This document shows positions 1 through 64,000 of a DNA stretch of 64,000 nt, piece by piece (the stretch's first letter is position 1; every line of letters begins with the position of its first letter). The stretch is taken from positions 62,001-126,000 of the forward strand of contig NZ_JAIBHJ010000009.1 of assembly GCF_021278025.1 (NCBI RefSeq), in the 5' to 3' direction. The position numbers and the translations under genes are program-made. A model generated the notes under the pieces. The model had not been told where the DNA came from and searched no databases. It saw nothing but the letters and a program-made list of their open reading frames with translations. This stretch comes from Motilimonas sp. E26 (GTDB lineage: Bacteria > Pseudomonadota > Gammaproteobacteria > Enterobacterales > CBDFNC01).

Positions 1-92
1 AGCAATGATTGTTAAGTAATAGTGCGTTCGTGCGCTTTTTTCAATAAGGCTTTGCAGTTTACATTTTGATTAACTGCGATGGCAGGGGCCGC

Positions 93-1478
93 TTAGCTTG
101 TTTGCGAAAGCAGTACTTCAGGGGGGAAGATGATATCAATTTTTAGGCCCGGCTGATTGTCACTTAAATGGATTTGGCCTTGGTGCAAGCTAACAATGGC
201 TTTTACAATTGATAACCCCATGCCAAAACCGCTACTGTTACGGCTCTTGTCTAAGCGGTATAAGCGTCTAAATACCCGATCAAATTCTTCTTCAGGGATG
301 CCGTTGCCATTATCCGCTATGGTAATGCCGTTACTCGCAATCGTTACGTCGACTTGAGTTCCGTCGGGACCATACTTAACGGCGTTGTCGACGAGGTTAT
401 AAATCGCCCTAAACAATAAATTAGGATCACCAGTGAGCTGGCAAGTGTCGTGGACTGTCAGGGTGATTTTTTGCTCTTTATCTTCAGCAATAGGTTGGAT
501 CAAATCTTGTACATCTTGGCATATCGAGGCTAAATTACAGGTTTTATGTTCGGTGCCTGAGACGCCTTTCTCTAATCGCGACAGCTCTAACATGGCATTA
601 AAGGTATCCATAATGTGATCAAGCTCTTGCAGTAATAAATTGCGCCACTCTAAGTCTTCGTCCGTTAACGATTGCTGGCTAAGGCTATCTTCGACACGGA
701 TCCGAAGGCGCGACAGTGGGGTGCGCAAATCATGGGCAATGTTATCGGTCACACTCGATACCGAACCAATAAGTTCGTCTATTTCATCAAGCATTTGGTT
801 GATTTGCATGGCGATATGATCAAATTCATCGGACTCATCGCTGATAGGCAAGCGTGCTTGTAAGCGGCCTGCTTTTACCTCTGCGGTTAAGCGGTTGATT
901 TGCCTTACGCGGTGTAACACGCGTGAGTTAAAGATAAAACCAACCACTAAGGTAAAGATCATCCCCGCGCCAAGGGCGCTTAAACTAGCGGTGCTAAAGC
1001 TTTGATCTAGCGCATCTTGGCTATCATCTATCAGGCCAACCAGTAAGGTGCCAAAGGGGGTTTTTAATCGCGTGGCCATTACTTTCTTTAATTCCATTTC
1101 ACCTAAGTAATTGGTGGCAAGAATGGGAAAGTGTAAAACCGCAGGGTAGTGGGGAATATTTTGCGGCAAGTGGTTAAGGTTGCCAAATACTTGGTTGTTG
1201 CGCCTTAAGGCGAGTACCATATTATTGGTTTGTGAAGCACGCTCCACTACCGATTGAATAAAGCTTTGTGTGGTCATGCTGTTAGCATTTGCGAGGGAAA
1301 TAAAACCCTCTGCAGCTAATGTTAACCTTTGATTTTGCTCTCTTTGCTGTCCAGCAATGGAAAAGTGATAAACCATCGCCAAGATACCGCCACTGATAAA
1401 AAGCACCAGTAGGGTAAAGGCTAAGGTAAAGCGCCAAATAGAGGTGCGAGTAAAAATACTAAGGTGCTCGGACAACAT
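93..1478 (-). CDS. Sensor histidine kinase, HAMP-HisKA-HATPase type
   Basis: Inner-membrane kinase of a two-component pair. There is a membrane segment at about residues 14-36, a periplasmic sensor region to about 165, a second membrane segment, a HAMP linker, and a HisKA box with the phospho-acceptor in NIAHDLRTPLSR. The HATPase carries an N box (NLVDNAVKYG), a G1 box (DNGNGIP) and a G2 box (GFGMGLSIVKA). It overlaps the end of the response regulator gene, so the two are translated together. I chose the ATG; a GTG three codons earlier is also possible. Both lie inside the regulator gene and have weak ribosome sites, which fits coupling. The layout resembles QseC/PmrB-type sensors; the ligand cannot be read from the sequence. 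Confidence 0.93.
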   Translation of the reverse strand: MLSEHLSIFTRTSIWRFTLAFTLLVLFISGGILAMVYHFSIAGQQREQNQRLTLAAEGFISLANANSMTTQSFIQSVVERASQTNNMVLALRRNNQVFGNLNHLPQNIPHYPAVLHFPILATNYLGEMELKKVMATRLKTPFGTLLVGLIDDSQDALDQSFSTASLSALGAGMIFTLVVGFIFNSRVLHRVRQINRLTAEVKAGRLQARLPISDESDEFDHIAMQINQMLDEIDELIGSVSSVTDNIAHDLRTPLSRLRIRVEDSLSQQSLTDEDLEWRNLLLQELDHIMDTFNAMLELSRLEKGVSGTEHKTCNLASICQDVQDLIQPIAEDKEQKITLTVHDTCQLTGDPNLLFRAIYNLVDNAVKYGPDGTQVDVTIASNGITIADNGNGIPEEEFDRVFRRLYRLDKSRNSSGFGMGLSIVKAIVSLHQGQIHLSDNQPGLKIDIIFPPEVLLSQTS

Positions 1479-2136
1479 AGCCAGCACCGCGAACCGTATG
1501 GATCAGTTGGCTTTCACCTTCTTCTTCTAGCTTTTTACGCAATTTGGCGACATGTACGTCGATCACATTGGTTTTTGGATCAAAGTGGTAATCCCACACC
1601 GATTCAAATAATAAGGTGCGTGAAACCACCTGATCTTGATGCTCGAGTAAATAACGCAGTAGCTGAAACTCTTTCGGCTGCAGCTTTACTTCACGCTGAC
1701 CACGCATGACCTTGTGACCCACTAAATCCATCACTAGGTCTTCAATACTTAACTCAGTAATTTGTTGTGGCTGATGTTGCTTGCGTTGCATCAAGATTTC
1801 AGCGCGAACTAATAGCTCTTGAAAAGAAAAAGGTTTAGTTAGGTAATCATCACTGCCGGCTTTTAACCCTTTTATGCGCTCATCAACATGGCTTAAGGCA
1901 CTTAAAAATATAACCGGGGTTTGATCGCCTGTGGCACGTAAGGCTGACAGAAGCTTAAGTCCATCCATTTTTGGCAGCATGCGATCAAGTACAATTAAAT
2001 CATACTCTTGTGTTGTTGCTAAAAATAAGCCATCGGGACCTTCAATGGCGGTATCAACTGTATGACCTTGTTCTTGGAAGCCTTTTTGGATGTATTCTAA
2101 GGTAGTTATGTCGTCTTCTACGGTGAGGATTTTCAT
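1459..2136 (-). CDS. OmpR-family response regulator
   Basis: DNA-binding partner of the overlapping kinase. The receiver domain fills residues 1-120: acidic pocket (EDD) near the start, phospho-acceptor Asp in LIVLDRMLPKMDG at about residue 51, and the conserved Lys in DDYLTKPFS at about 101. The C-terminal half is a winged helix ending in the usual VRGAGYVVRAP. Length (225 aa) is normal. It lies 24 bases after a PepSY gene on the same strand, giving an operon PepSY-regulator-kinase. That arrangement is common for QseBC/PmrAB-like systems that sense metals or envelope conditions; which signal applies here is not shown. Confidence 0.94.
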   Translation of the reverse strand: MKILTVEDDITTLEYIQKGFQEQGHTVDTAIEGPDGLFLATTQEYDLIVLDRMLPKMDGLKLLSALRATGDQTPVIFLSALSHVDERIKGLKAGSDDYLTKPFSFQELLVRAEILMQRKQHQPQQITELSIEDLVMDLVGHKVMRGQREVKLQPKEFQLLRYLLEHQDQVVSRTLLFESVWDYHFDPKTNVIDVHVAKLRKKLEEEGESQLIHTVRGAGYVVRAP

Positions 2137-2160
2137 TTAGGTCCTTGGAGTGCAGATCGC

Positions 2161-2715
2161 TTATTTACGGTAAACTGGGATGAGATCTTGGGTTGAAATA
2201 TCAACTAACCAGTTTTGTTTGCCTTCTGGCGTGGCTAACTCAATTTCAAATAAATTGATGCCCTTTTTGTTCTCTAGCTCGGCATCAACAAGAAAGCCTG
2301 GATGCTGCGATTGCACTATTTCCAGTGCTTTTATCATAGAAAAGCCTGTTTCTTGAATTTCTTCAATGGCAGTAATGTTTTTGTTGTCATTAAACCAACC
2401 TGTCATAGCCGTTTCTTTACCACTGATGAATAAAGTGGTTTGAGCATCATATACCAAGTGGCGCTTCACGTTATTGGCGAGATCGATCACTTCTACTTGA
2501 TAAACTAAAACACCTTGTTGATCGTCAAGTTCAAAGTTGGTGATGACGCCGCTGTATTGCTCGGTCACTTTTTCTAGAATTTGCTTAGGGCCTTGTTGAT
2601 GACGTTGTTCTATCAATTGTGCGACCGCTTCGCTTTCGTGAGATTCAGCAAGGGCTCCAGCGCTAAGCAATAATGCTGGGCCGAGTAAACATGCTGCAAG
2701 AAGATTGTGTTTCAT
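2161..2715 (-). CDS. Secreted PepSY-domain protein
   Basis: Periplasmic protein with a clear signal peptide (MKHNLLAACLLGPALLLSAGALA) followed by two PepSY-like alpha/beta repeats, at about residues 35-100 and 110-184. The second ends in the typical pattern 'W-V-D-I-S-T-Q-D-L-I'. PepSY domains are often coded next to two-component systems and are thought to bind or inhibit partners in the periplasm. It is the first gene of the operon with the regulator and kinase, so it may modulate signalling or be its main output. The function is inferred from context. Confidence 0.85.
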   Translation of the reverse strand: MKHNLLAACLLGPALLLSAGALAESHESEAVAQLIEQRHQQGPKQILEKVTEQYSGVITNFELDDQQGVLVYQVEVIDLANNVKRHLVYDAQTTLFISGKETAMTGWFNDNKNITAIEEIQETGFSMIKALEIVQSQHPGFLVDAELENKKGINLFEIELATPEGKQNWLVDISTQDLIPVYRK

Positions 2716-2837
2716 TGTCTTGCTCTCTTGGTAATGGCTAACTATCTGTCATTGTAGCTAAAAATGAATAAAGCTTGGCTATGCGTTATATTAATCATAT
2801 TTCATCTAAAGATATGGGGGCTTTTTCACAGAGTTCA

Positions 2838-2950
2838 ATATACCCAGTCAACTTGAAGGTGCATGTTTCATGCATCTCCAGATTGATTAGGTATATACCC
2901 AAATATACTCTCGCTGAACAAGCATCTTGAAGTTGCTTGGGCATATATTC
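2838..2950. repeat. Imperfect inverted repeats of the ATATACCC-CAACTTGAAG family
   Basis: The first part is a near-palindrome with arms of about 28 bases (ATATACCCAGTCAACTTGAA... against its degenerate complement ending GGTATAT) around a short TTTCA loop. The second part, sharing the middle GTATATACCC, runs from TATACCCAA to TTGGGCATATA and contains GCATCTTGAAGTTGC. A related copy lies at 7272-7305 on the other strand. These are dispersed repeats typical of Vibrionales/Alteromonadales intergenic DNA. They sit in the 467-base gap between the PepSY gene and the divergently placed permease gene. Confidence 0.7.
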
Positions 2951-2961
2951 AAACCAGCTGG

Positions 2962-3012
2962 ACGAATATATGAGTGTTTAATAACTGCTGCTTCAATGAG
3001 GCAGATATTCGT
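2962..3012. other. Nested hairpin upstream of the metal permease gene
   Basis: ACGAATAT at the left end pairs with ATATTCGT at the right end, and an inner arm pair (CTGCTTCA against TGAGGCAG) sits in the loop. It lies about 170 bases before the permease start codon and could be part of its leader RNA or a regulator site. No known riboswitch was recognised. Confidence 0.4.
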
Positions 3013-3182
3013 ACAAGAAAGCGTCACTGTCGCTGAAAAACTATTAGAGGTCTGCCTTGTCCAAACAAGCCTTTAAAACTGGTTGAGTTATACAAAAAAA
3101 CCAGTTTAATTTGATAGAAAAAGCAGTCATCCTAGCGCTATTTGTTATATTATTACGTTCCAATTTTTAGAGCTATGCATCC

Positions 3183-5036
3183 ATGTTAGTGATCTTAAGT
3201 ATTATTGCCTTATTTATGGGGCCATTTATTTGTCAATCTATACAGCAACGTAAGGGTTGGTTTTCGCTATTAGATGCGTTTATTTTTGTCACTATTAGTG
3301 GCTTAGTGCTGTTTCATATTTTACCAGAAGCCTTATATCACGGTGGTTTGGTTTCATTTGTTTTTGTTGCCTTGGGTCTATTTGGCCCAGGCTTGGTCGA
3401 AAAATATTTCCATGGTATTGCTAATCAAGCCCATAACTACACCTTACTTTTTGGTGTAGGCGGATTAGTGCTACATGCGGTGACCGATGGCGGAGCGTTG
3501 GTGGTTGATGAGTCTCATACCGCTTGGTTATTGGCGCTAGGGGTTATTTTGCACCGTTTGCCTGTTGGGTTGACGGTGTGGTGGTTATTACGGCCACAGT
3601 ATGGTCGTATGTTGCCGATTGCGGTGTTAACAGCAATGTCTTTGGCTACGTTAGCGGGAAGCTATTTTGGCAGTCAGGTTATTCCGCATATGAGTAATGA
3701 ATGGCTGGCATGGTTCCAAGCGTTGGTCACAGGGTCGATTTTACATGTGGTATTTCATCGCCCCTATCAAGACAAAAACAAAGCGATGGACGAAGTGCTG
3801 GAAAAGCGTATGGCTGGCTTAGGAACCTTATTTGGTTTGTTGTGTTTAGCGGCGGTGCTACTTCCTCATTGGCTCGGTTATGTGGCACACAATCATGTGC
3901 ATATGGACTCTATTTGGGATCGTGCCCAAATGTGGCAAGGTGAAAGCCTGAGTGGCCATGGTCATGAGACAGCGCTGGCGTTACAGCGGTTTATCAGTTT
4001 GGCATTACATAGCTCACCCGCCTTATTACTGGCTTATGCCATTACTTATTTACTCAACTATTTGCGCATGCCAGCCCGATGGTTAACCCAGCTTAATCGT
4101 CATCCGGGCTCGACTGACAGCATAAAAGGGGCTTTTTTAGGTTTGTCTGTGCCTATTTGTGTACCGGATGCAGCGCGGATGTATCAGAATTTACAGGCGC
4201 AAGGCTCTAGTCAAATTTTTGCTTTGTCTTTTTTAATCGCCGCGCCCATTCTGAGTTTTGATGCGTTATTACTTTCTTGGCCATTGTTGGGCTCGCAATG
4301 GGTAATGCTCCGGTTGGTGTTGGCACTGTTGTTGATCCTGATTATTGGCGTGTTGGTGGGACGTTGGCTGCAAAAGCAGGAAGACATGTCTCATTCTCAA
4401 GCTGTTATGGAAGTGAATCAAGCCCAAGGCTCTCGCTTGTTAGGGGCGATAAAACACAGTTATGAACACTTAATTGATCACACGGCTCCTTGGATTATTG
4501 TGGGTTGGATTGTAGCAGCAACATTGGCGCCAACGCCGGGATGGCAGATGTTCGCTGAGCACTTATGGTTGCAAATTTTGCTGGTTATTGTTTTGGCCTT
4601 ACCGATGCATTTATGTGCCACTGGGCTAACACCTGTTGCCGCCGTTTTATTGTTGATGGGCGTGTCACCGGGAGCGGTGCTTGCGTTGTTATTAGTAGGC
4701 CCGACGATTAATTTGTCGCTGTTTAGCTTCATTGAAAAACTACAAGGCAAGCGTGTGGCGATTACCTTGTTTGGGTCCATTGCGGCTTTTGCTTTTATGG
4801 CCGGCTGGGTGTTGAATCAATATGCAGAAGTAACCGTGTTGCCTTGGTTAGAGCATGATCACAGTTGGGCGCAGGATTGGTTGGAATATATTAGTTTGGC
4901 GGTAATATGCGTGTTGTTTGCTGTGTCTTTATTTAAGCGCGGCGCAAGAGCTTTTCTAGCTGAGTTAATACCTGCTAGTTTATTAAAAAAACACCAACAT
5001 GAGCATGCCCATCACCATGAACACCACCATCATTAA
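3183..5036 (+). CDS. Two-part membrane protein: ZIP-like metal transporter fused to ArsP/DUF318-type permease
   Basis: A polytopic membrane protein of 617 aa. Residues 1-240 look like a ZIP transporter: metal-site helices carry GLVLFHILPEALYHGG, LVLHAVTDGG and VILHRLPVGLTVWW, which match ZIP histidine/acid motifs. Residues 260-590 look like the ArsP/DUF318 permease family, with two related halves (GLSVPICVPDAA and PMHLCATGLTPVAAVLLL followed by GVSPGAVLALLLVGPTINLS). The tail, from about residue 602, is rich in His (HQHEHAHHHEHHHH), typical of metal-binding ends. The sequence suggests transport of divalent metal; direction and substrate are inferred. The stop codon lies inside the next gene's reading frame, so the two may be expressed together. 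Confidence 0.82.
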   Translation: MLVILSIIALFMGPFICQSIQQRKGWFSLLDAFIFVTISGLVLFHILPEALYHGGLVSFVFVALGLFGPGLVEKYFHGIANQAHNYTLLFGVGGLVLHAVTDGGALVVDESHTAWLLALGVILHRLPVGLTVWWLLRPQYGRMLPIAVLTAMSLATLAGSYFGSQVIPHMSNEWLAWFQALVTGSILHVVFHRPYQDKNKAMDEVLEKRMAGLGTLFGLLCLAAVLLPHWLGYVAHNHVHMDSIWDRAQMWQGESLSGHGHETALALQRFISLALHSSPALLLAYAITYLLNYLRMPARWLTQLNRHPGSTDSIKGAFLGLSVPICVPDAARMYQNLQAQGSSQIFALSFLIAAPILSFDALLLSWPLLGSQWVMLRLVLALLLILIIGVLVGRWLQKQEDMSHSQAVMEVNQAQGSRLLGAIKHSYEHLIDHTAPWIIVGWIVAATLAPTPGWQMFAEHLWLQILLVIVLALPMHLCATGLTPVAAVLLLMGVSPGAVLALLLVGPTINLSLFSFIEKLQGKRVAITLFGSIAAFAFMAGWVLNQYAEVTVLPWLEHDHSWAQDWLEYISLAVICVLFAVSLFKRGARAFLAELIPASLLKKHQHEHAHHHEHHHH

Positions 5037-5514
5037 ATTTATCGTTGTTGCAATCGCGTTAAGCCTATTTTCGCCTTTGTCACTGGCCAGCAAGGTTGAT
5101 AAGGTGCTGGTGATAAAAAGCGCGCGCACTTTATATTTATTGGATAATGGTCGGATTTTACAAAAATACGATATCTCTCTTGGGAAACGTCCCGAAGGCC
5201 ATAAAAAATGGGAAGGGGATAAACGTACTCCAGAGGGACGCTATACGTTAGATTACCGCAATCCGGAAAGTAACTTCTTTCGCTCAATCCATATCAACTA
5301 CCCGAACGAAAAAGATTTGGCTTATGCCAACCAGAAGGGTTATGAACCTGGTGGCGCCATTTTTATTCATGGCTTACCCAATGGTAAGGGACACCTTGAG
5401 GATGAATATAAAGGTCGGGATTGGACCGATGGCTGTATTGCGGTACTGAATGATCACATGGCAGAAATTTGGCAATTAGTGCCTGATGGTACCGAAATTG
5501 AAATCAGACCATAA
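5017..5514 (+). CDS. L,D-transpeptidase (YkuD)-like periplasmic protein
   Basis: Secreted protein with a signal peptide (from MNTTIIKFIVVAIALS to LSLAS) and a YkuD fold. The catalytic region reads FIHGLPNGKGH...WTDGCIAV, giving the conserved His and the nucleophile Cys. The early LVIKSARTLYLLDNG strand and the KRTPEG motif also fit. Such enzymes cross-link peptidoglycan or act on related bonds in the periplasm. I start at the ATG giving the cleanest signal peptide; an ATG six codons earlier is in frame. Both overlap the end of the metal permease gene, implying coupled translation. Confidence 0.85.
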   Translation: MNTTIIKFIVVAIALSLFSPLSLASKVDKVLVIKSARTLYLLDNGRILQKYDISLGKRPEGHKKWEGDKRTPEGRYTLDYRNPESNFFRSIHINYPNEKDLAYANQKGYEPGGAIFIHGLPNGKGHLEDEYKGRDWTDGCIAVLNDHMAEIWQLVPDGTEIEIRP

Positions 5515-5521
5515 CGGTTTT

Positions 5522-5776
5522 TTAAAACAGCTCTCCCTGTGGTGGCATTTGTTCACCACTTTTATTCTCAGCGGCCAATGCTCGCTCAGCTCTGATTTTT
5601 CTTATCATTCTTTGACGGCATAACCGAATTATATTTCGCTGCTCAGTTGGGCTTAATTGTAGCCAACCAAATCTTTCTTCACGACTGCGCATGCAGCCCA
5701 TGCAATAGCCGCGGTTATCTGTTTGGCAGATCCCGCGACAAGGGCTTTGTATTTGAAAAAATTCTAACTGTTCCAT
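5522..5776 (-). CDS. DUF1289 small cysteine-rich protein
   Basis: An 84-aa protein whose centre reads SPCRGICQTDNRGYCMGCMR, the four-Cys pattern of the DUF1289 family, then RFGWLQLSPTEQRNIIRL. The cysteines probably bind a metal ion; the family's role is unknown (E. coli YdhL is a member). It converges on the L,D-transpeptidase gene with only a few bases between stop codons. It is followed upstream by a terminator for the yceI operon. Confidence 0.85.
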   Translation of the reverse strand: MEQLEFFQIQSPCRGICQTDNRGYCMGCMRSREERFGWLQLSPTEQRNIIRLCRQRMIRKIRAERALAAENKSGEQMPPQGELF

Positions 5777-5833
5777 GCTCTGAAGATAGCAGTGTTTGCT
5801 GAAAATATGAACGATTTAATGTGTTTTGCAATA

Positions 5834-5860
5834 CAAAAAAGGTGCCGACAAAGGGCACCT
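5834..5860 (-). terminator. Rho-independent terminator after yceI-like gene
   Basis: Stem AGGTGCC/GGCACCT with a short loop, preceded on the plus strand by AAAAAA, so it gives a T-run when read on the minus strand. It sits about 40 bases past the YceI stop codon. Confidence 0.8.
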
Positions 5861-5900
5861 CATATCATTTAATGCTAGGTAAATTCAGGTAATCACTGAA

Positions 5901-6479
5901 TTATTTTTTAATACCTTCGATATGAAACTCAAGCTCAACCGTTGCTGATTGTGGCCCTAAGTCCATTGGGATGCCGTAGTCTTTCATCGTGATAGTGGTG
6001 GCCCCTTCAAAGCCAGCGCGGTAACCGCCCCATGGGTCTTTACCTTCGCCAACTTTAGTTACGTCAATTACTATGTCTTTGGTTACACCGCGCAGTGTAA
6101 ATTGGCCATGTAGTTTACCGGTTTGACCATCTGTTGAGTCAAACTTGGTGCTGACAAACTTAGCTTCTGGGAATTTGTCCACTTCTAAGAAATCTTTACC
6201 GCGGATATGCTTGTCACGCTCAGCGTGGTTAGAGTTTACGCTCTTCGTGTCGATTGTTACTGCAATCTTAGCCGCGCTTGGGTTTTCTTGGTCATAGCTA
6301 AAGTCACCCGAGAAAGTGTCAAAACGACCCACTACCCAACTGTAGCCTAAGTGATTTACTTTAAAGTTGACCGAAGCATGGGCACCACGGGTGTCGATCG
6401 CATAGTCTGCGGCTAATGCCGGCGTTGCAGCAGCAAATAAACCAGCCGATAAGATGGCAGCAGTAAGATGTTTTTTCAT
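5901..6479 (-). CDS. yceI: YceI-family periplasmic lipid-binding-like protein
   Basis: 192-aa secreted protein: signal peptide MKKHLTAAILSAGLFAAATPALA, then DYAIDTRGAHASVNFKVNHLGYSWVVGRF, the classical YceI opening, and a lipocalin-like beta barrel ending in VELEFHIEG. YceI proteins bind polyprenyl-type lipids and are induced by base or other stress in E. coli. Its ATG overlaps the stop of the cytochrome b561 gene by one base (TAATG), so it is translated by coupling. The yceJ-yceI pair in E. coli has the same arrangement. Confidence 0.93.
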   Translation of the reverse strand: MKKHLTAAILSAGLFAAATPALAADYAIDTRGAHASVNFKVNHLGYSWVVGRFDTFSGDFSYDQENPSAAKIAVTIDTKSVNSNHAERDKHIRGKDFLEVDKFPEAKFVSTKFDSTDGQTGKLHGQFTLRGVTKDIVIDVTKVGEGKDPWGGYRAGFEGATTITMKDYGIPMDLGPQSATVELEFHIEGIKK

Positions 6480-7048
6480 TATTGTTTCCTTGTTTCTGTA
6501 GAGTTCACCGGCTTTAACATCCGGCTGAGGGTAGAGTCTTTATCAATAAAGTGGTGCTTTAAAGCCGCCAGTGCGTGGCCTGCGCTGAGTACGAGTAGGC
6601 TCCAAGCTAAAATTTCATGTATATCACCAGCTATTTCTTCCTGCTGGGGTAAACCCGATAGTAGTGCGGGTACATCGAACCAACCAAACACAGAAATAGC
6701 GCGCCCGTCTGCGGTGGAGATAAGATAACCAGAAATCATCAGCACAAACAATATGGCGTATAAAGCAAAGTGGCCTAGTTTAGCGATGGTTTTTTCCCAA
6801 GTTTGATGATTGGATAAGCCTTTGGGTTTGGGGTTAGTTAGACGCCAAATAATACGAAATACCATTAACGCGAATAAGCAGATACCAAAACTTTTGTGCA
6901 ACATAGGTGCGGTTTGATACCAGTCAGAGTAGTAACTTAGATCAACCATCCAGTAGCCCAATGCGAATAAGCTGAACACAGCTAACGCAACTAGCCAGTG
7001 AATGATGATCGTCACCCATCCATAACCTTGAGTTGAGTTCTTTAACAA
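6479..7048 (-). CDS. yceJ: Cytochrome b561 (YceJ-like)
   Basis: Four-helix inner-membrane di-heme cytochrome. Haem-ligand histidines appear in IIIHWLVAL, MLHKSFG, LGHFALYA and AGHALAALKHH, spaced as in the b561 family. It probably passes electrons between quinol and periplasmic partners such as superoxide or, in this operon, to serve YceI. The start is a TTG preceded by GGAA at good distance; no in-frame ATG or GTG occurs before the upstream stop, and the protein from there begins MLKNSTQGYGWVTI, matching family N-termini. Confidence 0.9.
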   Translation of the reverse strand: MLKNSTQGYGWVTIIIHWLVALAVFSLFALGYWMVDLSYYSDWYQTAPMLHKSFGICLFALMVFRIIWRLTNPKPKGLSNHQTWEKTIAKLGHFALYAILFVLMISGYLISTADGRAISVFGWFDVPALLSGLPQQEEIAGDIHEILAWSLLVLSAGHALAALKHHFIDKDSTLSRMLKPVNSTETRKQ

Positions 7049-7178
7049 CGGCTTGTTCCATTTATCAAATAATAACGATTCTAATTTATATCATGGCTGA
7101 AATTGTTTTAGAACAAAAGCAGAATATTTGGAGTGAAAGGTTCTAAAAAATAGGATGTTTATTAAGGCCCTTTGGGAA

Positions 7179-7268
7179 CGCCACCGTGTTTCCACTACCT
7201 TGTTATGCTAATTTAAAAGGTGCCTACATTCTTGCATTAGCGTGCCTAGTATTGAAAACACGGTGGCG
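7179..7268. repeat. Widely spaced perfect inverted repeat CGCCACCGTGTTT
   Basis: Two perfect 13-base arms (CGCCACCGTGTTT and AAACACGGTGGCG) enclose about 64 bases. They lie in the 420-base gap between the cytochrome b561 gene and the DUF1835 gene, just before a single copy of the CAACTTGAAG dispersed repeat (7272-7305, minus orientation). It could be a small MITE-like element or a structured RNA. Nothing else was recognised in this gap except a weak Fur-like AATGATTCTCAATT at about 7394-7407. Confidence 0.55.
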
Positions 7269-7469
7269 CTCTGAAACATGCATCTTCAAGTTGATTGGCT
7301 ATATGAGGGGGCTAGTATGAATAAAGTGCTTTTATCATCAGCCGAGCTTACGTACTGATAATAAACAGACCATAATCAATTTTTTTTGCAAAAAATGATT
7401 CTCAATTAAAGGTAGAAAAGCAGATTTAGCTGCTATCTTTGATATGCGAGATAACGGTAAGAGGAATTT

Positions 7470-8429
7470 ATGTCTAGGACTTTAAACATTACTAATGGTG
7501 ATTGCGCAGTTGATGCAATGCGACAAGCTGGCATTATCGGTGATTATCTGCCTTGGCGTGATTTATTACATGAGGGGCCGGTTCCTCATGGTCTTTCTCT
7601 TGAAGCCTTATCAGGCGTACGAGCCGAGTATATAGCGCAAATGGGGTGGGGAGATTATGACCAGGTGCTCAGTAGTTTCCGGACCCGTGATCAACAATTA
7701 CAGCGCCTTAACTATTACAAAAAAATCATTCTTTGGTTTGAGTTTGATCTATACGATCAACTGCAAATGTTGCAGATTTTAGATTGGTTTAACAAGCAGC
7801 CACAGCTAACCGTTGAGATCAGCGTTATCTGTGTTGATAAGTATTTATCAGAATGCTCCGCGACCGAGCTGGTTTGTTTGCTCAATGAAGAGCAGCCCTT
7901 ATGTTATCAAATGTTAGATGTTGCCAGTTATGGTTGGCAGGTGTTTACCCAAGAAAACCCTAAATTGTTATCTTCTTTGTTAAATTTAGACACCAGTGCA
8001 CTGCCTTACCTTAGTGGTGCAGTAAGGCGCTTGCTACAAGAATACCCTTCTACCTTTAATGGCTTGGGCTTGGCGCAACAAATAGCCTTAAAAAATATTC
8101 AGCAAGGTTGTTCGGATCCAAAAGAGCTGTTTAGACTTTATCAAGTTGAAGAAGCAAGGCGATTTATGGCTGATACAGTATTCTTTCAACGTTTATTGTC
8201 TTTAAATGCGGCCAGAGTCATTCATTGGCCTAAACCAAGTTGGGAATGTCCGGTTAGTATCACTGAGTTAGGTGAGCAGGTGTTAACGGGTCGTCGCCAC
8301 TTATTAGATATCATCGAGCTGGATTATTGGGTTGGTGGGGTTCATTTAACCCCTGACAATATTTGGTTATGGGATGATAAACTTGCATCCCTGGCTAGGC
8401 GCGGCTTTTCACAGCAACCCAGTTTTTAG
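7470..8429 (+). CDS. DUF1835 domain protein
   Basis: 319-aa cytosolic protein. The N-terminus (LNITNGDCAVDAMRQAGI, then LPWRDLLHEGPVP) is the DUF1835 signature, and the C-terminal third (LTELGEQVLTGRRHLLD-like, GGVHL) fits the DUF3658 partner domain often fused to it. No catalytic role is established for the family. It starts at an ATG behind AGAGGAA. It stands alone, convergent with rlmA. Confidence 0.8.
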   Translation: MSRTLNITNGDCAVDAMRQAGIIGDYLPWRDLLHEGPVPHGLSLEALSGVRAEYIAQMGWGDYDQVLSSFRTRDQQLQRLNYYKKIILWFEFDLYDQLQMLQILDWFNKQPQLTVEISVICVDKYLSECSATELVCLLNEEQPLCYQMLDVASYGWQVFTQENPKLLSSLLNLDTSALPYLSGAVRRLLQEYPSTFNGLGLAQQIALKNIQQGCSDPKELFRLYQVEEARRFMADTVFFQRLLSLNAARVIHWPKPSWECPVSITELGEQVLTGRRHLLDIIELDYWVGGVHLTPDNIWLWDDKLASLARRGFSQQPSF

Positions 8430-8459
8430 TTGAGGTAGTGAATCATCAATTTGAAAGGC

Positions 8460-9278
8460 TTAAATCTGCTTTTTAAACACTTCTATTTTAAAGTCTAAGT
8501 CCAACATGAGCGGTTGACTGCTCAGTTGTTGCTTTTGCGTTGCCGTTAACTTGTAAGCAAAAGGCGTCATTTCTAGCAAATTAGCGATGTCTTGGCTTTG
8601 CGTTAATGTCACGGGGTAGGTTAGTTGAACTTGCTCTACTACTATAAACCCTTCTATTTCTGATGGCGCCTCACGGTGAGGCTTTGGTGTATCGTAAATA
8701 GCTTGCTTTAACTGGAATAAATGCCTTGGTCCTGGACTGACACTGATAATACAGCCGTCATTTTTTAATACTCGTTGTAATTCATTGGCATCAGATGGAG
8801 CATAAATACGAGTAATGCAGTCAAATTGCTGCGCGGCAAAAGGCAAGTCAAAGGCACTGGCGATGCAAAATTGAATCGATTTAGCGCGTTTGGCGGCATA
8901 GCGGATCGCAGTTTTTGATATATCCAGACCATGCCAATTTATATTGGGATTCGCGTTTACGGCGAAATATTGGCTGTAATATCCCTCACCACAGCCCAGA
9001 TCGAGGGCCTGAATATTCTCTTGCTGGGCGGCGCTTTGCTGATTGATTAAGTCTGCTACTTGCTTTGCTAAAGGTTGGTAGAAACCGTTATTTAAGAAAT
9101 CACGACGTGCCTGCATCATTGCTTTATTGTCGCCAGGGTCAATGGAATTCTTTTTCTGCACCGGTAATAAATTTAAATACCCTTCTTTGGCAAAATCAAA
9201 ACAGTGATTTTGCGGGCAACGTGCGCTGCTATGTTCGCGAGAAAGGGGAGCTTGGCATAACGGGCAAATAAAGAGCAT
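8460..9278 (-). CDS. rlmA: 23S rRNA (guanine-745-N1)-methyltransferase RlmA
   Basis: 272-aa SAM-dependent enzyme that methylates G745 of 23S rRNA. The N-terminal zinc finger is visible (CPLCQAPL, then CPQNHCFDFAKEGYLNLLP), followed by the SAM-binding motif LDLGCGEGYYS and the acidic DIS motif. DPGDNKAMMQARRDFL is a characteristic RlmA stretch. Length equals the E. coli protein within a few residues. Confidence 0.93.
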   Translation of the reverse strand: MLFICPLCQAPLSREHSSARCPQNHCFDFAKEGYLNLLPVQKKNSIDPGDNKAMMQARRDFLNNGFYQPLAKQVADLINQQSAAQQENIQALDLGCGEGYYSQYFAVNANPNINWHGLDISKTAIRYAAKRAKSIQFCIASAFDLPFAAQQFDCITRIYAPSDANELQRVLKNDGCIISVSPGPRHLFQLKQAIYDTPKPHREAPSEIEGFIVVEQVQLTYPVTLTQSQDIANLLEMTPFAYKLTATQKQQLSSQPLMLDLDFKIEVFKKQI

Positions 9279-9448
9279 TAAATTGACCTAGTTAAATCGG
9301 CATATTATAAAGATTTTTGCCCCTTAAGCCAGTGGTTCCTATTGTTGCTAGGCACTACGTTGAGGGCCAGAAAGGCAGTATAAAGGAGTGACTGAACGAG
9401 CAATAATGTTATGATTAGACTTTACTTTCTCACTTGCTAGGCTGTTTT

Positions 9449-9937
9449 ATGGCAACTATTTGGTATTTAGAATCCTTACATCCTGATGAGCTGAAATCAA
9501 AGCCAGCTCCTGCTGACTTACCTTTAAATTTAGTTGAGGTAGAGGTCGCAGAATATCAATACAATCGTTTTTTATACCAGCTAGTCGGGGCCGCATGGCA
9601 GTGGACTGATAAGTTAAACTGGAGTGACTCCGATTGGCGCAAACATGTTGAGTCGGGCCAGTTAAGAACTTGGGTTTTATATTATTCGGGCGCTCCTGCG
9701 GGATATTTTGAGTTGCATAAAGAGGAGGAAGACGTTGAAATTCGATATTTTGGCCTTTCACCACGATTTATTGGTAAAGGCATAGGTGGTTATCTACTCA
9801 GTGAGGCGATTGCTCAGGCTTGGGCTTGGCAGGCGCAAAGAGTATGGGTCCACACTTGCGATTCAGACCATCCTGGAGCATTGAAAAATTATCAAGCGCG
9901 CGGCCTAGCCTTATATAAAACCGATATCGAGCCCTAA
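9449..9937 (+). CDS. GNAT-family N-acetyltransferase
   Basis: 162-aa acetyl-CoA-dependent acyltransferase. The acetyl-CoA loop is seen in LSPRFIGKGIGGYLLSEAI, preceded by the beta4 strand VEIRYFGL and followed by VWVHTCDSDHPGALKNYQARGL. The substrate is unknown. I start at the ATG giving MATIWYLESL; a TTG five codons upstream is less likely. It is followed after 25 bases by the FimV-like gene. Confidence 0.85.
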   Translation: MATIWYLESLHPDELKSKPAPADLPLNLVEVEVAEYQYNRFLYQLVGAAWQWTDKLNWSDSDWRKHVESGQLRTWVLYYSGAPAGYFELHKEEEDVEIRYFGLSPRFIGKGIGGYLLSEAIAQAWAWQAQRVWVHTCDSDHPGALKNYQARGLALYKTDIEP

Positions 9938-9962
9938 ATGCTAAGCTAGGCAGCGTTTACGT

Positions 9963-10724
9963 ATGATGAAGAATAAGGATATTCAATTGTTACGTTTAGT
10001 TGTGTTATTACTGATAGTTAGTTTTAGTTTCGTTAGCTTGTTGGCGCAAGCTAAATACAGCGAATTTATGCCTGTGGGCGATCCAGATCAAGCGACCCCT
10101 GCGCAAGTTGAGGGGGACGGGTTTGTTAGTTTACAGAAAGTTGTTCGGTCGTCTCCTTTTGTCGCCAGAATTAATTTCGTTGGCGATGAAAACCTAGCAA
10201 TGGAAATGATGTTTGCGTTAGTCGAGAGTGCATCAGGTAAGGTGACTTGGTTGCAGCAACGTCGTACTAATCAGTATATGTTCGAGGTATTCCATCCTAC
10301 TTTAGCTTTTGATACACAGCGTTATCAGCTAAAGGCTTACCGAGTGATTAGGCCGATTTTGCTTGCCAATTTGACCGAGCAAACGAGTACAGATAGCCCC
10401 CCTTCAGCAGCGCCAGTGGTGTCGACGAATACTAAATGTCAGATAACGAGAGCGCCACAACAAACGTTTTGGCAGCTGGCTAAACGGTTTTCTCAGCAGC
10501 AACAAATGAACATTTATGACGCCATACTCAGTCTCTATTACAGTAACTTGTCTGCTTTTTCGGGCCATAACATTCAGCGATTAGTTGGCACATCACTAGC
10601 TTGCCCAACTGAGGAACAACGTAAATGGTGGGCCGGAAAGGGCCGTTCAGCGACTATTTACCAAGCCTTATTAGAAGGTGAACCTTATAATAAGGTGATA
10701 GAGCTTAATGATATTCCTCAATGA
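9963..10724 (+). CDS. FimV/HubP-like secreted protein with LysM-type domain
   Basis: 253-aa exported protein with a signal-anchor (residues 9-30). A beta-rich domain at about 45-135 resembles the FimV N-terminus (region FVARINFVGDENLAMEMMF). A FimV LysM-like module follows at about 160-220 (TFWQLAKRFSQQQQMNIYDA, then LYYSNLSAF...NIQRLVGTSLACP), probably binding peptidoglycan. FimV/HubP proteins organise the cell pole; this one lacks the long acidic C-terminus, so it is a short relative. It precedes the TPR/diguanylate cyclase pair, now separated from it by a MITE. Confidence 0.6.
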   Translation: MMKNKDIQLLRLVVLLLIVSFSFVSLLAQAKYSEFMPVGDPDQATPAQVEGDGFVSLQKVVRSSPFVARINFVGDENLAMEMMFALVESASGKVTWLQQRRTNQYMFEVFHPTLAFDTQRYQLKAYRVIRPILLANLTEQTSTDSPPSAAPVVSTNTKCQITRAPQQTFWQLAKRFSQQQQMNIYDAILSLYYSNLSAFSGHNIQRLVGTSLACPTEEQRKWWAGKGRSATIYQALLEGEPYNKVIELNDIPQ

Positions 10725-10747
10725 TTTACTAAGCTAACAAGAAGTAA

Positions 10748-11027
10748 CTAGGGTCTGTTGATCTTCGTGATTGTTTTTGCAGCGAATTGTTGGGTATTTA
10801 TACAAAACGTTCGTTGTGGCCAGCACCTTTGTGGCATAGTGAACTATGCGAAAAGGCGCTAACGTAGTAGAAATGGCCAACAAACGCTGTCCTACGGATT
10901 CGGCTAAAAGCGTTTTGTCCATCGTTGAGCAGTATTTACTTAGAATGCTAAGCTACACACTGCTCGCCTTGCTCAAAACGCTTTTATCTCGAACAAAAAT
11001 TAACCAGCAAAGTTCAACAGACCCTAG
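10748..11027. mobile_element. MITE copy 1 (about 280 bp, CTAG-flanked)
   Basis: Non-coding element with imperfect terminal inverted repeats: left end CTAGGGTCTGTTGATCTT, right end complement CTAGGGTCTGTTGAACTT. CTAG occurs at both outer ends, as expected for a 4-base target duplication of the IS5 group. A second copy, clearly the same sequence over its whole length with a few internal insertions/deletions, lies at 39631-39912. It has no transposase. It ends 19 bases before the TPR gene start codon, and an open frame runs from inside it into that gene. Confidence 0.85.
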
Positions 11028-11046
11028 GGTTTTATTCGGGGTAATT

Positions 11047-12507
11047 ATGTCTATCATTTTACAAGAATTACAAAAACACATTAAGGTTGAGTTGGCTATT
11101 ATTGATAGCTTAATAAGTGAAAGCCCTAAGGATGCGCTAGCTCGAGTTGTTTCATTAGTTGAAGATATGCGCCAAACCCGAGACGATCAGGGCTATGTCG
11201 CGGTCTTACTAAAAATGGCTGAAGTATATTGGCATACTATGGATTATCAGGCTGGGCTAAGGGTTTGTAGCCGTGTCGAATCACTTCTCACACCAGAGTT
11301 AGAGTTTCAGTTTTTAACTCAACTGCAGCACCGAATTGCTACCTTAAATTGGGGGCTAGCGCGCTATCGCTCGGCGCAACACTATTGGAATCAAGCGCTA
11401 GAAAAGTCGATTTTACATAATGAATTTGAGTTACAGCTGGAAGCGTTAATTGGCTTGGGCAATGTGTGGCGTATTACGGGAAATTTGGCCCAATCCGAAT
11501 CTGCTTTACAATTTGCCCTCGATGCTTCCATTTTACGAGACTATAAATGGATTGCGGGAAAATCTTCTATATTGCTGGCATGGTCTTTGTTTTTGCAGAA
11601 AAAATATGTCGAAATGCTACCAATTTTAGCGCGCTGTAATGAATTTTTAGCAGATTGCCCCGATCAAACATGGCATGCAGAAATACATGACTTTAGGGGG
11701 TTAGCTTTACTTTATTCTGGTCATCCAGAGGAAGCAGGAAGCGAAATTAAGCAAGCTTTACAAATCGCGACAGAAAATAATTTGGCTTGGATGTCTGCCC
11801 ATGCCTCTGTTTCAAGTGCGAGGGTGGCGAAAAAACAAGGCCAGCTTAGTCAAGCTAATGATTATCTGGAAGCTGCTGAGCGGCTAGCGCAAGGTTTTGA
11901 CCAAGGTGAATTACTGTCTCAGATTTGTCTGGAACGTACTGAGATTTGTCGACGCTTGGGCCAAGATAAAGAAGCCTTACAACATTACCGAGATTATCGA
12001 CGTTATGATCTTAATTTAATTAGAGAGCAGTCGCTGTCAAAAGGCAGTGATGAGTTTCTGTCTTCAAGGGGTCAACTAGATCTGCGCTCGAAGCAGCTAA
12101 TAAAGAGAATGAATGTCGGGGACTTTGTTAGTCAAATTCAACACTACCCGCAAATGCGGCAACGTGGCGCTTGGCTATTTAGTTGTCGAACTCGATTGGA
12201 TGAGCCTGATTTAGTGGTGTTTGAGATCGAATTTGCCAGTGAGCAACAGTGTGATCATGCTGTGCCTTTGTTGCATAGTTTGTTACAAGAAACGGATCGA
12301 GGGGTGATTTGGGGCATGCAAAGCATTGCGCTTTTAATGGCTGCCAATTTGTCTGAGCGAGAGTCGTTACGCCTGCATATCGAGCAATTGCTTGTTGCAT
12401 ACCCTTGGTGGCGAACTGTCAAAGCTGAAGTTGCTGCCACTGTTACTATGTTTAATGTATCTGATTTTCTGAGCTTGGCCGCATCAACACAAGGGGGTGA
12501 GCAATGA
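11047..12507 (+). CDS. TPR-repeat protein paired with a diguanylate cyclase
   Basis: 486-aa cytosolic protein built from tetratricopeptide-like helical repeats (for example YQAGLRVCSRVESLL, YRSAQHYWNQALEKS, PEEAGSEIKQALQIA, LSQANDYLEAAERLAQ). No enzymatic motif is visible. The stop codon overlaps the start of the TPR-GGDEF gene (ATGA), so both are made together and probably act in one signalling complex. I start at MSIILQELQKH, which lies just outside the MITE. A longer frame opening inside the MITE (from 10846) is an artefact of that insertion or a recent N-terminal extension. Confidence 0.8.
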   Translation: MSIILQELQKHIKVELAIIDSLISESPKDALARVVSLVEDMRQTRDDQGYVAVLLKMAEVYWHTMDYQAGLRVCSRVESLLTPELEFQFLTQLQHRIATLNWGLARYRSAQHYWNQALEKSILHNEFELQLEALIGLGNVWRITGNLAQSESALQFALDASILRDYKWIAGKSSILLAWSLFLQKKYVEMLPILARCNEFLADCPDQTWHAEIHDFRGLALLYSGHPEEAGSEIKQALQIATENNLAWMSAHASVSSARVAKKQGQLSQANDYLEAAERLAQGFDQGELLSQICLERTEICRRLGQDKEALQHYRDYRRYDLNLIREQSLSKGSDEFLSSRGQLDLRSKQLIKRMNVGDFVSQIQHYPQMRQRGAWLFSCRTRLDEPDLVVFEIEFASEQQCDHAVPLLHSLLQETDRGVIWGMQSIALLMAANLSERESLRLHIEQLLVAYPWWRTVKAEVAATVTMFNVSDFLSLAASTQGGEQ

Positions 12508-14093
12508 CTTGTTCAATGAGCGCGCTCAGCCAAGCTAGCCAAGCATTGGCAGAGGGTGATAAGGCTAGAGCCATCGCGCTTTGTCAGCAATATATAGATG
12601 AAAACGCCGACGATGCGAAAAAGAGTTCATTAGGGCTACGGACTTTATCGGACATTTACTATGGCTCTGGAAAAATTGAAACAGCTATTCACCTATTGGA
12701 AACCGCACAAGCCAAGCTAATCAATTCTGTAGAACAGGGCGAGCTGCTGGTGGTACAGAATCATTTAGCTCAGCGCTATGCCGATGATATTCGCTTTGAA
12801 GACGCTATGAATACTTGGCTGGCCATGTCTGCTGAAGCAGCAAACATGGGCGATATTGATCATTTTGTGGAAGGCTTGATCGGCGTTGCTCAGTTACTTG
12901 AAGTAGTGAGTGATCATCAGCGCGCTTTACAATTTTATAATAAGGGCAGAGATCATTATGAGGGCATTCAATCAAAACAGTTAAAACTAAGAATTAACCT
13001 ATGTGAAGTATCATGTTTGATTGCGCTTACTTTGTATGAAGATGCGCGTCAGTTGCTGACTGAGTGTGAAACCCAAGCGTTGTTAGATGGCCAATTTGCG
13101 GATGCATATATGGCGGAACTATTTGTTTACCACAGCCAAATTTGTCGTGGCATGGGGCAAGTCGATATCGCAATAAATTTACTAGAGAAAGCCAAAACTT
13201 CCAGTGACCGACACAAACTCAAATGGATTAGTAATAAAATTTCGCTTGAGCTAGGGCTTTGTTATAGCTTGATTGGACGAGCAAATGAAGCCATCTTATT
13301 GCTTAAGCAAACGTTAATTGATATCGGTGATTTGAGTTTGCCGATGCTTAAATGCGAATTATATGAAGCCTTAAGCCTCGCTTATGATGAAAATGGTGAA
13401 TATCAACAAGCGCTTACCTGTGAAAAACAGGCTCATGCTATTGCCATAGAGCTGTTAAGTAAGGTGCCGGTTAGTGAACTAGGATTACATTGTTTACGCC
13501 GTTTTAAACGTTGGGAACCGAAACTGGATTTTGAGAAAACACGTTTAGAAAACGCGGCGTTGAAAAACCAAGCCTTAAGCCAGCAAGAGGTGGTGAGTCA
13601 GCTTGAAAAAGACGTTTATATTGACCCGTTAACGCGATTATACAATCGTCGTTGGTTGGATGTTACTTTTAGCGAGCGAAAAGGTGCTTACGCGATCTTA
13701 GTCGCAGACGCGGATCATTTTAAATCGGTTAACGATAAGTTTAGCCATCAAGTCGGTGATACCGTCTTGCAAGAATTAGCGCTTATTCTGCAACAAAGCG
13801 TACGCTCAGGTGATTTTGTTGCTCGCTACGGTGGAGAAGAATTCGTTATTCTATTGACGGAAACAGAAGCCGACAAAGTTGTAAGTACAGCCGATAGGAT
13901 CCGTAATCAAGTAGAGCTGTATCATTGGCAAAACATCATGCTGGATAGGAAAATGACGATAAGTATAGGCATTGCCATAAAAAGTGAGCAAGAGACGGTT
14001 GATGTGGCATTTGAGCGTGCTGATAAAGCGTTATACCAATCAAAACACGATGGTCGTAACCGCGTTACCTTTGGTAAACAACCAAAAAATTGA
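12504..14093 (+). CDS. TPR-GGDEF diguanylate cyclase
   Basis: 529-aa protein making c-di-GMP from two GTP. Residues 1-340 are TPR-like repeats. A short coiled coil (about 345-370, ALSQQEVVSQLEKDVYIDPL) leads into the GGDEF domain. The active site reads ARYGGEEFVILL, and RSGD five residues before it is an intact inhibitory (RxxD) site, so the enzyme should be active and product-inhibited. The TPR part probably receives a signal from the coupled TPR partner upstream. Confidence 0.93.
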   Translation: MTCSMSALSQASQALAEGDKARAIALCQQYIDENADDAKKSSLGLRTLSDIYYGSGKIETAIHLLETAQAKLINSVEQGELLVVQNHLAQRYADDIRFEDAMNTWLAMSAEAANMGDIDHFVEGLIGVAQLLEVVSDHQRALQFYNKGRDHYEGIQSKQLKLRINLCEVSCLIALTLYEDARQLLTECETQALLDGQFADAYMAELFVYHSQICRGMGQVDIAINLLEKAKTSSDRHKLKWISNKISLELGLCYSLIGRANEAILLLKQTLIDIGDLSLPMLKCELYEALSLAYDENGEYQQALTCEKQAHAIAIELLSKVPVSELGLHCLRRFKRWEPKLDFEKTRLENAALKNQALSQQEVVSQLEKDVYIDPLTRLYNRRWLDVTFSERKGAYAILVADADHFKSVNDKFSHQVGDTVLQELALILQQSVRSGDFVARYGGEEFVILLTETEADKVVSTADRIRNQVELYHWQNIMLDRKMTISIGIAIKSEQETVDVAFERADKALYQSKHDGRNRVTFGKQPKN

Positions 14094-14476
14094 GTAGGTA
14101 AAAAAAATGGGACCGCAGAAGGGTGGGCCCCATATGACAAAAGGATGCAAAGGGTTGAGTGATTAAACGAATAAAAAATCCGCTCTCTCCAGTACTTTAT
14201 AATCATTACTTGATTTCGGTTCAACTCGCTAATAACAGCTAAAAACATCGGAAAAGCCGCGGGTAACTCATTGTTTGTAATGAATGCAAATATACTGCTT
14301 TGTCTTTATTGAGTTTTTTAACAATCGAAGTATTAAGCATAGGCTAATATTCGGAGACATTGCTGGGCTAAGGTTAGTTTTATTTTTCACAGCACTTAGC
14401 ACCTTGTTGTTACATTACGCTATATTCTGAATGAAAATTCTTATAAACTGCTCGTTTTTGTTACTCTATAACATTG

Positions 14477-15769
14477 ATGAGCATGCCTTCTATTCTATCT
14501 CGACTGCCCCGATTTCATTTGATGGCCATTTTCATAGTGGTTGTTATCTTTGTTGCTGTGTTTATTGCTTGGCCAAGTGGCGATGCGCCACCCAAGGCTG
14601 ATGGTGTCGTTAGACCTCTTGAGCTCGATATGGACCGTATATTAAAGCAACAAACGGACATGGTTGCGCAAGATCCTAATGAAGTAATAAAAGCCCATGC
14701 TGAATTCCCTGATATGTCTGGCGTGTCAGAGCATTTTGTTACGCTACAACCGGGCGATACGGTCGGCAAATATTTAAGTGAGCTAAATGTTTATAGTGCA
14801 TTACCTGAATTGTTAGTGGCGGATGAAAAAGATCTGCGTTTAGGTAATGTGATGCCAGGGCAAACCCTCAACATTACCTTGGATGCAAAAGGCCGTTTAT
14901 CTAAGTTAGATCTTGGTATCGACATTGCTAACAAGCTGACTTTTACCGCGACCGAGGATGGTTTCAGTGCCGAGCTATTTACTGACCCTGGTGAATGGTC
15001 TGAACGGGTGATTGCGGGTGATATTCATGGTTCATTTAATATTAGTGCGAATAAAAATTCTCTCAGCATGAGCAGTATTACTCACATTGCAAAATTACTT
15101 GAAAACCGACTTAAGTTTAGAAACTTGCGCGCGGGCGACAAATATTACGTATTGGTTAACGAGCAACGTGTGAAAGGAGAGTTTTACCAAGATGAAGTAT
15201 TAGGTGTAATAATTAAGAGCCGTAATACCACTTATAGTGCTTTTTTACATGATGATGGCAACTATTATGATCAGGCCGGTAGTGGTTTAAATAAGGCTTA
15301 TCGTAAAAGTCCTCTCAATGGTAAGTTTCGCTTGAGCTCGCATTTTAACTTAAAACGTAAGCATCCGGTGACGGGTAAAATTCGTCCGCACTATGGCACG
15401 GACTGGGCGACACCTATTGGCACGCCAGTTTACTCTATTGGTGACGGTGTGGTTGAACGGGTTGAAAACCACCCCTTTGCCGGAAAATACCTAGTATTGA
15501 AGCATGGCCGTAAATACACCACTCGCTACCTACACTTAAGCAAAATTTTAGTGCGTAAAGGTGAGCGTGTTTCGATGGGACAAATGGTAGCGAAAACGGG
15601 GAATACAGGACGCTCAACGGGAGCACACTTGCATTTCGAGTTTCATATCAACGGTCGTCAAGTTAACCCATTGAATGTAAAACTGCCTTTCGCGACAGAA
15701 ATGACGAACAAGAGATTGCAAGACTTCAAACGTAATGTCGCTGCAATGAAGAAAAAAATGGGCGCTTAA
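14477..15769 (+). CDS. M23-family envelope metallopeptidase (MepM/OapA-like)
   Basis: 430-aa murein endopeptidase anchored by one N-terminal membrane helix (about residues 13-32). A LysM/OapA-type domain follows (VTLQPGDTVGKYLSEL), then the M23 zinc-peptidase domain with HYGTDWATPIGTPVYS (metal ligands His and Asp) and HLHFEFHING (catalytic/ligand His). It cleaves peptide cross-links in peptidoglycan during growth. I use the ATG giving MSMPSILSR; an adjacent TTG one codon earlier and an ATG two codons later are alternatives. Confidence 0.9.
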   Translation: MSMPSILSRLPRFHLMAIFIVVVIFVAVFIAWPSGDAPPKADGVVRPLELDMDRILKQQTDMVAQDPNEVIKAHAEFPDMSGVSEHFVTLQPGDTVGKYLSELNVYSALPELLVADEKDLRLGNVMPGQTLNITLDAKGRLSKLDLGIDIANKLTFTATEDGFSAELFTDPGEWSERVIAGDIHGSFNISANKNSLSMSSITHIAKLLENRLKFRNLRAGDKYYVLVNEQRVKGEFYQDEVLGVIIKSRNTTYSAFLHDDGNYYDQAGSGLNKAYRKSPLNGKFRLSSHFNLKRKHPVTGKIRPHYGTDWATPIGTPVYSIGDGVVERVENHPFAGKYLVLKHGRKYTTRYLHLSKILVRKGERVSMGQMVAKTGNTGRSTGAHLHFEFHINGRQVNPLNVKLPFATEMTNKRLQDFKRNVAAMKKKMGA

Positions 15770-15924
15770 AATACCTTTGAGTGCCTGAGGTGGCATCTAA
15801 TTGTCGCTGGTAAGGGCATCATTTTACTGGCCCAATTGTTATTTATTTGTAATTTAATGCAAATTTTAGCCGCTAAATAGATCTCACCTGTAACATATCT
15901 TATACCTCTTTAGGGATGTTTAAA

Positions 15925-15958
15925 TAGCCAGTTGATTTATATCAACTGGCTATTTTTT
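15925..15958 (+). terminator. Terminator hairpin containing an FNR site
   Basis: A perfect 12-base stem TAGCCAGTTGAT/ATCAACTGGCTA around a TTAT loop, followed by TTTTTT, has all marks of an intrinsic terminator. It ends the upstream peptidase transcript about 155 bases after that stop codon. Its centre is also a perfect FNR box. Confidence 0.75.
15932..15945. promoter_or_regulatory. FNR (EtrA) binding site for nirB operon
   Basis: TTGATTTATATCAA matches the FNR consensus TTGAT-N4-ATCAA at every conserved position. Its centre is about 65 bases before the nirB ATG, which suits activation of an anaerobic nitrite-reductase operon (class II promoter with a start point about 40 bases downstream). 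The -10 box is not clear. Confidence 0.8.
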
Positions 15959-16003
15959 ATTATTACTACATTGCAGCCATAAGCAGAAAATATTGAGGCA
16001 GCA

Positions 16004-18568
16004 ATGGACAAAATGAGACTGGCAGTTATCGGCAATGGCATGGTGGGACACCGTGTTATTGAAGAGTTAATCGAAAAATCCCCGCAATCCCAATTTGATA
16101 TCACTGTGTTGTGTGAAGAGCCACGCGTGGCTTACGACCGCGTGCATTTGTCGTCTTATTTTTCTCACCATACAGCAGAAGAGCTTTCGTTGGTAAAAGA
16201 AGGTTTTTATGAAAAGCATCAAGTTAAGGTGTTAATTGGCGAGCGTGCCATTACCATTAACCGCGCCGAAAAAGTCATTCATACACAAACGGGGCGTGCG
16301 GTTTATTACGATAAACTAGTTATGGCAACGGGCTCGTACCCGTTTGTGCCACCGATCAAAGGCAACGAAAGCAAAGACTGTTTTGTCTATCGCACCATTG
16401 AAGATTTGAACGCTATTGAAGCCTGTGCCCGTCGCAGCAAAAGCGGTGTAGTAGTGGGTGGGGGGTTACTTGGCCTGGAAGCCGCTGGCGCTTTAAAAGC
16501 ATTGGGCATCCAAGCTCATGTGATTGAATTTGCGCCTGTATTAATGGCAGAGCAGCTGGATGAGCAAGGCGGCAAGATGCTGCGCCGTAAAATTGAAAGC
16601 CTAGGCGTACAAGTTCACACCAGTAAAAATACCTTAGAAATTATTCCTCAGGGCACGACCGCCCGTAATACCTTGAAGTTTGCCGATGGTACTGAGTTAG
16701 AAGTGGATTTTATCGTGTTCAGTACCGGTATTCGGCCGCAAGACAAGCTGGCGAAACAGTGTGGCCTTGCCACTGGTCGCCGTGGCGGTATTGTGATTGA
16801 TGATCAGTGTATTACCTCTGATCCTGATGTATTTGCAATTGGTGAGTGTGCTTCATGGCAAGAGCAATTCTTCGGCTTAGTGGCACCAGGCTACAAAATG
16901 GCGCAAGTCACCGCCGATACCTTGTTAGGTAACGACAACCAGTTTGCTGGTGCTGACATGAGCGCCAAACTTAAATTACTGGGGGTCGATGTCGGCAGTA
17001 TAGGTGATGCCAATGGTCGTACACCGGGTTGTCGCAGTTATGTCTACAGTGATGAAAGCCAAGATCTGTACAAACGAATTATTGTCTCGAAAGATGGTAA
17101 AAAGCTGTTGGGTGCGGTGCTGGTGGGTGATGCTTCTGATTACGGCACCTTATTACAATACAAGCTTAATGATATCGAATTACCTGAACACCCAGATAGC
17201 CTAATTTTACCGTCTCGCGATGGCTGTGGTGGTGCTAAGTTAGGTGCGGATGCCCTGCCAGAGAGTGCGCAAATTTGTTCTTGTTTTGATGTTAGTAAAG
17301 GTCATATCGCGGCCGCGGTGGCTGACGGCCATACCACTATGTCAGCAATTAAAGAAGTGACCAAAGCAGGTACAGGTTGTGGCGGTTGTTTACCACTTAT
17401 TTCACAAGTGCTGAACGCTGAATTAGCCAAACAAGGTATTGAAGTTAAAAATCATTTATGCGAACACTTTGAATATTCGCGCCAAGAGCTATACCACCTA
17501 ATCAAAATTGAAGGGATTAAAACCTTTACTGAGCTGCTGGCTAAATACGGTAAGGGCTACGGCTGTGAAGTCTGTAAGCCGACAATTGGCTCGTTGTTGG
17601 CATCATGCTGGAACGAGTATGTGCTAACGCCAGAGCATAATGGTTTACAAGACACCAATGATATCTTCTTGGGCAATATGCAAAAAGACGGCACCTACTC
17701 GGTGATCCCACGGATGTCAGCTGGTGAAGTGACACCAAAAGCCTTATCTGTACTGGCGCAAGTCGCGCAAGATTACGATTTATATACCAAGGTAACAGGC
17801 GCACAACGCATTGGCTTATTTGGTGCCCGTAAAGAAGACTTACCGGCCATTTGGCAAACTTTACTCGATGCAGGCTTTGAAACTGGCCAAGCTTACGCCA
17901 AAGCATTGCGGATGGTGAAAACCTGTGTCGGTAGCACTTGGTGTCGTTTTGGTGTGCAAGACAGTGTTGGCCTCGGAGCGCTACTTGAAAACCGTTACAA
18001 GGGCATTCGCACCCCGCACAAGATGAAATTTGGCGTGTCTGGCTGCACCCGTGAGTGCGCCGAAGCACAAGGTAAAGATCTTGGTATCATCGCCACCGAT
18101 TCGGGCTGGAACATGTATGTGTGTGGTAATGGCGGTATGAAACCACAGCATGCGGTGTTATTGGCATCTGATCTCGATCAAACCACCTTATTGCAATACG
18201 TTGACCGCTTCATGATGTTCTATGTGCGCACCGCCGACAAGCTTACCCGTACTTCGGTGTGGCTGAATAATTTAGAAGGTGGCATTGATTACCTGCGTGA
18301 TGTCATCGTTCATGACAAGTTAGAAATTAATCAACAGCTTGAAGCCGATATGAGCAAGCTAATAGCGAGTTATGAATGTGAATGGGCAAAAACATTATCG
18401 GATAAAGATCAGCTAGCTCGTTTCGCACACTTTATTAACTCAGATTTAAGTGATGACAATGTGCAGTTTGTGCCAGAGCGTGGCCAAAAACGCCCCGCCT
18501 TTATTACCGAAAAAGTACCAACTTACCGTATTCAGCTGGATAACGCATTAGAGGAAGAAACTGTATGA
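16004..18568 (+). CDS. nirB: NADH-dependent nitrite reductase, large subunit NirB
   Basis: 854-aa cytosolic siroheme enzyme reducing nitrite to ammonia with NADH. Domain order: FAD site (VIGNGMVGHRVIEEL), NADH site (VVVGGGLLGLEAAGALK), a [2Fe-2S] BFD-like domain (ICSCFDVSKGHI ... GTGCGGCLP), a second Cys set (GYGCEVCKP), then the siroheme/[4Fe-4S] ligands KTCVGSTWC and VSGCTREC, and YVCGNGG. Length is usual. Stop overlaps the nirD start. The FNR site upstream predicts anaerobic induction. No siroheme synthase gene is nearby. Confidence 0.97.
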   Translation: MDKMRLAVIGNGMVGHRVIEELIEKSPQSQFDITVLCEEPRVAYDRVHLSSYFSHHTAEELSLVKEGFYEKHQVKVLIGERAITINRAEKVIHTQTGRAVYYDKLVMATGSYPFVPPIKGNESKDCFVYRTIEDLNAIEACARRSKSGVVVGGGLLGLEAAGALKALGIQAHVIEFAPVLMAEQLDEQGGKMLRRKIESLGVQVHTSKNTLEIIPQGTTARNTLKFADGTELEVDFIVFSTGIRPQDKLAKQCGLATGRRGGIVIDDQCITSDPDVFAIGECASWQEQFFGLVAPGYKMAQVTADTLLGNDNQFAGADMSAKLKLLGVDVGSIGDANGRTPGCRSYVYSDESQDLYKRIIVSKDGKKLLGAVLVGDASDYGTLLQYKLNDIELPEHPDSLILPSRDGCGGAKLGADALPESAQICSCFDVSKGHIAAAVADGHTTMSAIKEVTKAGTGCGGCLPLISQVLNAELAKQGIEVKNHLCEHFEYSRQELYHLIKIEGIKTFTELLAKYGKGYGCEVCKPTIGSLLASCWNEYVLTPEHNGLQDTNDIFLGNMQKDGTYSVIPRMSAGEVTPKALSVLAQVAQDYDLYTKVTGAQRIGLFGARKEDLPAIWQTLLDAGFETGQAYAKALRMVKTCVGSTWCRFGVQDSVGLGALLENRYKGIRTPHKMKFGVSGCTRECAEAQGKDLGIIATDSGWNMYVCGNGGMKPQHAVLLASDLDQTTLLQYVDRFMMFYVRTADKLTRTSVWLNNLEGGIDYLRDVIVHDKLEINQQLEADMSKLIASYECEWAKTLSDKDQLARFAHFINSDLSDDNVQFVPERGQKRPAFITEKVPTYRIQLDNALEEETV

Positions 18569-18900
18569 GTAAGAATAACAAATGGTTCAGCGTGTGTGAG
18601 TTAAGCAAAATCTATCCTGCCACGGGGGTATGTGCTCTCGTCAATGATAAACAGGTGGCATTGTTTCGCCCTTATAACGATGAGCAAATTTTCGCCCTAA
18701 ACAATATGGATCCGTTTGGTCAGGCGAATGTGCTATCACGTGGCGTTATTTGTCAGCATGGCGATGCGTTGTGGGTGGCATCGCCATTAAAGAAACAGCG
18801 TTTTAACTTGACTGATGGATCATGTTTAGAGAATGCGGAAATAGCCGTTCCAGCCTATCAAACTCGGGTTAAAAACGGGGTGGTTGAGGTGCTGGCATAG
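18565..18900 (+). CDS. nirD: Nitrite reductase small subunit NirD
   Basis: 111-aa Rieske-fold partner of NirB. The sequence keeps the Rieske fold (WFSVCELSKIYPATGVCALV, then GVICQHGDALWVASPLKKQRF) but lacks the paired Cys-His iron-sulfur ligands, as is normal for NirD. It overlaps the nirB stop by four bases, giving stoichiometric expression. Confidence 0.95.
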   Translation: MSKNNKWFSVCELSKIYPATGVCALVNDKQVALFRPYNDEQIFALNNMDPFGQANVLSRGVICQHGDALWVASPLKKQRFNLTDGSCLENAEIAVPAYQTRVKNGVVEVLA

Positions 18901-19009
18901 CCAAAAGCTGACATAACCACAGGGCTTTCCGGTTTTACTAGCACTGTGCTGGTGGTTTGAAAGCCTTACATTATGTCATTTTTTTTAATTATTAGCGCAA
19001 GGATGATTT

Positions 19010-19819
19010 ATGTCATACGTTAAACCTGCTGAATTTGTACAAACCATGATAGATGCTGGCGAAAGCAAAGTGTTTATGTCAACGCGCGACACCATTATTC
19101 GCGGCACCATGGCGGGGGCTATTTTAGCCATTGCTGTTGCTGTTGCGATTACTACCGCCGTGCAAACCGGCATTCCTATTACTGGGGCACTGGTGTTTCC
19201 CGTTGGTTTTGTGATTTTGAATCTAATGGGCTTTGACTTATTAACTGGTGTATTTGCGTTAGCGCCGTTGGCCTTATTTGAACAGCGCCCTGGTGTGACT
19301 AAGGCCGGTGTTTTACGCAACTGGTTACTGGTGGCGTTGGGTAACTTGATTGGCGCAGTCAGTGTGGCTTTTTTAGTCGCGTTAACTTTTACCATGAATT
19401 TCAGCATGGATCCCGGTGCAGTGGGGCAAGCGTTTATTAAAGCCTCAACTGCCCGCTCATTAGGTTTTGCGGAACACGGCTTAAACGGTTGGATCACTGT
19501 CTTCGTGAAGGGGATTTTATGTAACTGGATGGTGTGCTTAGGGGTCGTGGGGGCCATGGTATCAAAATCGGTCAGTGGCAAAGTGTTGGCTATGTGGTTT
19601 CCTATTTTTATCTTTTTCGGTTTAGTATTTGAGCATGCCGTGGTGAATATGTATTTGTTCCCATTAGGAATGATGTTAGGCGCTGAATTTACCATTGTGG
19701 ATTGGTTAGTTTGGAACCAAATTCCAGTAACCTTAGGCAACTTAGTGGGCGGTCTAGTGTTTACCGGTTTAGCGTTATACGCCACTCATGGTAAAACGCT
19801 GCCTGCTCGTAATCTGTAG
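19010..19819 (+). CDS. nirC: Formate/nitrite transporter family channel (NirC-like)
   Basis: 269-aa inner-membrane pentameric channel of the FNT family, with six membrane segments (for example AGAILAIAVAVAITTAVQTG, and LCNWMVCLGVVGAMVSKS). Position directly after nirBD (110-base gap, good AAGGATG ribosome site) points to nitrite import for NirBD. FocA-like formate transport cannot be excluded from sequence. Confidence 0.92.
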   Translation: MSYVKPAEFVQTMIDAGESKVFMSTRDTIIRGTMAGAILAIAVAVAITTAVQTGIPITGALVFPVGFVILNLMGFDLLTGVFALAPLALFEQRPGVTKAGVLRNWLLVALGNLIGAVSVAFLVALTFTMNFSMDPGAVGQAFIKASTARSLGFAEHGLNGWITVFVKGILCNWMVCLGVVGAMVSKSVSGKVLAMWFPIFIFFGLVFEHAVVNMYLFPLGMMLGAEFTIVDWLVWNQIPVTLGNLVGGLVFTGLALYATHGKTLPARNL

Positions 19820-19840
19820 TTTAAAGAACTGACAGCAACA

Positions 19841-19877
19841 AAAAGGCGCCGAGGCTGTTGCCTTAGCGCCTTTTATT
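19841..19877. terminator. Bidirectional terminator between nirC and ilvE
   Basis: AAAAGGCGC pairs with GCGCCTTTT and is followed by TTTTATTTTG. A-run on one side and T-run on the other let it work for both convergent genes. Confidence 0.85.
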
Positions 19878-19892
19878 TTGTTGCAGCAGAGC

Positions 19893-20984
19893 CTAAGAGG
19901 CGATGCGTTCGACTTTTTGCAACCAGCCTTCAGGGGCTTGGACATAGCCTTTTTGCATGTCGGTATACAATTTGTAAATGCGTTGCACATGCTCACCAAC
20001 CTCACCATTACCAACAGTAACAACGCGGCCATCTTCAAAAATATAAGAGCCAACGGCAGAGACTACGGCAGCGGTGCCAAAACCACCTGCTTCAATAATT
20101 TCACCTGACTCTATATCAGCAATAAACTGATCTAACATGATGGTTTCTTGGCGCACCTCACAACCCAATTGCTCGCCTAATTCCATGATGGATTGCGAAG
20201 TGATGGATTTTAAAATTGTGTCGGTAAAGGTCGGGATGATCACGGTACCATCTTTCAGAATATGGAAGTGATTCATTGCGCCAGCTTCTTCAATTTGCTG
20301 ATTATTGGCATCCAAATACAGCACTTGGGATGCGCCAAATTCAGCAGCTGCCTGGCCTGCTCGCAACGATGCCGCATAGTTTCCTGCTGCTTTTGATGCC
20401 CCAGTGCCACCTGAAACTGCGCGATGGAATGTTTTACTGATCAGCAATCGTATGCCCTTGTTAACACCTGCAGCGTAGTAAGCACCACTTGGGCTTAACA
20501 CTACGCAGAAAGTGTAGCTTTTGCTGGCGCCAATGGAGAGACGGTCTTCTGTGGCAAAAATAAATGGACGAATATACAAACATGCGCCTTGCTGCATTGG
20601 AAACCACAAGCGATCAACGTCGATTAAGGCATTAATGGCATCAATTTGCATTTGTTCATCGAGATGAGGAATGCAAAGGATATCGGCAGAGCGATTCATT
20701 CGCTCGGCATTTTTATTGATGCGAAATGTGTAAATTTCACCATCTTCATGCATGAAGGCCTTGGCCCCTTCAAAAATTGATTGGCCATAATGCAGCGCCA
20801 TTGCTCCTGGCGCCATTTCAAATGGCCCGTAAGGCACAATGCGTGGATCACGCCACTCGCCGTCTCGGTAATCCATGAGAAACATATGCTCGGTTCTGAG
20901 GTTACCAAAGCCAACATTTTCATCTGGCTTAAATGGTTCGGTGCGGCGCTCCGACGCCGATTTTAAGTTGTAAGTTATTTCCAT
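19893..20984 (-). CDS. ilvE: Branched-chain amino-acid aminotransferase
   Basis: 363-aa class IV PLP enzyme making Leu, Ile and Val from their 2-oxo acids. The PLP lysine is in GASKAAGNYAASL, and the motif EEAGAMNHFHILKDG plus the glycine-rich ESGEIIEAGGFGTAA stretch fit the long (eukaryote-like) BCAT type rather than the 309-aa E. coli IlvE. It stands alone. An ATG at the second codon position is used; a GTG just before it is also in frame. Confidence 0.94.
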   Translation of the reverse strand: MEITYNLKSASERRTEPFKPDENVGFGNLRTEHMFLMDYRDGEWRDPRIVPYGPFEMAPGAMALHYGQSIFEGAKAFMHEDGEIYTFRINKNAERMNRSADILCIPHLDEQMQIDAINALIDVDRLWFPMQQGACLYIRPFIFATEDRLSIGASKSYTFCVVLSPSGAYYAAGVNKGIRLLISKTFHRAVSGGTGASKAAGNYAASLRAGQAAAEFGASQVLYLDANNQQIEEAGAMNHFHILKDGTVIIPTFTDTILKSITSQSIMELGEQLGCEVRQETIMLDQFIADIESGEIIEAGGFGTAAVVSAVGSYIFEDGRVVTVGNGEVGEHVQRIYKLYTDMQKGYVQAPEGWLQKVERIAS

Positions 20985-21221
20985 CACAGACCACCTTGAT
21001 TAGAGAGATAAGCAGACTAGGTAGCGATGAGAATAATGTCAAGAGGTTGCACACTTTGTCTTATTCAAAAGGTCTTAAGTCGATAATTATTGTTCTATCC
21101 ATAGCGCTTTCATCTGTAAACTCACATTTTTCTACTATCTTGATTTTTATGTTGGTAGGTGTGTTGTTGCATGGTTTAAGGTGTAATTTTTGTTCGTATA
21201 GCTGCGTATGAAGGAAAAATG

Positions 21222-23117
21222 ATGCTTAGTTCGTTAAAAGCAAAAATGGTGACGATGGTGCTACTTGTGTTATTGGCGACTGTCGGAGTTTTGATTTCAG
21301 TAAGCTACTTTAAGGCGGCGACCCAGAAGTTAGCATCTATTGAAAATGAAAGCCACAACCAGCTATCGGCTTACGCATTTGGTATTGCGAACTGGTTAGA
21401 CAGTAAGCGCAGTGCGATTAAAGGTATGCAATTAGCCGCGGAGCGCATGCCTCCCGACAGAGTCTATTCTCACCTACAACAAACGTTGCTATCGGGTGAT
21501 TTTATCCTGACCTACTATGGCACGGAACAAGGAGAGATGTTCCGAAATGATCCAAAATTAACCAGCCCTGAAGGATTTGATCCGAGAACACGCAGTTGGT
21601 ACAAGTCTGCAAAATCGACAAATGATGTTGTTATTAGCAAGCCATTTGTTAGTGTTACGGCGCAAAAAACAGTGGTGGCGGTGGCCACATCAGTGAAAAT
21701 TGATGGGAAGTTCTACGGTGTGGTAGGGGCTAATTTGGCCTTGGATAAATTATCACAAGATGTAGCAAAAATACCAATGATAGGTGACAGTCAAGCAATC
21801 TTGGTGGACGGCTCCGGTCTGATTATTGCGTATCAGGATCATCAGTATAATTTGAAGCAACTAAGTGATGTATCGAATAATTTAACCCATAGTTTAGTGA
21901 GCGAACTGTCTCAAACTAATAATGTGGCGGAGCTAGAAGTTCAGGGTATGCAAAGTTTAGTTTTAGCTCGTAAAGTACCCAATACAGATTGGTATCTAGT
22001 GTCGGTGCTAGATAAATCCCCCTTACTTGCACCATTAACGCGTTTACTCTATGAGCAAATCGGCATGGGTGTGATAACGCTTATTCTCGTTGCGTTAATT
22101 GTTTCTCTAGTTGTTGGTCGTTTGCTTAAAGAACTGATTGATGTGTCAAATGCGTTGGCTGATATTGCTAATGGCGAGGGCGATTTAACTGCTCGAATTA
22201 ATACTAAGAGCCAAGATGAAGTAGGTAGGCTAGGCGTTAATTTCAATGCTTTTGTAGAGCGGATCCATGTGATGGTGAAAAAATTATCGCAAGTGACTCA
22301 CGCGCTTAATGAACGCGCCGTTTCAACTGCTAATGTTTCTGAACAAACGCCCATGCGACTAACTCATCAGCAAGATGAGATAACTCAGGTGGCTACAGCG
22401 GTAACGGAAATGGTTTCCGCGACAATGCAAATCGCGAGTAATGCTGATAGTGCTGCAGAAAGTGCTAATTTATCAGTTCAACTCAGTCGAACAGGCTTAA
22501 ACCAAATGGAAAAAAGCCAACATTCTATTCTTGCCTTATCTGAAGAGGTGAATACCTCGGTTGCGATTATTGGAGAGTTAGATCAGCACGCTAAGGAGAT
22601 TAGTAGTATTATTTCGACCATTAGTGATATTGCTGAGCAAACTAATTTGTTGGCGTTAAATGCTGCCATTGAGGCCGCCAGAGCGGGTGAGCAGGGCCGA
22701 GGGTTTGCTGTGGTTGCAGATGAAGTTCGGATATTGTCTCAGCGTACCCATAAATCTACCAATGAAATTCAAGCCATGATAGAAGCATTACAGCAATCTA
22801 CAGAGCAGGCTGTTTCTGTGATGAAAGGTAGCTATGGCATGTCGCAACAGAGTGTCGATGATGTCAACTTAGCAGGTGAGAGCCTAAGAAATATTAGCCT
22901 TTCAATCACTGAAATCAGTGATATGGCAACGCAGATAGCTACTGCGGCGGAAGAGCAAGCAAAAGTGACGGAAGAAATTAGTCGCAACACAGAAGCTGCA
23001 CGTGAAGTGTCTTACTCGTTAGCAGATAATGCCAAAATGAGGTGGAGCAAGCACTATCGCTTAAGGAGCTGGCCAGCACTATTGAGCTTTCGGTGGGAAG
23101 GTTTAAAGTTTAATTAA
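21222..23117 (+). CDS. Methyl-accepting chemotaxis protein with frameshifted C-terminus
   Basis: Chemoreceptor: membrane segment at about residues 8-30, a dCache-type periplasmic sensor ([12 protein letters not shown], then [16 protein letters not shown]), second membrane segment, HAMP, and the signalling hairpin tip [20 protein letters not shown]-like ([19 protein letters not shown]). After A-D-N-A-K the frame reads an unrelated tail ([11 protein letters not shown]...). Shifting back one base at the A-run 23034-23037 restores [14 protein letters not shown]...VGRFKV with a stop at 23113, the normal receptor ending. A one-base deletion or sequencing error is therefore likely. Signalling core is intact. 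The ATG after AAGGA is used; one codon earlier is possible. Confidence 0.9.
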
Positions 23118-23200
23118 CCCAAGTTCTGGATAAGTAAAATATACTTTATTCACTCGTAATAGACTTAAGCAAAACCGAAGTTAATTAGTATGGCTTTTTC

Positions 23201-23226
23201 GGCAACCTGTACTCAGGTTGCCTTTT
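23201..23226 (+). terminator. Terminator after the chemoreceptor gene
   Basis: GGCAACCT/AGGTTGCC stem with GTACTC loop followed by TTTT, about 85 bases past the stop codon. Confidence 0.8.
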
Positions 23227-23255
23227 AGTTGAAGCTAGAATCTCTGCTTATGGAA

Positions 23256-23846
23256 CTACAGCACCTTAAGGCTCTTTATCCACAATGTTTTTGTTTCACC
23301 TGTTGTAAAATTTAGCTTGGGGGAAAGGTAGATATCTTGCACATTACTTAAGTTTAATGGGATGTCTTTTGCGCTCTCTGGCGCCCAACTAGGTTGTTTA
23401 AAATCACTGGCATGCAGCTGTGTTGTTACCCAGTCAGTGGATGCCGGGATCACCGTTTGGTAATGTGCGTAAGAGCCGTCGCCCTTGGCACCAAAATCAG
23501 ACTGAGAAAATTTTACCGCGACATCTGATTCTGCGCGGTAGGTTATTTCTACTCGGTCTACCCCTGTTAGTGGTGTGGCTGTGGCACAAACCAACTCAAC
23601 AAATGGCCAACCTTTGCCTTCTTGTTTTTTCGCTAAAGTAAACTGTACTTGAATCTGTTCATTTTGAACTAATGGCTCCGAAGCGTTGAAGCTAGAGCCA
23701 AAGCTATCTGTTGCGGCGTTCCACTTAGCGGTATGAAGTAAATTGACGCCCTTAATATCATTGGCAGCTTGCACCGAGGGTGCTGTTAAAGCGCTGTACA
23801 GGATTGTGAAAAATAAAAATCTTTTACTTGGAATCGATGCCATCAT
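23256..23846 (-). CDS. Secreted CIA30/carbohydrate-binding-like protein
   Basis: 196-aa exported protein: signal peptide MMASIPSKRFLFFTILYSALTAPSVQA, then a beta-sandwich-like domain. Stretches such as WPFVELVCATATPLTGVDRVE, EITYRAESDVAVKFSQSDFG and YAHYQTVIPAS resemble galactose-binding/CIA30-type modules seen in sugar-related proteins. No catalytic residues are evident. I start at the paired ATG behind CGAGG, which gives a clean signal peptide; 23 upstream codons are open but look untranslated. Confidence 0.6.
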   Translation of the reverse strand: MMASIPSKRFLFFTILYSALTAPSVQAANDIKGVNLLHTAKWNAATDSFGSSFNASEPLVQNEQIQVQFTLAKKQEGKGWPFVELVCATATPLTGVDRVEITYRAESDVAVKFSQSDFGAKGDGSYAHYQTVIPASTDWVTTQLHASDFKQPSWAPESAKDIPLNLSNVQDIYLSPKLNFTTGETKTLWIKSLKVL

Positions 23847-24021
23847 GAGCAAAAACCTCGTTATATTAGTGGTTTTTGTAGTATTGGTTTTCCGATTTAA
23901 TATGTCATTAAGCATACAGTTAAAGTATGGGCTACATCATTCTATAGCGCTTAAATCGCTAATATTTGTGAGATGTCTCTTTTTTAATTGTTTGGGGGAC
24001 TGGCAATAGGAAAAATCTCAT

Positions 24022-24057
24022 GAGCTGGCGTATTGCTTTGTCGCAATACGCCAGCTC
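24022..24057. other. Perfect 14-bp hairpin in intergenic DNA
   Basis: GAGCTGGCGTATTG pairs with CAATACGCCAGCTC around an 8-base loop. There is no T-run on either side, so it is not a standard terminator. It sits between two minus-strand genes and before a dispersed repeat. Confidence 0.6.
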
Positions 24058-24138
24058 GAATGAGGTTGACTAAATTAACTTGAATCTTGTTGGATAAGCG
24101 AAATAGCATGTTTTCCTGCAAAAACGCTGTGAATATGT

Positions 24139-24203
24139 CCCTATACGCTTTGCGTTTTCATCCCTGAAAACGAAATTTTCCGTAAAACATGCTTTATTTG
24201 GCT
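24139..24203. repeat. Dispersed intergenic repeat, copy 1
   Basis: Contains CTATACGCTTTGCGTTTTCA, then TCCCTGAAAACGAAA and CCGTAAAACATGC, ending TTTGGCT. The same block in the same orientation occurs at 27079-27140. The inner CGTTTTCATCCCTGAAAACG forms a hairpin. With the hairpin at 24022-24057 it accounts for most of this 400-base gap. Confidence 0.7.
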
Positions 24204-24242
24204 GCTACTGGCTTAAACAGAACTCGGGTTAAACTAATGAGG

Positions 24243-25208
24243 TTAGAACGCGAGTCCTTGCAGTTTTCCCGCTTTTAGCTCGGCGCGGCTGGTGGCTGTT
24301 TCGCTTTGTAATTTTTGCTCATCGGCTTCTAGTTCAGCTTCATTGCCGACAAAGTTGCCCAAACTTGAGTCTAACAACGCGGCTTCAATCCACTGGCTGA
24401 GCTCAGCAGTTTGTTGTTGCAGTGTGTCTTCATCAGCAGAAAATTGCTCACCTTTACCCATGTCATGTAAACCCGCAATGGCACCACTAACAAAGCAGCT
24501 CACGCGGTTGCTGGCAAAATGCAGTGAATTTTTGTTGTTCGCTTGGCTTTTGTCGATCACACTTAGTAGGTAAGCGGCGTTTACTAAGCGTTGCAGAGCG
24601 TCTGCTTCATTGGCGGGGATACGCGATTTGTCTTGGTGGTAATCGAGCCACAGACAAAACATAGTGCCGGCATTAAAGTCCGCGTCGGTGATTAAGGCGC
24701 GACGTTCAACCAGAGTGGTTTCAGCTAGTGCGGCATGGCCAAACATGACTTGTGAGACTTGATGAAAGTACAGCAGTAATGCGATATCAAGCGCGAGTTT
24801 AATGCTCGCCTCATCAGCTTGGTCTGTGTCTGCAAACCATTGCGTTAAGCTGGTTTGATCTTTTTGTAAGCGAGACTTAGCAATTTTGTTCTCATTAGCG
24901 CAAACCGTTAAATAGCTTAACTCTAAGGCGATTGATAGGCAGCTGGCGGCCAGTGTTAAGCTATTTTCGAATTGGTAGTGTTGTTCTTTCGCTGACTTAA
25001 CAATCTGATGTATCCACGCTGGCGTACTTTGCGGTATTAGTTCAATTGCCCATTGCTCTGGTGCCAGTTTATGTTGATTGAGTTGCTGGTTAAAAAAACA
25101 AGTCTCGTTATAGCTTTGTTTGGCAATACGATGGGCTAAGTCTAAACGAGTGCCGCTTAAGGTTGGATACGCAGCGGCAAATTGGGTTAAATCGGGAAAG
25201 CTAAACAT
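24243..25208 (-). CDS. Hypothetical cytosolic helical protein
   Basis: 321-aa protein I do not recognise. It is predicted all-helical, acidic, with no signal peptide or membrane segment. The end (AELEADEQKLQSETATSRAELK) looks like a coiled coil. Central motifs such as ALDIALLLYFHQVSQVMFGHAAL and GTMFCLWLDYHQDKSRIP do not match a catalytic family I know. I start at MFSFPDLTQF; 12 codons before it are open but there is no good ribosome site. The MgtC-like gene follows on its upstream side and may share a transcript. Confidence 0.6.
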   Translation of the reverse strand: MFSFPDLTQFAAAYPTLSGTRLDLAHRIAKQSYNETCFFNQQLNQHKLAPEQWAIELIPQSTPAWIHQIVKSAKEQHYQFENSLTLAASCLSIALELSYLTVCANENKIAKSRLQKDQTSLTQWFADTDQADEASIKLALDIALLLYFHQVSQVMFGHAALAETTLVERRALITDADFNAGTMFCLWLDYHQDKSRIPANEADALQRLVNAAYLLSVIDKSQANNKNSLHFASNRVSCFVSGAIAGLHDMGKGEQFSADEDTLQQQTAELSQWIEAALLDSSLGNFVGNEAELEADEQKLQSETATSRAELKAGKLQGLAF

Positions 25209-25283
25209 GGATGAGCCTATAAAAGATAAATACCGCGCTAGCATAGCGCGGCTGATTTATTCGGTACAGCTTAGCTGACATTT

Positions 25284-25814
25284 TTATACTTCTTCTGGTG
25301 CTTGCGGCGTGTTTGCTCGGCTATTACGCTTGGCCTTAATCAATTTACGTTTTCGGCTATAGAAGTGCGCATGTACACCTTGGCGCATAAATTTAAAACT
25401 GTTTTCCAGCAAATCGACGCCAACCAGTATCAGTAATACCAGTAGTGTGATTATCAGCGCTTGACGCTCAAAACCGATACCTATCATTAAGCCAATGGCT
25501 GCAAGCATCCAAATACTGGCAGCAGAGGTGACGCCCATCACTTGACCATCGCGGGACATCATTACCCCAGCTCCTAAAAAGCCAACACCAGTAATAATTT
25601 GACCATAAACTCTGGCTTGATCTAAAGAATGGGGCGAGAGTGATATTCCCACTTTTAAAAAACTGTAAGTGCCGAGTACAATTAAGCAGGCAGTGCGAAT
25701 ACCAACCGGCTTGCCACGATATTGACGTTCAAATCCGATTAAGCCAGCACAAATGACGCAGAATAATATGCCGTGCCAATCAAACGGGTAAATGTTAAGC
25801 AAATTGTCGGACAT
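25284..25814 (-). CDS. MgtC/SapB-family membrane protein
   Basis: 176-aa inner-membrane protein. FCVICAGLIGFERQYRGKPVGIRTA and GQIITGVGFLGAGVMM, followed by GVTSAASIWMLAAIG, are the core MgtC/SapB signatures across four membrane helices. MgtC proteins help cells survive low magnesium and, in pathogens, act on the F-type ATPase. The tail is short and basic, without the long regulatory domain of Salmonella MgtC, so it is closer to the plain SapB type. Confidence 0.9.
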   Translation of the reverse strand: MSDNLLNIYPFDWHGILFCVICAGLIGFERQYRGKPVGIRTACLIVLGTYSFLKVGISLSPHSLDQARVYGQIITGVGFLGAGVMMSRDGQVMGVTSAASIWMLAAIGLMIGIGFERQALIITLLVLLILVGVDLLENSFKFMRQGVHAHFYSRKRKLIKAKRNSRANTPQAPEEV

Positions 25815-26055
25815 GGTTACTCCTCTATCTTAGGGCCGCAATATGCGACTAACCGAGTTGTGAAACAAGTATTTATTGAGTGAATTATTTTTGTGCTGAA
25901 ATGAAAAATCTCCACTTAGATAATGTGATACCACTGTGTGAGTTGGTTATAAGATATTAGAATATAAAATTAGCAAGACTGATAATTTCTGATATAAAGA
26001 GAAGAGTAAATTCAGCGTAGTATGGATACGCATTTAACAATATTAGGAAAATGTG

Positions 26056-27024
26056 ATGAGCAAGTTGTTTGACGATAATTCTTTAACGATAGGTAATACT
26101 CCTTTAGTGCGTCTAAACCGTGTCACTAAAGGGAATGTTTACGCCAAAGTTGAAAGCCGTAACCCTAGCTTTACTGTTAAATGTCGTATTGGTGCCAACA
26201 TGATTTGGGACGCCGAGCAAAAAGGTAAGCTAAAAGCCGGTCAAGAGCTAATTGAGCCAACCAGTGGTAATACCGGTATTGCACTGGCATTTGTGGCGGC
26301 GTCGCGTGGTTACAAGCTAACCTTAACTATGCCTAGTTCAATGAGTTTAGAGCGTCGTAAGTTACTAAAAGCCTTGGGCGCAAACTTAGTGCTAACTGAA
26401 GCGGCAAAAGGCATGAAAGGCGCGATTGATAAAGCCAATGAAATCGCCGCTAGTGATCCTGAAAAATATGTGTTACTGCAGCAATTTGAAAACCCAGCAA
26501 ACCCAGCTATTCACACTATGACTACTGGCCCTGAAATTTGGGATGCCACCCAAGGTGAAGTGGATGTATTTGTTGCTGGTGTTGGTACCGGCGGAACCAT
26601 TACTGGCGTGAGTCGTTATATTAAACAACAACGTGGTAAGAATATTATCTCGGTTGCGGTTGAGCCGGAAGATTCACCGGTGATCAGTCAAACCTTAGCG
26701 GGTCAAGAAGTGAAGCCTGGACCGCATAAGATCCAAGGTATCGGCGCGGGCTTTATTCCTAAAAACTTAGACTTGCGCGTAATTGACCGTGTTGAAACGG
26801 TTGGCAATGATGAGTCTATTGAAATGGCGCGTCGCTTAATGAAAGAAGAGGGTATTTTAGCGGGTATTTCTTCTGGCGCGGCAGTGGTTGCTGCGGCGCG
26901 ATTAGCTGAACTTGAAGAGTTTAAAGATAAAGTGATAGTGGTTATTTTGCCAAGCTCGGGTGAGCGTTACCTAAGTAGTGCGTTGTTTGAAGGTATTTTT
27001 GATGAGCAAGATTTAGTGCAGTAA
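26056..27024 (+). CDS. cysK: Cysteine synthase A
   Basis: 322-aa PLP enzyme forming L-cysteine from O-acetylserine and sulfide. The PLP Lys is in [14 protein letters not shown], the substrate loop is [13 protein letters not shown], and the phosphate loop is [25 protein letters not shown] closes the site. Very close in layout to E. coli CysK. The start ATG follows AGGA by seven bases. Single-gene unit with its own terminator. Confidence 0.97.
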
Positions 27025-27050
27025 TTGCACTTTCTGCCTGTGCTAAAAAG

Positions 27051-27075
27051 CCGCATTAACGATGCGGTTTTTTTT
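27051..27075 (+). terminator. cysK terminator
   Basis: CCGCAT/ATGCGG stem with a TAACG loop followed by eight T residues, 25 bases past the stop codon. Confidence 0.9.
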
Positions 27076-27078
27076 AAT

Positions 27079-27140
27079 CTATACCCTTGCGTTTTATCCC
27101 TGAAAACGAAATGTGGCCGTAATGCATGCTTTTTCTGGCT
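27079..27140. repeat. Dispersed intergenic repeat, copy 2
   Basis: CTATACCCTTGCGTTTTATC, then CCTGAAAACGAAA and CCGTAATGCATGC, ending CTGGCT. It matches 24139-24203 in order and orientation with scattered changes. It directly follows the cysK terminator. Confidence 0.7.
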
Positions 27141-27158
27141 AAATAGGTCAGAGGGTGC

Positions 27159-27911
27159 TTAATCGTTTAGCTCAATATATTCTCGGCTTTGCTTAGACAG
27201 CTCTAAAGCGTGTTGCCAAGCGTGTATCGTTTTATCCAATGTTTGATGGTTGAACGCGATGTAAAGCTCAACTTCATAAAGGTCAATATTGGTTAAGTGG
27301 ATCTCGTCAGTGGGGGTGGCATTTTGAATCAATAAATCCCACAAGGTTTTGGGGCTACAGCTAATCAAAGTAACCCGTTTTTTCAATAGCTGGTTGATAG
27401 TGCTATTGGGTGTGTTGGTTAACTTTATGTGGTTAAAACCGAGTTTTTCGAGAGCGGCTTGCTCTGGATAGCCACGAGTGACAGCAATATGGATGTCTTT
27501 ATCCAGCAGGTTGATATCGTCATACTTATTTTGATCTGATTTGTGCTGACATAGTGAGACTCTATCTCGGGTTAATGGGCCTACCCACTTAAATAATGCT
27601 TCTCGTGCCGGCGTGCGTGCGGTTAGAAATAAGGCGCTGTTCGGCTCTCGTAACACCTTTTGGTAAGCTCTGGCCCAAGGTTTTATGCGTATGGTATCTG
27701 GTTGGCCTAATAATCGTTGCATTGTTCTCACTAAATCAACTGATTCTCCGAGTATTTCAAATTGATCATCAATCGCAAAGGGAGGGAAGTGTTCGGTATA
27801 AAAATCTATCTTAGGTGTTTGGTGTTCGGGTGGTAGGTTGGCATGGGCAAGTTGAAAGAATAAAATGGGTAGCATTAATATTACCCAACTTATCCTCGCG
27901 ATATACTTCAT
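27159..27911 (-). CDS. Periplasmic SBP_bac_3-like solute-binding protein
   Basis: 250-aa exported protein with a signal peptide (MKYIARISWVILMLPILFF...AHA) and the fold of family 3 solute-binding proteins. The opening KIDFYTEHFPPFAI and the region MQRLLGQPDTIRIKPWARA are typical of the orphan members found widely in Shewanella-like genomes, which are not next to ABC transporter genes. Here too no transporter is adjacent. The ligand is unknown. The chosen ATG follows AAGG; six further codons upstream are open. Confidence 0.78.
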   Translation of the reverse strand: MKYIARISWVILMLPILFFQLAHANLPPEHQTPKIDFYTEHFPPFAIDDQFEILGESVDLVRTMQRLLGQPDTIRIKPWARAYQKVLREPNSALFLTARTPAREALFKWVGPLTRDRVSLCQHKSDQNKYDDINLLDKDIHIAVTRGYPEQAALEKLGFNHIKLTNTPNSTINQLLKKRVTLISCSPKTLWDLLIQNATPTDEIHLTNIDLYEVELYIAFNHQTLDKTIHAWQHALELSKQSREYIELND

Positions 27912-28030
27912 TATCTTTACCCTTGCCAAACTACTTAAGGATAATAAAAGTATAAAAATACGCTTAAGTTAACAATCATTAATGTTAAAAAATGTGGCTA
28001 GGCAAGTTAATCAATATTAATTAAGCCTAA

Positions 28031-28066
28031 AAAAATAGCACGCAGCCCATTAATTGGGCTGCGTGC
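28031..28066 (-). terminator. pgi terminator
   Basis: GCACGCAGCCC/GGGCTGCGTGC stem with an ATTAATT loop. The plus-strand A-run before it becomes a T-run on the minus strand, right after the pgi stop codon. Confidence 0.88.
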
Positions 28067-28072
28067 AGTCGA

Positions 28073-29722
28073 TTAACGCCAAGCTTTAAAGCAGTTGATC
28101 AAACCATTGGTTGACGCGTCATGAGCGCTAACGCTTTCGTCATCTTGCAGCTCAGGTAAAATTTGGCTAGCTAGCTGCTTACCTAATTCAACCCCCCATT
28201 GATCGAAGCTGAACACATTCCAGATAATACCTTGGACAAAAATTTTGTGCTCGTACATGGCGATCAATTGACCGAGTACACTTGGGGTAATTTTTTTCAC
28301 CATGATTGAATTGGTTGGCTTGTTGCCCTCAAAGACCTTAAATGGCACTAAGTGTTTCACTTCTTCTAATGACTTTCCTGCGGCAAGAAATTCAGCTTCA
28401 ACCTGCGTTTGGCTTTTGCCAAAGGCAAGTGCTTCGGTTTGGGCAAAGAAGTTAGATAGCAATTTAACGTGGTGATCGCCTGCTGGGTTATGACTTTGTG
28501 CCGGGGCAATAAAATCACATGGGATTAACTTAGTGCCTTGGTGGATCAGTTGATAAAATGCATGCTGGCCGTTAGTGCCTGGCTCGCCCCAAATAATAGG
28601 ACCGGTTTGATAGTCAATTGGATTACCCTTACGGTCGCAGTTCTTACCGTTTGATTCCATGTTACCTTGTTGGAAATAAGCGGCAAAGCGATGCATGTAT
28701 TGATCGTAAGGCAAAATCGCTTCGGATTCGGCGCCGTAAAAGTTGTTATACCAAACACCAAGCAAAGCTAAAATAACCGGGATATTTTGCTCGAAATCGG
28801 CATTTAAGAAATGCTGATCCATTTCATGAGCACCGTCCAGCAGTTGCTCGAAGTTATCGTAGCCAATGGTTAGTGCAATGGATAAACCAATGGCTGACCA
28901 AAGTGAATAACGACCGCCAACCCAATCCCAAAATTCAAACATATTGTCGATATCAATGCCGAACTCTGCGACTGATTTGGCATTGGTTGAAAGCGCAGCA
29001 AAGTGCTTAGCGACAAACTCTGGCTGTTTCGCCGCTGCTAAAAACCAGTCGCGCGCAGTGTGGGCGTTCGTCATGGTTTCTTGGGTAGTAAAGGTTTTTG
29101 ATGCAATCAAAAACAGAGTGGTTTCTGGGTTTACTTTTTTCAACGTTTCGGTGATATGAGTGCCGTCAACGTTAGACACAAAATGCGCGTTAATGCCTTC
29201 TACTTTGTAAGCGTTTAGGGCTTCGGTGACCATGTAAGGACCTAAATCAGAACCGCCGATGCCTATGTTGACGATATCGGTAATACGCTTTCCGGTGTAA
29301 CCAAGCCATTCACCTGAGTGAACTTTTGCGCAGAATGCTTGCATCTTAGCGAGCACGGCATTGATCTCTGGCATCACATTGTTGCCGTCTACTTTTATTT
29401 CACTGTTACTGCGATTACGTAAAGCCACGTGTAAAACTGCGCGGTTTTCTGTTTGGTTAATCTTGTCGCCATTAAACATGGCGTGAATTGCGCTTTTTAA
29501 ATCAACTTCATGTGCTAGTTCGGTTAGTAACGCTAGAGTTTCCGAAGTGACTAAATTTTTAGAGTAATCCAGCAGTAATTCGTCATTGAGTTGACAAGAT
29601 AGCTGCTTAAATCGATCGGGATTTTGGGCGAACTCTTGTGCCAACGTAATGTTATTTTGTGCAAAGTGGGCCTGCAGCTTTTGCCAAGCTTGTGTTTCAG
29701 TTGGATTAACAGTGTTAAGCAT
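28073..29722 (-). CDS. pgi: Glucose-6-phosphate isomerase
   Basis: 549-aa glycolytic enzyme interconverting glucose-6-P and fructose-6-P. Conserved signatures are visible: [30 protein letters not shown], and [18 protein letters not shown] with the catalytic Glu and His. Length is the same as E. coli Pgi. Single gene divergent from aqpZ. The 380 bases between them showed no recognised element beyond the expected promoters. Confidence 0.97.
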
Positions 29723-30105
29723 AAAGTGGTTACCTGAATGATAAGGAAAATAACGAAATAATAGTCACTTATATGAAGTATATTTTGAAATTGTGACAAA
29801 AAAGTAAAAAGCTTGTCTCGGCCCAAGCGCAACTAAAGAGCAATCGGCACTATTTTGCAGGTGTGAGAATATAAAACTTTGATCAGCTTCACGTTACGGT
29901 TTTTTGTGTCACTAAGTATATGATTTTAATTGCTTGCCTTTTGTAACAAAGGGTTTCAAAAGTGCGCAAAAGTGTAACGTTATCGGTTTAGTCTGGGGCG
30001 TTGCGTTAACATATTGGATTTTCTGCTTGTCTAGTAAATAAAATGTGAATGTTTTATGAGTTGCTCTAAGTTTGGGCAATATAACATTTCTTAAAGGGTT
30101 GAAAA

Positions 30106-30793
30106 ATGGATCTTTCTAAAAAAATGGCGGCCGAGTTTATCGGTACGTTTTGGTTGGTTTTAGGTGGTTGTGGTAGTGCAGTGTTAGCCGCGGCATTTCC
30201 GGAAGTTGGTATTGGTCTATTAGGTGTGTCGTTAGCCTTTGGTTTAACCGTTCTCACCATGGCGTTTGCCATAGGTCATATTTCGGGTTGCCATTTAAAC
30301 CCTGCCGTCTCATTCGGCTTATGGGCGGGTGGCGAAAGAGCTAGGCCCTTATATTGCGGCTCAAGTGGCGGGAGCAATTGCTGGTGCTGCAGTGTTATAT
30401 GTGATTGCGAGTGGTCAAGCCGGCTTTGATTTAAGTGCGGGCTTTGCCTCTAATGGTTATGGTGAGCATTCGCCCGGTGGTTACACTTTAACTGCGGCTT
30501 TGGTTACTGAAGTGGTGATGACTTTTGGCTTCCTCATTGTGATTTTGGGTGCGACTCATAAGTTAGCGCCTGCTGGTTTTGCTGGTATTCCTATTGGTCT
30601 AGCGCTAACGTTGATCCACTTAGTGAGTATTCCGGTAACGAATACTTCGGTAAACCCTGCTCGTAGTACAGGCCCGGCATTGTTTGTTGGTGATTGGGCG
30701 GTTTCACAGCTTTGGCTGTTCTGGGTGGCTCCTATTGCTGGTGCGATCTTAGCAGGTATTGTGTATCGTTGGTTAGCACCGAATAAAGACTAA
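30106..30793 (+). pseudogene. aqpZ: Aquaporin Z, frameshifted
   Basis: Water channel of the MIP family, split in two frames. The first frame gives helices 1-2 and the first NPA loop ([16 protein letters not shown]), then goes out of frame. The second frame resumes at [15 protein letters not shown] and carries the second NPA ([12 protein letters not shown]) to the normal end. Between them AqpZ proteins normally read GGRF-x-AKE, so about 11 bases seem deleted near 30331-30340. As written it cannot give a full channel. A deletion of this size is less likely to be a sequencing slip than a single-base change. Confidence 0.85.
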
Positions 30794-30830
30794 ACAACCC
30801 TTAACTAGCGTTCTTGAATCAACGAGGCCG

Positions 30831-31511
30831 CTAGTTTTTCTCTATCTTGTACGGCTTTTCTTTATTAATCACGATCAGATGATTACGCATGTTCTCAACC
30901 TTAATTACTTGCGGTGTTTGCTTAAATTGTTGGGTCACGAGCAAGATCACTGCGTCAAGCTCATCTTGCTGCCTTGGTAGTAAATTAATTATTAAGGTAT
31001 CGCTAAACTTGCTAGCACAGGCTTGATAAAATGCAGGATCAAAGAGAAATGCAGGACTGCCAAAATCGCTAAATAAATCGCAGAGCATGACATCAGCAGG
31101 GGCCAGTTCAGTGATAGCGGCACAGGCATCAGCGGCTAAGACTTTTACCTGACATTGGCTTGGGTTGAAATAGTCATTAAACCAATCAATCACTTGCTGG
31201 CTTTGTTCAATACAAGTGTATTTTAGGTCTGGTTGCCTGTCACATAGATAGCGGATCAAGCTACCACCGCCTAAGCCTAGCTCAATAATAGACTCAAAGT
31301 GGTGGGGTAAATGCGGCAACAAAGCATGATGATAGCCAAGCATCAGTTTACTTGGCTCGGTCTTGCTCATAATACTTTGTACGACGGTATCAAGGGTTAG
31401 CCACAAGTAGTCATGGTCTTCAAATAATACCCATTGCTTATCATCTTGATGTACTAAATGGCGCACTTGGGCTTGGCTGAGACGGTTGATTAGCTCGTAA
31501 TCGGATAGCAA
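30831..31511 (-). CDS. Spermidine-synthase-like methyltransferase-fold protein
   Basis: 226-aa cytosolic protein with a Rossmann fold of the SpeE type: nucleotide motif IIELGLGGGSLIRYL, acidic residue in YTCIEQSQ, and ADVMLCDLFSD where polyamine synthases keep the catalytic Asp. It lacks the full N-terminal domain of SpeE and is short, so polyamine synthesis is not assured. The TTG start follows AAGGAG at six bases, and this decides the start. Confidence 0.72.
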   Translation of the reverse strand: MLSDYELINRLSQAQVRHLVHQDDKQWVLFEDHDYLWLTLDTVVQSIMSKTEPSKLMLGYHHALLPHLPHHFESIIELGLGGGSLIRYLCDRQPDLKYTCIEQSQQVIDWFNDYFNPSQCQVKVLAADACAAITELAPADVMLCDLFSDFGSPAFLFDPAFYQACASKFSDTLIINLLPRQQDELDAVILLVTQQFKQTPQVIKVENMRNHLIVINKEKPYKIEKN

Positions 31512-31687
31512 GAGTGGCTCCTTATGCCAAGTGGCGAGATTATTGTTTTATAACTTATTGTTTATAAAGTTTAATTATTAATGTGGTAGGCAGAATATGC
31601 AATGCTAAAAACTAGCTAATTGAGCGGATATTGAATATTGCTGAAAGACTAGGCAATATAAGAAGCATTAGTCACAGGAGATATTAC

Positions 31688-32638
31688 TTGTATCATATTT
31701 TTGAGCCTACTACCAAAACGGAACTCGATGAATATTTTCATTTCCGTTGGTCGATCTTAAACGCACCTTTACAGTTGCCAATGGGCTCTGAAAAAGATGG
31801 TTATGATCCCCATGCCTTGCATCGGATGATCCGAGATCGTGACGGTAAACCGCTGGCGGTTGGGCGGGTATATGTTACTGATTCCGATGAAGCGCAAATT
31901 CGTTACATGGCTGTAGAGCCTTCTTATCGCGGTAAAGGGATTGGAGCTTTGTTGTTAAAAGCTCTGGAACAAGCTGCGCGTGATGAAGGAGCAAAGCGCA
32001 TTGTGTTGCTGTCTCGAATCAAAGCGATCTCTTTTTTTGAAAAGTTTGGCTATGTTGCTGCGCAACGTGAACCCCATCGTATGGAAGGTACGCAACTACT
32101 GCAAATGATTAAGCAGCTCGCCCCTGCGAAAAGTTTGCTGCGGGTGCCTGAATTATGCTTAGCATTAGAGCGGGTTTGGGCTGAGCAAATTCCCATTAGT
32201 GAAAAAATGGGTATTACTGTTTACCAATACACGGGCGAGCGCTTTGAAACTCGCGCCAGTTTACATGCCAATGTGAATACTAAACATGCCATGTTTGCTG
32301 GTAGTATTTATAGTCAAGCTACCTTAACCGCGTGGGGTTTGTGTTGGTTAAAAATGAAAGAGCAAGGTTTTGATGGTGAGATAGTGGTTGCTAAGGCTGA
32401 AATTGCTTATCGCCAACCTGTTACTGAACTGCCTAGAGCGGTGATCTTAAAAGATCATATTGATGGCAGTTTTGCAGGCCTAAAAAAAGGCTGTAAGGTC
32501 AAAGTCAAAATGACGGTGAGTATTATTAGCGGTGAGCAAAATGCAGCAGACTTTGAAGGCCTGTTCATTATTTTACCGAGAGAGTCCCAGTCGGAGCCGC
32601 CTCCTTTAACTGATATCTATTCAGTGGCCAATGAGTAA
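31688..32638 (+). CDS. yiiD: YiiD-like GNAT acetyltransferase/hotdog fusion
   Basis: 316-aa two-domain protein. Residues 1-145: GNAT domain with acetyl-CoA loop EPSYRGKGIGALLLKAL. Residues 165-316: YiiD_C hotdog domain (EKMGITVYQYTGERF, then HAMFAGSIYSQATLTAWG). The E. coli relative (YiiD, also called FabY) has been linked to malonyl-ACP decarboxylation in fatty-acid initiation; I recall this and cannot check it here. The TTG start sits seven bases after AGGAG and aligns with the internal Met of the E. coli protein (MYHLRVPQ). A TTG 19 codons earlier is in frame but lacks such a site. Confidence 0.85.
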   Translation: MYHIFEPTTKTELDEYFHFRWSILNAPLQLPMGSEKDGYDPHALHRMIRDRDGKPLAVGRVYVTDSDEAQIRYMAVEPSYRGKGIGALLLKALEQAARDEGAKRIVLLSRIKAISFFEKFGYVAAQREPHRMEGTQLLQMIKQLAPAKSLLRVPELCLALERVWAEQIPISEKMGITVYQYTGERFETRASLHANVNTKHAMFAGSIYSQATLTAWGLCWLKMKEQGFDGEIVVAKAEIAYRQPVTELPRAVILKDHIDGSFAGLKKGCKVKVKMTVSIISGEQNAADFEGLFIILPRESQSEPPPLTDIYSVANE

Positions 32639-32656
32639 TTGATAGCTACACAGACC

Positions 32657-34378
32657 TTAATCTAACCTAATCACCCGTTTTTCGGGGGCTTTATCCATTA
32701 TTTTACCTTCCACATTGACCGGCGTGCTGGGGATTAACCGTTGTAGCATGTCGGGATTCAGGTAATCTTCGTTTAGCTTGCCTTTAATTCTTATCTTATC
32801 GGCTTTCATGCCCTGATATAGCGCTTCGTTGACGATTAGTTCAAAGCTTGCCTGTTGCGACCATTGCGGTGGTATGGTTAATAAATGGCGTTGCTTGATC
32901 AATTGCGCTTGCTCTAAGCGCAGACTGATCCCCCGAATAGAGAGGGGCAGTTCATCAGCGTAAGAAAGCAGATTTAAATTAAATAAATCGAGTTTGTCGA
33001 TGACTAAGCTGTTGATTGGTAGCAAAAGATCTTTCGGCTCAGCCAGCTCTTCATTCTTTGTGGCTAACCATTCAGGTTGGATCCCGATATCTAGGTCGCG
33101 AGCAGTGAGGTGGTTGATATGAAGATCGGGGTAGCGCTGTAGGCTAATATCAAACAACGCAGAAAAGTGGCCATCAAAGCTATTCCCTTGGACCTGATAA
33201 AACTCCCACTTGCCACCTTTTACTCGACTTTTAAGGGTTAAGTCGGTAATGCTGGTTCCCGCGTAGTAGAACTCACGCATATTGAGGTTAAACTGGCTAT
33301 TAAGTTGATCCACTTGGCTTAAATCGAGCCATTGGCCAGTGCTTAAAATGGGTAAATTTTTCAAGTTGAGATTGAGCTTATTAAAGGTCAGCGGGAGTTG
33401 TTTGTCGTAGCTAGTAAAACTAATCTCGCTTAATGCCAGTTGCTCAATCAAGATGCTGTCGAATAAAGGGGATTCGACGGGCTGGTTTACTTTTTGGTCT
33501 GATTCTGTGTTGGCTGTCAGCTGCGGTGCATTGGCTTGAAAGTTTTGTAGCCAGCTTTCGCTGTATTCTAAGTTTAAATCGCTCAGCGAAAATTGTTTCA
33601 CCTTGAGTGCCAAAGGTGGCGTAACATTCATAGCTAGCTCACCCACTAACTTACCTTTCAAATGATTCGCACTAAATTGGTCAATTTCTAGCTGTTGGTT
33701 TTGCAGTTGGGCCGAGACAAAAACATTGTTCACTGCAAAGGCGTTGATCGCGATCTGGTTAATTGCTAATTCTAGATCAACAGCCCCTTTGCTGGTGAGA
33801 AGTTGGTGATCTTGAACTAATTGCCATTGATTCAAGTGCATTGTCAGATCGTGTAGTGTCACCGCAGGGCTTTGTCTCAAAGACACCGCTAAATCGAGAT
33901 GATTTATACTAAATTGTTTTATTTGTAATGAGGCAATAGGTAATGGTTCAACGTTACTTGGCTCATTCGCGCTAGTAGGCTTAGGGTTACCGCTTTGCAA
34001 ATGCTGTAGTAAGTTGTCGCTAATGGATAATGTTGGTCGTTCTAAAATCACTTGTTCAATAACTAGCTCACGGCTAAACCAACCTGAGCTACTCAACTGC
34101 AACCAAATTTGTTCAATTTCAGCGACGGGGTGTTCAGCTGGGGTGTGCTGTGGCAATGTGAGTTTGATGTTATTAAGGGTAAGTTGAGTCGGCTTGGAGA
34201 TATTCCATTGAATATCTTGTATATCCAGCTCAAAACCTAAGTTGGTTAGTGCCCACTGCTTAATGTCAGCGCGGTAATCATTGGCATTAAACATCAATGC
34301 GGCAAGGCTAATAATCACTAATAGTAGCAGTAATAGACCAGCAACAATACGCACCATTAAGCGTGCTGTGGGGTTCAT
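32657..34378 (-). CDS. AsmA-family envelope protein
   Basis: 573-aa protein anchored by an N-terminal membrane helix (about residues 8-28) with a long periplasmic beta-rich body. The opening (FNANDYRADIKQWALTNLGFELDIQDIQW) is the AsmA signature, and repeated short strands such as LSISDNLLQHLQ and LQIKQFSINHLDL fit the family's beta-taco architecture, thought to bridge membranes for phospholipid transport. Shorter than E. coli AsmA (about 617 aa) but with a complete start. Sits between recG and yiiD, convergent with the latter. Confidence 0.88.
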   Translation of the reverse strand: MNPTARLMVRIVAGLLLLLLVIISLAALMFNANDYRADIKQWALTNLGFELDIQDIQWNISKPTQLTLNNIKLTLPQHTPAEHPVAEIEQIWLQLSSSGWFSRELVIEQVILERPTLSISDNLLQHLQSGNPKPTSANEPSNVEPLPIASLQIKQFSINHLDLAVSLRQSPAVTLHDLTMHLNQWQLVQDHQLLTSKGAVDLELAINQIAINAFAVNNVFVSAQLQNQQLEIDQFSANHLKGKLVGELAMNVTPPLALKVKQFSLSDLNLEYSESWLQNFQANAPQLTANTESDQKVNQPVESPLFDSILIEQLALSEISFTSYDKQLPLTFNKLNLNLKNLPILSTGQWLDLSQVDQLNSQFNLNMREFYYAGTSITDLTLKSRVKGGKWEFYQVQGNSFDGHFSALFDISLQRYPDLHINHLTARDLDIGIQPEWLATKNEELAEPKDLLLPINSLVIDKLDLFNLNLLSYADELPLSIRGISLRLEQAQLIKQRHLLTIPPQWSQQASFELIVNEALYQGMKADKIRIKGKLNEDYLNPDMLQRLIPSTPVNVEGKIMDKAPEKRVIRLD

Positions 34379-34482
34379 GATAGTGATTTCCTTATCTCGC
34401 TCTGCGATGAAACTAAATAATACTGAATAAACATTACCTTGTCGTGATTATGCTGCCACGGTGCGGCGCAGCTAACAATTTT

Positions 34483-36555
34483 TTAAGCATGGGAATAAAT
34501 TTCTTTCTGTCCCAGCCAGCGTTTGACTATTTTATCAACAGTTTCTGGATATTGCTGCATAACATGCTGAGCTAATTGTTGCACTTGTGGAATTAAACGC
34601 TGATCGCGACTTAAGTCTGCAATGCGCAAGTCTGCTAAGCCAGTTTGCTTACTGCCGAGTAATTCACCAGGGCCACGGATTTCTAAATCTTTTTGCGCAA
34701 TGTAAAAGCCGTCAGTGGACTCTCTTAATACCCCTAGTCGTTTGCTTGCAGTGACCGATAATGGATTATGATATAGCAGTACACAGTGGCTGGCAGTGGC
34801 ACCACGACCGACGCGGCCTCTTAACTGGTGTAATTGCGCTAGTCCAAGACGTTCTGGATTTTCTATGATCATCAAACTGGCATTGGGCACATCTACACCG
34901 ACCTCAATGACTGTTGTGGCAACCAACAGGTCGAGCTCTGCTGCCTTAAAAGCATCCATTACGTACTGTTTTTCGGCAGGCTTCATACGGCCGTGCACCA
35001 GACCAATACGCAATTGTGGCAGCATCAGTTGCAAATCATTGGCGGTGACTTCAGCCGCTTGGCATTCAAGGGCTTCCGACTCCTCAATTAAGGTACACAC
35101 CCAATATGCTTGACGTTGCTCGTTCTCACAGGCTTGACGTACGCGCTCGATCACTTGCTCGCGCCGCGTATCGGGGATCGCCACGGTGGACACAGGCGTT
35201 CTTCCAGGCGGTAATTCATCGATGATAGAGGTATCTAAGTCGGCGTAAGCGGTCATCGCTAAGGTTCGGGGGATGGGAGTAGCAGTCATGATCAATTGAT
35301 GAGGGGCATAAGGACCAAAGGTGCCTTTTTCACGCAGTGCTAAGCGTTGATGTACGCCAAAACGGTGTTGTTCATCAATGATCATTAAGGCTAAATTAAA
35401 GAATTCAACTTCAGCTTGAAACAGTGCGTGAGTGCCCACTATCATTTTACTTTCGCCATTAGCAAAGGCAGCAAGTTGCTGTTCGCGCTGTTTACCTTTT
35501 ACTTTTCCTGCTAACCAACCGACTTGTATACCTAATGGCTCAAGCCATTGGCTGAACACTTTGGCATGTTGTTCGGCCAATAATTCGGTGGGGGCCATTA
35601 AGGCGACTTGATAGCCCGATTCAATCACTTGTAATGCCGCCAGAGCTGCGACCAAGGTTTTGCCTGAGCCAACGTCACCTTGCACCAAGCGCATCATCGG
35701 TACGCTTTTATGTAAATCTTGGCTGATCTCATTGACCACGCGTTGTTGTGCGTGAGTGGGTGAAAAGGGTAATTGCGCCAATAGTTGAGCCACAATAGGC
35801 CCAGCTTGTTGAATAGACGCCGCTTGATTTTGGCTGGACTTTTGTCGCAGTAGGAGCATGCTGAGGTTATGGGCCAATAACTCCTCGATGATAAGGCGTT
35901 GTTGTGCTGGGTGCTCTCCGGCATCCATCAAGTCTTGATCGGCATCGGCCGGAGGTTGATGCAGGTAAATTAAAGCCTCCTGCAAAGAAAAAGCATAGTG
36001 ATTGAGCTGAGCAGGCAGTACTTCGTCTATATTATGCTGCTTTAATAGTTCAACGGCTTGATGAGTAAGACTACGAAAGGTGTTTTGCTTGAGTCCTTCT
36101 GTTGTGGGATAAACGGGAGTGAGCGCCTCTTCACATTCAAGTTGTTCGGGATCATTTAATACTTGATATTCAGGGTGGGTGATCTCATAACCAAACTTGC
36201 CGCGACGAAACTCGCCATAGCAACGCAGCCACTTTCCTTCGCTAAGTGCATTCTTTTGGCCTGCGTTGAAGTGAAAAAAGCGCAGTGTCACACTGCCAGT
36301 ACCGTCACTAATTTTACAGGTTAGGATGCGGCGATTACCAAAGCTGACTTGAGTGCTTTTTATCTCGCCTAAAATGGCGCCATGTAAGCCTGGTAGCATA
36401 TCTTGAATAGCAAAAATTCGAGTGCGATCTTCGTAACGTAGCGGTAAGTGAAAGAGCATATCTTGAACATTAGCTAGCCCCAACTTAGTGAGTTTTTCAG
36501 CAAGTTTGCTGCCGACACCTTTTAATGTCGTGAGAGGTAACTTTTCTAGTTTCAC
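34483..36555 (-). CDS. recG: ATP-dependent DNA helicase RecG
   Basis: 690-aa branch-migration helicase that remodels stalled forks. The N-terminal wedge/OB domain (LTTLKGVGSKLAEKLTKLG, later GEIKSTQVSFGNRRILTCKI) precedes the motor: Walker A RLVQGDVGSGKTLVAAL, DEQH box IIDEQHRFGVHQR, motif III MTATPIPRTLAMTAY, and QLHQLRGRVGRG in the C-terminal lobe. Complete. On the same strand as the distant trmH-spoT-rpoZ-gmk block, from which it is separated by a 5.5-kb stretch. Confidence 0.97.
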   Translation of the reverse strand: MKLEKLPLTTLKGVGSKLAEKLTKLGLANVQDMLFHLPLRYEDRTRIFAIQDMLPGLHGAILGEIKSTQVSFGNRRILTCKISDGTGSVTLRFFHFNAGQKNALSEGKWLRCYGEFRRGKFGYEITHPEYQVLNDPEQLECEEALTPVYPTTEGLKQNTFRSLTHQAVELLKQHNIDEVLPAQLNHYAFSLQEALIYLHQPPADADQDLMDAGEHPAQQRLIIEELLAHNLSMLLLRQKSSQNQAASIQQAGPIVAQLLAQLPFSPTHAQQRVVNEISQDLHKSVPMMRLVQGDVGSGKTLVAALAALQVIESGYQVALMAPTELLAEQHAKVFSQWLEPLGIQVGWLAGKVKGKQREQQLAAFANGESKMIVGTHALFQAEVEFFNLALMIIDEQHRFGVHQRLALREKGTFGPYAPHQLIMTATPIPRTLAMTAYADLDTSIIDELPPGRTPVSTVAIPDTRREQVIERVRQACENEQRQAYWVCTLIEESEALECQAAEVTANDLQLMLPQLRIGLVHGRMKPAEKQYVMDAFKAAELDLLVATTVIEVGVDVPNASLMIIENPERLGLAQLHQLRGRVGRGATASHCVLLYHNPLSVTASKRLGVLRESTDGFYIAQKDLEIRGPGELLGSKQTGLADLRIADLSRDQRLIPQVQQLAQHVMQQYPETVDKIVKRWLGQKEIYSHA

Positions 36556-36839
36556 CGTCTGCGTTCCAAATACCTGTAAATATAAACAGATAATACAAGA
36601 ACATCCGCTCTAACGTTATTAAAATGCATAAAAACAACAAAGATAGCGCTATCATTTTATAGGAGGCTTATCATTCATAAGTTTAAATAGGTGTTGATAG
36701 CGTTATCTTTTTCGCTTTATATAGATTATTTGTTCTTATTAATTATTTGTTTTTAAATGGTTATTTTTGTTTTTTTAAGAAATTGACGTGATTGGCTTTT
36801 CGGTTAACGTAATTGCAGCATAAAGCCATAGACGAATTT

Positions 36840-36970
36840 TGCTCAACTCTGATAATCTAGCTGCACAGTTTAGGAAATAACTTGTTTCCTCTGAGGTTTT
36901 TTGAATATTTGCGGGTGTAGATGGAGCTCTTTGAGCTCTACTAAAGACAAAGTTAGCAGATGCTAATTGA
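36840..36970 (+). ncRNA. Candidate structured small RNA
   Basis: Between recG and the TolA-like gene lie three small hairpins: AGGAAA/TTTCCT, a GTAGA...GAGCTC/GAGCTCTAC arm with a bulge, and TTAGCA/TGCTAA, ending at a strong terminator. A GATAAT -10-like box precedes the first. No reading frame of note occurs. This is suggestive only; the same terminator also serves the opposite-strand gene. Confidence 0.25.
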
Positions 36971-36973
36971 AAT

Positions 36974-37004
36974 AAAAAAGGGAGCTATTTAGCTCCCTTT
37001 TTTA
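36974..37004. terminator. Bidirectional terminator
   Basis: Stem GGGAGCT/AGCTCCC with an ATTT loop, preceded by an A-run and followed by TTTTTTATTTT. It can end the TolA-like gene on the minus strand and any plus-strand transcript from the 600-base gap. Confidence 0.88.
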
Positions 37005-37153
37005 TTTTCTCGAATAGGGCTACTCCCTTTCGAGTGACTAAATTATTTAGCATCAGGTACATCGTCTAACCAGTTAAAAGGCCTTATTCTGAGTGGCATT
37101 GGTTTTGCGGTAACACGGCAAAAATTGTCACAATATCTTACCAATCTCTCGAA

Positions 37154-37507
37154 CTATTCTGCTCTGAGGCGAAGCTTAAACTTTTTAAGCTTGGCTAAGT
37201 CTTCCTCAGGTAAGCTAGAGGGGTCTAACGTTAATATACTGTTTTTTAGTGCCTCAACTGCAGATTGATCAAATTTAGCAAAACCACTGCTTTGCTCTAC
37301 TGTAACATCCACATTTCCCATCAAATCATTGTTTACCATGACTGTAACCGTTGAGCCTGGATAGGTGTGACGTGCTTTCCAGTGTTGATAAATGTTTTCT
37401 TGCATTGCTTGTTGGCATTGCACTAAATCTTCGCAGGTTGTCATTGCTGATGCCGCAGGGGTCGTGATCAATGCAGCGAGAATCGCCATTGTTATTGTTC
37501 TATACAT
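37154..37507 (-). CDS. Secreted TolA/TonB C-terminal-domain-like protein
   Basis: 117-aa exported protein with signal peptide MYRTITMAILAALITTPAASA. The rest resembles the single C-terminal domain of TolA/TonB: QENIYQHWKARHTYPGSTVTV, then NVDVTVEQSSGFAKFDQSAVEAL. It has no membrane anchor or proline-rich spacer, so it is a free periplasmic domain that may bind Tol/Ton partners. The two Cys near the start (TTCEDLVQC) could form a disulfide. Single gene. Confidence 0.75.
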   Translation of the reverse strand: MYRTITMAILAALITTPAASAMTTCEDLVQCQQAMQENIYQHWKARHTYPGSTVTVMVNNDLMGNVDVTVEQSSGFAKFDQSAVEALKNSILTLDPSSLPEEDLAKLKKFKLRLRAE

Positions 37508-37904
37508 GTTTATCTCCTAATGGTTTATTAGTTTTTTATTGTTGTTTCTAACAGCAGTGTTGTTTTGACTTTAATCATAGTATGATCGCAATAACAAACT
37601 GCATCATTTGTAACAGTAGGTAACAACGAATATGAAGTTGATCATAGGTTAATTAATTCATTTTTGTTACAACATGATGGGATTAGAAAGTATAAAAAAA
37701 ATAATAATAATTTATCAGGGCTTATCGGTCTTTTTGGTGATCCTATATTGAAGTTACCTCACCACGAAGACACGTAAACCTTAGCCAAATATGATGGACG
37801 TTTCTTTTAAATGGGTCATCCACGACCATCATAGCTATGCCATTGCAGTGGACTTGTTGCCACGATGGCGCTACATCACTCGTTGTAATATCAGGAGATA
37901 AAGA

Positions 37905-38570
37905 GTGCTAGGATTACTTAAAACATGGATGATGCCAAGAATCACCCCGATGCCAGCGAGCATGGCGAGAAAGTTATTGTCAGAGCAGCAGCTAACCCAG
38001 CTAGGCATAAAAGTTGATAAGAATTTGCCTTCCTTGCCTGATGCCGGAGAATGTCAATTTAGATCCGTTTCAGACATAGTGCATCGCTTGCAAAGCTTAA
38101 TGTTATTAACTGCTCACGCCGAAGAACTGCCAAGTGCCGTGATCGATGCTTTGTATTTACGAACAGGCGCGCAACATTGCTTCACCCTTAAAGAACAGCA
38201 TTGGCTTGCTAAAACCCACCTAACGCCAGCAGAAAAGCAAGTTTGTATGTGGCGCTATGAATCAATCAAATTATTGCTGTGGGCAATCGGCCACCTAGCT
38301 GAGTTGGGGAAAGCAACAGAAGGGGCCAATATTATTGAGCTATCGCGTCTGATCCAGTGGCAAAGTTATGATGAACTATTGGCAGGAGCAAAACCATTAA
38401 ACCCAGTTACGCTGCTAGATACTGCGGACCAGTATTACCGAATGGCTCACCTTGGTAAGCATCAGCCTCGCGCCCTACCTGCCAATATCAGCCTGTTAAT
38501 AGTGCAAGAGCGTTATACTTGCTTAAGCTGGTTGATAGGTGAATCAGACTGGGATGAACTGTGTGAGTAA
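37905..38570 (+). CDS. DUF4272 protein
   Basis: 221-aa cytosolic protein. The layout, with LTPAEKQVCMWRYESIKLLLWAIG in the middle and LIVQERYTCLSWLIGE.DWDEL at the end, matches DUF4272, a family without known activity. The GTG start follows AGGAG by seven bases and is the only sensible choice. It is divergent from the TolA-like gene; the 400 bases between hold no recognised element. Confidence 0.78.
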   Translation: MLGLLKTWMMPRITPMPASMARKLLSEQQLTQLGIKVDKNLPSLPDAGECQFRSVSDIVHRLQSLMLLTAHAEELPSAVIDALYLRTGAQHCFTLKEQHWLAKTHLTPAEKQVCMWRYESIKLLLWAIGHLAELGKATEGANIIELSRLIQWQSYDELLAGAKPLNPVTLLDTADQYYRMAHLGKHQPRALPANISLLIVQERYTCLSWLIGESDWDELCE

Positions 38571-38672
38571 ATAAGTGAGAGATTAGCTGTTAGCCTTGAT
38601 GTTTAGAGTTGTGTTTATATAGTTCTCTTGCTCTAATCTCTCGTTTAATTATTTAACTCACAGGGAAAGTTT

Positions 38673-39539
38673 ATGAAATACCTACTTTTAGCGGCTGCGA
38701 TGCTTTCGACTGCCGCTATCGCAGAGCAGGTTGGTGATACCGGGGCTGATAATGCTGCTCTCGAGCAACGTTTGGCCGATGAGCGAGAAACCTATGATAA
38801 TCCATTTGTAATTACGGCCCATAAACCTACCTATATTTTGCTGGGCAACTATAACGATAAGCTCTCTGCTGAAAATTATGCTAATTATGGTGAGCTACAA
38901 GACGTTGAGATTAAATTTCAATTTAGTTTTAAAATGCCAGTTTGGAGTGCTCAATCTCAGTACGGTCCTTCCTTGCTGTTCGCTTACAGCCAAGTTTCTT
39001 ATTGGCAGGCATATAATAAAGCGGAATCATCACCATTTCGAGAAACCAATTATGAGCCTGAAGCGTTTTTGTCTTGGCGGCCAAATTACCAGCTTGGTGC
39101 CGGCTGGAGTGTTCAGGTAGCGCAAATTGGCTTTGTGCATCAGTCTAATGGTCGTAGTGAGCCGCTTTCCCGCAGTTGGAATAGAGTTAAGGCCAGTGTC
39201 ACTTTAGAGCGCGGTAACTTAGGGCTAGCGTTAGTGCCATGGCTGCGAATTCCAGAAGACCGAGAAGAAGATAATAACTACGACATTACTGACTATTTAG
39301 GCCATGGCAAAATATTGGCGGCTTATAAATGGCATGATCATACTTTTTCCATGATGAGTCGTAACAACCTAGAGAGTGGCTTTTCAAAAGGGGCGATAGA
39401 AGGGAGCTGGAGTTTTCCTTTGACATCTCGGGTTAAGGGTTACGTTCAATTTTTCTCAGGTTATGGTAATAACCTGATTGAGTATGACCAATACAACAAC
39501 ACAGTAGGCATCGGCATTGCGTTGACCGATTGGCTGTAA
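38673..39539 (+). CDS. pldA: Outer membrane phospholipase A
   Basis: 288-aa outer-membrane beta-barrel lipase that hydrolyses phospholipids reaching the outer leaflet. A signal peptide (MKYLLLAAAMLSTAAIA) is followed by the barrel. Catalytic residues sit in GFVHQSNGRSEPLSRSWNR: His and Ser of HQS and the Asn 12 residues later, as in E. coli PldA (289 aa). Calcium-dependent dimerisation is expected for the family. Confidence 0.93.
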   Translation: MKYLLLAAAMLSTAAIAEQVGDTGADNAALEQRLADERETYDNPFVITAHKPTYILLGNYNDKLSAENYANYGELQDVEIKFQFSFKMPVWSAQSQYGPSLLFAYSQVSYWQAYNKAESSPFRETNYEPEAFLSWRPNYQLGAGWSVQVAQIGFVHQSNGRSEPLSRSWNRVKASVTLERGNLGLALVPWLRIPEDREEDNNYDITDYLGHGKILAAYKWHDHTFSMMSRNNLESGFSKGAIEGSWSFPLTSRVKGYVQFFSGYGNNLIEYDQYNNTVGIGIALTDWL

Positions 39540-39630
39540 GTTGAGCATCGATCAAGAGCACGCCTCGGCGTGCTACTTGTTCAAATGTACATTTCCTTCC
39601 TAATTTTTTATTTCTTCATTTAACTCGATA

Positions 39631-39912
39631 CTAGGGTCTGTTGATCTTTCGTGATTTTTTTTGCTGCTAATTGTTGGGTATTTATACAAAACGTTCGTTG
39701 TGGCCAGCACCTTTGTGGCATAGTGAACTACGCGAAAAGGCGCTAACGCAGTAGAAATGGCCAACAAACGCTGTCCTACGGATTCTGCTCAATCGTTGAG
39801 CAGTATTTACTTAGAATGCTAAGCTACACACTGCTCGCCTTGCTCAAAACGCTTTTAGACAAGGTGTCCCCTCTCGAACAAAAATCAACCAGAAAAGATC
39901 AACAGACCCTAG
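39631..39912. mobile_element. MITE copy 2 (about 280 bp, CTAG-flanked)
   Basis: Second copy of the element at 10748-11027, with both ends (CTAGGGTCTGTTGATC and GATCAACAGACCCTAG) closer to perfect inverted repeats. It differs from copy 1 in an extra GACAAGGTGTCCCC block and lacks an AAAAGCGTTTTGTC block. CTAG flanks both sides. It fills the gap between pldA and the marR gene; no coding frame is seen. Confidence 0.85.
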
Positions 39913-40030
39913 ATATTGTTTGTTTTTTGAACTAAGATTATCTCATATGACAACCTAGGTTGTCTTGTTGGGAGGGCTCTAATCTGTTTGTTGAGAGCCC
40001 AAGTAGGTTAAGCTAACTTTGGTAGGTAAC

Positions 40031-40456
40031 ATGGCACAACGTATGCTTAGTCACTTAATTCAGCGGCAGCATCAGCTTATTGATGAAAAAATGTCGCAGT
40101 TAGCGCGCGCGCGTGGTTGTGATATGACGCTCGCACAGAGGACAGTATTTAATTTAGCGAGTCAACAAATCATTACCTTATCTGAACTAGCGCAATACTT
40201 GGCTATTAGTCGACAAGCAGTTCAAAAAACAGTTGCTGTATTAGTTGAGAAAAAGTGGGTAAAACTAGTGCCTCATCCTGATAATCGCGCGGCTAAAGTG
40301 GTGATTATTACAGAACAAGGCCAAATGGTCCGTCAGCAGCAGCAGCAAGTAGTTCGTGAAGTTGAGCTTCATTTATATCAGCAGTTAGGTGAAGATAAAG
40401 CTAAGTTATTACAGCAACTGTTAAATGAAGAATGGCAAATTGACAATATAGGTTGA
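40031..40456 (+). CDS. MarR-family transcriptional regulator
   Basis: 141-aa winged-helix regulator. HTH region LSELAQYLAISRQAVQKTVAVLVEKKWV and wing HPDNRAAKVVIITEQG are typical MarR. MarR proteins usually sense small ligands and control a neighbour; here the RpoH-like sigma gene follows at 70 bases on the same strand. The ATG giving MAQRMLSH is used. Confidence 0.9.
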   Translation: MAQRMLSHLIQRQHQLIDEKMSQLARARGCDMTLAQRTVFNLASQQIITLSELAQYLAISRQAVQKTVAVLVEKKWVKLVPHPDNRAAKVVIITEQGQMVRQQQQQVVREVELHLYQQLGEDKAKLLQQLLNEEWQIDNIG

Positions 40457-40526
40457 CGGGTTGCGCTGAGAGTTTGTATCGCTAGTTAATACTGGTTAAT
40501 TAAGATTTTAGAGGAGATGAGTTGTG

Positions 40527-41369
40527 ATGTATCAATTAGCCAATACTTGTCCTTTGGCCGATTTACAAGCTTATATTAATCAAGTAAATCGTTTACCAAT
40601 ACTTAGTGCCGAGCAAGAGCGTGAGTTAGCAGAGAAGCTGTCTAAAGAGCAAGATCTTGAGGCCGCGAAAGCGTTAATTATGTCAAACTTGCGTTTTGTA
40701 GTGATGATAGCTCGCGGCTATCAAGGCTATGGTTTATCGCAAGCTGACTTAGTACAAGAAGGTAACATTGGTTTGATGAAGGCGGTAAAGCGTTTCGACC
40801 CTGAAATGGGCGTGCGTTTAATGTCCTTTGCCGTTTATTGGATCAAGGCGGAAATTCATGAATATGTATTTCGTAACTGGCGAATAATTAAATCTGTCAC
40901 CACTAAAGCGCAAAAGAAACTTTTCTTTAATCTGCGTAAGTTTAAGCGTGATTTACATTGGTTTAGTGCAGATGAAGTAGAAGAAGTTGCTGATACTCTT
41001 AATGTTACTCCTGCGCAAGTGAGAGAAATGGAAATGCGACTGTCGAGTCAAGATGTCTCATTACTACTGAGTGATGATGACGAAGAGGATCGCTACCTCG
41101 GGATCACAGAATCCTCTTTGCCTGCTGCAGATGCATCGCCAGAGTTACAATTGCTAAACTTAGATCAGCATCAACAGGGGCAAGATAAGCTGTATCAGAA
41201 ATTAGCGCAGTTAGATGATCGTAGTCGGGATATTATTGAAGCGCGCTGGCTCAGTGAAAACAAGGCTACTCTCCACGAGTTAGCTGAAAAATACGGTGTT
41301 TCTTATGAGCGGATTCGCCAATTAGAAGGGCAAGCTATTGGCAAATTACGTGCTCATATTCTGGCATAG
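40527..41369 (+). CDS. RpoH-like alternative sigma factor (likely a second sigma-32)
   Basis: 280-aa sigma-70-family protein closest to RpoH: region 2 reads [20 protein letters not shown] and [16 protein letters not shown], the RpoH box [16 protein letters not shown] is intact, and region 4 ends [20 protein letters not shown]. It probably directs heat-shock type promoters. It is not beside ftsYEX, where the main rpoH normally lies, but follows a marR gene, so a paralogue is likely. ATG used; a GTG one codon earlier lies at a good ribosome distance (AGGAG). Confidence 0.88.
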
Positions 41370-41380
41370 TTACTATACTT

Positions 41381-41416
41381 ACACCAAAGTACCAAGATGT
41401 AACGGTACTTTGGTGT
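41381..41416 (+). other. Perfect 13-bp hairpin after the sigma-factor gene
   Basis: ACACCAAAGTACC pairs with GGTACTTTGGTGT around a 10-base loop. No T-run follows, so it may protect the mRNA end or cap the transcript ahead of the nearby terminator. Confidence 0.6.
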
Positions 41417-41420
41417 CAGA

Positions 41421-41440
41421 AGCATGCAGGCATGCTTTTT
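41421..41440 (+). terminator. Terminator after the RpoH-like gene
   Basis: AGCATG/CATGCT stem followed by TTTT, just after the longer hairpin. Confidence 0.6.
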
Positions 41441-41478
41441 AGCATTATCAGTTAAATTTGATGCTTAATTTTATTCAT

Positions 41479-41502
41479 AAGGAGGTGGTTAAAAAGGAGG
41501 TA
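41479..41502 (+). promoter_or_regulatory. Tandem strong Shine-Dalgarno sites
   Basis: AAGGAGGTG and AAGGAGGTA lie 15 bases apart. Both match the 16S rRNA 3' end very well. The second is four bases from the ATG of the YbaK-type gene, and the first has no start codon of its own. Confidence 0.7.
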
Positions 41503-41504
41503 AT

Positions 41505-42020
41505 ATGTATATTCAACGTTTGAGCAATTATTTAAGTCAAGCTCATATCCATTATCAGGTGTTGCAGCATTCACCCGCTTACAGCGCCAAAGAAATAGCC
41601 GAAATGACCCACATTAGCGGAATGGATTTTGCGAAAACCCTTATTATCAATGTCGATGGTATTAGTATGATGCTAGTGCTACCCGCGACTTATCGCTGGG
41701 AGCCGACTAGCTTTGCCAAAATGATGGGGGCTGAATCGGTGGAATTGCTCCCAGAAGAAGAGTTAGCGTTGCTATTTCCGAACTGCGAAGTAGGCGCCAT
41801 GCCACCCTTTGGTAACTTATATGGTATCGCGGTCTATATTGCACGTGAGCTTACGTTACGTGAGCACATTATGTTTAACGCGGGTAATCACCACGAAGTG
41901 TGGCAAATGGATTATTATGATTACCATGAACTTGTTTCACCTAGGGTGATTACTGAGGGATATGTGCGTAATAATCCTTCGCGTCCTGTGCATGTACATC
42001 ATGGCGGGTTTAGCCACTAG
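41505..42020 (+). CDS. YbaK/ProX-type aminoacyl-tRNA deacylase-domain protein
   Basis: 171-aa protein of the YbaK family, which removes wrongly attached amino acids from tRNA. Matching features are HSPAYSAKEIAEMTHISG and MDFAKTLIINVDG, then VGAMPPFGNLYGIAVYI in the conserved glycine/proline region. The His-rich tail (VHVHHGGFSH) is unusual. Target tRNA is unknown. Followed by a terminator shared with trmH on the opposite strand. Confidence 0.82.
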   Translation: MYIQRLSNYLSQAHIHYQVLQHSPAYSAKEIAEMTHISGMDFAKTLIINVDGISMMLVLPATYRWEPTSFAKMMGAESVELLPEEELALLFPNCEVGAMPPFGNLYGIAVYIARELTLREHIMFNAGNHHEVWQMDYYDYHELVSPRVITEGYVRNNPSRPVHVHHGGFSH

Positions 42021-42044
42021 TAAGCCATGGTGTTAAGCGCCCAT

Positions 42045-42078
42045 AAAAAAGCCAGCGTTAAACTGAGCGCTGGCTTTA
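42045..42078. terminator. Bidirectional terminator between ybaK-like gene and trmH
   Basis: GCCAGCG/CGCTGGC stem, A-run before and TTTAGGTTT after, lying between convergent stops. Confidence 0.8.
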
Positions 42079-42101
42079 GGTTTCCATCAAAAAAGCGATT
42101 T

Positions 42102-42818
42102 CTAATCGTTATCGATTTCCGTCCATGCTGTTTTACTCATTTGTACTTTCTGCCACCACTCTTCCGATGCGACAATTTGTCCTTCATCATCAATTTCTGG
42201 GTAAGGTAAATCTTTTTGGCGGCACAGCTTAGCAAAAATAGGGTGGCCGCCTTCAAACATAATCCGGTCACGCTCTTTTTTCTCGATATGATCTGTTTTT
42301 GGTTGGTACATACCAGCAAGCTCACGCTGGCGTTGTGCTTCGTAGAGCATCAATGCTGTAGCAACAGATACATTTAACGACTGGCACATGCCGACCATAG
42401 GAATAATGACATCTTGATCAGCTAAGGCGAGGGCTTCGGCTGTGATGCCGTCTTTTTCTTGGCCCATTAAAATAGCGGTTGGCTTGGTATAATCAATTTG
42501 ACGAAAATCAACAGCTGTATCAGACAGGTTTGTCGCAATAATTTGCATGCCTTGAGCTTTTAGGGCTTTAACTGCATCGCTGATGCTATTGTGCGGCTTG
42601 ACTTGAACCCAGTTTTGGCTGCCTGTTGCAGTATGGCCCGATAAACGCATTTTGGGATCATCCCAAATGGCATGAACTTCGCTGATGCCCACCGCATCAC
42701 ATGTGCGTACGATAGCGGCTAGGTTGTGTAATTTATGAACCTTTTCCATACATACGGTGAGGTCGGTTTGACGATGCTGTAGCATCTGGTCAATGCGGGT
42801 AAAACGCTCTGGAGTCAT
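42102..42818 (-). CDS. trmH: tRNA (guanosine-18-2'-O)-methyltransferase TrmH
   Basis: 238-aa SpoU-family enzyme methylating Gm18 in the tRNA D-loop. SPOUT motifs: VHKLHNLAAIVRTCDAVGI, AILMGQEKDGITAEAL and IPMVGMCQSLNVSVATALM with the trefoil-knot residues. It lies just downstream of spoT, as in E. coli (spoT-trmH-recG). Confidence 0.96.
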   Translation of the reverse strand: MTPERFTRIDQMLQHRQTDLTVCMEKVHKLHNLAAIVRTCDAVGISEVHAIWDDPKMRLSGHTATGSQNWVQVKPHNSISDAVKALKAQGMQIIATNLSDTAVDFRQIDYTKPTAILMGQEKDGITAEALALADQDVIIPMVGMCQSLNVSVATALMLYEAQRQRELAGMYQPKTDHIEKKERDRIMFEGGHPIFAKLCRQKDLPYPEIDDEGQIVASEEWWQKVQMSKTAWTEIDND

Positions 42819-42832
42819 ACTTTTTCTCTAAA

Positions 42833-44965
42833 TTAGTGCTTCTTAACTGGGCGGTTACGATTTCGAGCCACCTTAGTTACGTCAGGCAAGACACGGATCT
42901 TACGCATAATATTGGCTAGATGGATACGGTTCTTAGTGGTGATCAGTAAATCGACTACATAGACGCGACCGTCTTTTTCATCGGTATTTATGTTATGAAT
43001 ATTAGAACCCGTGGCAGCGACCGCGTTGGTTAAGTCAGCCAACACACCTTGATGATTGATTAATTCAACACGAATTTCGGTGCGGTACTCGTGTTCCGTA
43101 TCCAGACTCATGTCCCACTCAACCGCCATATATTTATCCACCTCATTAAGATGGTTCTGAATATTGCGACAAGTATCTAAGTGGATAACAAGCCCCTTAC
43201 CTGGGCTAATATGGGCAATGATAGGGTCGCCAGGTATCGGGCGACAACAGTTTGCATACGTTACTAGCATGCCATCAGCGCCTTTGACTGGCATTTTACC
43301 GTGTTCAGTATCGGCTAAAGTTAGTTCATCGGCATTGCCAAGTAAACGACGGGCAATGACGATACTCATGGCGTTACCTAAGCCGATATCTGCCAGCATA
43401 TCTTCAATGCACTCTTGCTTGGTATCTTGCAGTACCTTCGCGATATTTTGCGGGTCAATATCTGACAAACTCTTGTCGCCTAAAGCATGATTTAGCAAGC
43501 GACGACCTAAGCCGACTGATTCGTCAAAACGTAGGTTTTTCAGCATTTGGCGAATTGTATTACGAGCCTTACCTGTCACTACGTAATTGAGCCAAGCGGC
43601 ATTCGGTCTGGCTCCCGGCGCGGTAATAATCTCTATCGCTTGGCCATTTTTTAGTTTACGACTAAGTGGGTAAGGCTGGCGATCTACCCGCGCGCCAACA
43701 CAAGCATTACCAACATCAGTATGCACGGCATAAGCAAAATCAACCGGCGTTGCACCTAAAGGTAATTCGATAATGCGACCTTCAGGGGTGAAAACATAAA
43801 TCTCATCAGGAAACAGCTCGGTTTTTACACTTTCAACAAATTCAAATGAACTGCCCGCACTTTGCTGCAACTCAATCAAGCTTTGCATCCAGCGACGAGC
43901 GCGCACTTGGGCGGTTGTACCTGAAGCTTCGCCATTTTGTTTATAAGACCAATGTGCAGCAACCCCTTTATCGGCCATTTGATCCATGTCTTCGGTGCGG
44001 ATTTGGATCTCGACTGGTACACCATGAGGGCCGACTAAGGAAGTATGTAATGATTGGTAACCATTGGCTTTCGGGATCGCAATATAATCTTTAAAGCGGC
44101 CAGGGCGGGGCTTAAATAAACTGTGCATTTGACCAAGCACACGATAGCAAGTATCGAGTGAGTCCACCATGATACGAAAAGCGTAAATATCCATCACTTC
44201 ATGGAATTGCAGCTCTTTACTGCGCATTTTATTGTAAATGCTGAATAAATTTTTCTCGCGACCAAGTACTTGTGCTTCAATACCAACATCTTCTAAACGG
44301 CCCGCTACTTCAGAATGAATATTATCCATTACCTCGCGGCGATTACCACGCGCACGGCGCACCGATTCTTTCAGTACACGATAGCGCATTGGGTAAAGCG
44401 CTTGAAAGCCAAGCTCTTCCAACTCGTTCTTAATATTGTGAATACCTAAACGGTTGGCGATGGGGGCAAATACTTCAAGGGTTTCATTGGCGATGCGGCG
44501 GCGTTTATCGGGACGCAGTGCGCCTAGGGTGCGCATATTATGAGTGCGGTCGGCAAGCTTGATTAGCACAACGCGAATATCTTGCACCATGGCCATAACC
44601 ATTTTGCGAAAGTTCTCAGCTTGCGCTTCTTTGCGATCACGAAACTTTAGCTTGTCTAACTTACTAACCCCTTCCACTAACTCGGCAATGGTGTCGCCAA
44701 ACATGGCGGCTAAGTCATCTTGCGTGGTTTCAGTATCTTCTATTACGTCATGTAACAACGCCGCGGCCAAGGTTTCATAATCAAGGCGCATTTCAGCCAA
44801 AATATAGGACACAGCAACAGGGTGGGTAATATAAGGTTCACCACTAGAACGAAATTGACCTTCGTGCGCATCCCTTGCCACGATATAAACTTGTTTTAGT
44901 TTTTCTTGTTGCTCTGGCGGCAAATACGTTGCGGCCAGTGTTTGTAAGCTTTCAAAGATATACAA
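42833..44965 (-). CDS. spoT: Bifunctional (p)ppGpp synthetase/hydrolase SpoT
   Basis: 710-aa stringent-response enzyme. HD hydrolase domain (SSGEPYITHPVAVSY, LLHDVIEDTETT), synthetase domain (IAIPKANGYQSLHTSLVGP, EIQIRTEDMDQMADKGVAAHW), TGS domain (VFTPEGRIIELPLGATPVDF) and C-terminal ACT domain (HQGVLADLTNAVAATGSNI). Intact catalytic residues suggest both activities. Operon gmk-rpoZ-spoT-trmH. Confidence 0.97.
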   Translation of the reverse strand: MYIFESLQTLAATYLPPEQQEKLKQVYIVARDAHEGQFRSSGEPYITHPVAVSYILAEMRLDYETLAAALLHDVIEDTETTQDDLAAMFGDTIAELVEGVSKLDKLKFRDRKEAQAENFRKMVMAMVQDIRVVLIKLADRTHNMRTLGALRPDKRRRIANETLEVFAPIANRLGIHNIKNELEELGFQALYPMRYRVLKESVRRARGNRREVMDNIHSEVAGRLEDVGIEAQVLGREKNLFSIYNKMRSKELQFHEVMDIYAFRIMVDSLDTCYRVLGQMHSLFKPRPGRFKDYIAIPKANGYQSLHTSLVGPHGVPVEIQIRTEDMDQMADKGVAAHWSYKQNGEASGTTAQVRARRWMQSLIELQQSAGSSFEFVESVKTELFPDEIYVFTPEGRIIELPLGATPVDFAYAVHTDVGNACVGARVDRQPYPLSRKLKNGQAIEIITAPGARPNAAWLNYVVTGKARNTIRQMLKNLRFDESVGLGRRLLNHALGDKSLSDIDPQNIAKVLQDTKQECIEDMLADIGLGNAMSIVIARRLLGNADELTLADTEHGKMPVKGADGMLVTYANCCRPIPGDPIIAHISPGKGLVIHLDTCRNIQNHLNEVDKYMAVEWDMSLDTEHEYRTEIRVELINHQGVLADLTNAVAATGSNIHNINTDEKDGRVYVVDLLITTKNRIHLANIMRKIRVLPDVTKVARNRNRPVKKH

Positions 44966-45038
44966 ACTCGTCCCCGATAGTGCAAAGGTAATAAAGTGAA
45001 GATACTAAATATTGAGTGGAATAGTGAGCTTTTTGATC

Positions 45039-45064
45039 AAAAAAGCACCCATGGCGGGTGCTTT
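45039..45064 (-). terminator. Possible terminator between rpoZ and spoT
   Basis: GCACCC/GGGTGC stem; the preceding plus-strand A-run becomes a T-run on the minus strand just after rpoZ. It may attenuate read-through into spoT. Confidence 0.65.
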
Positions 45065-45078
45065 ATAGAGAAAGGTGC

Positions 45079-45354
45079 TTAACCGCGACCTTCTGCAATC
45101 GCTGCAACCGCTGCCATTTCAGCTGCGTCTTGTTCTTGTTGCTCTTGGCGATCTTGCATATCCATTGTGCTAGAAGTCACTAGGCCTTCTTCAATTTCAC
45201 GTAAAGCGATCACTGTCGGCTTATCATTTTCACTGTCAACTAAAGGCTCTTTACCTTGTACCGCGATTTGACGAGCGCGACGAGCCGCAACTAGGATCAA
45301 ATCAAAACGGTTTCCAATTTTATCTACAGCATCTTCTACAGTTACGCGTGCCAT
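45079..45354 (-). CDS. rpoZ: RNA polymerase omega subunit
   Basis: 91-aa subunit that helps assemble beta-prime into RNA polymerase. [28 protein letters not shown] is the conserved omega core. The C-terminus ([20 protein letters not shown]) is a typical variable acidic tail. Lies between gmk and spoT. Confidence 0.97.
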
Positions 45355-45467
45355 CTAAGGACTCCGTGGATTAAAAAAAACGACGCAAAATTATACAAGC
45401 TTAGACGAGCTAGATCCAGATCCTTTTCGCCTAAACGTGTCACTTAATTGTGTGTTAGCTTAACACA

Positions 45468-46091
45468 TTAAGCTAACAACTCTGAAATCATGTTTCTATG
45501 CAATGCACTCTGGCGCGTTTGCGCTAAGCGCTGACCTTTAATAATAGTATCAAACTCGGCCAATGCTTGGTCAAAGTCATCATTAATAATTAAAAAATCA
45601 TACTCATCATAATGAGACATTTCTGATTTGGCTTGTGCCATACGTTTGTTAATGGTTTCTTCACTGTCTTGACCACGTTGGTATAGGCGTTGTTCTAGCG
45701 CTTCGCGACTGGGCGGTAAAATAAAAATGCCTTTTGCTTCGGGCATCAGTGCTTTCACCTGACGAGCACCTTGCCAATCAATGTCCAAAAATACATCAAT
45801 CCCTTGATTCAAGCTGTCTTCAATGGCTAGGCGTGAAGTGCCATAAAAATTGCCAAATACTTCAGCCCATTCGAAAAAGGCCTTGTCAGCGATCATTCCT
45901 TTAAATTCGGCTTGATCGACAAAATGATAATGCTCGCCGTTTACTTCGCCTAGACGTGGGTCTCGAGTAGTGTGAGAGACAGACACTTGCAGCTGTTTGC
46001 GATCGGAAATATTTAGTAATGCGTTGATCAGACTTGATTTACCAGCTCCACTGGGAGCGGAAACAATATATAAAGTACCTTTAAGTGACAT
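45468..46091 (-). CDS. gmk: Guanylate kinase
   Basis: 207-aa enzyme phosphorylating GMP to GDP. P-loop in [21 protein letters not shown]-binding [20 protein letters not shown], and [12 protein letters not shown] are conserved. The ATG giving [10 protein letters not shown] matches the E. coli length; an upstream TTG in frame would add five residues. First gene of the rpoZ-spoT-trmH group. Confidence 0.97.
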
Positions 46092-46375
46092 GGTAATACT
46101 CTGCAAGGGCCATAAAGGCGGCTAAATGTAGCAAAAAAAAGGGCGCGGAAAAAGCTTAGCTTGCAGGGCAATGATATTTGTTGGTCATTGGTTTTTTGCT
46201 AATTGCAGGTTAATGAACCAGAATTTGATAAAATAGTTAATTATGGCTGTTTGTTTGCTTTTAAAATAGGTAACCTAATCAGTGCTATGTAACGTCACCT
46301 TGGATGTAAGTGATTGTAACTTAATCAGTACATCATTGTGGTCTTTGAAATTATCCAACAATAGTGGAGTAACAT

Positions 46376-46870
46376 ATGAAGACGAAAGAGTCGTTAAAAG
46401 CAGTAAATGAAAAGCTCGAATCTTTGAAAGGTAGCTTAGCCGAAGAAGCTGGCAAGCTGAAAGAAAATGGTCAGCAGTCGTGGCGTGAAACTCAAAAGCA
46501 TCTAGATAACATGTCTGATAAGTTGAAAACAGCCTATGAATCGTTAGAGTCAAACTACGATGAGACTAAGCTAAAAGGGCATCTTGCGGTCATGGAAGCA
46601 CGTGATAAGTGGGATGAATTAGGTAAAGTGGTTGAGCAATATTATCAGCACTCTAAAGATGTCAAAAACAAGGGTGAACAAGCATTAGATGAAGCTCAGC
46701 TGCAATCCCATTTATTAAAATTGGAGGCCCGCGACGCCATTGAGGCTAAAAGTAAAGCGGTTCGTCAGCAATACAATGAATCGCGTACTGAGTTAGAAAA
46801 TTTGACCGCTAAATCGATTAAAGAAATAGATAGTTCGTTTGAAACCTTAAAGTCGAAATTTACCCGCTAG
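46376..46870 (+). CDS. Amphipathic helical coiled-coil protein
   Basis: 164-aa highly charged protein with no signal peptide, predicted entirely helical. It contains an internal repeat: LKGHLAVMEARDKWDEL near residue 65 and LQSHLLKLEARDAIEAK near 105. The composition (Lys/Glu-rich amphipathic helices) recalls apolipoprotein-like or phasin-like surface proteins. Its job is unknown. The ATG follows GGAG. It is divergent from gmk. Confidence 0.7.
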   Translation: MKTKESLKAVNEKLESLKGSLAEEAGKLKENGQQSWRETQKHLDNMSDKLKTAYESLESNYDETKLKGHLAVMEARDKWDELGKVVEQYYQHSKDVKNKGEQALDEAQLQSHLLKLEARDAIEAKSKAVRQQYNESRTELENLTAKSIKEIDSSFETLKSKFTR

Positions 46871-46907
46871 CAGTTTTAGGCGAATTAGTCTGGAATGGAT
46901 GTGCCGA

Positions 46908-49307
46908 CTAAGCTTCAAATAAATGTTCCACATCGCCGGGCTTCATTGGCTTGGCGATGTAATAGCCTTGGCCGTATTCACACCCTATTTCGACTAATTT
47001 TTTATGCTGTTGTATCGTTTCTATCCCCTCTATAATCACTTGGAAACCTAAGTCATTACTTAAATCGCGCACCGCCCTCATGAGTGATAAATCTTTTTTC
47101 GAACTGAGCATTCGACTGGTGAAAGAACGATCAACTTTGATAAAATCAATTGGATAGTCGAACAAGGCATTAAGGGAGCTAAAGCCCGTGCCGAAATCAT
47201 CCATGCCGATTAAAATGCCCGCAGCGCGCAACTTATCTAAAGCTTCAAAAGAAGACTGATTTTGTCGCACAAACTCTTTTTCACTGAATTCAAATACTAA
47301 ATTTTTCGGTGATACCTTAGCTTGATGGATAATGTCCAAAAGAGTATTAACAGATTCCGTGTTGAGTAAGTGCTTAGGTGATAAATTGACCGCGACACGA
47401 ATGTGTTTGGGGTGCAACTTCAGTTGTTGCCATTGATACAGCTGCTTACAAGATTGACGCAAAATGTTCAAATCTAGTTGGATAATAAGACCCGATTTTT
47501 CGGCAAAAGGAATAAAGTCTAGGGCTTTGCGTAAAGTATGTTTACGGTCACTCCAGCGAGCGACCACTTCAAAGCCCATTAAAGAGTTATCTTGCAGCCG
47601 GATCATCGGTTGATAGTGCGGGATAATGTCGCCATGAGATAATGCGTTTAATAAATCTTTGCTCAATTTTGCGCTGTCTTTATTAAGTCCATTATCTTGG
47701 TGAAAGCTAACATGAGATTTACGATGTTTAGCGATATACATGGCGTTGTCGGCATCCTCTAAAATTTGCTCGACACTGGTGTATTCGTTATTAACCTGCG
47801 TTATACCAAGGCTGCACTTGCAAGTTAAGAGCTCGTGACCAAGGGACATTGGGGCTTCAAACGCGGCGACAATGCGCTGGGAGATTTCTATCACGTCTTC
47901 TTTCGCTGCTATTTTATCGAGTAGAATAACAAACTCATCACCACCAAAGCGTGCTAACACATCATTCTGTCTTATACAGCCTTCTAATAACCGAGCACTA
48001 CTAATCAACACTTGATCTCCCATGTGATGACCGTAGTAATCATTAATGTTTTTGAACTTGTCGAGGTCAATAAATATGACAGCAAAAGTTTCATCAACAT
48101 GACGCTTTACGCGTTTGAATGCGACCGTTAACTTTTCAATAAACAGTGCTCTGTTACCTAGCTGAGTTAAAGGGTCGTGAAAAGCGCCATAAGTCAGTTT
48201 TTCTCTAATACTTTGATATTGTCTTAACTCTTGCTCTAGTTTCCTATTTGATTGGCTGAGTTGCTTAATTTTGCTTTGTATTTGTCGGTCAAAACGTAAA
48301 TTTTCTTGCAAGGAATATTGTGTTAATTGACGCTGCAAAGTTAAGGCTGACAAATGCGCACAATACACCACTAAATTTTGTATTTCTCTTTGCATACCAA
48401 AGGTATGAGATTGGCTGCAGATAGCCAGTACTCCTAATAATCTACCATCATAAAGAATGGGCGCGCCAAACCAAGAATGTTTAAGGGTGTAGAGAGGCGG
48501 CTGTTTTTGTTGTGCATGTTGCAAGTGAGCAAAGCTTAAAGGGGTGAGAAAACGTGCTTTGCCATTTTTAATCACTAGCTCAGCTAGGTAAAGATATAAA
48601 GGCGCAGTTAGTGCTTTTGTACTGGTGAAGAACATATTTGGTTCACTGTCATTCAATAGAATGACGTAATTTTCAACGTCAGGAAGATAAGGTTGTAGGG
48701 TGACTCTAAGCTTTTCAGAAAGCTTATCCATGGCTGAATTACTTACAGCTTGTAGCGTCAAATCTTGATAAGCAGAAGGACTAATTAATTGGTATTGGCC
48801 ATTGGCAAGTAATGCATTTAAGCGCGCTTTGAGTATATGTTGTGCTAGCTGCTCGATAGCGGGAGAAGCAAATTCGGCGCAGATGAGTAAATAGAGAGAA
48901 GGACGCAAAAAAAGATTGTTATTTAGTAAGTTAATACAGTGCCAAGATGCTGACATGTTTAATTTATTAAGGGCGTTGAGGGCGTTGGTATTTGACAGGT
49001 TTAAATGAATTTCTTGTTCAATAATATGGCTTACCTGAGGCGATCCAATTTCAGTGTGGGCTAAGATTTGGCCACCGCCAATACCTGAAAACTGGACTAA
49101 GTAGACTTGTTCTACCTTGGCACATTGGCTTAATAAACCGAAACTGAATTGACAGACATCAGCATGCTGTTTTAAACGCTGTTGAGGTTCATAGTCAAAA
49201 AGGTGTTTTAGTTGCGCTAATAAGTGCGATCTTGAATCACTAAAATTAGTAAAGCGTGGAGAAAAATAGTCTGGCTCTGAGCTCGTTTTAAAGTTTGGGT
49301 CATCCAT
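46908..49307 (-). CDS. GGDEF-EAL c-di-GMP protein with N-terminal sensor region
   Basis: 799-aa signalling protein. Residues 1-330 look like a GAF-type sensor. A coiled coil (about 335-370) leads to a GGDEF domain with an intact ARFGGDEFVILLDK site. The EAL domain begins as GFEVVARW (E of EAL kept, AL replaced), with NLSP, FEFSE, DDFGTGFSSL, KVDRSF, EGIET and QGYYIAKP all present. Both activities are plausible; which dominates cannot be told. No membrane segment is seen. Confidence 0.92.
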   Translation of the reverse strand: MDDPNFKTSSEPDYFSPRFTNFSDSRSHLLAQLKHLFDYEPQQRLKQHADVCQFSFGLLSQCAKVEQVYLVQFSGIGGGQILAHTEIGSPQVSHIIEQEIHLNLSNTNALNALNKLNMSASWHCINLLNNNLFLRPSLYLLICAEFASPAIEQLAQHILKARLNALLANGQYQLISPSAYQDLTLQAVSNSAMDKLSEKLRVTLQPYLPDVENYVILLNDSEPNMFFTSTKALTAPLYLYLAELVIKNGKARFLTPLSFAHLQHAQQKQPPLYTLKHSWFGAPILYDGRLLGVLAICSQSHTFGMQREIQNLVVYCAHLSALTLQRQLTQYSLQENLRFDRQIQSKIKQLSQSNRKLEQELRQYQSIREKLTYGAFHDPLTQLGNRALFIEKLTVAFKRVKRHVDETFAVIFIDLDKFKNINDYYGHHMGDQVLISSARLLEGCIRQNDVLARFGGDEFVILLDKIAAKEDVIEISQRIVAAFEAPMSLGHELLTCKCSLGITQVNNEYTSVEQILEDADNAMYIAKHRKSHVSFHQDNGLNKDSAKLSKDLLNALSHGDIIPHYQPMIRLQDNSLMGFEVVARWSDRKHTLRKALDFIPFAEKSGLIIQLDLNILRQSCKQLYQWQQLKLHPKHIRVAVNLSPKHLLNTESVNTLLDIIHQAKVSPKNLVFEFSEKEFVRQNQSSFEALDKLRAAGILIGMDDFGTGFSSLNALFDYPIDFIKVDRSFTSRMLSSKKDLSLMRAVRDLSNDLGFQVIIEGIETIQQHKKLVEIGCEYGQGYYIAKPMKPGDVEHLFEA

Positions 49308-49433
49308 GCCACTACACGCCTATAAAGCCATAACGGGAGTACCTTTGAGTTTAGCAGGGATTGCTTATTGAGCAAAAACTATACAAATTTTATCGCTATT
49401 TTAGTGAAAGTGAATTTTTGTTTATGTATTTTG

Positions 49434-50183
49434 TTATTTTCTGTTGATCTTGATGATCTTTAGCTGGGTGATGGTGCTTAATTGCTCGCTGTTTAATTCT
49501 AGCAAAGTGAATGCACCTTGGTAGTCATTGTATGAGGCTGTGTCGATGAAATAGCTGTTGGCAACGCATACTGCTTTCTCACTCATAGTATGGCCGTGGA
49601 CAGTAAAATCTACCCCAGTGATAGGGTTATTAGGCTCTCCTTTGATGCGGGTTCGTCCCCAGATCCAACGTGGATTATCTAACATATTACCTTGCCAAGT
49701 TTGCATCTCTTGCCAGTTGAGAGTGTGAGGCTGAGCATGGGCAAAACCTATGGTTTTATTGTGCCGCACCTGACAAGTAATGACACAAGGTAAGGCTTCG
49801 ACTATTTCTAATAGCGCGCGTAGTTCATCGTCATCTTGGTTGCGCGCCCAATCGCCACCATTTCTAAACCATATATCAATATAGCGCTGCTGGGTGTCGT
49901 CCCGTTTTGCATGCCACCACACCTTAAGAGCATTAGACATCATTAGTTCATGATTACCGGCCACCGCATAAAACCAAGGCTGTGATGCAAAATAATGCAG
50001 GGTATTGGGGGAGTCTGGGCCGCGATCAATCAAATCACCAACACTGATAAGTGCATCCTGTGTTGGATCAAATTGCACTTGAGTAAGAGCATGCTTGAGT
50101 GGTTCAAGCTTGCCATGAATATCACCAATGGCAAACACCTTGCGTTTGTCACTAAGGTCAATAAATTGGTGTTGGAAGTGCAT
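49434..50183 (-). CDS. PrpA/PrpB-like Ser/Thr protein phosphatase
   Basis: 249-aa calcineurin-like metallophosphatase with the full signature: GDIHGKLEPLKHAL, GDLIDRGPDS, GNHELMM, and later FVHGHTM-like (DFTVHGHTM). It closely follows the E. coli PrpA/PrpB pattern, including NGGDWA. It removes phosphate from proteins or small molecules. The ATG giving MHFQHQFIDLSDKRK is used; a GTG start 15 codons earlier is in frame. Confidence 0.9.
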   Translation of the reverse strand: MHFQHQFIDLSDKRKVFAIGDIHGKLEPLKHALTQVQFDPTQDALISVGDLIDRGPDSPNTLHYFASQPWFYAVAGNHELMMSNALKVWWHAKRDDTQQRYIDIWFRNGGDWARNQDDDELRALLEIVEALPCVITCQVRHNKTIGFAHAQPHTLNWQEMQTWQGNMLDNPRWIWGRTRIKGEPNNPITGVDFTVHGHTMSEKAVCVANSYFIDTASYNDYQGAFTLLELNSEQLSTITQLKIIKINRK

Positions 50184-50451
50184 GATTAAGCCAGTATAAA
50201 GTCCTATTGAATGGATAAATTTAAACACAGTAAGTTGGCTGCGTCATTGGATTCGTCTTGTTATCAAAAACAAATTAGAAGGTGGGCTTGAAAGGCTCAC
50301 CGTTAAGGTTAGTTTGATTGGGAAAGCCATTGAAAAATGAGACATTAGTTAAAAAATTGTAAAATTCAAACAAGTTGGACTTAATTGCTAACAAAATCTA
50401 TTTCTTCACTTGCTATGCTTGTTGCTGATTCGGTTTGATGAGGTAACAAAC

Positions 50452-51657
50452 ATGGCTATATTCACTGTTTTCTTTTGTGGTACTGGCTCAAATGCCAATG
50501 ACCATGGCCACCGTAACTATTTTGAAGGTGAGCTTATTTCGACCTTAGCCAAAAATGCAGTGGGTCAAGAAACATTAGATTATTTACAAGTAGACGGCGT
50601 GGGTAGCGGGAACCAAAGTGAATGGATGAAGCATACCAAGGATGACACTTATGGTAATACCCTTGGAACTATGGGTCGTGGTATTGATAGTAACATGAAC
50701 CATGTTTTAAATGTTCTGCGGGGGGGCTTTGTTGATAAGGGAAACTATCAAAGGCGTGCTGAAGATATGCTGTCGGAAAAGAAACCCAGCCTATGGCAAC
50801 GTTTAACTACGTCGGCATACGAAGAATGGCAAAGAGATACGAAAGAACTGGCTGGAGATCTTAAGCATGCAATGTCATTGCAGCGTGGTAACATTACCGC
50901 AGAGCGGCGCCTAAACCCGATCACTCAAGTTAATATGGTTGGCTGGAGTCGCGGCGGGGTTAGCTGTTTTGAGCTAGCAAACCGAATGGCCAAAGATCCT
51001 CAACTCAGCAATATTCCAGTCAATATATTTGCTTGTGACCCTGTTCCGGGTGGTGTGAATGCATTCAAAGATTACAAAACATTGCGTAGTAATGTTAAAC
51101 AAATTGTGTGTTTATTTGCCGCAGACGAACGCTCATTTGGTTTTAAAGCGAGGATGCCAAGGCTGCATTCCAGTACTAAATATTACACGAGCTACATGCC
51201 TGGACGTCATGCCACCTTGGTTGGTAACTCGGATACAACAGGTGGTAGCTCGGGAGAAAAGCGGCTAAATGGCCCAGGTAATGTTACTCGAGACTTTATG
51301 GAAAAAGTATTGCTAGGTTGGGGCTCAAGGTTGAAACAAAGTAGCTTGAAAAATCTTAATCGGGCTGAAATTTTAGCCTTATATCAGCAAATGCAGGGTA
51401 ACCAGCACTACTACCAAAACCAACACAGTCAGGTATATACAGTCAAAAACCGCATACTGTGGAGTGGGAAAAGTCGAATAGGACAAAAGCGTGAAACTTG
51501 GATGGGGTTACCCAGCCGCAGATTTCAATACCAAGGCATTACTCAAGACTTTGGCGAGTGTGTTAATCGCCATCATGCCGATGTACTCGGCCATGATATA
51601 TTTGCGTTACATGGCCTGAGTAAAGCCATGCCATGTTCTATTAATGATTTAATGTAA
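50452..51657 (+). CDS. Tle1/DUF2235-like alpha/beta-hydrolase (possible T6SS lipase effector)
   Basis: 401-aa hydrolase without signal peptide. The start (IFTVFFCGTGSNANDH...YFEGELIST) and nucleophile elbow VGWSRGGVSCFELANRM followed by PVNIFACDPVPGG match a lipase-like family seen as type VI secretion effectors in other proteobacteria. A later PGRHATLVGN may hold the catalytic His. No VgrG, PAAR or evident immunity gene is adjacent. The ATG follows GAGGT by seven bases. A free-standing lipase of unknown target is the cautious call. Confidence 0.68.
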   Translation: MAIFTVFFCGTGSNANDHGHRNYFEGELISTLAKNAVGQETLDYLQVDGVGSGNQSEWMKHTKDDTYGNTLGTMGRGIDSNMNHVLNVLRGGFVDKGNYQRRAEDMLSEKKPSLWQRLTTSAYEEWQRDTKELAGDLKHAMSLQRGNITAERRLNPITQVNMVGWSRGGVSCFELANRMAKDPQLSNIPVNIFACDPVPGGVNAFKDYKTLRSNVKQIVCLFAADERSFGFKARMPRLHSSTKYYTSYMPGRHATLVGNSDTTGGSSGEKRLNGPGNVTRDFMEKVLLGWGSRLKQSSLKNLNRAEILALYQQMQGNQHYYQNQHSQVYTVKNRILWSGKSRIGQKRETWMGLPSRRFQYQGITQDFGECVNRHHADVLGHDIFALHGLSKAMPCSINDLM

Positions 51658-51667
51658 ATGCTAATAA

Positions 51668-51703
51668 AGCCAAGTTTTCATAACTTGGCTAGCTCGGTTT
51701 TTT
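51668..51703 (+). terminator. Probable terminator after the lipase gene
   Basis: AGCCAAGTT/AACTTGGCT stem; TTTTTT occurs seven bases later. Confidence 0.6.
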
Positions 51704-51921
51704 CCATTAGTTAGTTCTTAAAGGGTCTGCCATTCTTGACCACTTTAGTGATTAATATTATTTAGCCGTTATACTTTGGAGTTATCAATTTTGTTGACAG
51801 GTCAGTAGCAAGCCATGCTCAAATAGCGCCATATCTAGAATAAAAAGCAGTCTTGGAATAGTGAATTGAGCAGATATAATGACGCTGCGGTTAAAAAATA
51901 AATAGCGCAGAGTGACCTAGC

Positions 51922-52920
51922 ATGAAGATAAGCCGAAACGATCCTTGCCCATGTGGAAGTAGCACAATATATCAGCGTTGTTGTATGAATAATGCTGCTA
52001 AACAACAGGCTGACGTGTTTGATGATATTGCGCAAACTGTAGCAATGAACCCGAATCTAACCCTAGATGAGTTAAGTCGGGTGGCGCAGCGTAAAATGGC
52101 ACAAAGGAACAACCAACCTCATACTGATTTTTGTGGTCTTTCACCCACACAAATGGCTAACTGGCTCTATGCCCCGTTTAACGAATTGATTGGGGTGACG
52201 ATTAATACACCAGTAGACTTATCCTCCTGCCCCGTGATGCGTTATCTGGCGCTTATTTTAGATGAAGCCGTGCAACAAGGTGGCTCATTTAAAGCGACGA
52301 GTAAAGGTAATTTACCTACAAAACTGGTTAAGCAAGCCAGTGGTTTACTGCCTGAGTTTGCAGTCGCAGAGTATGAACTGGAGCCAAGTATTAGCGACTA
52401 TATGGGTAGCAATGAGGACAAGTTTATAGCCCTTCATTACACGCGAGTGTTGGCTGAAATTGCTGGAATTATTTATCGTCGAAATGGCCGCTTTCAGATT
52501 AAAAAAACCGCGCAGAAGCAGTATCAAAGCCATGGTCTCAGCATCTTCTTCCAGCCCATGTTAGAGGCTGCTATTACTCAGTACAACTGGGGCTATCTCG
52601 ATAGCTGGCAAGACAATGTAGATTTACGAACCTTTTGGTTATTTATGCTATGGCGACTGCAAAGCCACGGTTCTATTGATCAACTCATTGCAGAAGTATG
52701 TATCGCTTTTCCTGATCTTGTGAGCCAGTTCCCTCGCGATGCATATGACACCTCACAACAGCACCTCAGCATGCGCATTGAAGCGCGCTTTATTAATCAT
52801 TTTTTACAGTTTTGGGGATTTATCACCGTTGACCCAAAGCGCTATGCAAATAAAAAACGTTTGCCAAGAAAGGCGAATATCCAACTGCTGCTGACTCAGA
52901 CATTTGAGTTTAGTATTTAG
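51922..52920 (+). CDS. SEC-C zinc-motif protein
   Basis: 332-aa protein. The first residues (RNDPCPCGSSTIYQRCC) form the SEC-C zinc-binding motif found at the end of SecA and in many unrelated proteins. The rest (about 300 residues) is helical and not recognised; WLYAPFNELIGVTINTPVDL and HYTRVLAEIAGIIYRR are its most distinctive parts. Possibly a nucleic-acid or ribosome-associated adapter, but no function is shown. Confidence 0.75.
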   Translation: MKISRNDPCPCGSSTIYQRCCMNNAAKQQADVFDDIAQTVAMNPNLTLDELSRVAQRKMAQRNNQPHTDFCGLSPTQMANWLYAPFNELIGVTINTPVDLSSCPVMRYLALILDEAVQQGGSFKATSKGNLPTKLVKQASGLLPEFAVAEYELEPSISDYMGSNEDKFIALHYTRVLAEIAGIIYRRNGRFQIKKTAQKQYQSHGLSIFFQPMLEAAITQYNWGYLDSWQDNVDLRTFWLFMLWRLQSHGSIDQLIAEVCIAFPDLVSQFPRDAYDTSQQHLSMRIEARFINHFLQFWGFITVDPKRYANKKRLPRKANIQLLLTQTFEFSI

Positions 52921-53136
52921 CAGCAATACGTGGACATTGAGTGGGCGTAATTGCGAAGAGAAATAAGAGCCTATCGTATATTACTCAAGCACACTGTTAT
53001 GAGCATAAAAGCCGTGCAGCAACCGAATAGAGAATATTCAGTAAAAACTATAGGCCTTCAGTGTGTGGAGTCAGGCTCACTTGGGCTGTGTTACTTTTGA
53101 CCCTATGATGGCCCAATACTAAAAAGGAACTACCCG

Positions 53137-53256
53137 ATGATAAAACTCTATGGCGAAGCCCAAACCTCAGCTTTCCTTGAAGAAAATCTGGCCGCTGAGC
53201 TGTACACAGAAGACGAATTGAGCTGGGTGGCCACCACAACAAACCGTACCATCTAA
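53137..53256 (+). CDS. Possible small or remnant protein (39 aa)
   Basis: An ATG preceded by AAGGAA at eight bases opens a 39-codon frame (MIKLYGEAQTSAFLEENLAA, then ELYTEDELSW) ending before the MerR gene. No family match was recognised. It is too short to trust without homologues. The rest of this 370-base gap holds nothing recognised. Confidence 0.25.
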   Translation: MIKLYGEAQTSAFLEENLAAELYTEDELSWVATTTNRTI

Positions 53257-53292
53257 TTGGCTATACGCAACTTTTTGCTACAAGACAACTTG

Positions 53293-54465
53293 TTACGCCC
53301 CTTTGCGTAGCACAAACATCTGATAACCAAACTCACCTAGGTAGCGTTCATAAATCGTAATTTCTTGCTCCATATCTGCAATGGCGCTTGAGTTTGGCAT
53401 GCTTGCTTTTATTTCTGCAACTCGTGCTTTGAGCGGTTGATAGTAATCGTGCCATGCTTGTTCACTCAGAGTGAAATGATCCATCACATCAAAACCAGCT
53501 TGGCGCATTTGCCCTAAGCGTTTTTCGATGGTTTGCATATCTGGGTATTCACCTGCCCAGAACGCTATAGCTTCTTGGCTTGGGCTATCCGTTAACCATA
53601 CCAAATCACTGACTATCATATAGCCACGATCAGTCAGTAATTTACGCCACTGGGTTAACGCTTGCTCAACACCCATTATGTAAGCCGCCGCTTCTGACCA
53701 GATGCAATCAAAGCTGGCAGGGGCAAAGGGCAGGTCCGTCATGCTGGCGCAGCTTAAGGTAATGCGGGTATCTAACTCCTGCTCAGCAAGGCGTTCACCG
53801 AGTTCATCCAGTGCACTTTGCTCGTTATCTACTGCCACGATCTGTGCTTGGGTGTGCCGTGCCAATAAACGGGTTGAAAAACCTTTGCCACAGCCAATAT
53901 CAATGATCTGGGTTGGCGCTGTTGGCAACGTTGATAACGCTTTTAGTGTATCGGCATCGCAGCCCGGCCCCCAACGTTCTAAGCGTTGGAATACTCTCAT
54001 AAAGTCGGCCATATATTGATCGTGTTCGTTCATATCTTTTGACAACCATTTTAAATGCAGGGCTTGTTGTTCATTAAAGCCTTGCTGTTTTAACCAATCC
54101 AGATGGACATCCGGCGCTAATTTATCGGTCAGTTGATGCCAGGGCCGCAGTGAGCCTTCACCCAACAAGGCGGCGAGTAAATCTCGAGCCTGTTGCTTTT
54201 GAGCTATATCTTGCTCCAATTGTTGCAAGCGGCTCTTCAGCACTTCGCGCTCTACTTTGCTGTCTAGGCAAGCCTTACATTCCTTGAGCGTTAAGCCACC
54301 GGCTTGCAGTTGCTGTAATAAATGCAGCCGCTGAGCATCTTTTTCTGAATAAAGCCGGTAGCCGTTGTCTTGGCGTGTGCCATGCAATAGGCCTTGCTTC
54401 TCATAGTAAAGTAAGGTTGATCGCGACAGCCCGACTTTTTCAGCTAACTCAGAAATGCGATACAC
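53293..54465 (-). CDS. MerR regulator fused to SAM methyltransferase
   Basis: 390-aa protein. Residues 1-75 are a MerR DNA-binding domain (YRISELAEKVGLSRSTLLYYEKQGLL). A coiled coil (about 75-105) leads to a Rossmann methyltransferase with ADTLKALSTLPTAPTQIIDI then GCGKGFSTRLLA as motif I, and a lipid/small-molecule-type active site (FDCIWSEAAAYIMGVEQ). Such fusions may sense or modify a small compound. GTG start after AAGGACG. It is divergent from the HipB-like gene. Confidence 0.85.
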   Translation of the reverse strand: MYRISELAEKVGLSRSTLLYYEKQGLLHGTRQDNGYRLYSEKDAQRLHLLQQLQAGGLTLKECKACLDSKVEREVLKSRLQQLEQDIAQKQQARDLLAALLGEGSLRPWHQLTDKLAPDVHLDWLKQQGFNEQQALHLKWLSKDMNEHDQYMADFMRVFQRLERWGPGCDADTLKALSTLPTAPTQIIDIGCGKGFSTRLLARHTQAQIVAVDNEQSALDELGERLAEQELDTRITLSCASMTDLPFAPASFDCIWSEAAAYIMGVEQALTQWRKLLTDRGYMIVSDLVWLTDSPSQEAIAFWAGEYPDMQTIEKRLGQMRQAGFDVMDHFTLSEQAWHDYYQPLKARVAEIKASMPNSSAIADMEQEITIYERYLGEFGYQMFVLRKGA

Positions 54466-54627
54466 AGATAAAACGTCCTTTCCGTTAATTTTTTACAATC
54501 GGGCGACTGGCTTAAACAGACCAGGGCGTTAATGACGATAAACTATGAAGTTATAGACAGGTCAAATGCTGTTAGCAAAAAATACCGTTCAGTAAAACGC
54601 ATAGACGAGTACTCAACCTGCATTTCA

Positions 54628-54649
54628 CACTTTTACGCGCAGAAAAGTG
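54628..54649. promoter_or_regulatory. Palindromic operator-like site A
   Basis: CACTTTTACGCGCAGAAAAGTG, arms CACTTTT/AAAAGTG around a GC-rich core. It resembles site B 13 bases on. It lies between merR (minus) and hipB (plus). Confidence 0.5.
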
Positions 54650-54659
54650 CGGAATTTTA

Positions 54660-54680
54660 CATTTTTATGCGCATAAAAGT
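54660..54680. promoter_or_regulatory. Palindromic operator-like site B
   Basis: Contains the perfect 16-base palindrome TTTTATGCGCATAAAA (54663-54678) inside a longer imperfect one. Together with site A it gives a consensus ACTTTTAYGCGCAKAAAAGT. Confidence 0.55.
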
Positions 54681-54769
54681 GTAATTTGGTGTCCTTTAGT
54701 ATTCAGGGATTCACATCATCGCCTTGGCCAACGCGCAAAATAAACCTAAAAGTAGGATATTAATCCAAT

Positions 54770-54775
54770 TATAAT
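54770..54775 (+). promoter_or_regulatory. Likely -10 box of the hipBA-like operon
   Basis: TATAAT exactly, about 8-10 bases before operator copy 1, so RNA polymerase would start inside the operator. The -35 is weak. Confidence 0.45.
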
Positions 54776-54783
54776 GAGTAAAA

Positions 54784-54879
54784 TGGGAATATAGTCCCAT
54801 ATTTTACTTATTGGAGTTGCTTGGGCTTCAAAGTAGGACTATATTCCCAGTAATGATTAAATAATGGGAATATAGTCCC
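54784..54879 (+). promoter_or_regulatory. Three operator copies GGGAATATAGTCCC
   Basis: TGGGAATATAGTCCCA at 54784-54799, its complement GGACTATATTCCCA at about 54836-54849, and TGGGAATATAGTCCC at 54865-54879. All lie between a TATAAT and the hipB ATG. HipB-type repressors bind several such dyads, so this is probably the autoregulatory region. Confidence 0.75.
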
Positions 54880-54892
54880 TTTTGTTGATGAT

Positions 54893-55198
54893 ATGGCTAA
54901 GCGTGATTTACACAATGTACTGTTTCCAAAGCAGCGCAAAATCCTGACTCATTTTGGTGAAGACTTGCTGTTGGCGATGAAGCGACGTGGTTTTACTAAA
55001 AAGCTGCTGTGTGAGCGTACTGGCTTTGATCATAAAACCGTGAACAAAGTCTTCGCAGGTGATCCTGGCGTTGCCATAGGCACTTACTTAAAAGTTATGG
55101 CCGTCCTTGGCATGGAAAGCAACTTTGCAGAAATGGCCGCCCATGATGAAGTGGGTATCAAGTTGCAAAATATAAAATTGCTGGAAGGTTCAAAATGA
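54893..55198 (+). CDS. HipB-like XRE antitoxin
   Basis: 101-aa DNA-binding protein. The HTH lies in KLLCERTGFDHKTVNKVFAG, with the second half likely dimerising. It overlaps the toxin gene by four bases (ATGA), the usual toxin-antitoxin coupling. Expected to bind the three upstream dyads and hold the HipA partner inactive. It is longer at the N-terminus than many HipB proteins. Confidence 0.85.
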   Translation: MAKRDLHNVLFPKQRKILTHFGEDLLLAMKRRGFTKKLLCERTGFDHKTVNKVFAGDPGVAIGTYLKVMAVLGMESNFAEMAAHDEVGIKLQNIKLLEGSK

Positions 55199-56445
55199 GC
55201 CGTGAAATTGTCGAAGTCTATGCCGGCTGGCAGCCAATTGAAGCGCCTTTGCTAATAGGGCTGCTTTCTTACAGCGATTCAAGCAGAGGTGGCGTGTTTA
55301 GTTTTGCTTACGATAAAGCATTTTTAACCTCAGCCTATCGCTTGCAAATTGATCCAATCCTGACGCTTCACTCCGGTGTACTCTACAACGATGAAGCCGA
55401 TAAAAACTTCCGTGCATTTCTTGATTCGTCGCCTGATAGGTGGGGACGTATTTTAATGCAGCGGCGTGCGGCCATTGAAGCGCGCAAAGGCATTCGAGCA
55501 ACAAGTCGATTAAACGAGTTGGATTACCTGTTGGGCGTACATGACTCTTACCGGATGGGTGGTATTCGATTTAAGCAAGCAGGCTCGGATGCTTTCTTAG
55601 ATGACAACTCTGAGTTTGCTGCGCCGCCAATGGCTTCTTTGCGAGAGCTAGAGCACGCAGCAATGCAGATTGAAAAAGACGATAACATCGACAGTGACGA
55701 GTATTATCGCTGGTTGAAGATGCTGATTTCTCCAGGCTCATCATTAGGTGGTGCAAGGCCCAAAGCTTGTGTGGCAGATGAACAAGGCCACTTGTGGATT
55801 GCCAAGTTTCCCAACTTAAATGATACCTTTGATGTGGGGGCGTGGGAGATGGTCTGTTATGAATTGGCTTTGGCGGCAGGTGTTGACATGTTTCCAAGTG
55901 AGATTAGGCAGTTTTCCTCTGGGCATCATACCTTTTTAACAAAACGGTTTGACCGCGACGGCGATCAGCGGCTGCATTTTTCATCGGCCATGACTCAACT
56001 GCAATACTATGATGGTGAACAATCTCAAGGTGCCAGCTATTTAGAAATTGCTGAATTTATTTCCAATTCTGGTGCACAAACCGAAGCTGATTTAGCACAG
56101 TTATGGCGACGTATCGTGTTTAATATTGCCGTGTCCAATACGGATGATCACCTGCGTAACCATGGGTTTTTATTAACAAAGAAGGGGTGGAAGTTATCAC
56201 CCGCTTATGACTTAAACCCGATAGTAGGTAAGCATGGCCTGCATCTGAACATTACCGATGCAGACAACGCTTTAGACTACCAATTAGCCTTTGACGTAAA
56301 AGACTTCTTCCGACTATCTCAAACCCAAGCCACGCAAATTTACGATGAAGTATTAAATGCGGTTAAGCAATGGCAAGCCGTTGCTAAGCGGCTGGGGATC
56401 AGTCGGGCCGAGTTAGCTATGAAAAAATCGGCGTTTAACGTTTAA
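55195..56445 (+). CDS. HipA-like serine/threonine kinase toxin
   Basis: 416-aa kinase. N-terminal HipA_N-like part (FSYDKAFLTSAYRLQIDP-like opening, FLDSSPDRWGRILMQRR), a glycine loop PGSSLGGARPKACV, catalytic VSNTDDHLRNHGFLL and metal motif SPAYDLNPI. HipA kinases phosphorylate glutamyl-tRNA synthetase and cause growth arrest; target here is inferred. Forms an operon with the HipB-like gene under shared operators. Confidence 0.9.
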   Translation: MSREIVEVYAGWQPIEAPLLIGLLSYSDSSRGGVFSFAYDKAFLTSAYRLQIDPILTLHSGVLYNDEADKNFRAFLDSSPDRWGRILMQRRAAIEARKGIRATSRLNELDYLLGVHDSYRMGGIRFKQAGSDAFLDDNSEFAAPPMASLRELEHAAMQIEKDDNIDSDEYYRWLKMLISPGSSLGGARPKACVADEQGHLWIAKFPNLNDTFDVGAWEMVCYELALAAGVDMFPSEIRQFSSGHHTFLTKRFDRDGDQRLHFSSAMTQLQYYDGEQSQGASYLEIAEFISNSGAQTEADLAQLWRRIVFNIAVSNTDDHLRNHGFLLTKKGWKLSPAYDLNPIVGKHGLHLNITDADNALDYQLAFDVKDFFRLSQTQATQIYDEVLNAVKQWQAVAKRLGISRAELAMKKSAFNV

Positions 56446-56875
56446 TGAGTCAGTGAAACTATATTTTCATTCTTAAATGGATAAAGAAGTTATAATGTCA
56501 CTCTAAATCTTTGACTCACATTTCATTTGCTGTAACACACCACTTACCCTTTTGGCATTTGGGGCAGTATGGGCAAAGCCTTAATTCACCATATTTAGCC
56601 ACTCATCGACTCTGCCCAAACTGCATTTATTACTTGGGTTGTATACCAATGGATTTCAAAAGGCACGTAGGCGGCAAGTGAATGAAGCACCATGAGCTTA
56701 GATGTGCTAAGGATTAGAGTGAATGAGCGTAGCCAACAACCAGCAAGTCACCAATAGCTGTTGAACCCAATTATTTGGCTTTAACTCAAATAAGTTGAGA
56801 ATAACCATAATCGTGGTAGGGTAAGCAATAGCAATAAAACCCCCAAGTTTATAGAAAAAACACTGTGGAGATAGC
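56446..56875. other. Intergenic stretch with a possible zinc-ribbon remnant
   Basis: No complete gene. On the minus strand (56516-56602) a 28-codon frame starting with GTG reads LCPYCPKCQKGKWCVT, a four-Cys zinc-ribbon-like piece that may be a remnant. The remainder (ACCAATGGATTTCAAAAGGC then GTAGCCAACAACCAGC) looks like decayed or repetitive DNA but nothing was identified. Confidence 0.3.
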
Positions 56876-57079
56876 ATGATCCGCTGCCATCTCGCCCGTT
56901 TAATGGGCGAACGAAAAATGCGTATTAGCGACGTAATGCGAGAAAGCGGCCTAAGTCGTACCACCATCACGCTACTGTACAAAGAAACCGCCCTAAAGGT
57001 GGATTTAGAGGCACTCGATAAGCTTTGCGAATTATTTGACTGCGAGTTAAATCAATTATTGGAGCGCATTCCTAACTAG
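56876..57079 (+). CDS. XRE-family regulator of the defence island
   Basis: 67-aa HTH protein (GERKMRISDVMRESGLSRTT, then ITLLYKETALKVDLEALDKL). It is the compact Cro/C1-type often found ahead of restriction-modification genes. It lies 48 bases before the methyltransferase start and may control the operon as a C-protein would. The ATG follows GGAG. Confidence 0.82.
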   Translation: MIRCHLARLMGERKMRISDVMRESGLSRTTITLLYKETALKVDLEALDKLCELFDCELNQLLERIPN

Positions 57080-57127
57080 GTTTAAACATTTAATGAATAA
57101 TCCAATGATAAGAGCATTCTGCTAGAA

Positions 57128-58663
57128 ATGAAGAGAGAAGATATCACATACCCTGTAGTAGATCTATTTGCCGGTCCGGGTGGATTAGGGGAAGGATTTT
57201 CTGAACTACACAATTCAAATAATTCTCGAGCATTCAAGACTATCGTATCTATTGAAAGAGATGAGTTTGCTCATCAGACACTAATGTTAAGGCACTTTTT
57301 TAAATCCTACCCCAGATCATTAGTCCCTGATGACTATTATGCATATTTAGAGGGGCAAATTAATAAAAAGGAGCTGATTCAAAAAAACAGCCACAACTGG
57401 GAGCATGCCAAATCGACAGCTCTGAAAATTTCATTAGGTGAAGACACGCATGATGAAGTTCAACAGATTATTTGTGACAGACTGAAATCATCAAAGAAGT
57501 GGGCATTGATTGGTGGACCACCTTGCCAGGCTTATTCTCTGGTTGGTCGTTCTAGGATGATGAACAATCCTGAGTTTGAAGAAGACGAACGGCACTTCTT
57601 ATACAAAGAATATCTCAAAATTATCATTGATCATCGTCCTCCTGTTTTTGTCATGGAAAATGTGAAGGGCCTACTTTCAGCAAAGGTTAATGGCGAATCT
57701 GTAGTCGATAAGATCGTAGAAGATCTCCGTAGCCCTCGAAGAGCTATTGAAAAAAATAAAAATGGTCTGAAATACAAGCTTTACTCTTTGTCTCAGTCTG
57801 GTGAAGTTGTCGAAGATATTGAACCAAAATCCTTCATAGTTAGGGCTGAAGAATATGGTGTACCGCAAGCTCGACACAGAATGTTTATCTTGGGCATAAG
57901 AGCTGACATAGACGTAGTGCCCGGAACGCTTGAAAAGTCTGAACCTCCTAGTGTGGAGCAAATAATCAGCAGCATGCCCAAAATAAGAAGCAGTATTTCT
58001 AGGCGAAAAGATGATTATGATGAATGGAAGGAAGCATTGCTTTGTATAAGTGAGACATCGTGGATATCCTCAAAAAAGAAGGAAGATGTCAGCGTCAAAA
58101 AGGAGATTAAGAGTGCGCTAGCAACCATACGCAATACTCCGATGGGTAATTCTTCCACGAGATACAGACCTCCGCGCGTCATGAAATCATGGTATTTCGA
58201 CAACCGGCTGAAAGTGGCAACATGCCATGAAGCAAGATCTCATATGGTAAGTGACTTGCATCGTTATCTGTATGCTTCGGCTCACGCAAGTGCCTTGGAT
58301 ATCTCCCCTAAATTAAGAGACTTTCCTGAAGAGCTTCTTCCTGCCCATAAGAATGTCAAAGATGGTTGTGAGGGTAAAATGTTCTCAGACCGCTTCAGAG
58401 TTCAGGTAAAGTCTCGTTTTAGCACGACGATTACATCTCATATTTCAAAGGATGGTCACTATTTTATCCATTATGATCCGTCACAATGTCGGAGTTTAAC
58501 TGTAAGAGAGGCTGCAAGACTGCAAACTTTCCCAGATAACTACCACTTTGAAGGGCCGCGAACTTCTCAGTATCACCAAGTGGGTAACGCCGTTCCACCT
58601 TATTTAGCCGTTCAAATAGCTGAAGTTGTCAAAGAGGTTCTAGATAAAATGCCGGGTGATTGA
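57128..58663 (+). CDS. DNA (cytosine-5)-methyltransferase
   Basis: 511-aa C5 methylase that marks host DNA. Motif I VDLFAGPGGLGEGF, motif IV GGPPCQAYSLVGRSR (catalytic Cys), motif VI VFVMENVKGLLS, motif VIII QARHRMFILG and motif X QVGNAVPPYLAVQIAE are all intact. The region between VIII and X (about residues 270-450) is longer than usual and contains the target-recognition part. Base composition is AT-rich with many AGA and ATA codons, unlike the housekeeping genes to the left, which points to transfer. Confidence 0.93.
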   Translation: MKREDITYPVVDLFAGPGGLGEGFSELHNSNNSRAFKTIVSIERDEFAHQTLMLRHFFKSYPRSLVPDDYYAYLEGQINKKELIQKNSHNWEHAKSTALKISLGEDTHDEVQQIICDRLKSSKKWALIGGPPCQAYSLVGRSRMMNNPEFEEDERHFLYKEYLKIIIDHRPPVFVMENVKGLLSAKVNGESVVDKIVEDLRSPRRAIEKNKNGLKYKLYSLSQSGEVVEDIEPKSFIVRAEEYGVPQARHRMFILGIRADIDVVPGTLEKSEPPSVEQIISSMPKIRSSISRRKDDYDEWKEALLCISETSWISSKKKEDVSVKKEIKSALATIRNTPMGNSSTRYRPPRVMKSWYFDNRLKVATCHEARSHMVSDLHRYLYASAHASALDISPKLRDFPEELLPAHKNVKDGCEGKMFSDRFRVQVKSRFSTTITSHISKDGHYFIHYDPSQCRSLTVREAARLQTFPDNYHFEGPRTSQYHQVGNAVPPYLAVQIAEVVKEVLDKMPGD

Positions 58664-58730
58664 TGACTGATATTTTAGCGAGGGGAATGCAATTAATTAG
58701 CTTACAAGGATAAGGAAGGAGCTAATAAAC

Positions 58731-59072
58731 ATGGTTTACGAGGAGAATATTATCAAGATAGCTCTATACGTCGCCTGTAATGATGGTGTTTTATCGGAGG
58801 AAGAAGAGTCACAGCTTATAAAATCATGCTTGAGAAATTTCCCAAGCATTGATCAGAAAAAAATAGATTTTTGGATAGAAAAGTTTTTTGAAGAGGATCT
58901 TTTGCTTGAAGATTACTGCGACAAAATAGCTGAATTAGAGGACAGGCTAACAGCGCTGAATATTGCGACTGAAACGGCATCGGCTGACGGTTTAGAACTT
59001 AGGGAAAATTTGGCGCTTTCTAGGGTAATGAATTACTGGGATATTCCTTGGGAGGAAATTACTCGTGCCTGA
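58731..59072 (+). CDS. TerB-like small acidic protein
   Basis: 113-aa helical protein with two related halves: ALYVACNDGVLSEEEESQLI and TETASADGLELRENLALSRV. The A-x-x-DG-x-x-x-x-E spacing is that of TerB (tellurite-resistance/TerB family), which binds metal through these acids and often joins signalling or defence complexes. It sits inside the operon and its stop overlaps the ATPase start by eight bases. Role unknown; homology is weak but the motif pair is convincing. Confidence 0.6.
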   Translation: MVYEENIIKIALYVACNDGVLSEEEESQLIKSCLRNFPSIDQKKIDFWIEKFFEEDLLLEDYCDKIAELEDRLTALNIATETASADGLELRENLALSRVMNYWDIPWEEITRA

Positions 59073-60423
59073 ACATATTGACCTATCGCCAAACCCCAAA
59101 TCCCATATAAAGACGCTATCAAGAATAGGGTATAACCTAAACTCTGCGATAAGTGACATCATCGATAATTCAGTCACGGCAAAGTCTCAAAATATCTTTA
59201 TAGAGATGGATGTTGTTGATGAAAAAGCGGCGTTGGTTATCAAAGATGATGGCTACGGAATGGATGAAGATACGCTAATCAACTCTATGAGGATAGGTTG
59301 TAAAGATCCATCAGATATTAGAGGCGAGTCTGACTTAGGACGGTTTGGTTCTGGGATGAAGATGGCTAGTTTTTCTCAAGCGAGAAAGCTAACGGTTATT
59401 AGCAAGTGTGAAAAATCAAATGTTCAGAGTGCTACTTGGGATTTAGATTTAGTTGAGCAAAAGAATGCATGGAAATTAATTAAGCACACTGAGCAAGAAA
59501 CAGATGGGTTGTGCTCGAAGTTTAACATTGTGCTTGGACAAGCTGGAACTGCTGTAATATGGGAAAACATTGGTAAATATTATGGATTTCCAATAGCTGA
59601 ACTTCAAGCAATCTTGGGGCAAGATTTAGCCAGCTTAAAAAATTATGTTCGACTATATTTTCATAAATTTATGGAAGGTAAACAAGCGATAAGCTTTTAT
59701 TTTAATTATCAAAAATTAGAGCATTTCGATCCATTTTTGAGAAATAGAAACGGTTACCAAGAAGGCCCATCACAAAAATTTAGAGTTAAAAAGGGGGGAA
59801 GTATTGAGCTGAGGGTTCACATACTGCCTCATGAATCTAAATTGACAAAAGCTGACCTCGATAGTTTAGGTGGGGCAGACCAAATTACAGCTAGTCAAGG
59901 GCTATACGTTTATAGGGCGAACAGGCTAATTATCTCTGGGGGATGGTTTGGCCTTACTAGGCTATCACAACTTGGAAAGTTGGCTAGAGTTGAGGTGAAT
60001 GTACCCACCAGCCTAGATGAAGAATGGTCGACAGATGTTAAGAAATCCTCGCTTGAGATCCCTCATAAAGTAAAAGTGAAACTAAAACAGTTGATTAGAG
60101 AACCTATAAAAAGATCTCAAAAGACTTATCGTTATCGGGGGCGTTTAGAAGAGGCTAATGCGTTCTGGAAGGTAAATGAAAACGAAAGAGAGAAAAGCAT
60201 TAGCTATGAAATATCTAAAGATAACACTCTTCTAAAGAAGCTGCTGGTAACTCTAGATAGAGAGCAGTTATCTGATCTTATTGAGTATTTTAAACATTTA
60301 TCAGAAGAAATTCCCATTCATCATATCTATGAAAAAATGTCTTCAGAGCCCAATAAAATTAATCAGAATGATATTAGCTATGACGACTTACTAGAAGGGT
60401 TTAAAAAACTATGGAACAAGTAG
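59065..60423 (+). CDS. GHKL (MutL/MORC-like) ATPase
   Basis: 452-aa protein with a Bergerat ATP fold at residues 1-120: N box SAISDIIDNSVTAKSQNI, G1 KDDGYGMDEDT and G2 GRFGSGMKMAS. The following region (about 150-330) contains a second lobe with STDVKKSSLEIP, like the MutL transducer domain. Such ATPases act as ATP-driven clamps on DNA and were noted in restriction-modification gene clusters related to eukaryotic MORC. GTG start after GGAGG at nine bases. Coupled to the TerB-like gene before it and the Z1 gene after it. Confidence 0.87.
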   Translation: MPEHIDLSPNPKSHIKTLSRIGYNLNSAISDIIDNSVTAKSQNIFIEMDVVDEKAALVIKDDGYGMDEDTLINSMRIGCKDPSDIRGESDLGRFGSGMKMASFSQARKLTVISKCEKSNVQSATWDLDLVEQKNAWKLIKHTEQETDGLCSKFNIVLGQAGTAVIWENIGKYYGFPIAELQAILGQDLASLKNYVRLYFHKFMEGKQAISFYFNYQKLEHFDPFLRNRNGYQEGPSQKFRVKKGGSIELRVHILPHESKLTKADLDSLGGADQITASQGLYVYRANRLIISGGWFGLTRLSQLGKLARVEVNVPTSLDEEWSTDVKKSSLEIPHKVKVKLKQLIREPIKRSQKTYRYRGRLEEANAFWKVNENEREKSISYEISKDNTLLKKLLVTLDREQLSDLIEYFKHLSEEIPIHHIYEKMSSEPNKINQNDISYDDLLEGFKKLWNK

Positions 60424-63203
60424 CGATCGAAGATTGTACTAATACACTTCTTAGAATTTTCAACGAAGCTAAGGCATCTGGAGAAAAAGTTGATGAGGAG
60501 TTTATTGGAAAAACTATTGAACAGCTCAAATCGATGCTTCCACAGTATAAGACGTTTAGTGAGGATGATTGGAAGACGATAAAGTTTAAAATCGAGACAA
60601 ATATAAATGTAGAGATTGACGAGCGCCCGATTATTTTAACAAGCCCAACAGTTGAAAGGTGGTTAGATCATAAGCGTGGAGAATTGGAGTGGGACTATTG
60701 GAAGGCCTACAAAGAGTATCTTATTGATCAGGGTCGTTCATTGGACGTTATCAAGGAAACAGAAAGAACTATTGATGAAATACTAGATTGCTCAGGAGAT
60801 CCACATAAAGAGGGGAAGTGGAACCGTCGAGGACTAGTAATGGGGAATGTTCAGTCTGGTAAGACGCAAAACTATCTAGGTTTAATAAATAAAGCCATAG
60901 ACTCTGGATACAAAGTTATTGTCGTATTAGGCGGTCATCTAAACGAGCTGAGAACGCAGACACAAGAACGGTTAGATGAGGGGGTAATCGGTAGAGAGTC
61001 TAAAAAGAGGTATGAAAGCGGCCTTCCTATTGGAGTTGGAAAATACAGAGATGAAAACTTAAGAGCTGTGTACTTAACAACAACAGAAGGTGACTTCAAA
61101 AAAAATGTAGCCAATAGTTTTGGCATTCATTTTTCAATAGAAGCTCCAATAGTTTTTGTTATAAAAAAATGGGCGTCGGTACTAAATAATTTATACGAAT
61201 GGATCGCAGAAAAACATAGTCTAGATGTTGAAGCAGGACAAAAATTGAACTCTCAACTCTTGTTAATTGATGATGAAGCTGATTATGCGTCAATAAATAC
61301 CAAGCACGAAAAAGGTGATATTACTGCAATCAATAACAATATAAGAAAGATTTTATCTCTTTTTAATCGGTCTACTTATATTGGTTACACCGCAACTCCA
61401 TTTGCAAATATATTTATTGATCCAGACGAAGAACATATAAATATCGGTGACGATCTCTTTCCAGCTGATTTTATGATCAGAATACCAACTCCTGACAGCT
61501 ATGTGGGGCAAAAGCACTTTTTCCAGTCTAATAATGACACTAAAGGAGATCCAGTAGTCATCGTTGACGATAATGAAAAGCTCCTACTTGCAAAAAGTAA
61601 GAAAGATACTCCTGTTGGTGTTTTGCCTGAGTCATTAAAAGAATCAATTAGGTGTTATCTGATCACAGTGGCAGTGAGGTCTCTTCGAGGTGTGCCAAAA
61701 GCTCATAATACAATGTTAATAAACATGACTCACTTAACCGTTCTGCAAGATAAAATTGCCGAATTAGTTGATGAGTATATGTATGAAATCCGCAACGCAG
61801 CCGATTATGCACTTGGATATCCTTTGGAGACTGCTCTGGTAAAGAGCGAAGCGATTTCGGAGATCCAACATAGTTTTAACAAATTCTTCGAAGTTAGCGA
61901 AACTTTTGAAGATGTTTACCCGCATTTAAAAAGAGCTATCGGAAAGACTAGGGTATTTGCTGTTCACGGAAAATCTACTGAAAACTTAGACTATTCATCT
62001 TATAAAGCGAATGGCCTGTCGGCCATTGTGATAGGGGGACATAAGCTTTCTAGAGGGTTAACCCTAGAAGGCCTTACAGTTTCATATTTTACAAGAAACT
62101 CAAAAGCCTATGATACATTAATGCAAATGTGCCGCTGGTTTGGATATAGACCTGGATACAAAGATCTATGTAAGTTGTTCATTACTGAGGAGTCTTATGA
62201 GTGGTATGAATTTATCTCGGGCGCAATTGACGAACTTTATCTTGAGCTTGGAAGAATGTCAGAGCAAAAGAAAACTCCAGGTGAGTTCGGGCTCAAGGTA
62301 AGAGAACACCCTGGTGCGTTGCTAATCACAGCAAAACAAAAAATGAATGCCGCTCATAGCCATACGCGATCTTTAGATTTGGCTGGGCGTAGACTGAGGA
62401 AGTATGAGTTTTATGTTTCAGATGAGAATAATCTGAAAAATATGGATGTTGCCCGAAGCTTAATAAGCCAGCTAATTGACGCAGGTTTAAATAGATATGA
62501 CTCTAAAGATGGCTCAACAGTATTCTACGATGTTGATCACTCTATCGTTAGAGATTTTATTTCCAATACAAAGTACGTAGAAGGTGAAGTATCCGATGAT
62601 TTATTATTGCAATATATTTCAAAGTTAGAAAAATTAGATCTTCCTAAATTTACTGTCTGCGTTAAGAATATTAATAAAGAAATACAAACTTGGTGGTCTC
62701 AGAAGTCCGTTCAGGATGGTGATCCAGAATTGCCAAGCGTGATTTCTTTAGACCCAAGACTGCCGGAAATAAAGCCCTCAAAAAGAAAACTGTTGAAGTC
62801 TACTAGCGGCAATACTGTTTGCTGGGAAAGGCAGGAGATCGGGGACAAGCATGATGAAAAATATTTCTTACACAATCCGGATAATGCAACAAAAGAGTCT
62901 GACTCATTTTATTATATTAGGAACTCAGAGCGTAGCCAGCCAGGACTTATTATTTATACTTTAGCCGTAGGGACGCTACCAAAGAATGCCAAAAAAGATG
63001 ACGATGTTATTCTGGGTATTCCTCACAAAGATCCAACTATTAGTTACTCAATTTCTTTTCCTGTGCATGAAAATCTAAAAGGAAAATCGAAGAAGGAAAT
63101 TGATCGGATATCTAGAGATGCAAAAGTTTCCTACGTGGTAAATCAAATATGGAAAGTGTTAAATGAAGAGCAAGTAATGGAGTACGAAGAAGATGACGAA
63201 TAG
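60411..63203 (+). CDS. Z1-domain superfamily II helicase-like ATPase
   Basis: 930-aa motor protein. Walker A GNVQSGKTQNYLGLI, Walker B LLLIDDEADYASIN, motif III YIGYTATPFANIFID, and the Z1 block with LSRGLTLEGLTVSYFTRNS then LMQMCRWFGYRPGYKDLC. This family was defined alongside MutL/MORC ATPases and methyltransferases in predicted restriction systems. Probably translocates on DNA. Overlaps the ATPase gene by 13 bases and the nuclease gene by 11. Confidence 0.92.
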   Translation: MEQVAIEDCTNTLLRIFNEAKASGEKVDEEFIGKTIEQLKSMLPQYKTFSEDDWKTIKFKIETNINVEIDERPIILTSPTVERWLDHKRGELEWDYWKAYKEYLIDQGRSLDVIKETERTIDEILDCSGDPHKEGKWNRRGLVMGNVQSGKTQNYLGLINKAIDSGYKVIVVLGGHLNELRTQTQERLDEGVIGRESKKRYESGLPIGVGKYRDENLRAVYLTTTEGDFKKNVANSFGIHFSIEAPIVFVIKKWASVLNNLYEWIAEKHSLDVEAGQKLNSQLLLIDDEADYASINTKHEKGDITAINNNIRKILSLFNRSTYIGYTATPFANIFIDPDEEHINIGDDLFPADFMIRIPTPDSYVGQKHFFQSNNDTKGDPVVIVDDNEKLLLAKSKKDTPVGVLPESLKESIRCYLITVAVRSLRGVPKAHNTMLINMTHLTVLQDKIAELVDEYMYEIRNAADYALGYPLETALVKSEAISEIQHSFNKFFEVSETFEDVYPHLKRAIGKTRVFAVHGKSTENLDYSSYKANGLSAIVIGGHKLSRGLTLEGLTVSYFTRNSKAYDTLMQMCRWFGYRPGYKDLCKLFITEESYEWYEFISGAIDELYLELGRMSEQKKTPGEFGLKVREHPGALLITAKQKMNAAHSHTRSLDLAGRRLRKYEFYVSDENNLKNMDVARSLISQLIDAGLNRYDSKDGSTVFYDVDHSIVRDFISNTKYVEGEVSDDLLLQYISKLEKLDLPKFTVCVKNINKEIQTWWSQKSVQDGDPELPSVISLDPRLPEIKPSKRKLLKSTSGNTVCWERQEIGDKHDEKYFLHNPDNATKESDSFYYIRNSERSQPGLIIYTLAVGTLPKNAKKDDDVILGIPHKDPTISYSISFPVHENLKGKSKKEIDRISRDAKVSYVVNQIWKVLNEEQVMEYEEDDE

Positions 63204-64000
63204 ATACCAAGATTTTTTCAAAGATAACCCTTGGGAGGGGATCGATGTAGGATCATATCCGTCATCAGCTAGAAGGTTGTATAAAGAGGATGCTAGATTT
63301 TGGGTTTCTGTTAATGCAGAAGGAAACTTTTTGTTTTTTGTAGAAGAGAATGGAAGTTTCGACTTTGATATTGTCAATAGATTAGATTGCCTAAGTATTC
63401 AATTAGATCAGATCTCAGATAAGACGCGGCTTGTTTGTACTCTTTTAGATGCAGAAATGTTTGATAAGTTCCGCACAATTGCTAAGGATGTCGCGGCATA
63501 CTCGTCAGAATATGGCGGATTAAACCTGTTTCGTAGTGTTATAGCGAGAATTTACTCATGGAGTGAGTTCTTGAAGCCGTCCAGATCTGGATTAGGCTTT
63601 AGGGAGTTGATTGGATTTTGGGGGGAGCTGTTTATATTCCACAGTCATTTCGTTGAATTTTTCGGTTCCGAAGAAGCACTTAAAGCTTGGATTGGGCCAG
63701 AAAACAAGAAGCAGGACTTCACGTTCGGGGATTATGCTTTCGAGATAAAAACAAGCATTGTAGGTGATAACAATGACCTCAAAATATCCTCAATAGAGCA
63801 GCTTCAAAAGGTTACGAACTCTCTTTACCTAATTACTCTGAGGGTAAATGAGAGCCTAGGATTGTCCGGACTGACAGTGGCTGATTTGGTTGATAAATGC
63901 ATTACTCTAATTGACGAAGACGATGCCCTGAAATCTGAGTTTTTGCATAAAATCGCTAAAAAGTATGGCAAGGCAAATGATGCTGAATTGGCAAGAAAAT
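63193..64000 (+). CDS. PD-(D/E)XK nuclease-fold protein (DUF4420-like), cut by window end
   Basis: At least 269 residues; no stop before the window edge. It starts MTNRYQDFFKDNPWEGIDVG. The centre has GFRELIGFWGELFIFHSHF, then KKQDFTFGDYAFEIKTSIVG: Glu, Asp and E-x-K placed as in PD-(D/E)XK nucleases, matching the DUF4420 family. It is expected to be the cutting subunit of the system. Start overlaps the Z1 stop. The remainder and any further genes lie outside the window. Confidence 0.82.
   Translation, partial: MTNRYQDFFKDNPWEGIDVGSYPSSARRLYKEDARFWVSVNAEGNFLFFVEENGSFDFDIVNRLDCLSIQLDQISDKTRLVCTLLDAEMFDKFRTIAKDVAAYSSEYGGLNLFRSVIARIYSWSEFLKPSRSGLGFRELIGFWGELFIFHSHFVEFFGSEEALKAWIGPENKKQDFTFGDYAFEIKTSIVGDNNDLKISSIEQLQKVTNSLYLITLRVNESLGLSGLTVADLVDKCITLIDEDDALKSEFLHKIAKKYGKANDAELARK

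Follow-up and report, generated by a model that had tools for sequence, protein, structure and literature searches.

Gene clusters in which a GHKL ATPase of the paraMORC/MORC type occurs with a superfamily II helicase, a restriction-fold nuclease, a methylase, and an AIPR protein were described by Iyer, Abhiman, and Aravind (2008, PMC2292703). Another report presents a 'Type II' putative defence system, in which Z1, DUF4420, a cytosine methyltransferase, and AIPR occur together with a MORC-type association, and assigns the MzaA protein of the MZA system (mzaABCDE) to the sigma-factor family (PMC9523054). TerB has already been published in two anti-phage systems, Shango, in which a TerB-like protein is combined with an ATPase and a helicase and for which anti-phage activity was shown in Pseudomonas (PMC10250203), and Bunzi, for which a TerB domain is listed (PMC10952713), so that TerB in defence is not new. 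The function of TerB in both systems is given as 'N/A' (PMC10952713), and Dionysus is a further TerB-encoding system (PMC12926258).

A TerB-like gene in an MZA-like operon

The operon analysed here lies in a 64,000-nucleotide stretch of the Motilimonas sp. E26 genome (hereafter, the window) and on the downstream DNA, for which coordinates are those of locus L011. A small Cro/C1-type HTH protein of 67 amino acids (aa) (56876–57079; Pfam HTH_26, E = 2.4e-18), possibly a control protein given its position, is encoded 48 nt before a C5-cytosine DNA methyltransferase of 511 aa (57128–58663; Pfam DNA_methylase, 1.8e-46; PADLOC DrmMII/MTase_II). The gene for a TerB-like protein of 113 aa (58731–59072) follows as the first gene of a cassette that continues with a GHKL (paraMORC-type, MzaB-like) ATPase of 452 aa (59065–60423; Pfam HATPase_c_3, 8.7e-33; PADLOC MzaB, 1.3e-55), a Z1-domain superfamily II ATPase/helicase-like (MzaC-like) protein of 930 aa (60411–63203; Pfam Z1, 2.1e-71; PADLOC MzaC, 6.7e-120), and a DUF4420 PD-(D/E)XK nuclease-like (MzaD-like) protein of 330 aa, which begins at 63193 and runs past the window end (L011:1194–2186; Pfam DUF4420, 5e-50); all of these genes are on the + strand. 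An AIPR (MzaE-like) gene is located downstream of the window (L011:2158–4263; Pfam AIPR, 2.4e-89; PADLOC MzaE, 4e-61), and on its 3' side are yicC, rph, and pyrE, named by sequence and gene order.

In its gene content, the operon matches an MZA-like or 'Type II' putative defence system (PMC9523054 for the latter). The MzaB-, MzaC-, MzaD-, and MzaE-like genes occur in the same order as in MZA according to PADLOC, whereas the sigma factor MzaA is missing and a cytosine methyltransferase and the TerB-like gene are present. None of the matches to the MzaA family NF041931 in the window genome fell within the operon or reached the family cut-off. The TerB-like open reading frame (ORF) was considered as a candidate MzaA and ruled out, MzaA being a sigma factor with a 726-position model. 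The MzaB-like (242.5 of 850) and MzaC-like (492.6 of 1500) proteins fell far short of the NCBI equivalog cut-offs, as did the MzaD-like protein (75.7 against 420), for which the query was only the part inside the window. The paper on paraMORC/MORC operons contains no occurrence of the word TerB (PMC2292703), and TerB is unmentioned in the available part of the report on the 'Type II' system (PMC9523054), whereas the window operon encodes it.

Just upstream of the restriction operon, a HipB-like HTH protein (101 aa) and a HipA_C protein (416 aa) are encoded with a 4-nt overlap (54893–56445) and are likely to constitute a HipBA toxin–antitoxin module. Beyond the downstream end of the window, L011:7235–9521 encodes three near-duplicate proteins (213–223 aa) in tandem, the first of which matches SMI1/KNR4 (SUKH-1) immunity-type domains.

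Gene structure and fold of the TerB-like protein

The TerB-like gene starts with an ATG codon, with GGAAGGAG upstream, and the GTG start of the GHKL gene (59065) overlaps its stop by 8 nt (GTGCCTGA). The same overlap is kept in both homologues found in Shewanella, that is, in all three copies, and it suggests that translation of the GHKL gene is coupled to that of the TerB-like gene. A scan for promoters and terminators gave counts no higher than in shuffled sequences. Three pairwise comparisons among the three orthologues gave dN/dS values of 0.10–0.20 for the TerB-like gene, similar to or slightly higher than those of the ATPase gene (0.09–0.13). These values confirm, at the level of sequence, that this is a real gene under purifying selection and not a chance ORF, in line with a preliminary description of this DNA that had noted its small acidic product.

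The acidity of the protein is pronounced (pI 4.05–4.19; 26 D+E against 11 K+R), and its net charge of −15 lies below the range of −11 to +3 observed across 21 canonical TerB domains. This invites the explanation that TerB is a safety device, either a DNA-mimic-like or other inhibitor or an antitoxin against AIPR or the nuclease, that holds restriction back until the host DNA has become methylated; being encoded first in the cassette, it would be synthesised ahead of the nuclease. The protein is indeed more acidic than every one of the canonical domains compared; however, many of those ordinary TerB domains are likewise acidic, and TerB folds are not known to mimic DNA. We regard such a restraining function, which the preliminary description had offered in the form of a DNA-mimic-like inhibitor alongside a metal-dependent switch, as fairly unlikely.

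The same preliminary description had assigned the protein to TerB, and this assignment held up in several comparisons. The Pfam TerB family (PF05099) matched residues 10–111 of the window protein (E = 0.0012, 19.6 bits) and both Shewanella orthologues (E = 6.2e-4 and 7.9e-4; 20.1 and 20.5 bits), all three scores being below the curated gathering score of 24.4 bits. When a profile of the three orthologues was aligned with a profile of the 21 TerB domains, drawn from the window genome and other genomes, hhalign returned a probability of 78.8 (E = 1.7e-5, 100 columns). None of 100 column shuffles reached this value (maximum, 1.8), and neither did the reversed profile (0.3) or 40 unrelated 113-aa segments of neighbouring proteins (maximum, 1.5). 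A single-sequence AlphaFold2 model (pLDDT 57) was replaced by a model from the three orthologues, which was all-helical with a pLDDT of 78.3 and a pTM of 0.71. When PDB chains were re-aligned with this model of the protein alone, the best was 2ou3 (tellurite resistance protein COG3793; Z = 8.6, 3.5 Å over 109 residues), followed by 2h5n (Z = 7.9, 3.7 Å over 108 residues) and a third chain at 4.7; since helical bundles can give non-specific matches with Z below approximately 13, what counts in this result is that both top rows are TerB-type proteins. The chain 2h5n (PG1108), whose entry title gives its function as unknown, is one that we take to be a TerB-family structure. Foldseek returned no match with E ≤ 0.001 for the single-sequence model or, against the PDB, for the three-sequence model, and the TerB structures stood apart in the re-alignment only; phmmer against PDB sequences did not retrieve TerB. 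The evidence for the fold is therefore good but not overwhelming, and supports a description of the predicted protein as TerB-like rather than as a member of PF05099.

Both of the DG-E motif halves claimed in the preliminary description exist, but only the first (D18-G19...E25) has the canonical TerB spacing. In all three orthologues, the second (D86-G87...E92) is shorter by one residue, and it requires a gap in the alignment with canonical TerB; this shortened loop weakens the reading that the protein binds metal at two sites.

Transfer of the cassette between genera

In a scan of one genome per species across 84,980 species, whose reach was confined to close relatives, the TerB-like protein had two relatives, one in Shewanella algicola (81–83% identity, depending on the method) and one in Shewanella sp. 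MBTL60-007 (85%). In both, the TerB gene is directly 5' of a GHKL gene (89–90% identical to that of the window), which is followed by Z1, and the cassette proteins of the window and the two Shewanella are 81–93% identical. In MBTL60-007, the contig breaks within Z1, and the remaining Z1, DUF4420 (88%), and AIPR (91%) end another contig; we infer from the complementary ends that the two join. In Shewanella algicola (L103:10681–12603), Z1 homology extends only to approximately residue 635 of 930, close to the end of the contig, and a search of the genome for the remainder of Z1 found nothing; this copy may be interrupted, or the assembly may be incomplete.

The borders of the shared block could be placed by blastn of the window against the two Shewanella loci (L103 and L104), in which homology begins at 58685 and 58700, respectively, 46 and 31 nt before the TerB start codon. 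The conserved 5' edge of the cassette (58685–58730, + strand) includes the TerB ribosome-binding site. The 3' edge, readable in one genome, is 8 nt past the AIPR stop. The methyltransferase gene of the window is outside the block common to the Shewanella; one Shewanella genome (G760) has a different methyltransferase, of 44–46% identity, located after AIPR, and a search of genome G759 with the window methyltransferase as the query found none. On the second MBTL60-007 contig, yicC, rph, and pyrE lie beside the cassette as in the window genome, and the DNA of the cassette is 86–87% identical whereas that of these flanking genes is 69–73% identical, indicating horizontal movement of the cassette. 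From these comparisons, the TerB-like gene has evidently moved between genera together with the ATPase, Z1, nuclease, and AIPR genes.

The shared block, the conserved overlap, and the purifying selection together argue that TerB belongs to the ATPase–nuclease cassette. The claim that it is built into the restriction operon is thereby borne out in a narrower sense, in that it was inherited with the ATPase–Z1–DUF4420–AIPR block and not with the methyltransferase. A passenger origin, in which an unrelated small stress-related gene was captured once beside the ATPase gene and plays no part in restriction, would agree with the occurrence of TerB in a single lineage of the system, but it is made less likely by the selection on the gene and its cross-genus co-transfer with the cassette. 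It also sits poorly with the overlap seen in every copy and with the lack of independent close relatives in plasmids, phages, viral contigs, and a 388-genome phylum sample, and we consider it improbable. The arrangement of the block also bears on the restraining function considered above: TerB is the first gene of what was transferred, and because the methyltransferase partner varies, an internal brake could ease the establishment of the cassette in a new host.

The yicC–rph–pyrE genes flank a defence cassette both in the window genome (L011:4397–7046) and in MBTL60-007 (L108), which suggests an insertion hotspot common to the two genomes. In MBTL60-007, a RiboL-PSP-type HEPN protein is encoded directly upstream of the TerB cassette (L104:8302–8835).

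Distribution of TerB among GHKL–Z1 clusters

With the profiles built in this analysis, on which the census of TerB rests rather than on the PF05099 search, a TerB-like ORF was found in none of 65 other GHKL+Z1 loci (30 from genomes or plasmids, 21 from viral contigs, and 14 from the phylum-wide sample; a few loci may occur in more than one collection, and in the last group, TerB was looked for within 1.5 kb on each side). The genes 5' of the ATPase differ among the clusters and include methyltransferase, Vsr-like, sigma factor, HTH, and other genes. When 388 genomes from across the phylum were searched with a profile, the copy in the window was the sole match, and no close relatives were detected in plasmids, phages, viral contigs, or E. 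coli. Among the matches listed in a PF05099 search of 58 genomes or records, none adjoined a GHKL cluster, and the window gene itself was not among them. A weak match (28% identity, E = 0.008) occurred within a 406-aa protein at locus L013 of genome G237.

TerB is therefore a rare, lineage-specific addition to a system that, with all 65 other clusters lacking it, normally works without TerB; that these clusters manage without it also counts against the restraining function. The three TerB-bearing copies form one closely related lineage of recent origin, and their association with TerB may go back to one event. The suggestion that the protein is a new subunit stands insofar as TerB is a conserved extra part of the cassette, present in two Shewanella copies besides the window, but not as a general feature of GHKL–Z1 clusters.

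Possible role of the TerB-like protein

The motifs of the GHKL ATPase are intact, with the invariant residues N35, D61, G63, G65, G95, and K99 all present in the alignment, but the protein lacks a C-terminal tail of approximately 40 residues that is present in ten other aligned members. Among the complete GHKL relatives listed, nearly all have at least 484 aa, a shorter one being a much-fragmented plasmid copy (L021). The presence of TerB and the absence of the tail thus appear to coincide, a correspondence that is only suggestive because it represents one evolutionary event.

The protein is most likely an ATPase-associated accessory or sensor subunit. On the basis of the TerB-like fold, the linkage to the cassette, the purifying selection, the intact ATPase motifs, the absent tail, and the precedent of Shango and Bunzi, we give about an even chance to its being an accessory subunit of a mobile GHKL–Z1–DUF4420–AIPR restriction cassette. 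As such, it would bind the GHKL ATPase, possibly substituting for the C-terminal tail absent from this ATPase lineage, and would modulate the ATP-driven process by which the Z1/DUF4420 nuclease complex assembles on unmodified DNA. The switch may be the binding of a divalent metal or small ligand by its acidic DG-E loops. The strongest form of this proposal, a dedicated regulatory subunit of the paraMORC ATPase that replaces the missing tail and gates the Z1/PD-(D/E)XK complex through a metal or ligand, seems rather doubtful at present; if it is true, TerB modules would serve more generally as plug-in regulators in defence complexes driven by ATPases, including Shango, Bunzi, and the system in the window.

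TerB might alternatively act upstream, sensing a Ter-type stress or nucleotide signal and switching on the cassette without directly binding the ATPase. Ligand binding has been attributed to the TerB and TerD domains, which in Ter systems might detect a signal derived from nucleosides (PMC7824862). However, neither the operon nor its immediate flanks contained recognisable Ter genes for nucleotide synthesis, the downstream pyrE being the housekeeping copy, and this mode of action has, in our view, a low probability. An ATPase-associated subunit remains the preferred reading, and the window operon offers a small and clean case for it, with a stand-alone TerB-like protein, a single overlapping ATPase partner, and 65 TerB-less relatives, so that the addition or removal of one 113-aa gene makes the effect of TerB on an ATPase-driven defence complex directly testable.

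Comparison with known TerB proteins and defence systems

The window protein resembles canonical TerB (PF05099; 2ou3 and 2h5n) in fold and length, aligns with it colinearly, and likewise has two DG-E loops; it differs in its score, which is under the Pfam gathering score, in its shortened second loop, and in its genomic context, which is a restriction operon and not a ter operon. Ter-dependent systems are reportedly the subject of a 2012 paper by Anantharaman et al. The occurrence of TerB in a Z1/paraMORC/AIPR system was not found in the openly accessible papers searched, in agreement with the preliminary view that TerB is outside the standard description of the system. The PADLOC models gave no match to the window TerB-like protein up to an E-value of 10. 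As in Shango, the TerB-like gene of the window is encoded with ATPase and helicase genes; however, the window operon differs from both Shango and Bunzi in consisting of GHKL, Z1, DUF4420, AIPR, and methyltransferase genes, and the partners of its TerB-like gene match the Mza models.
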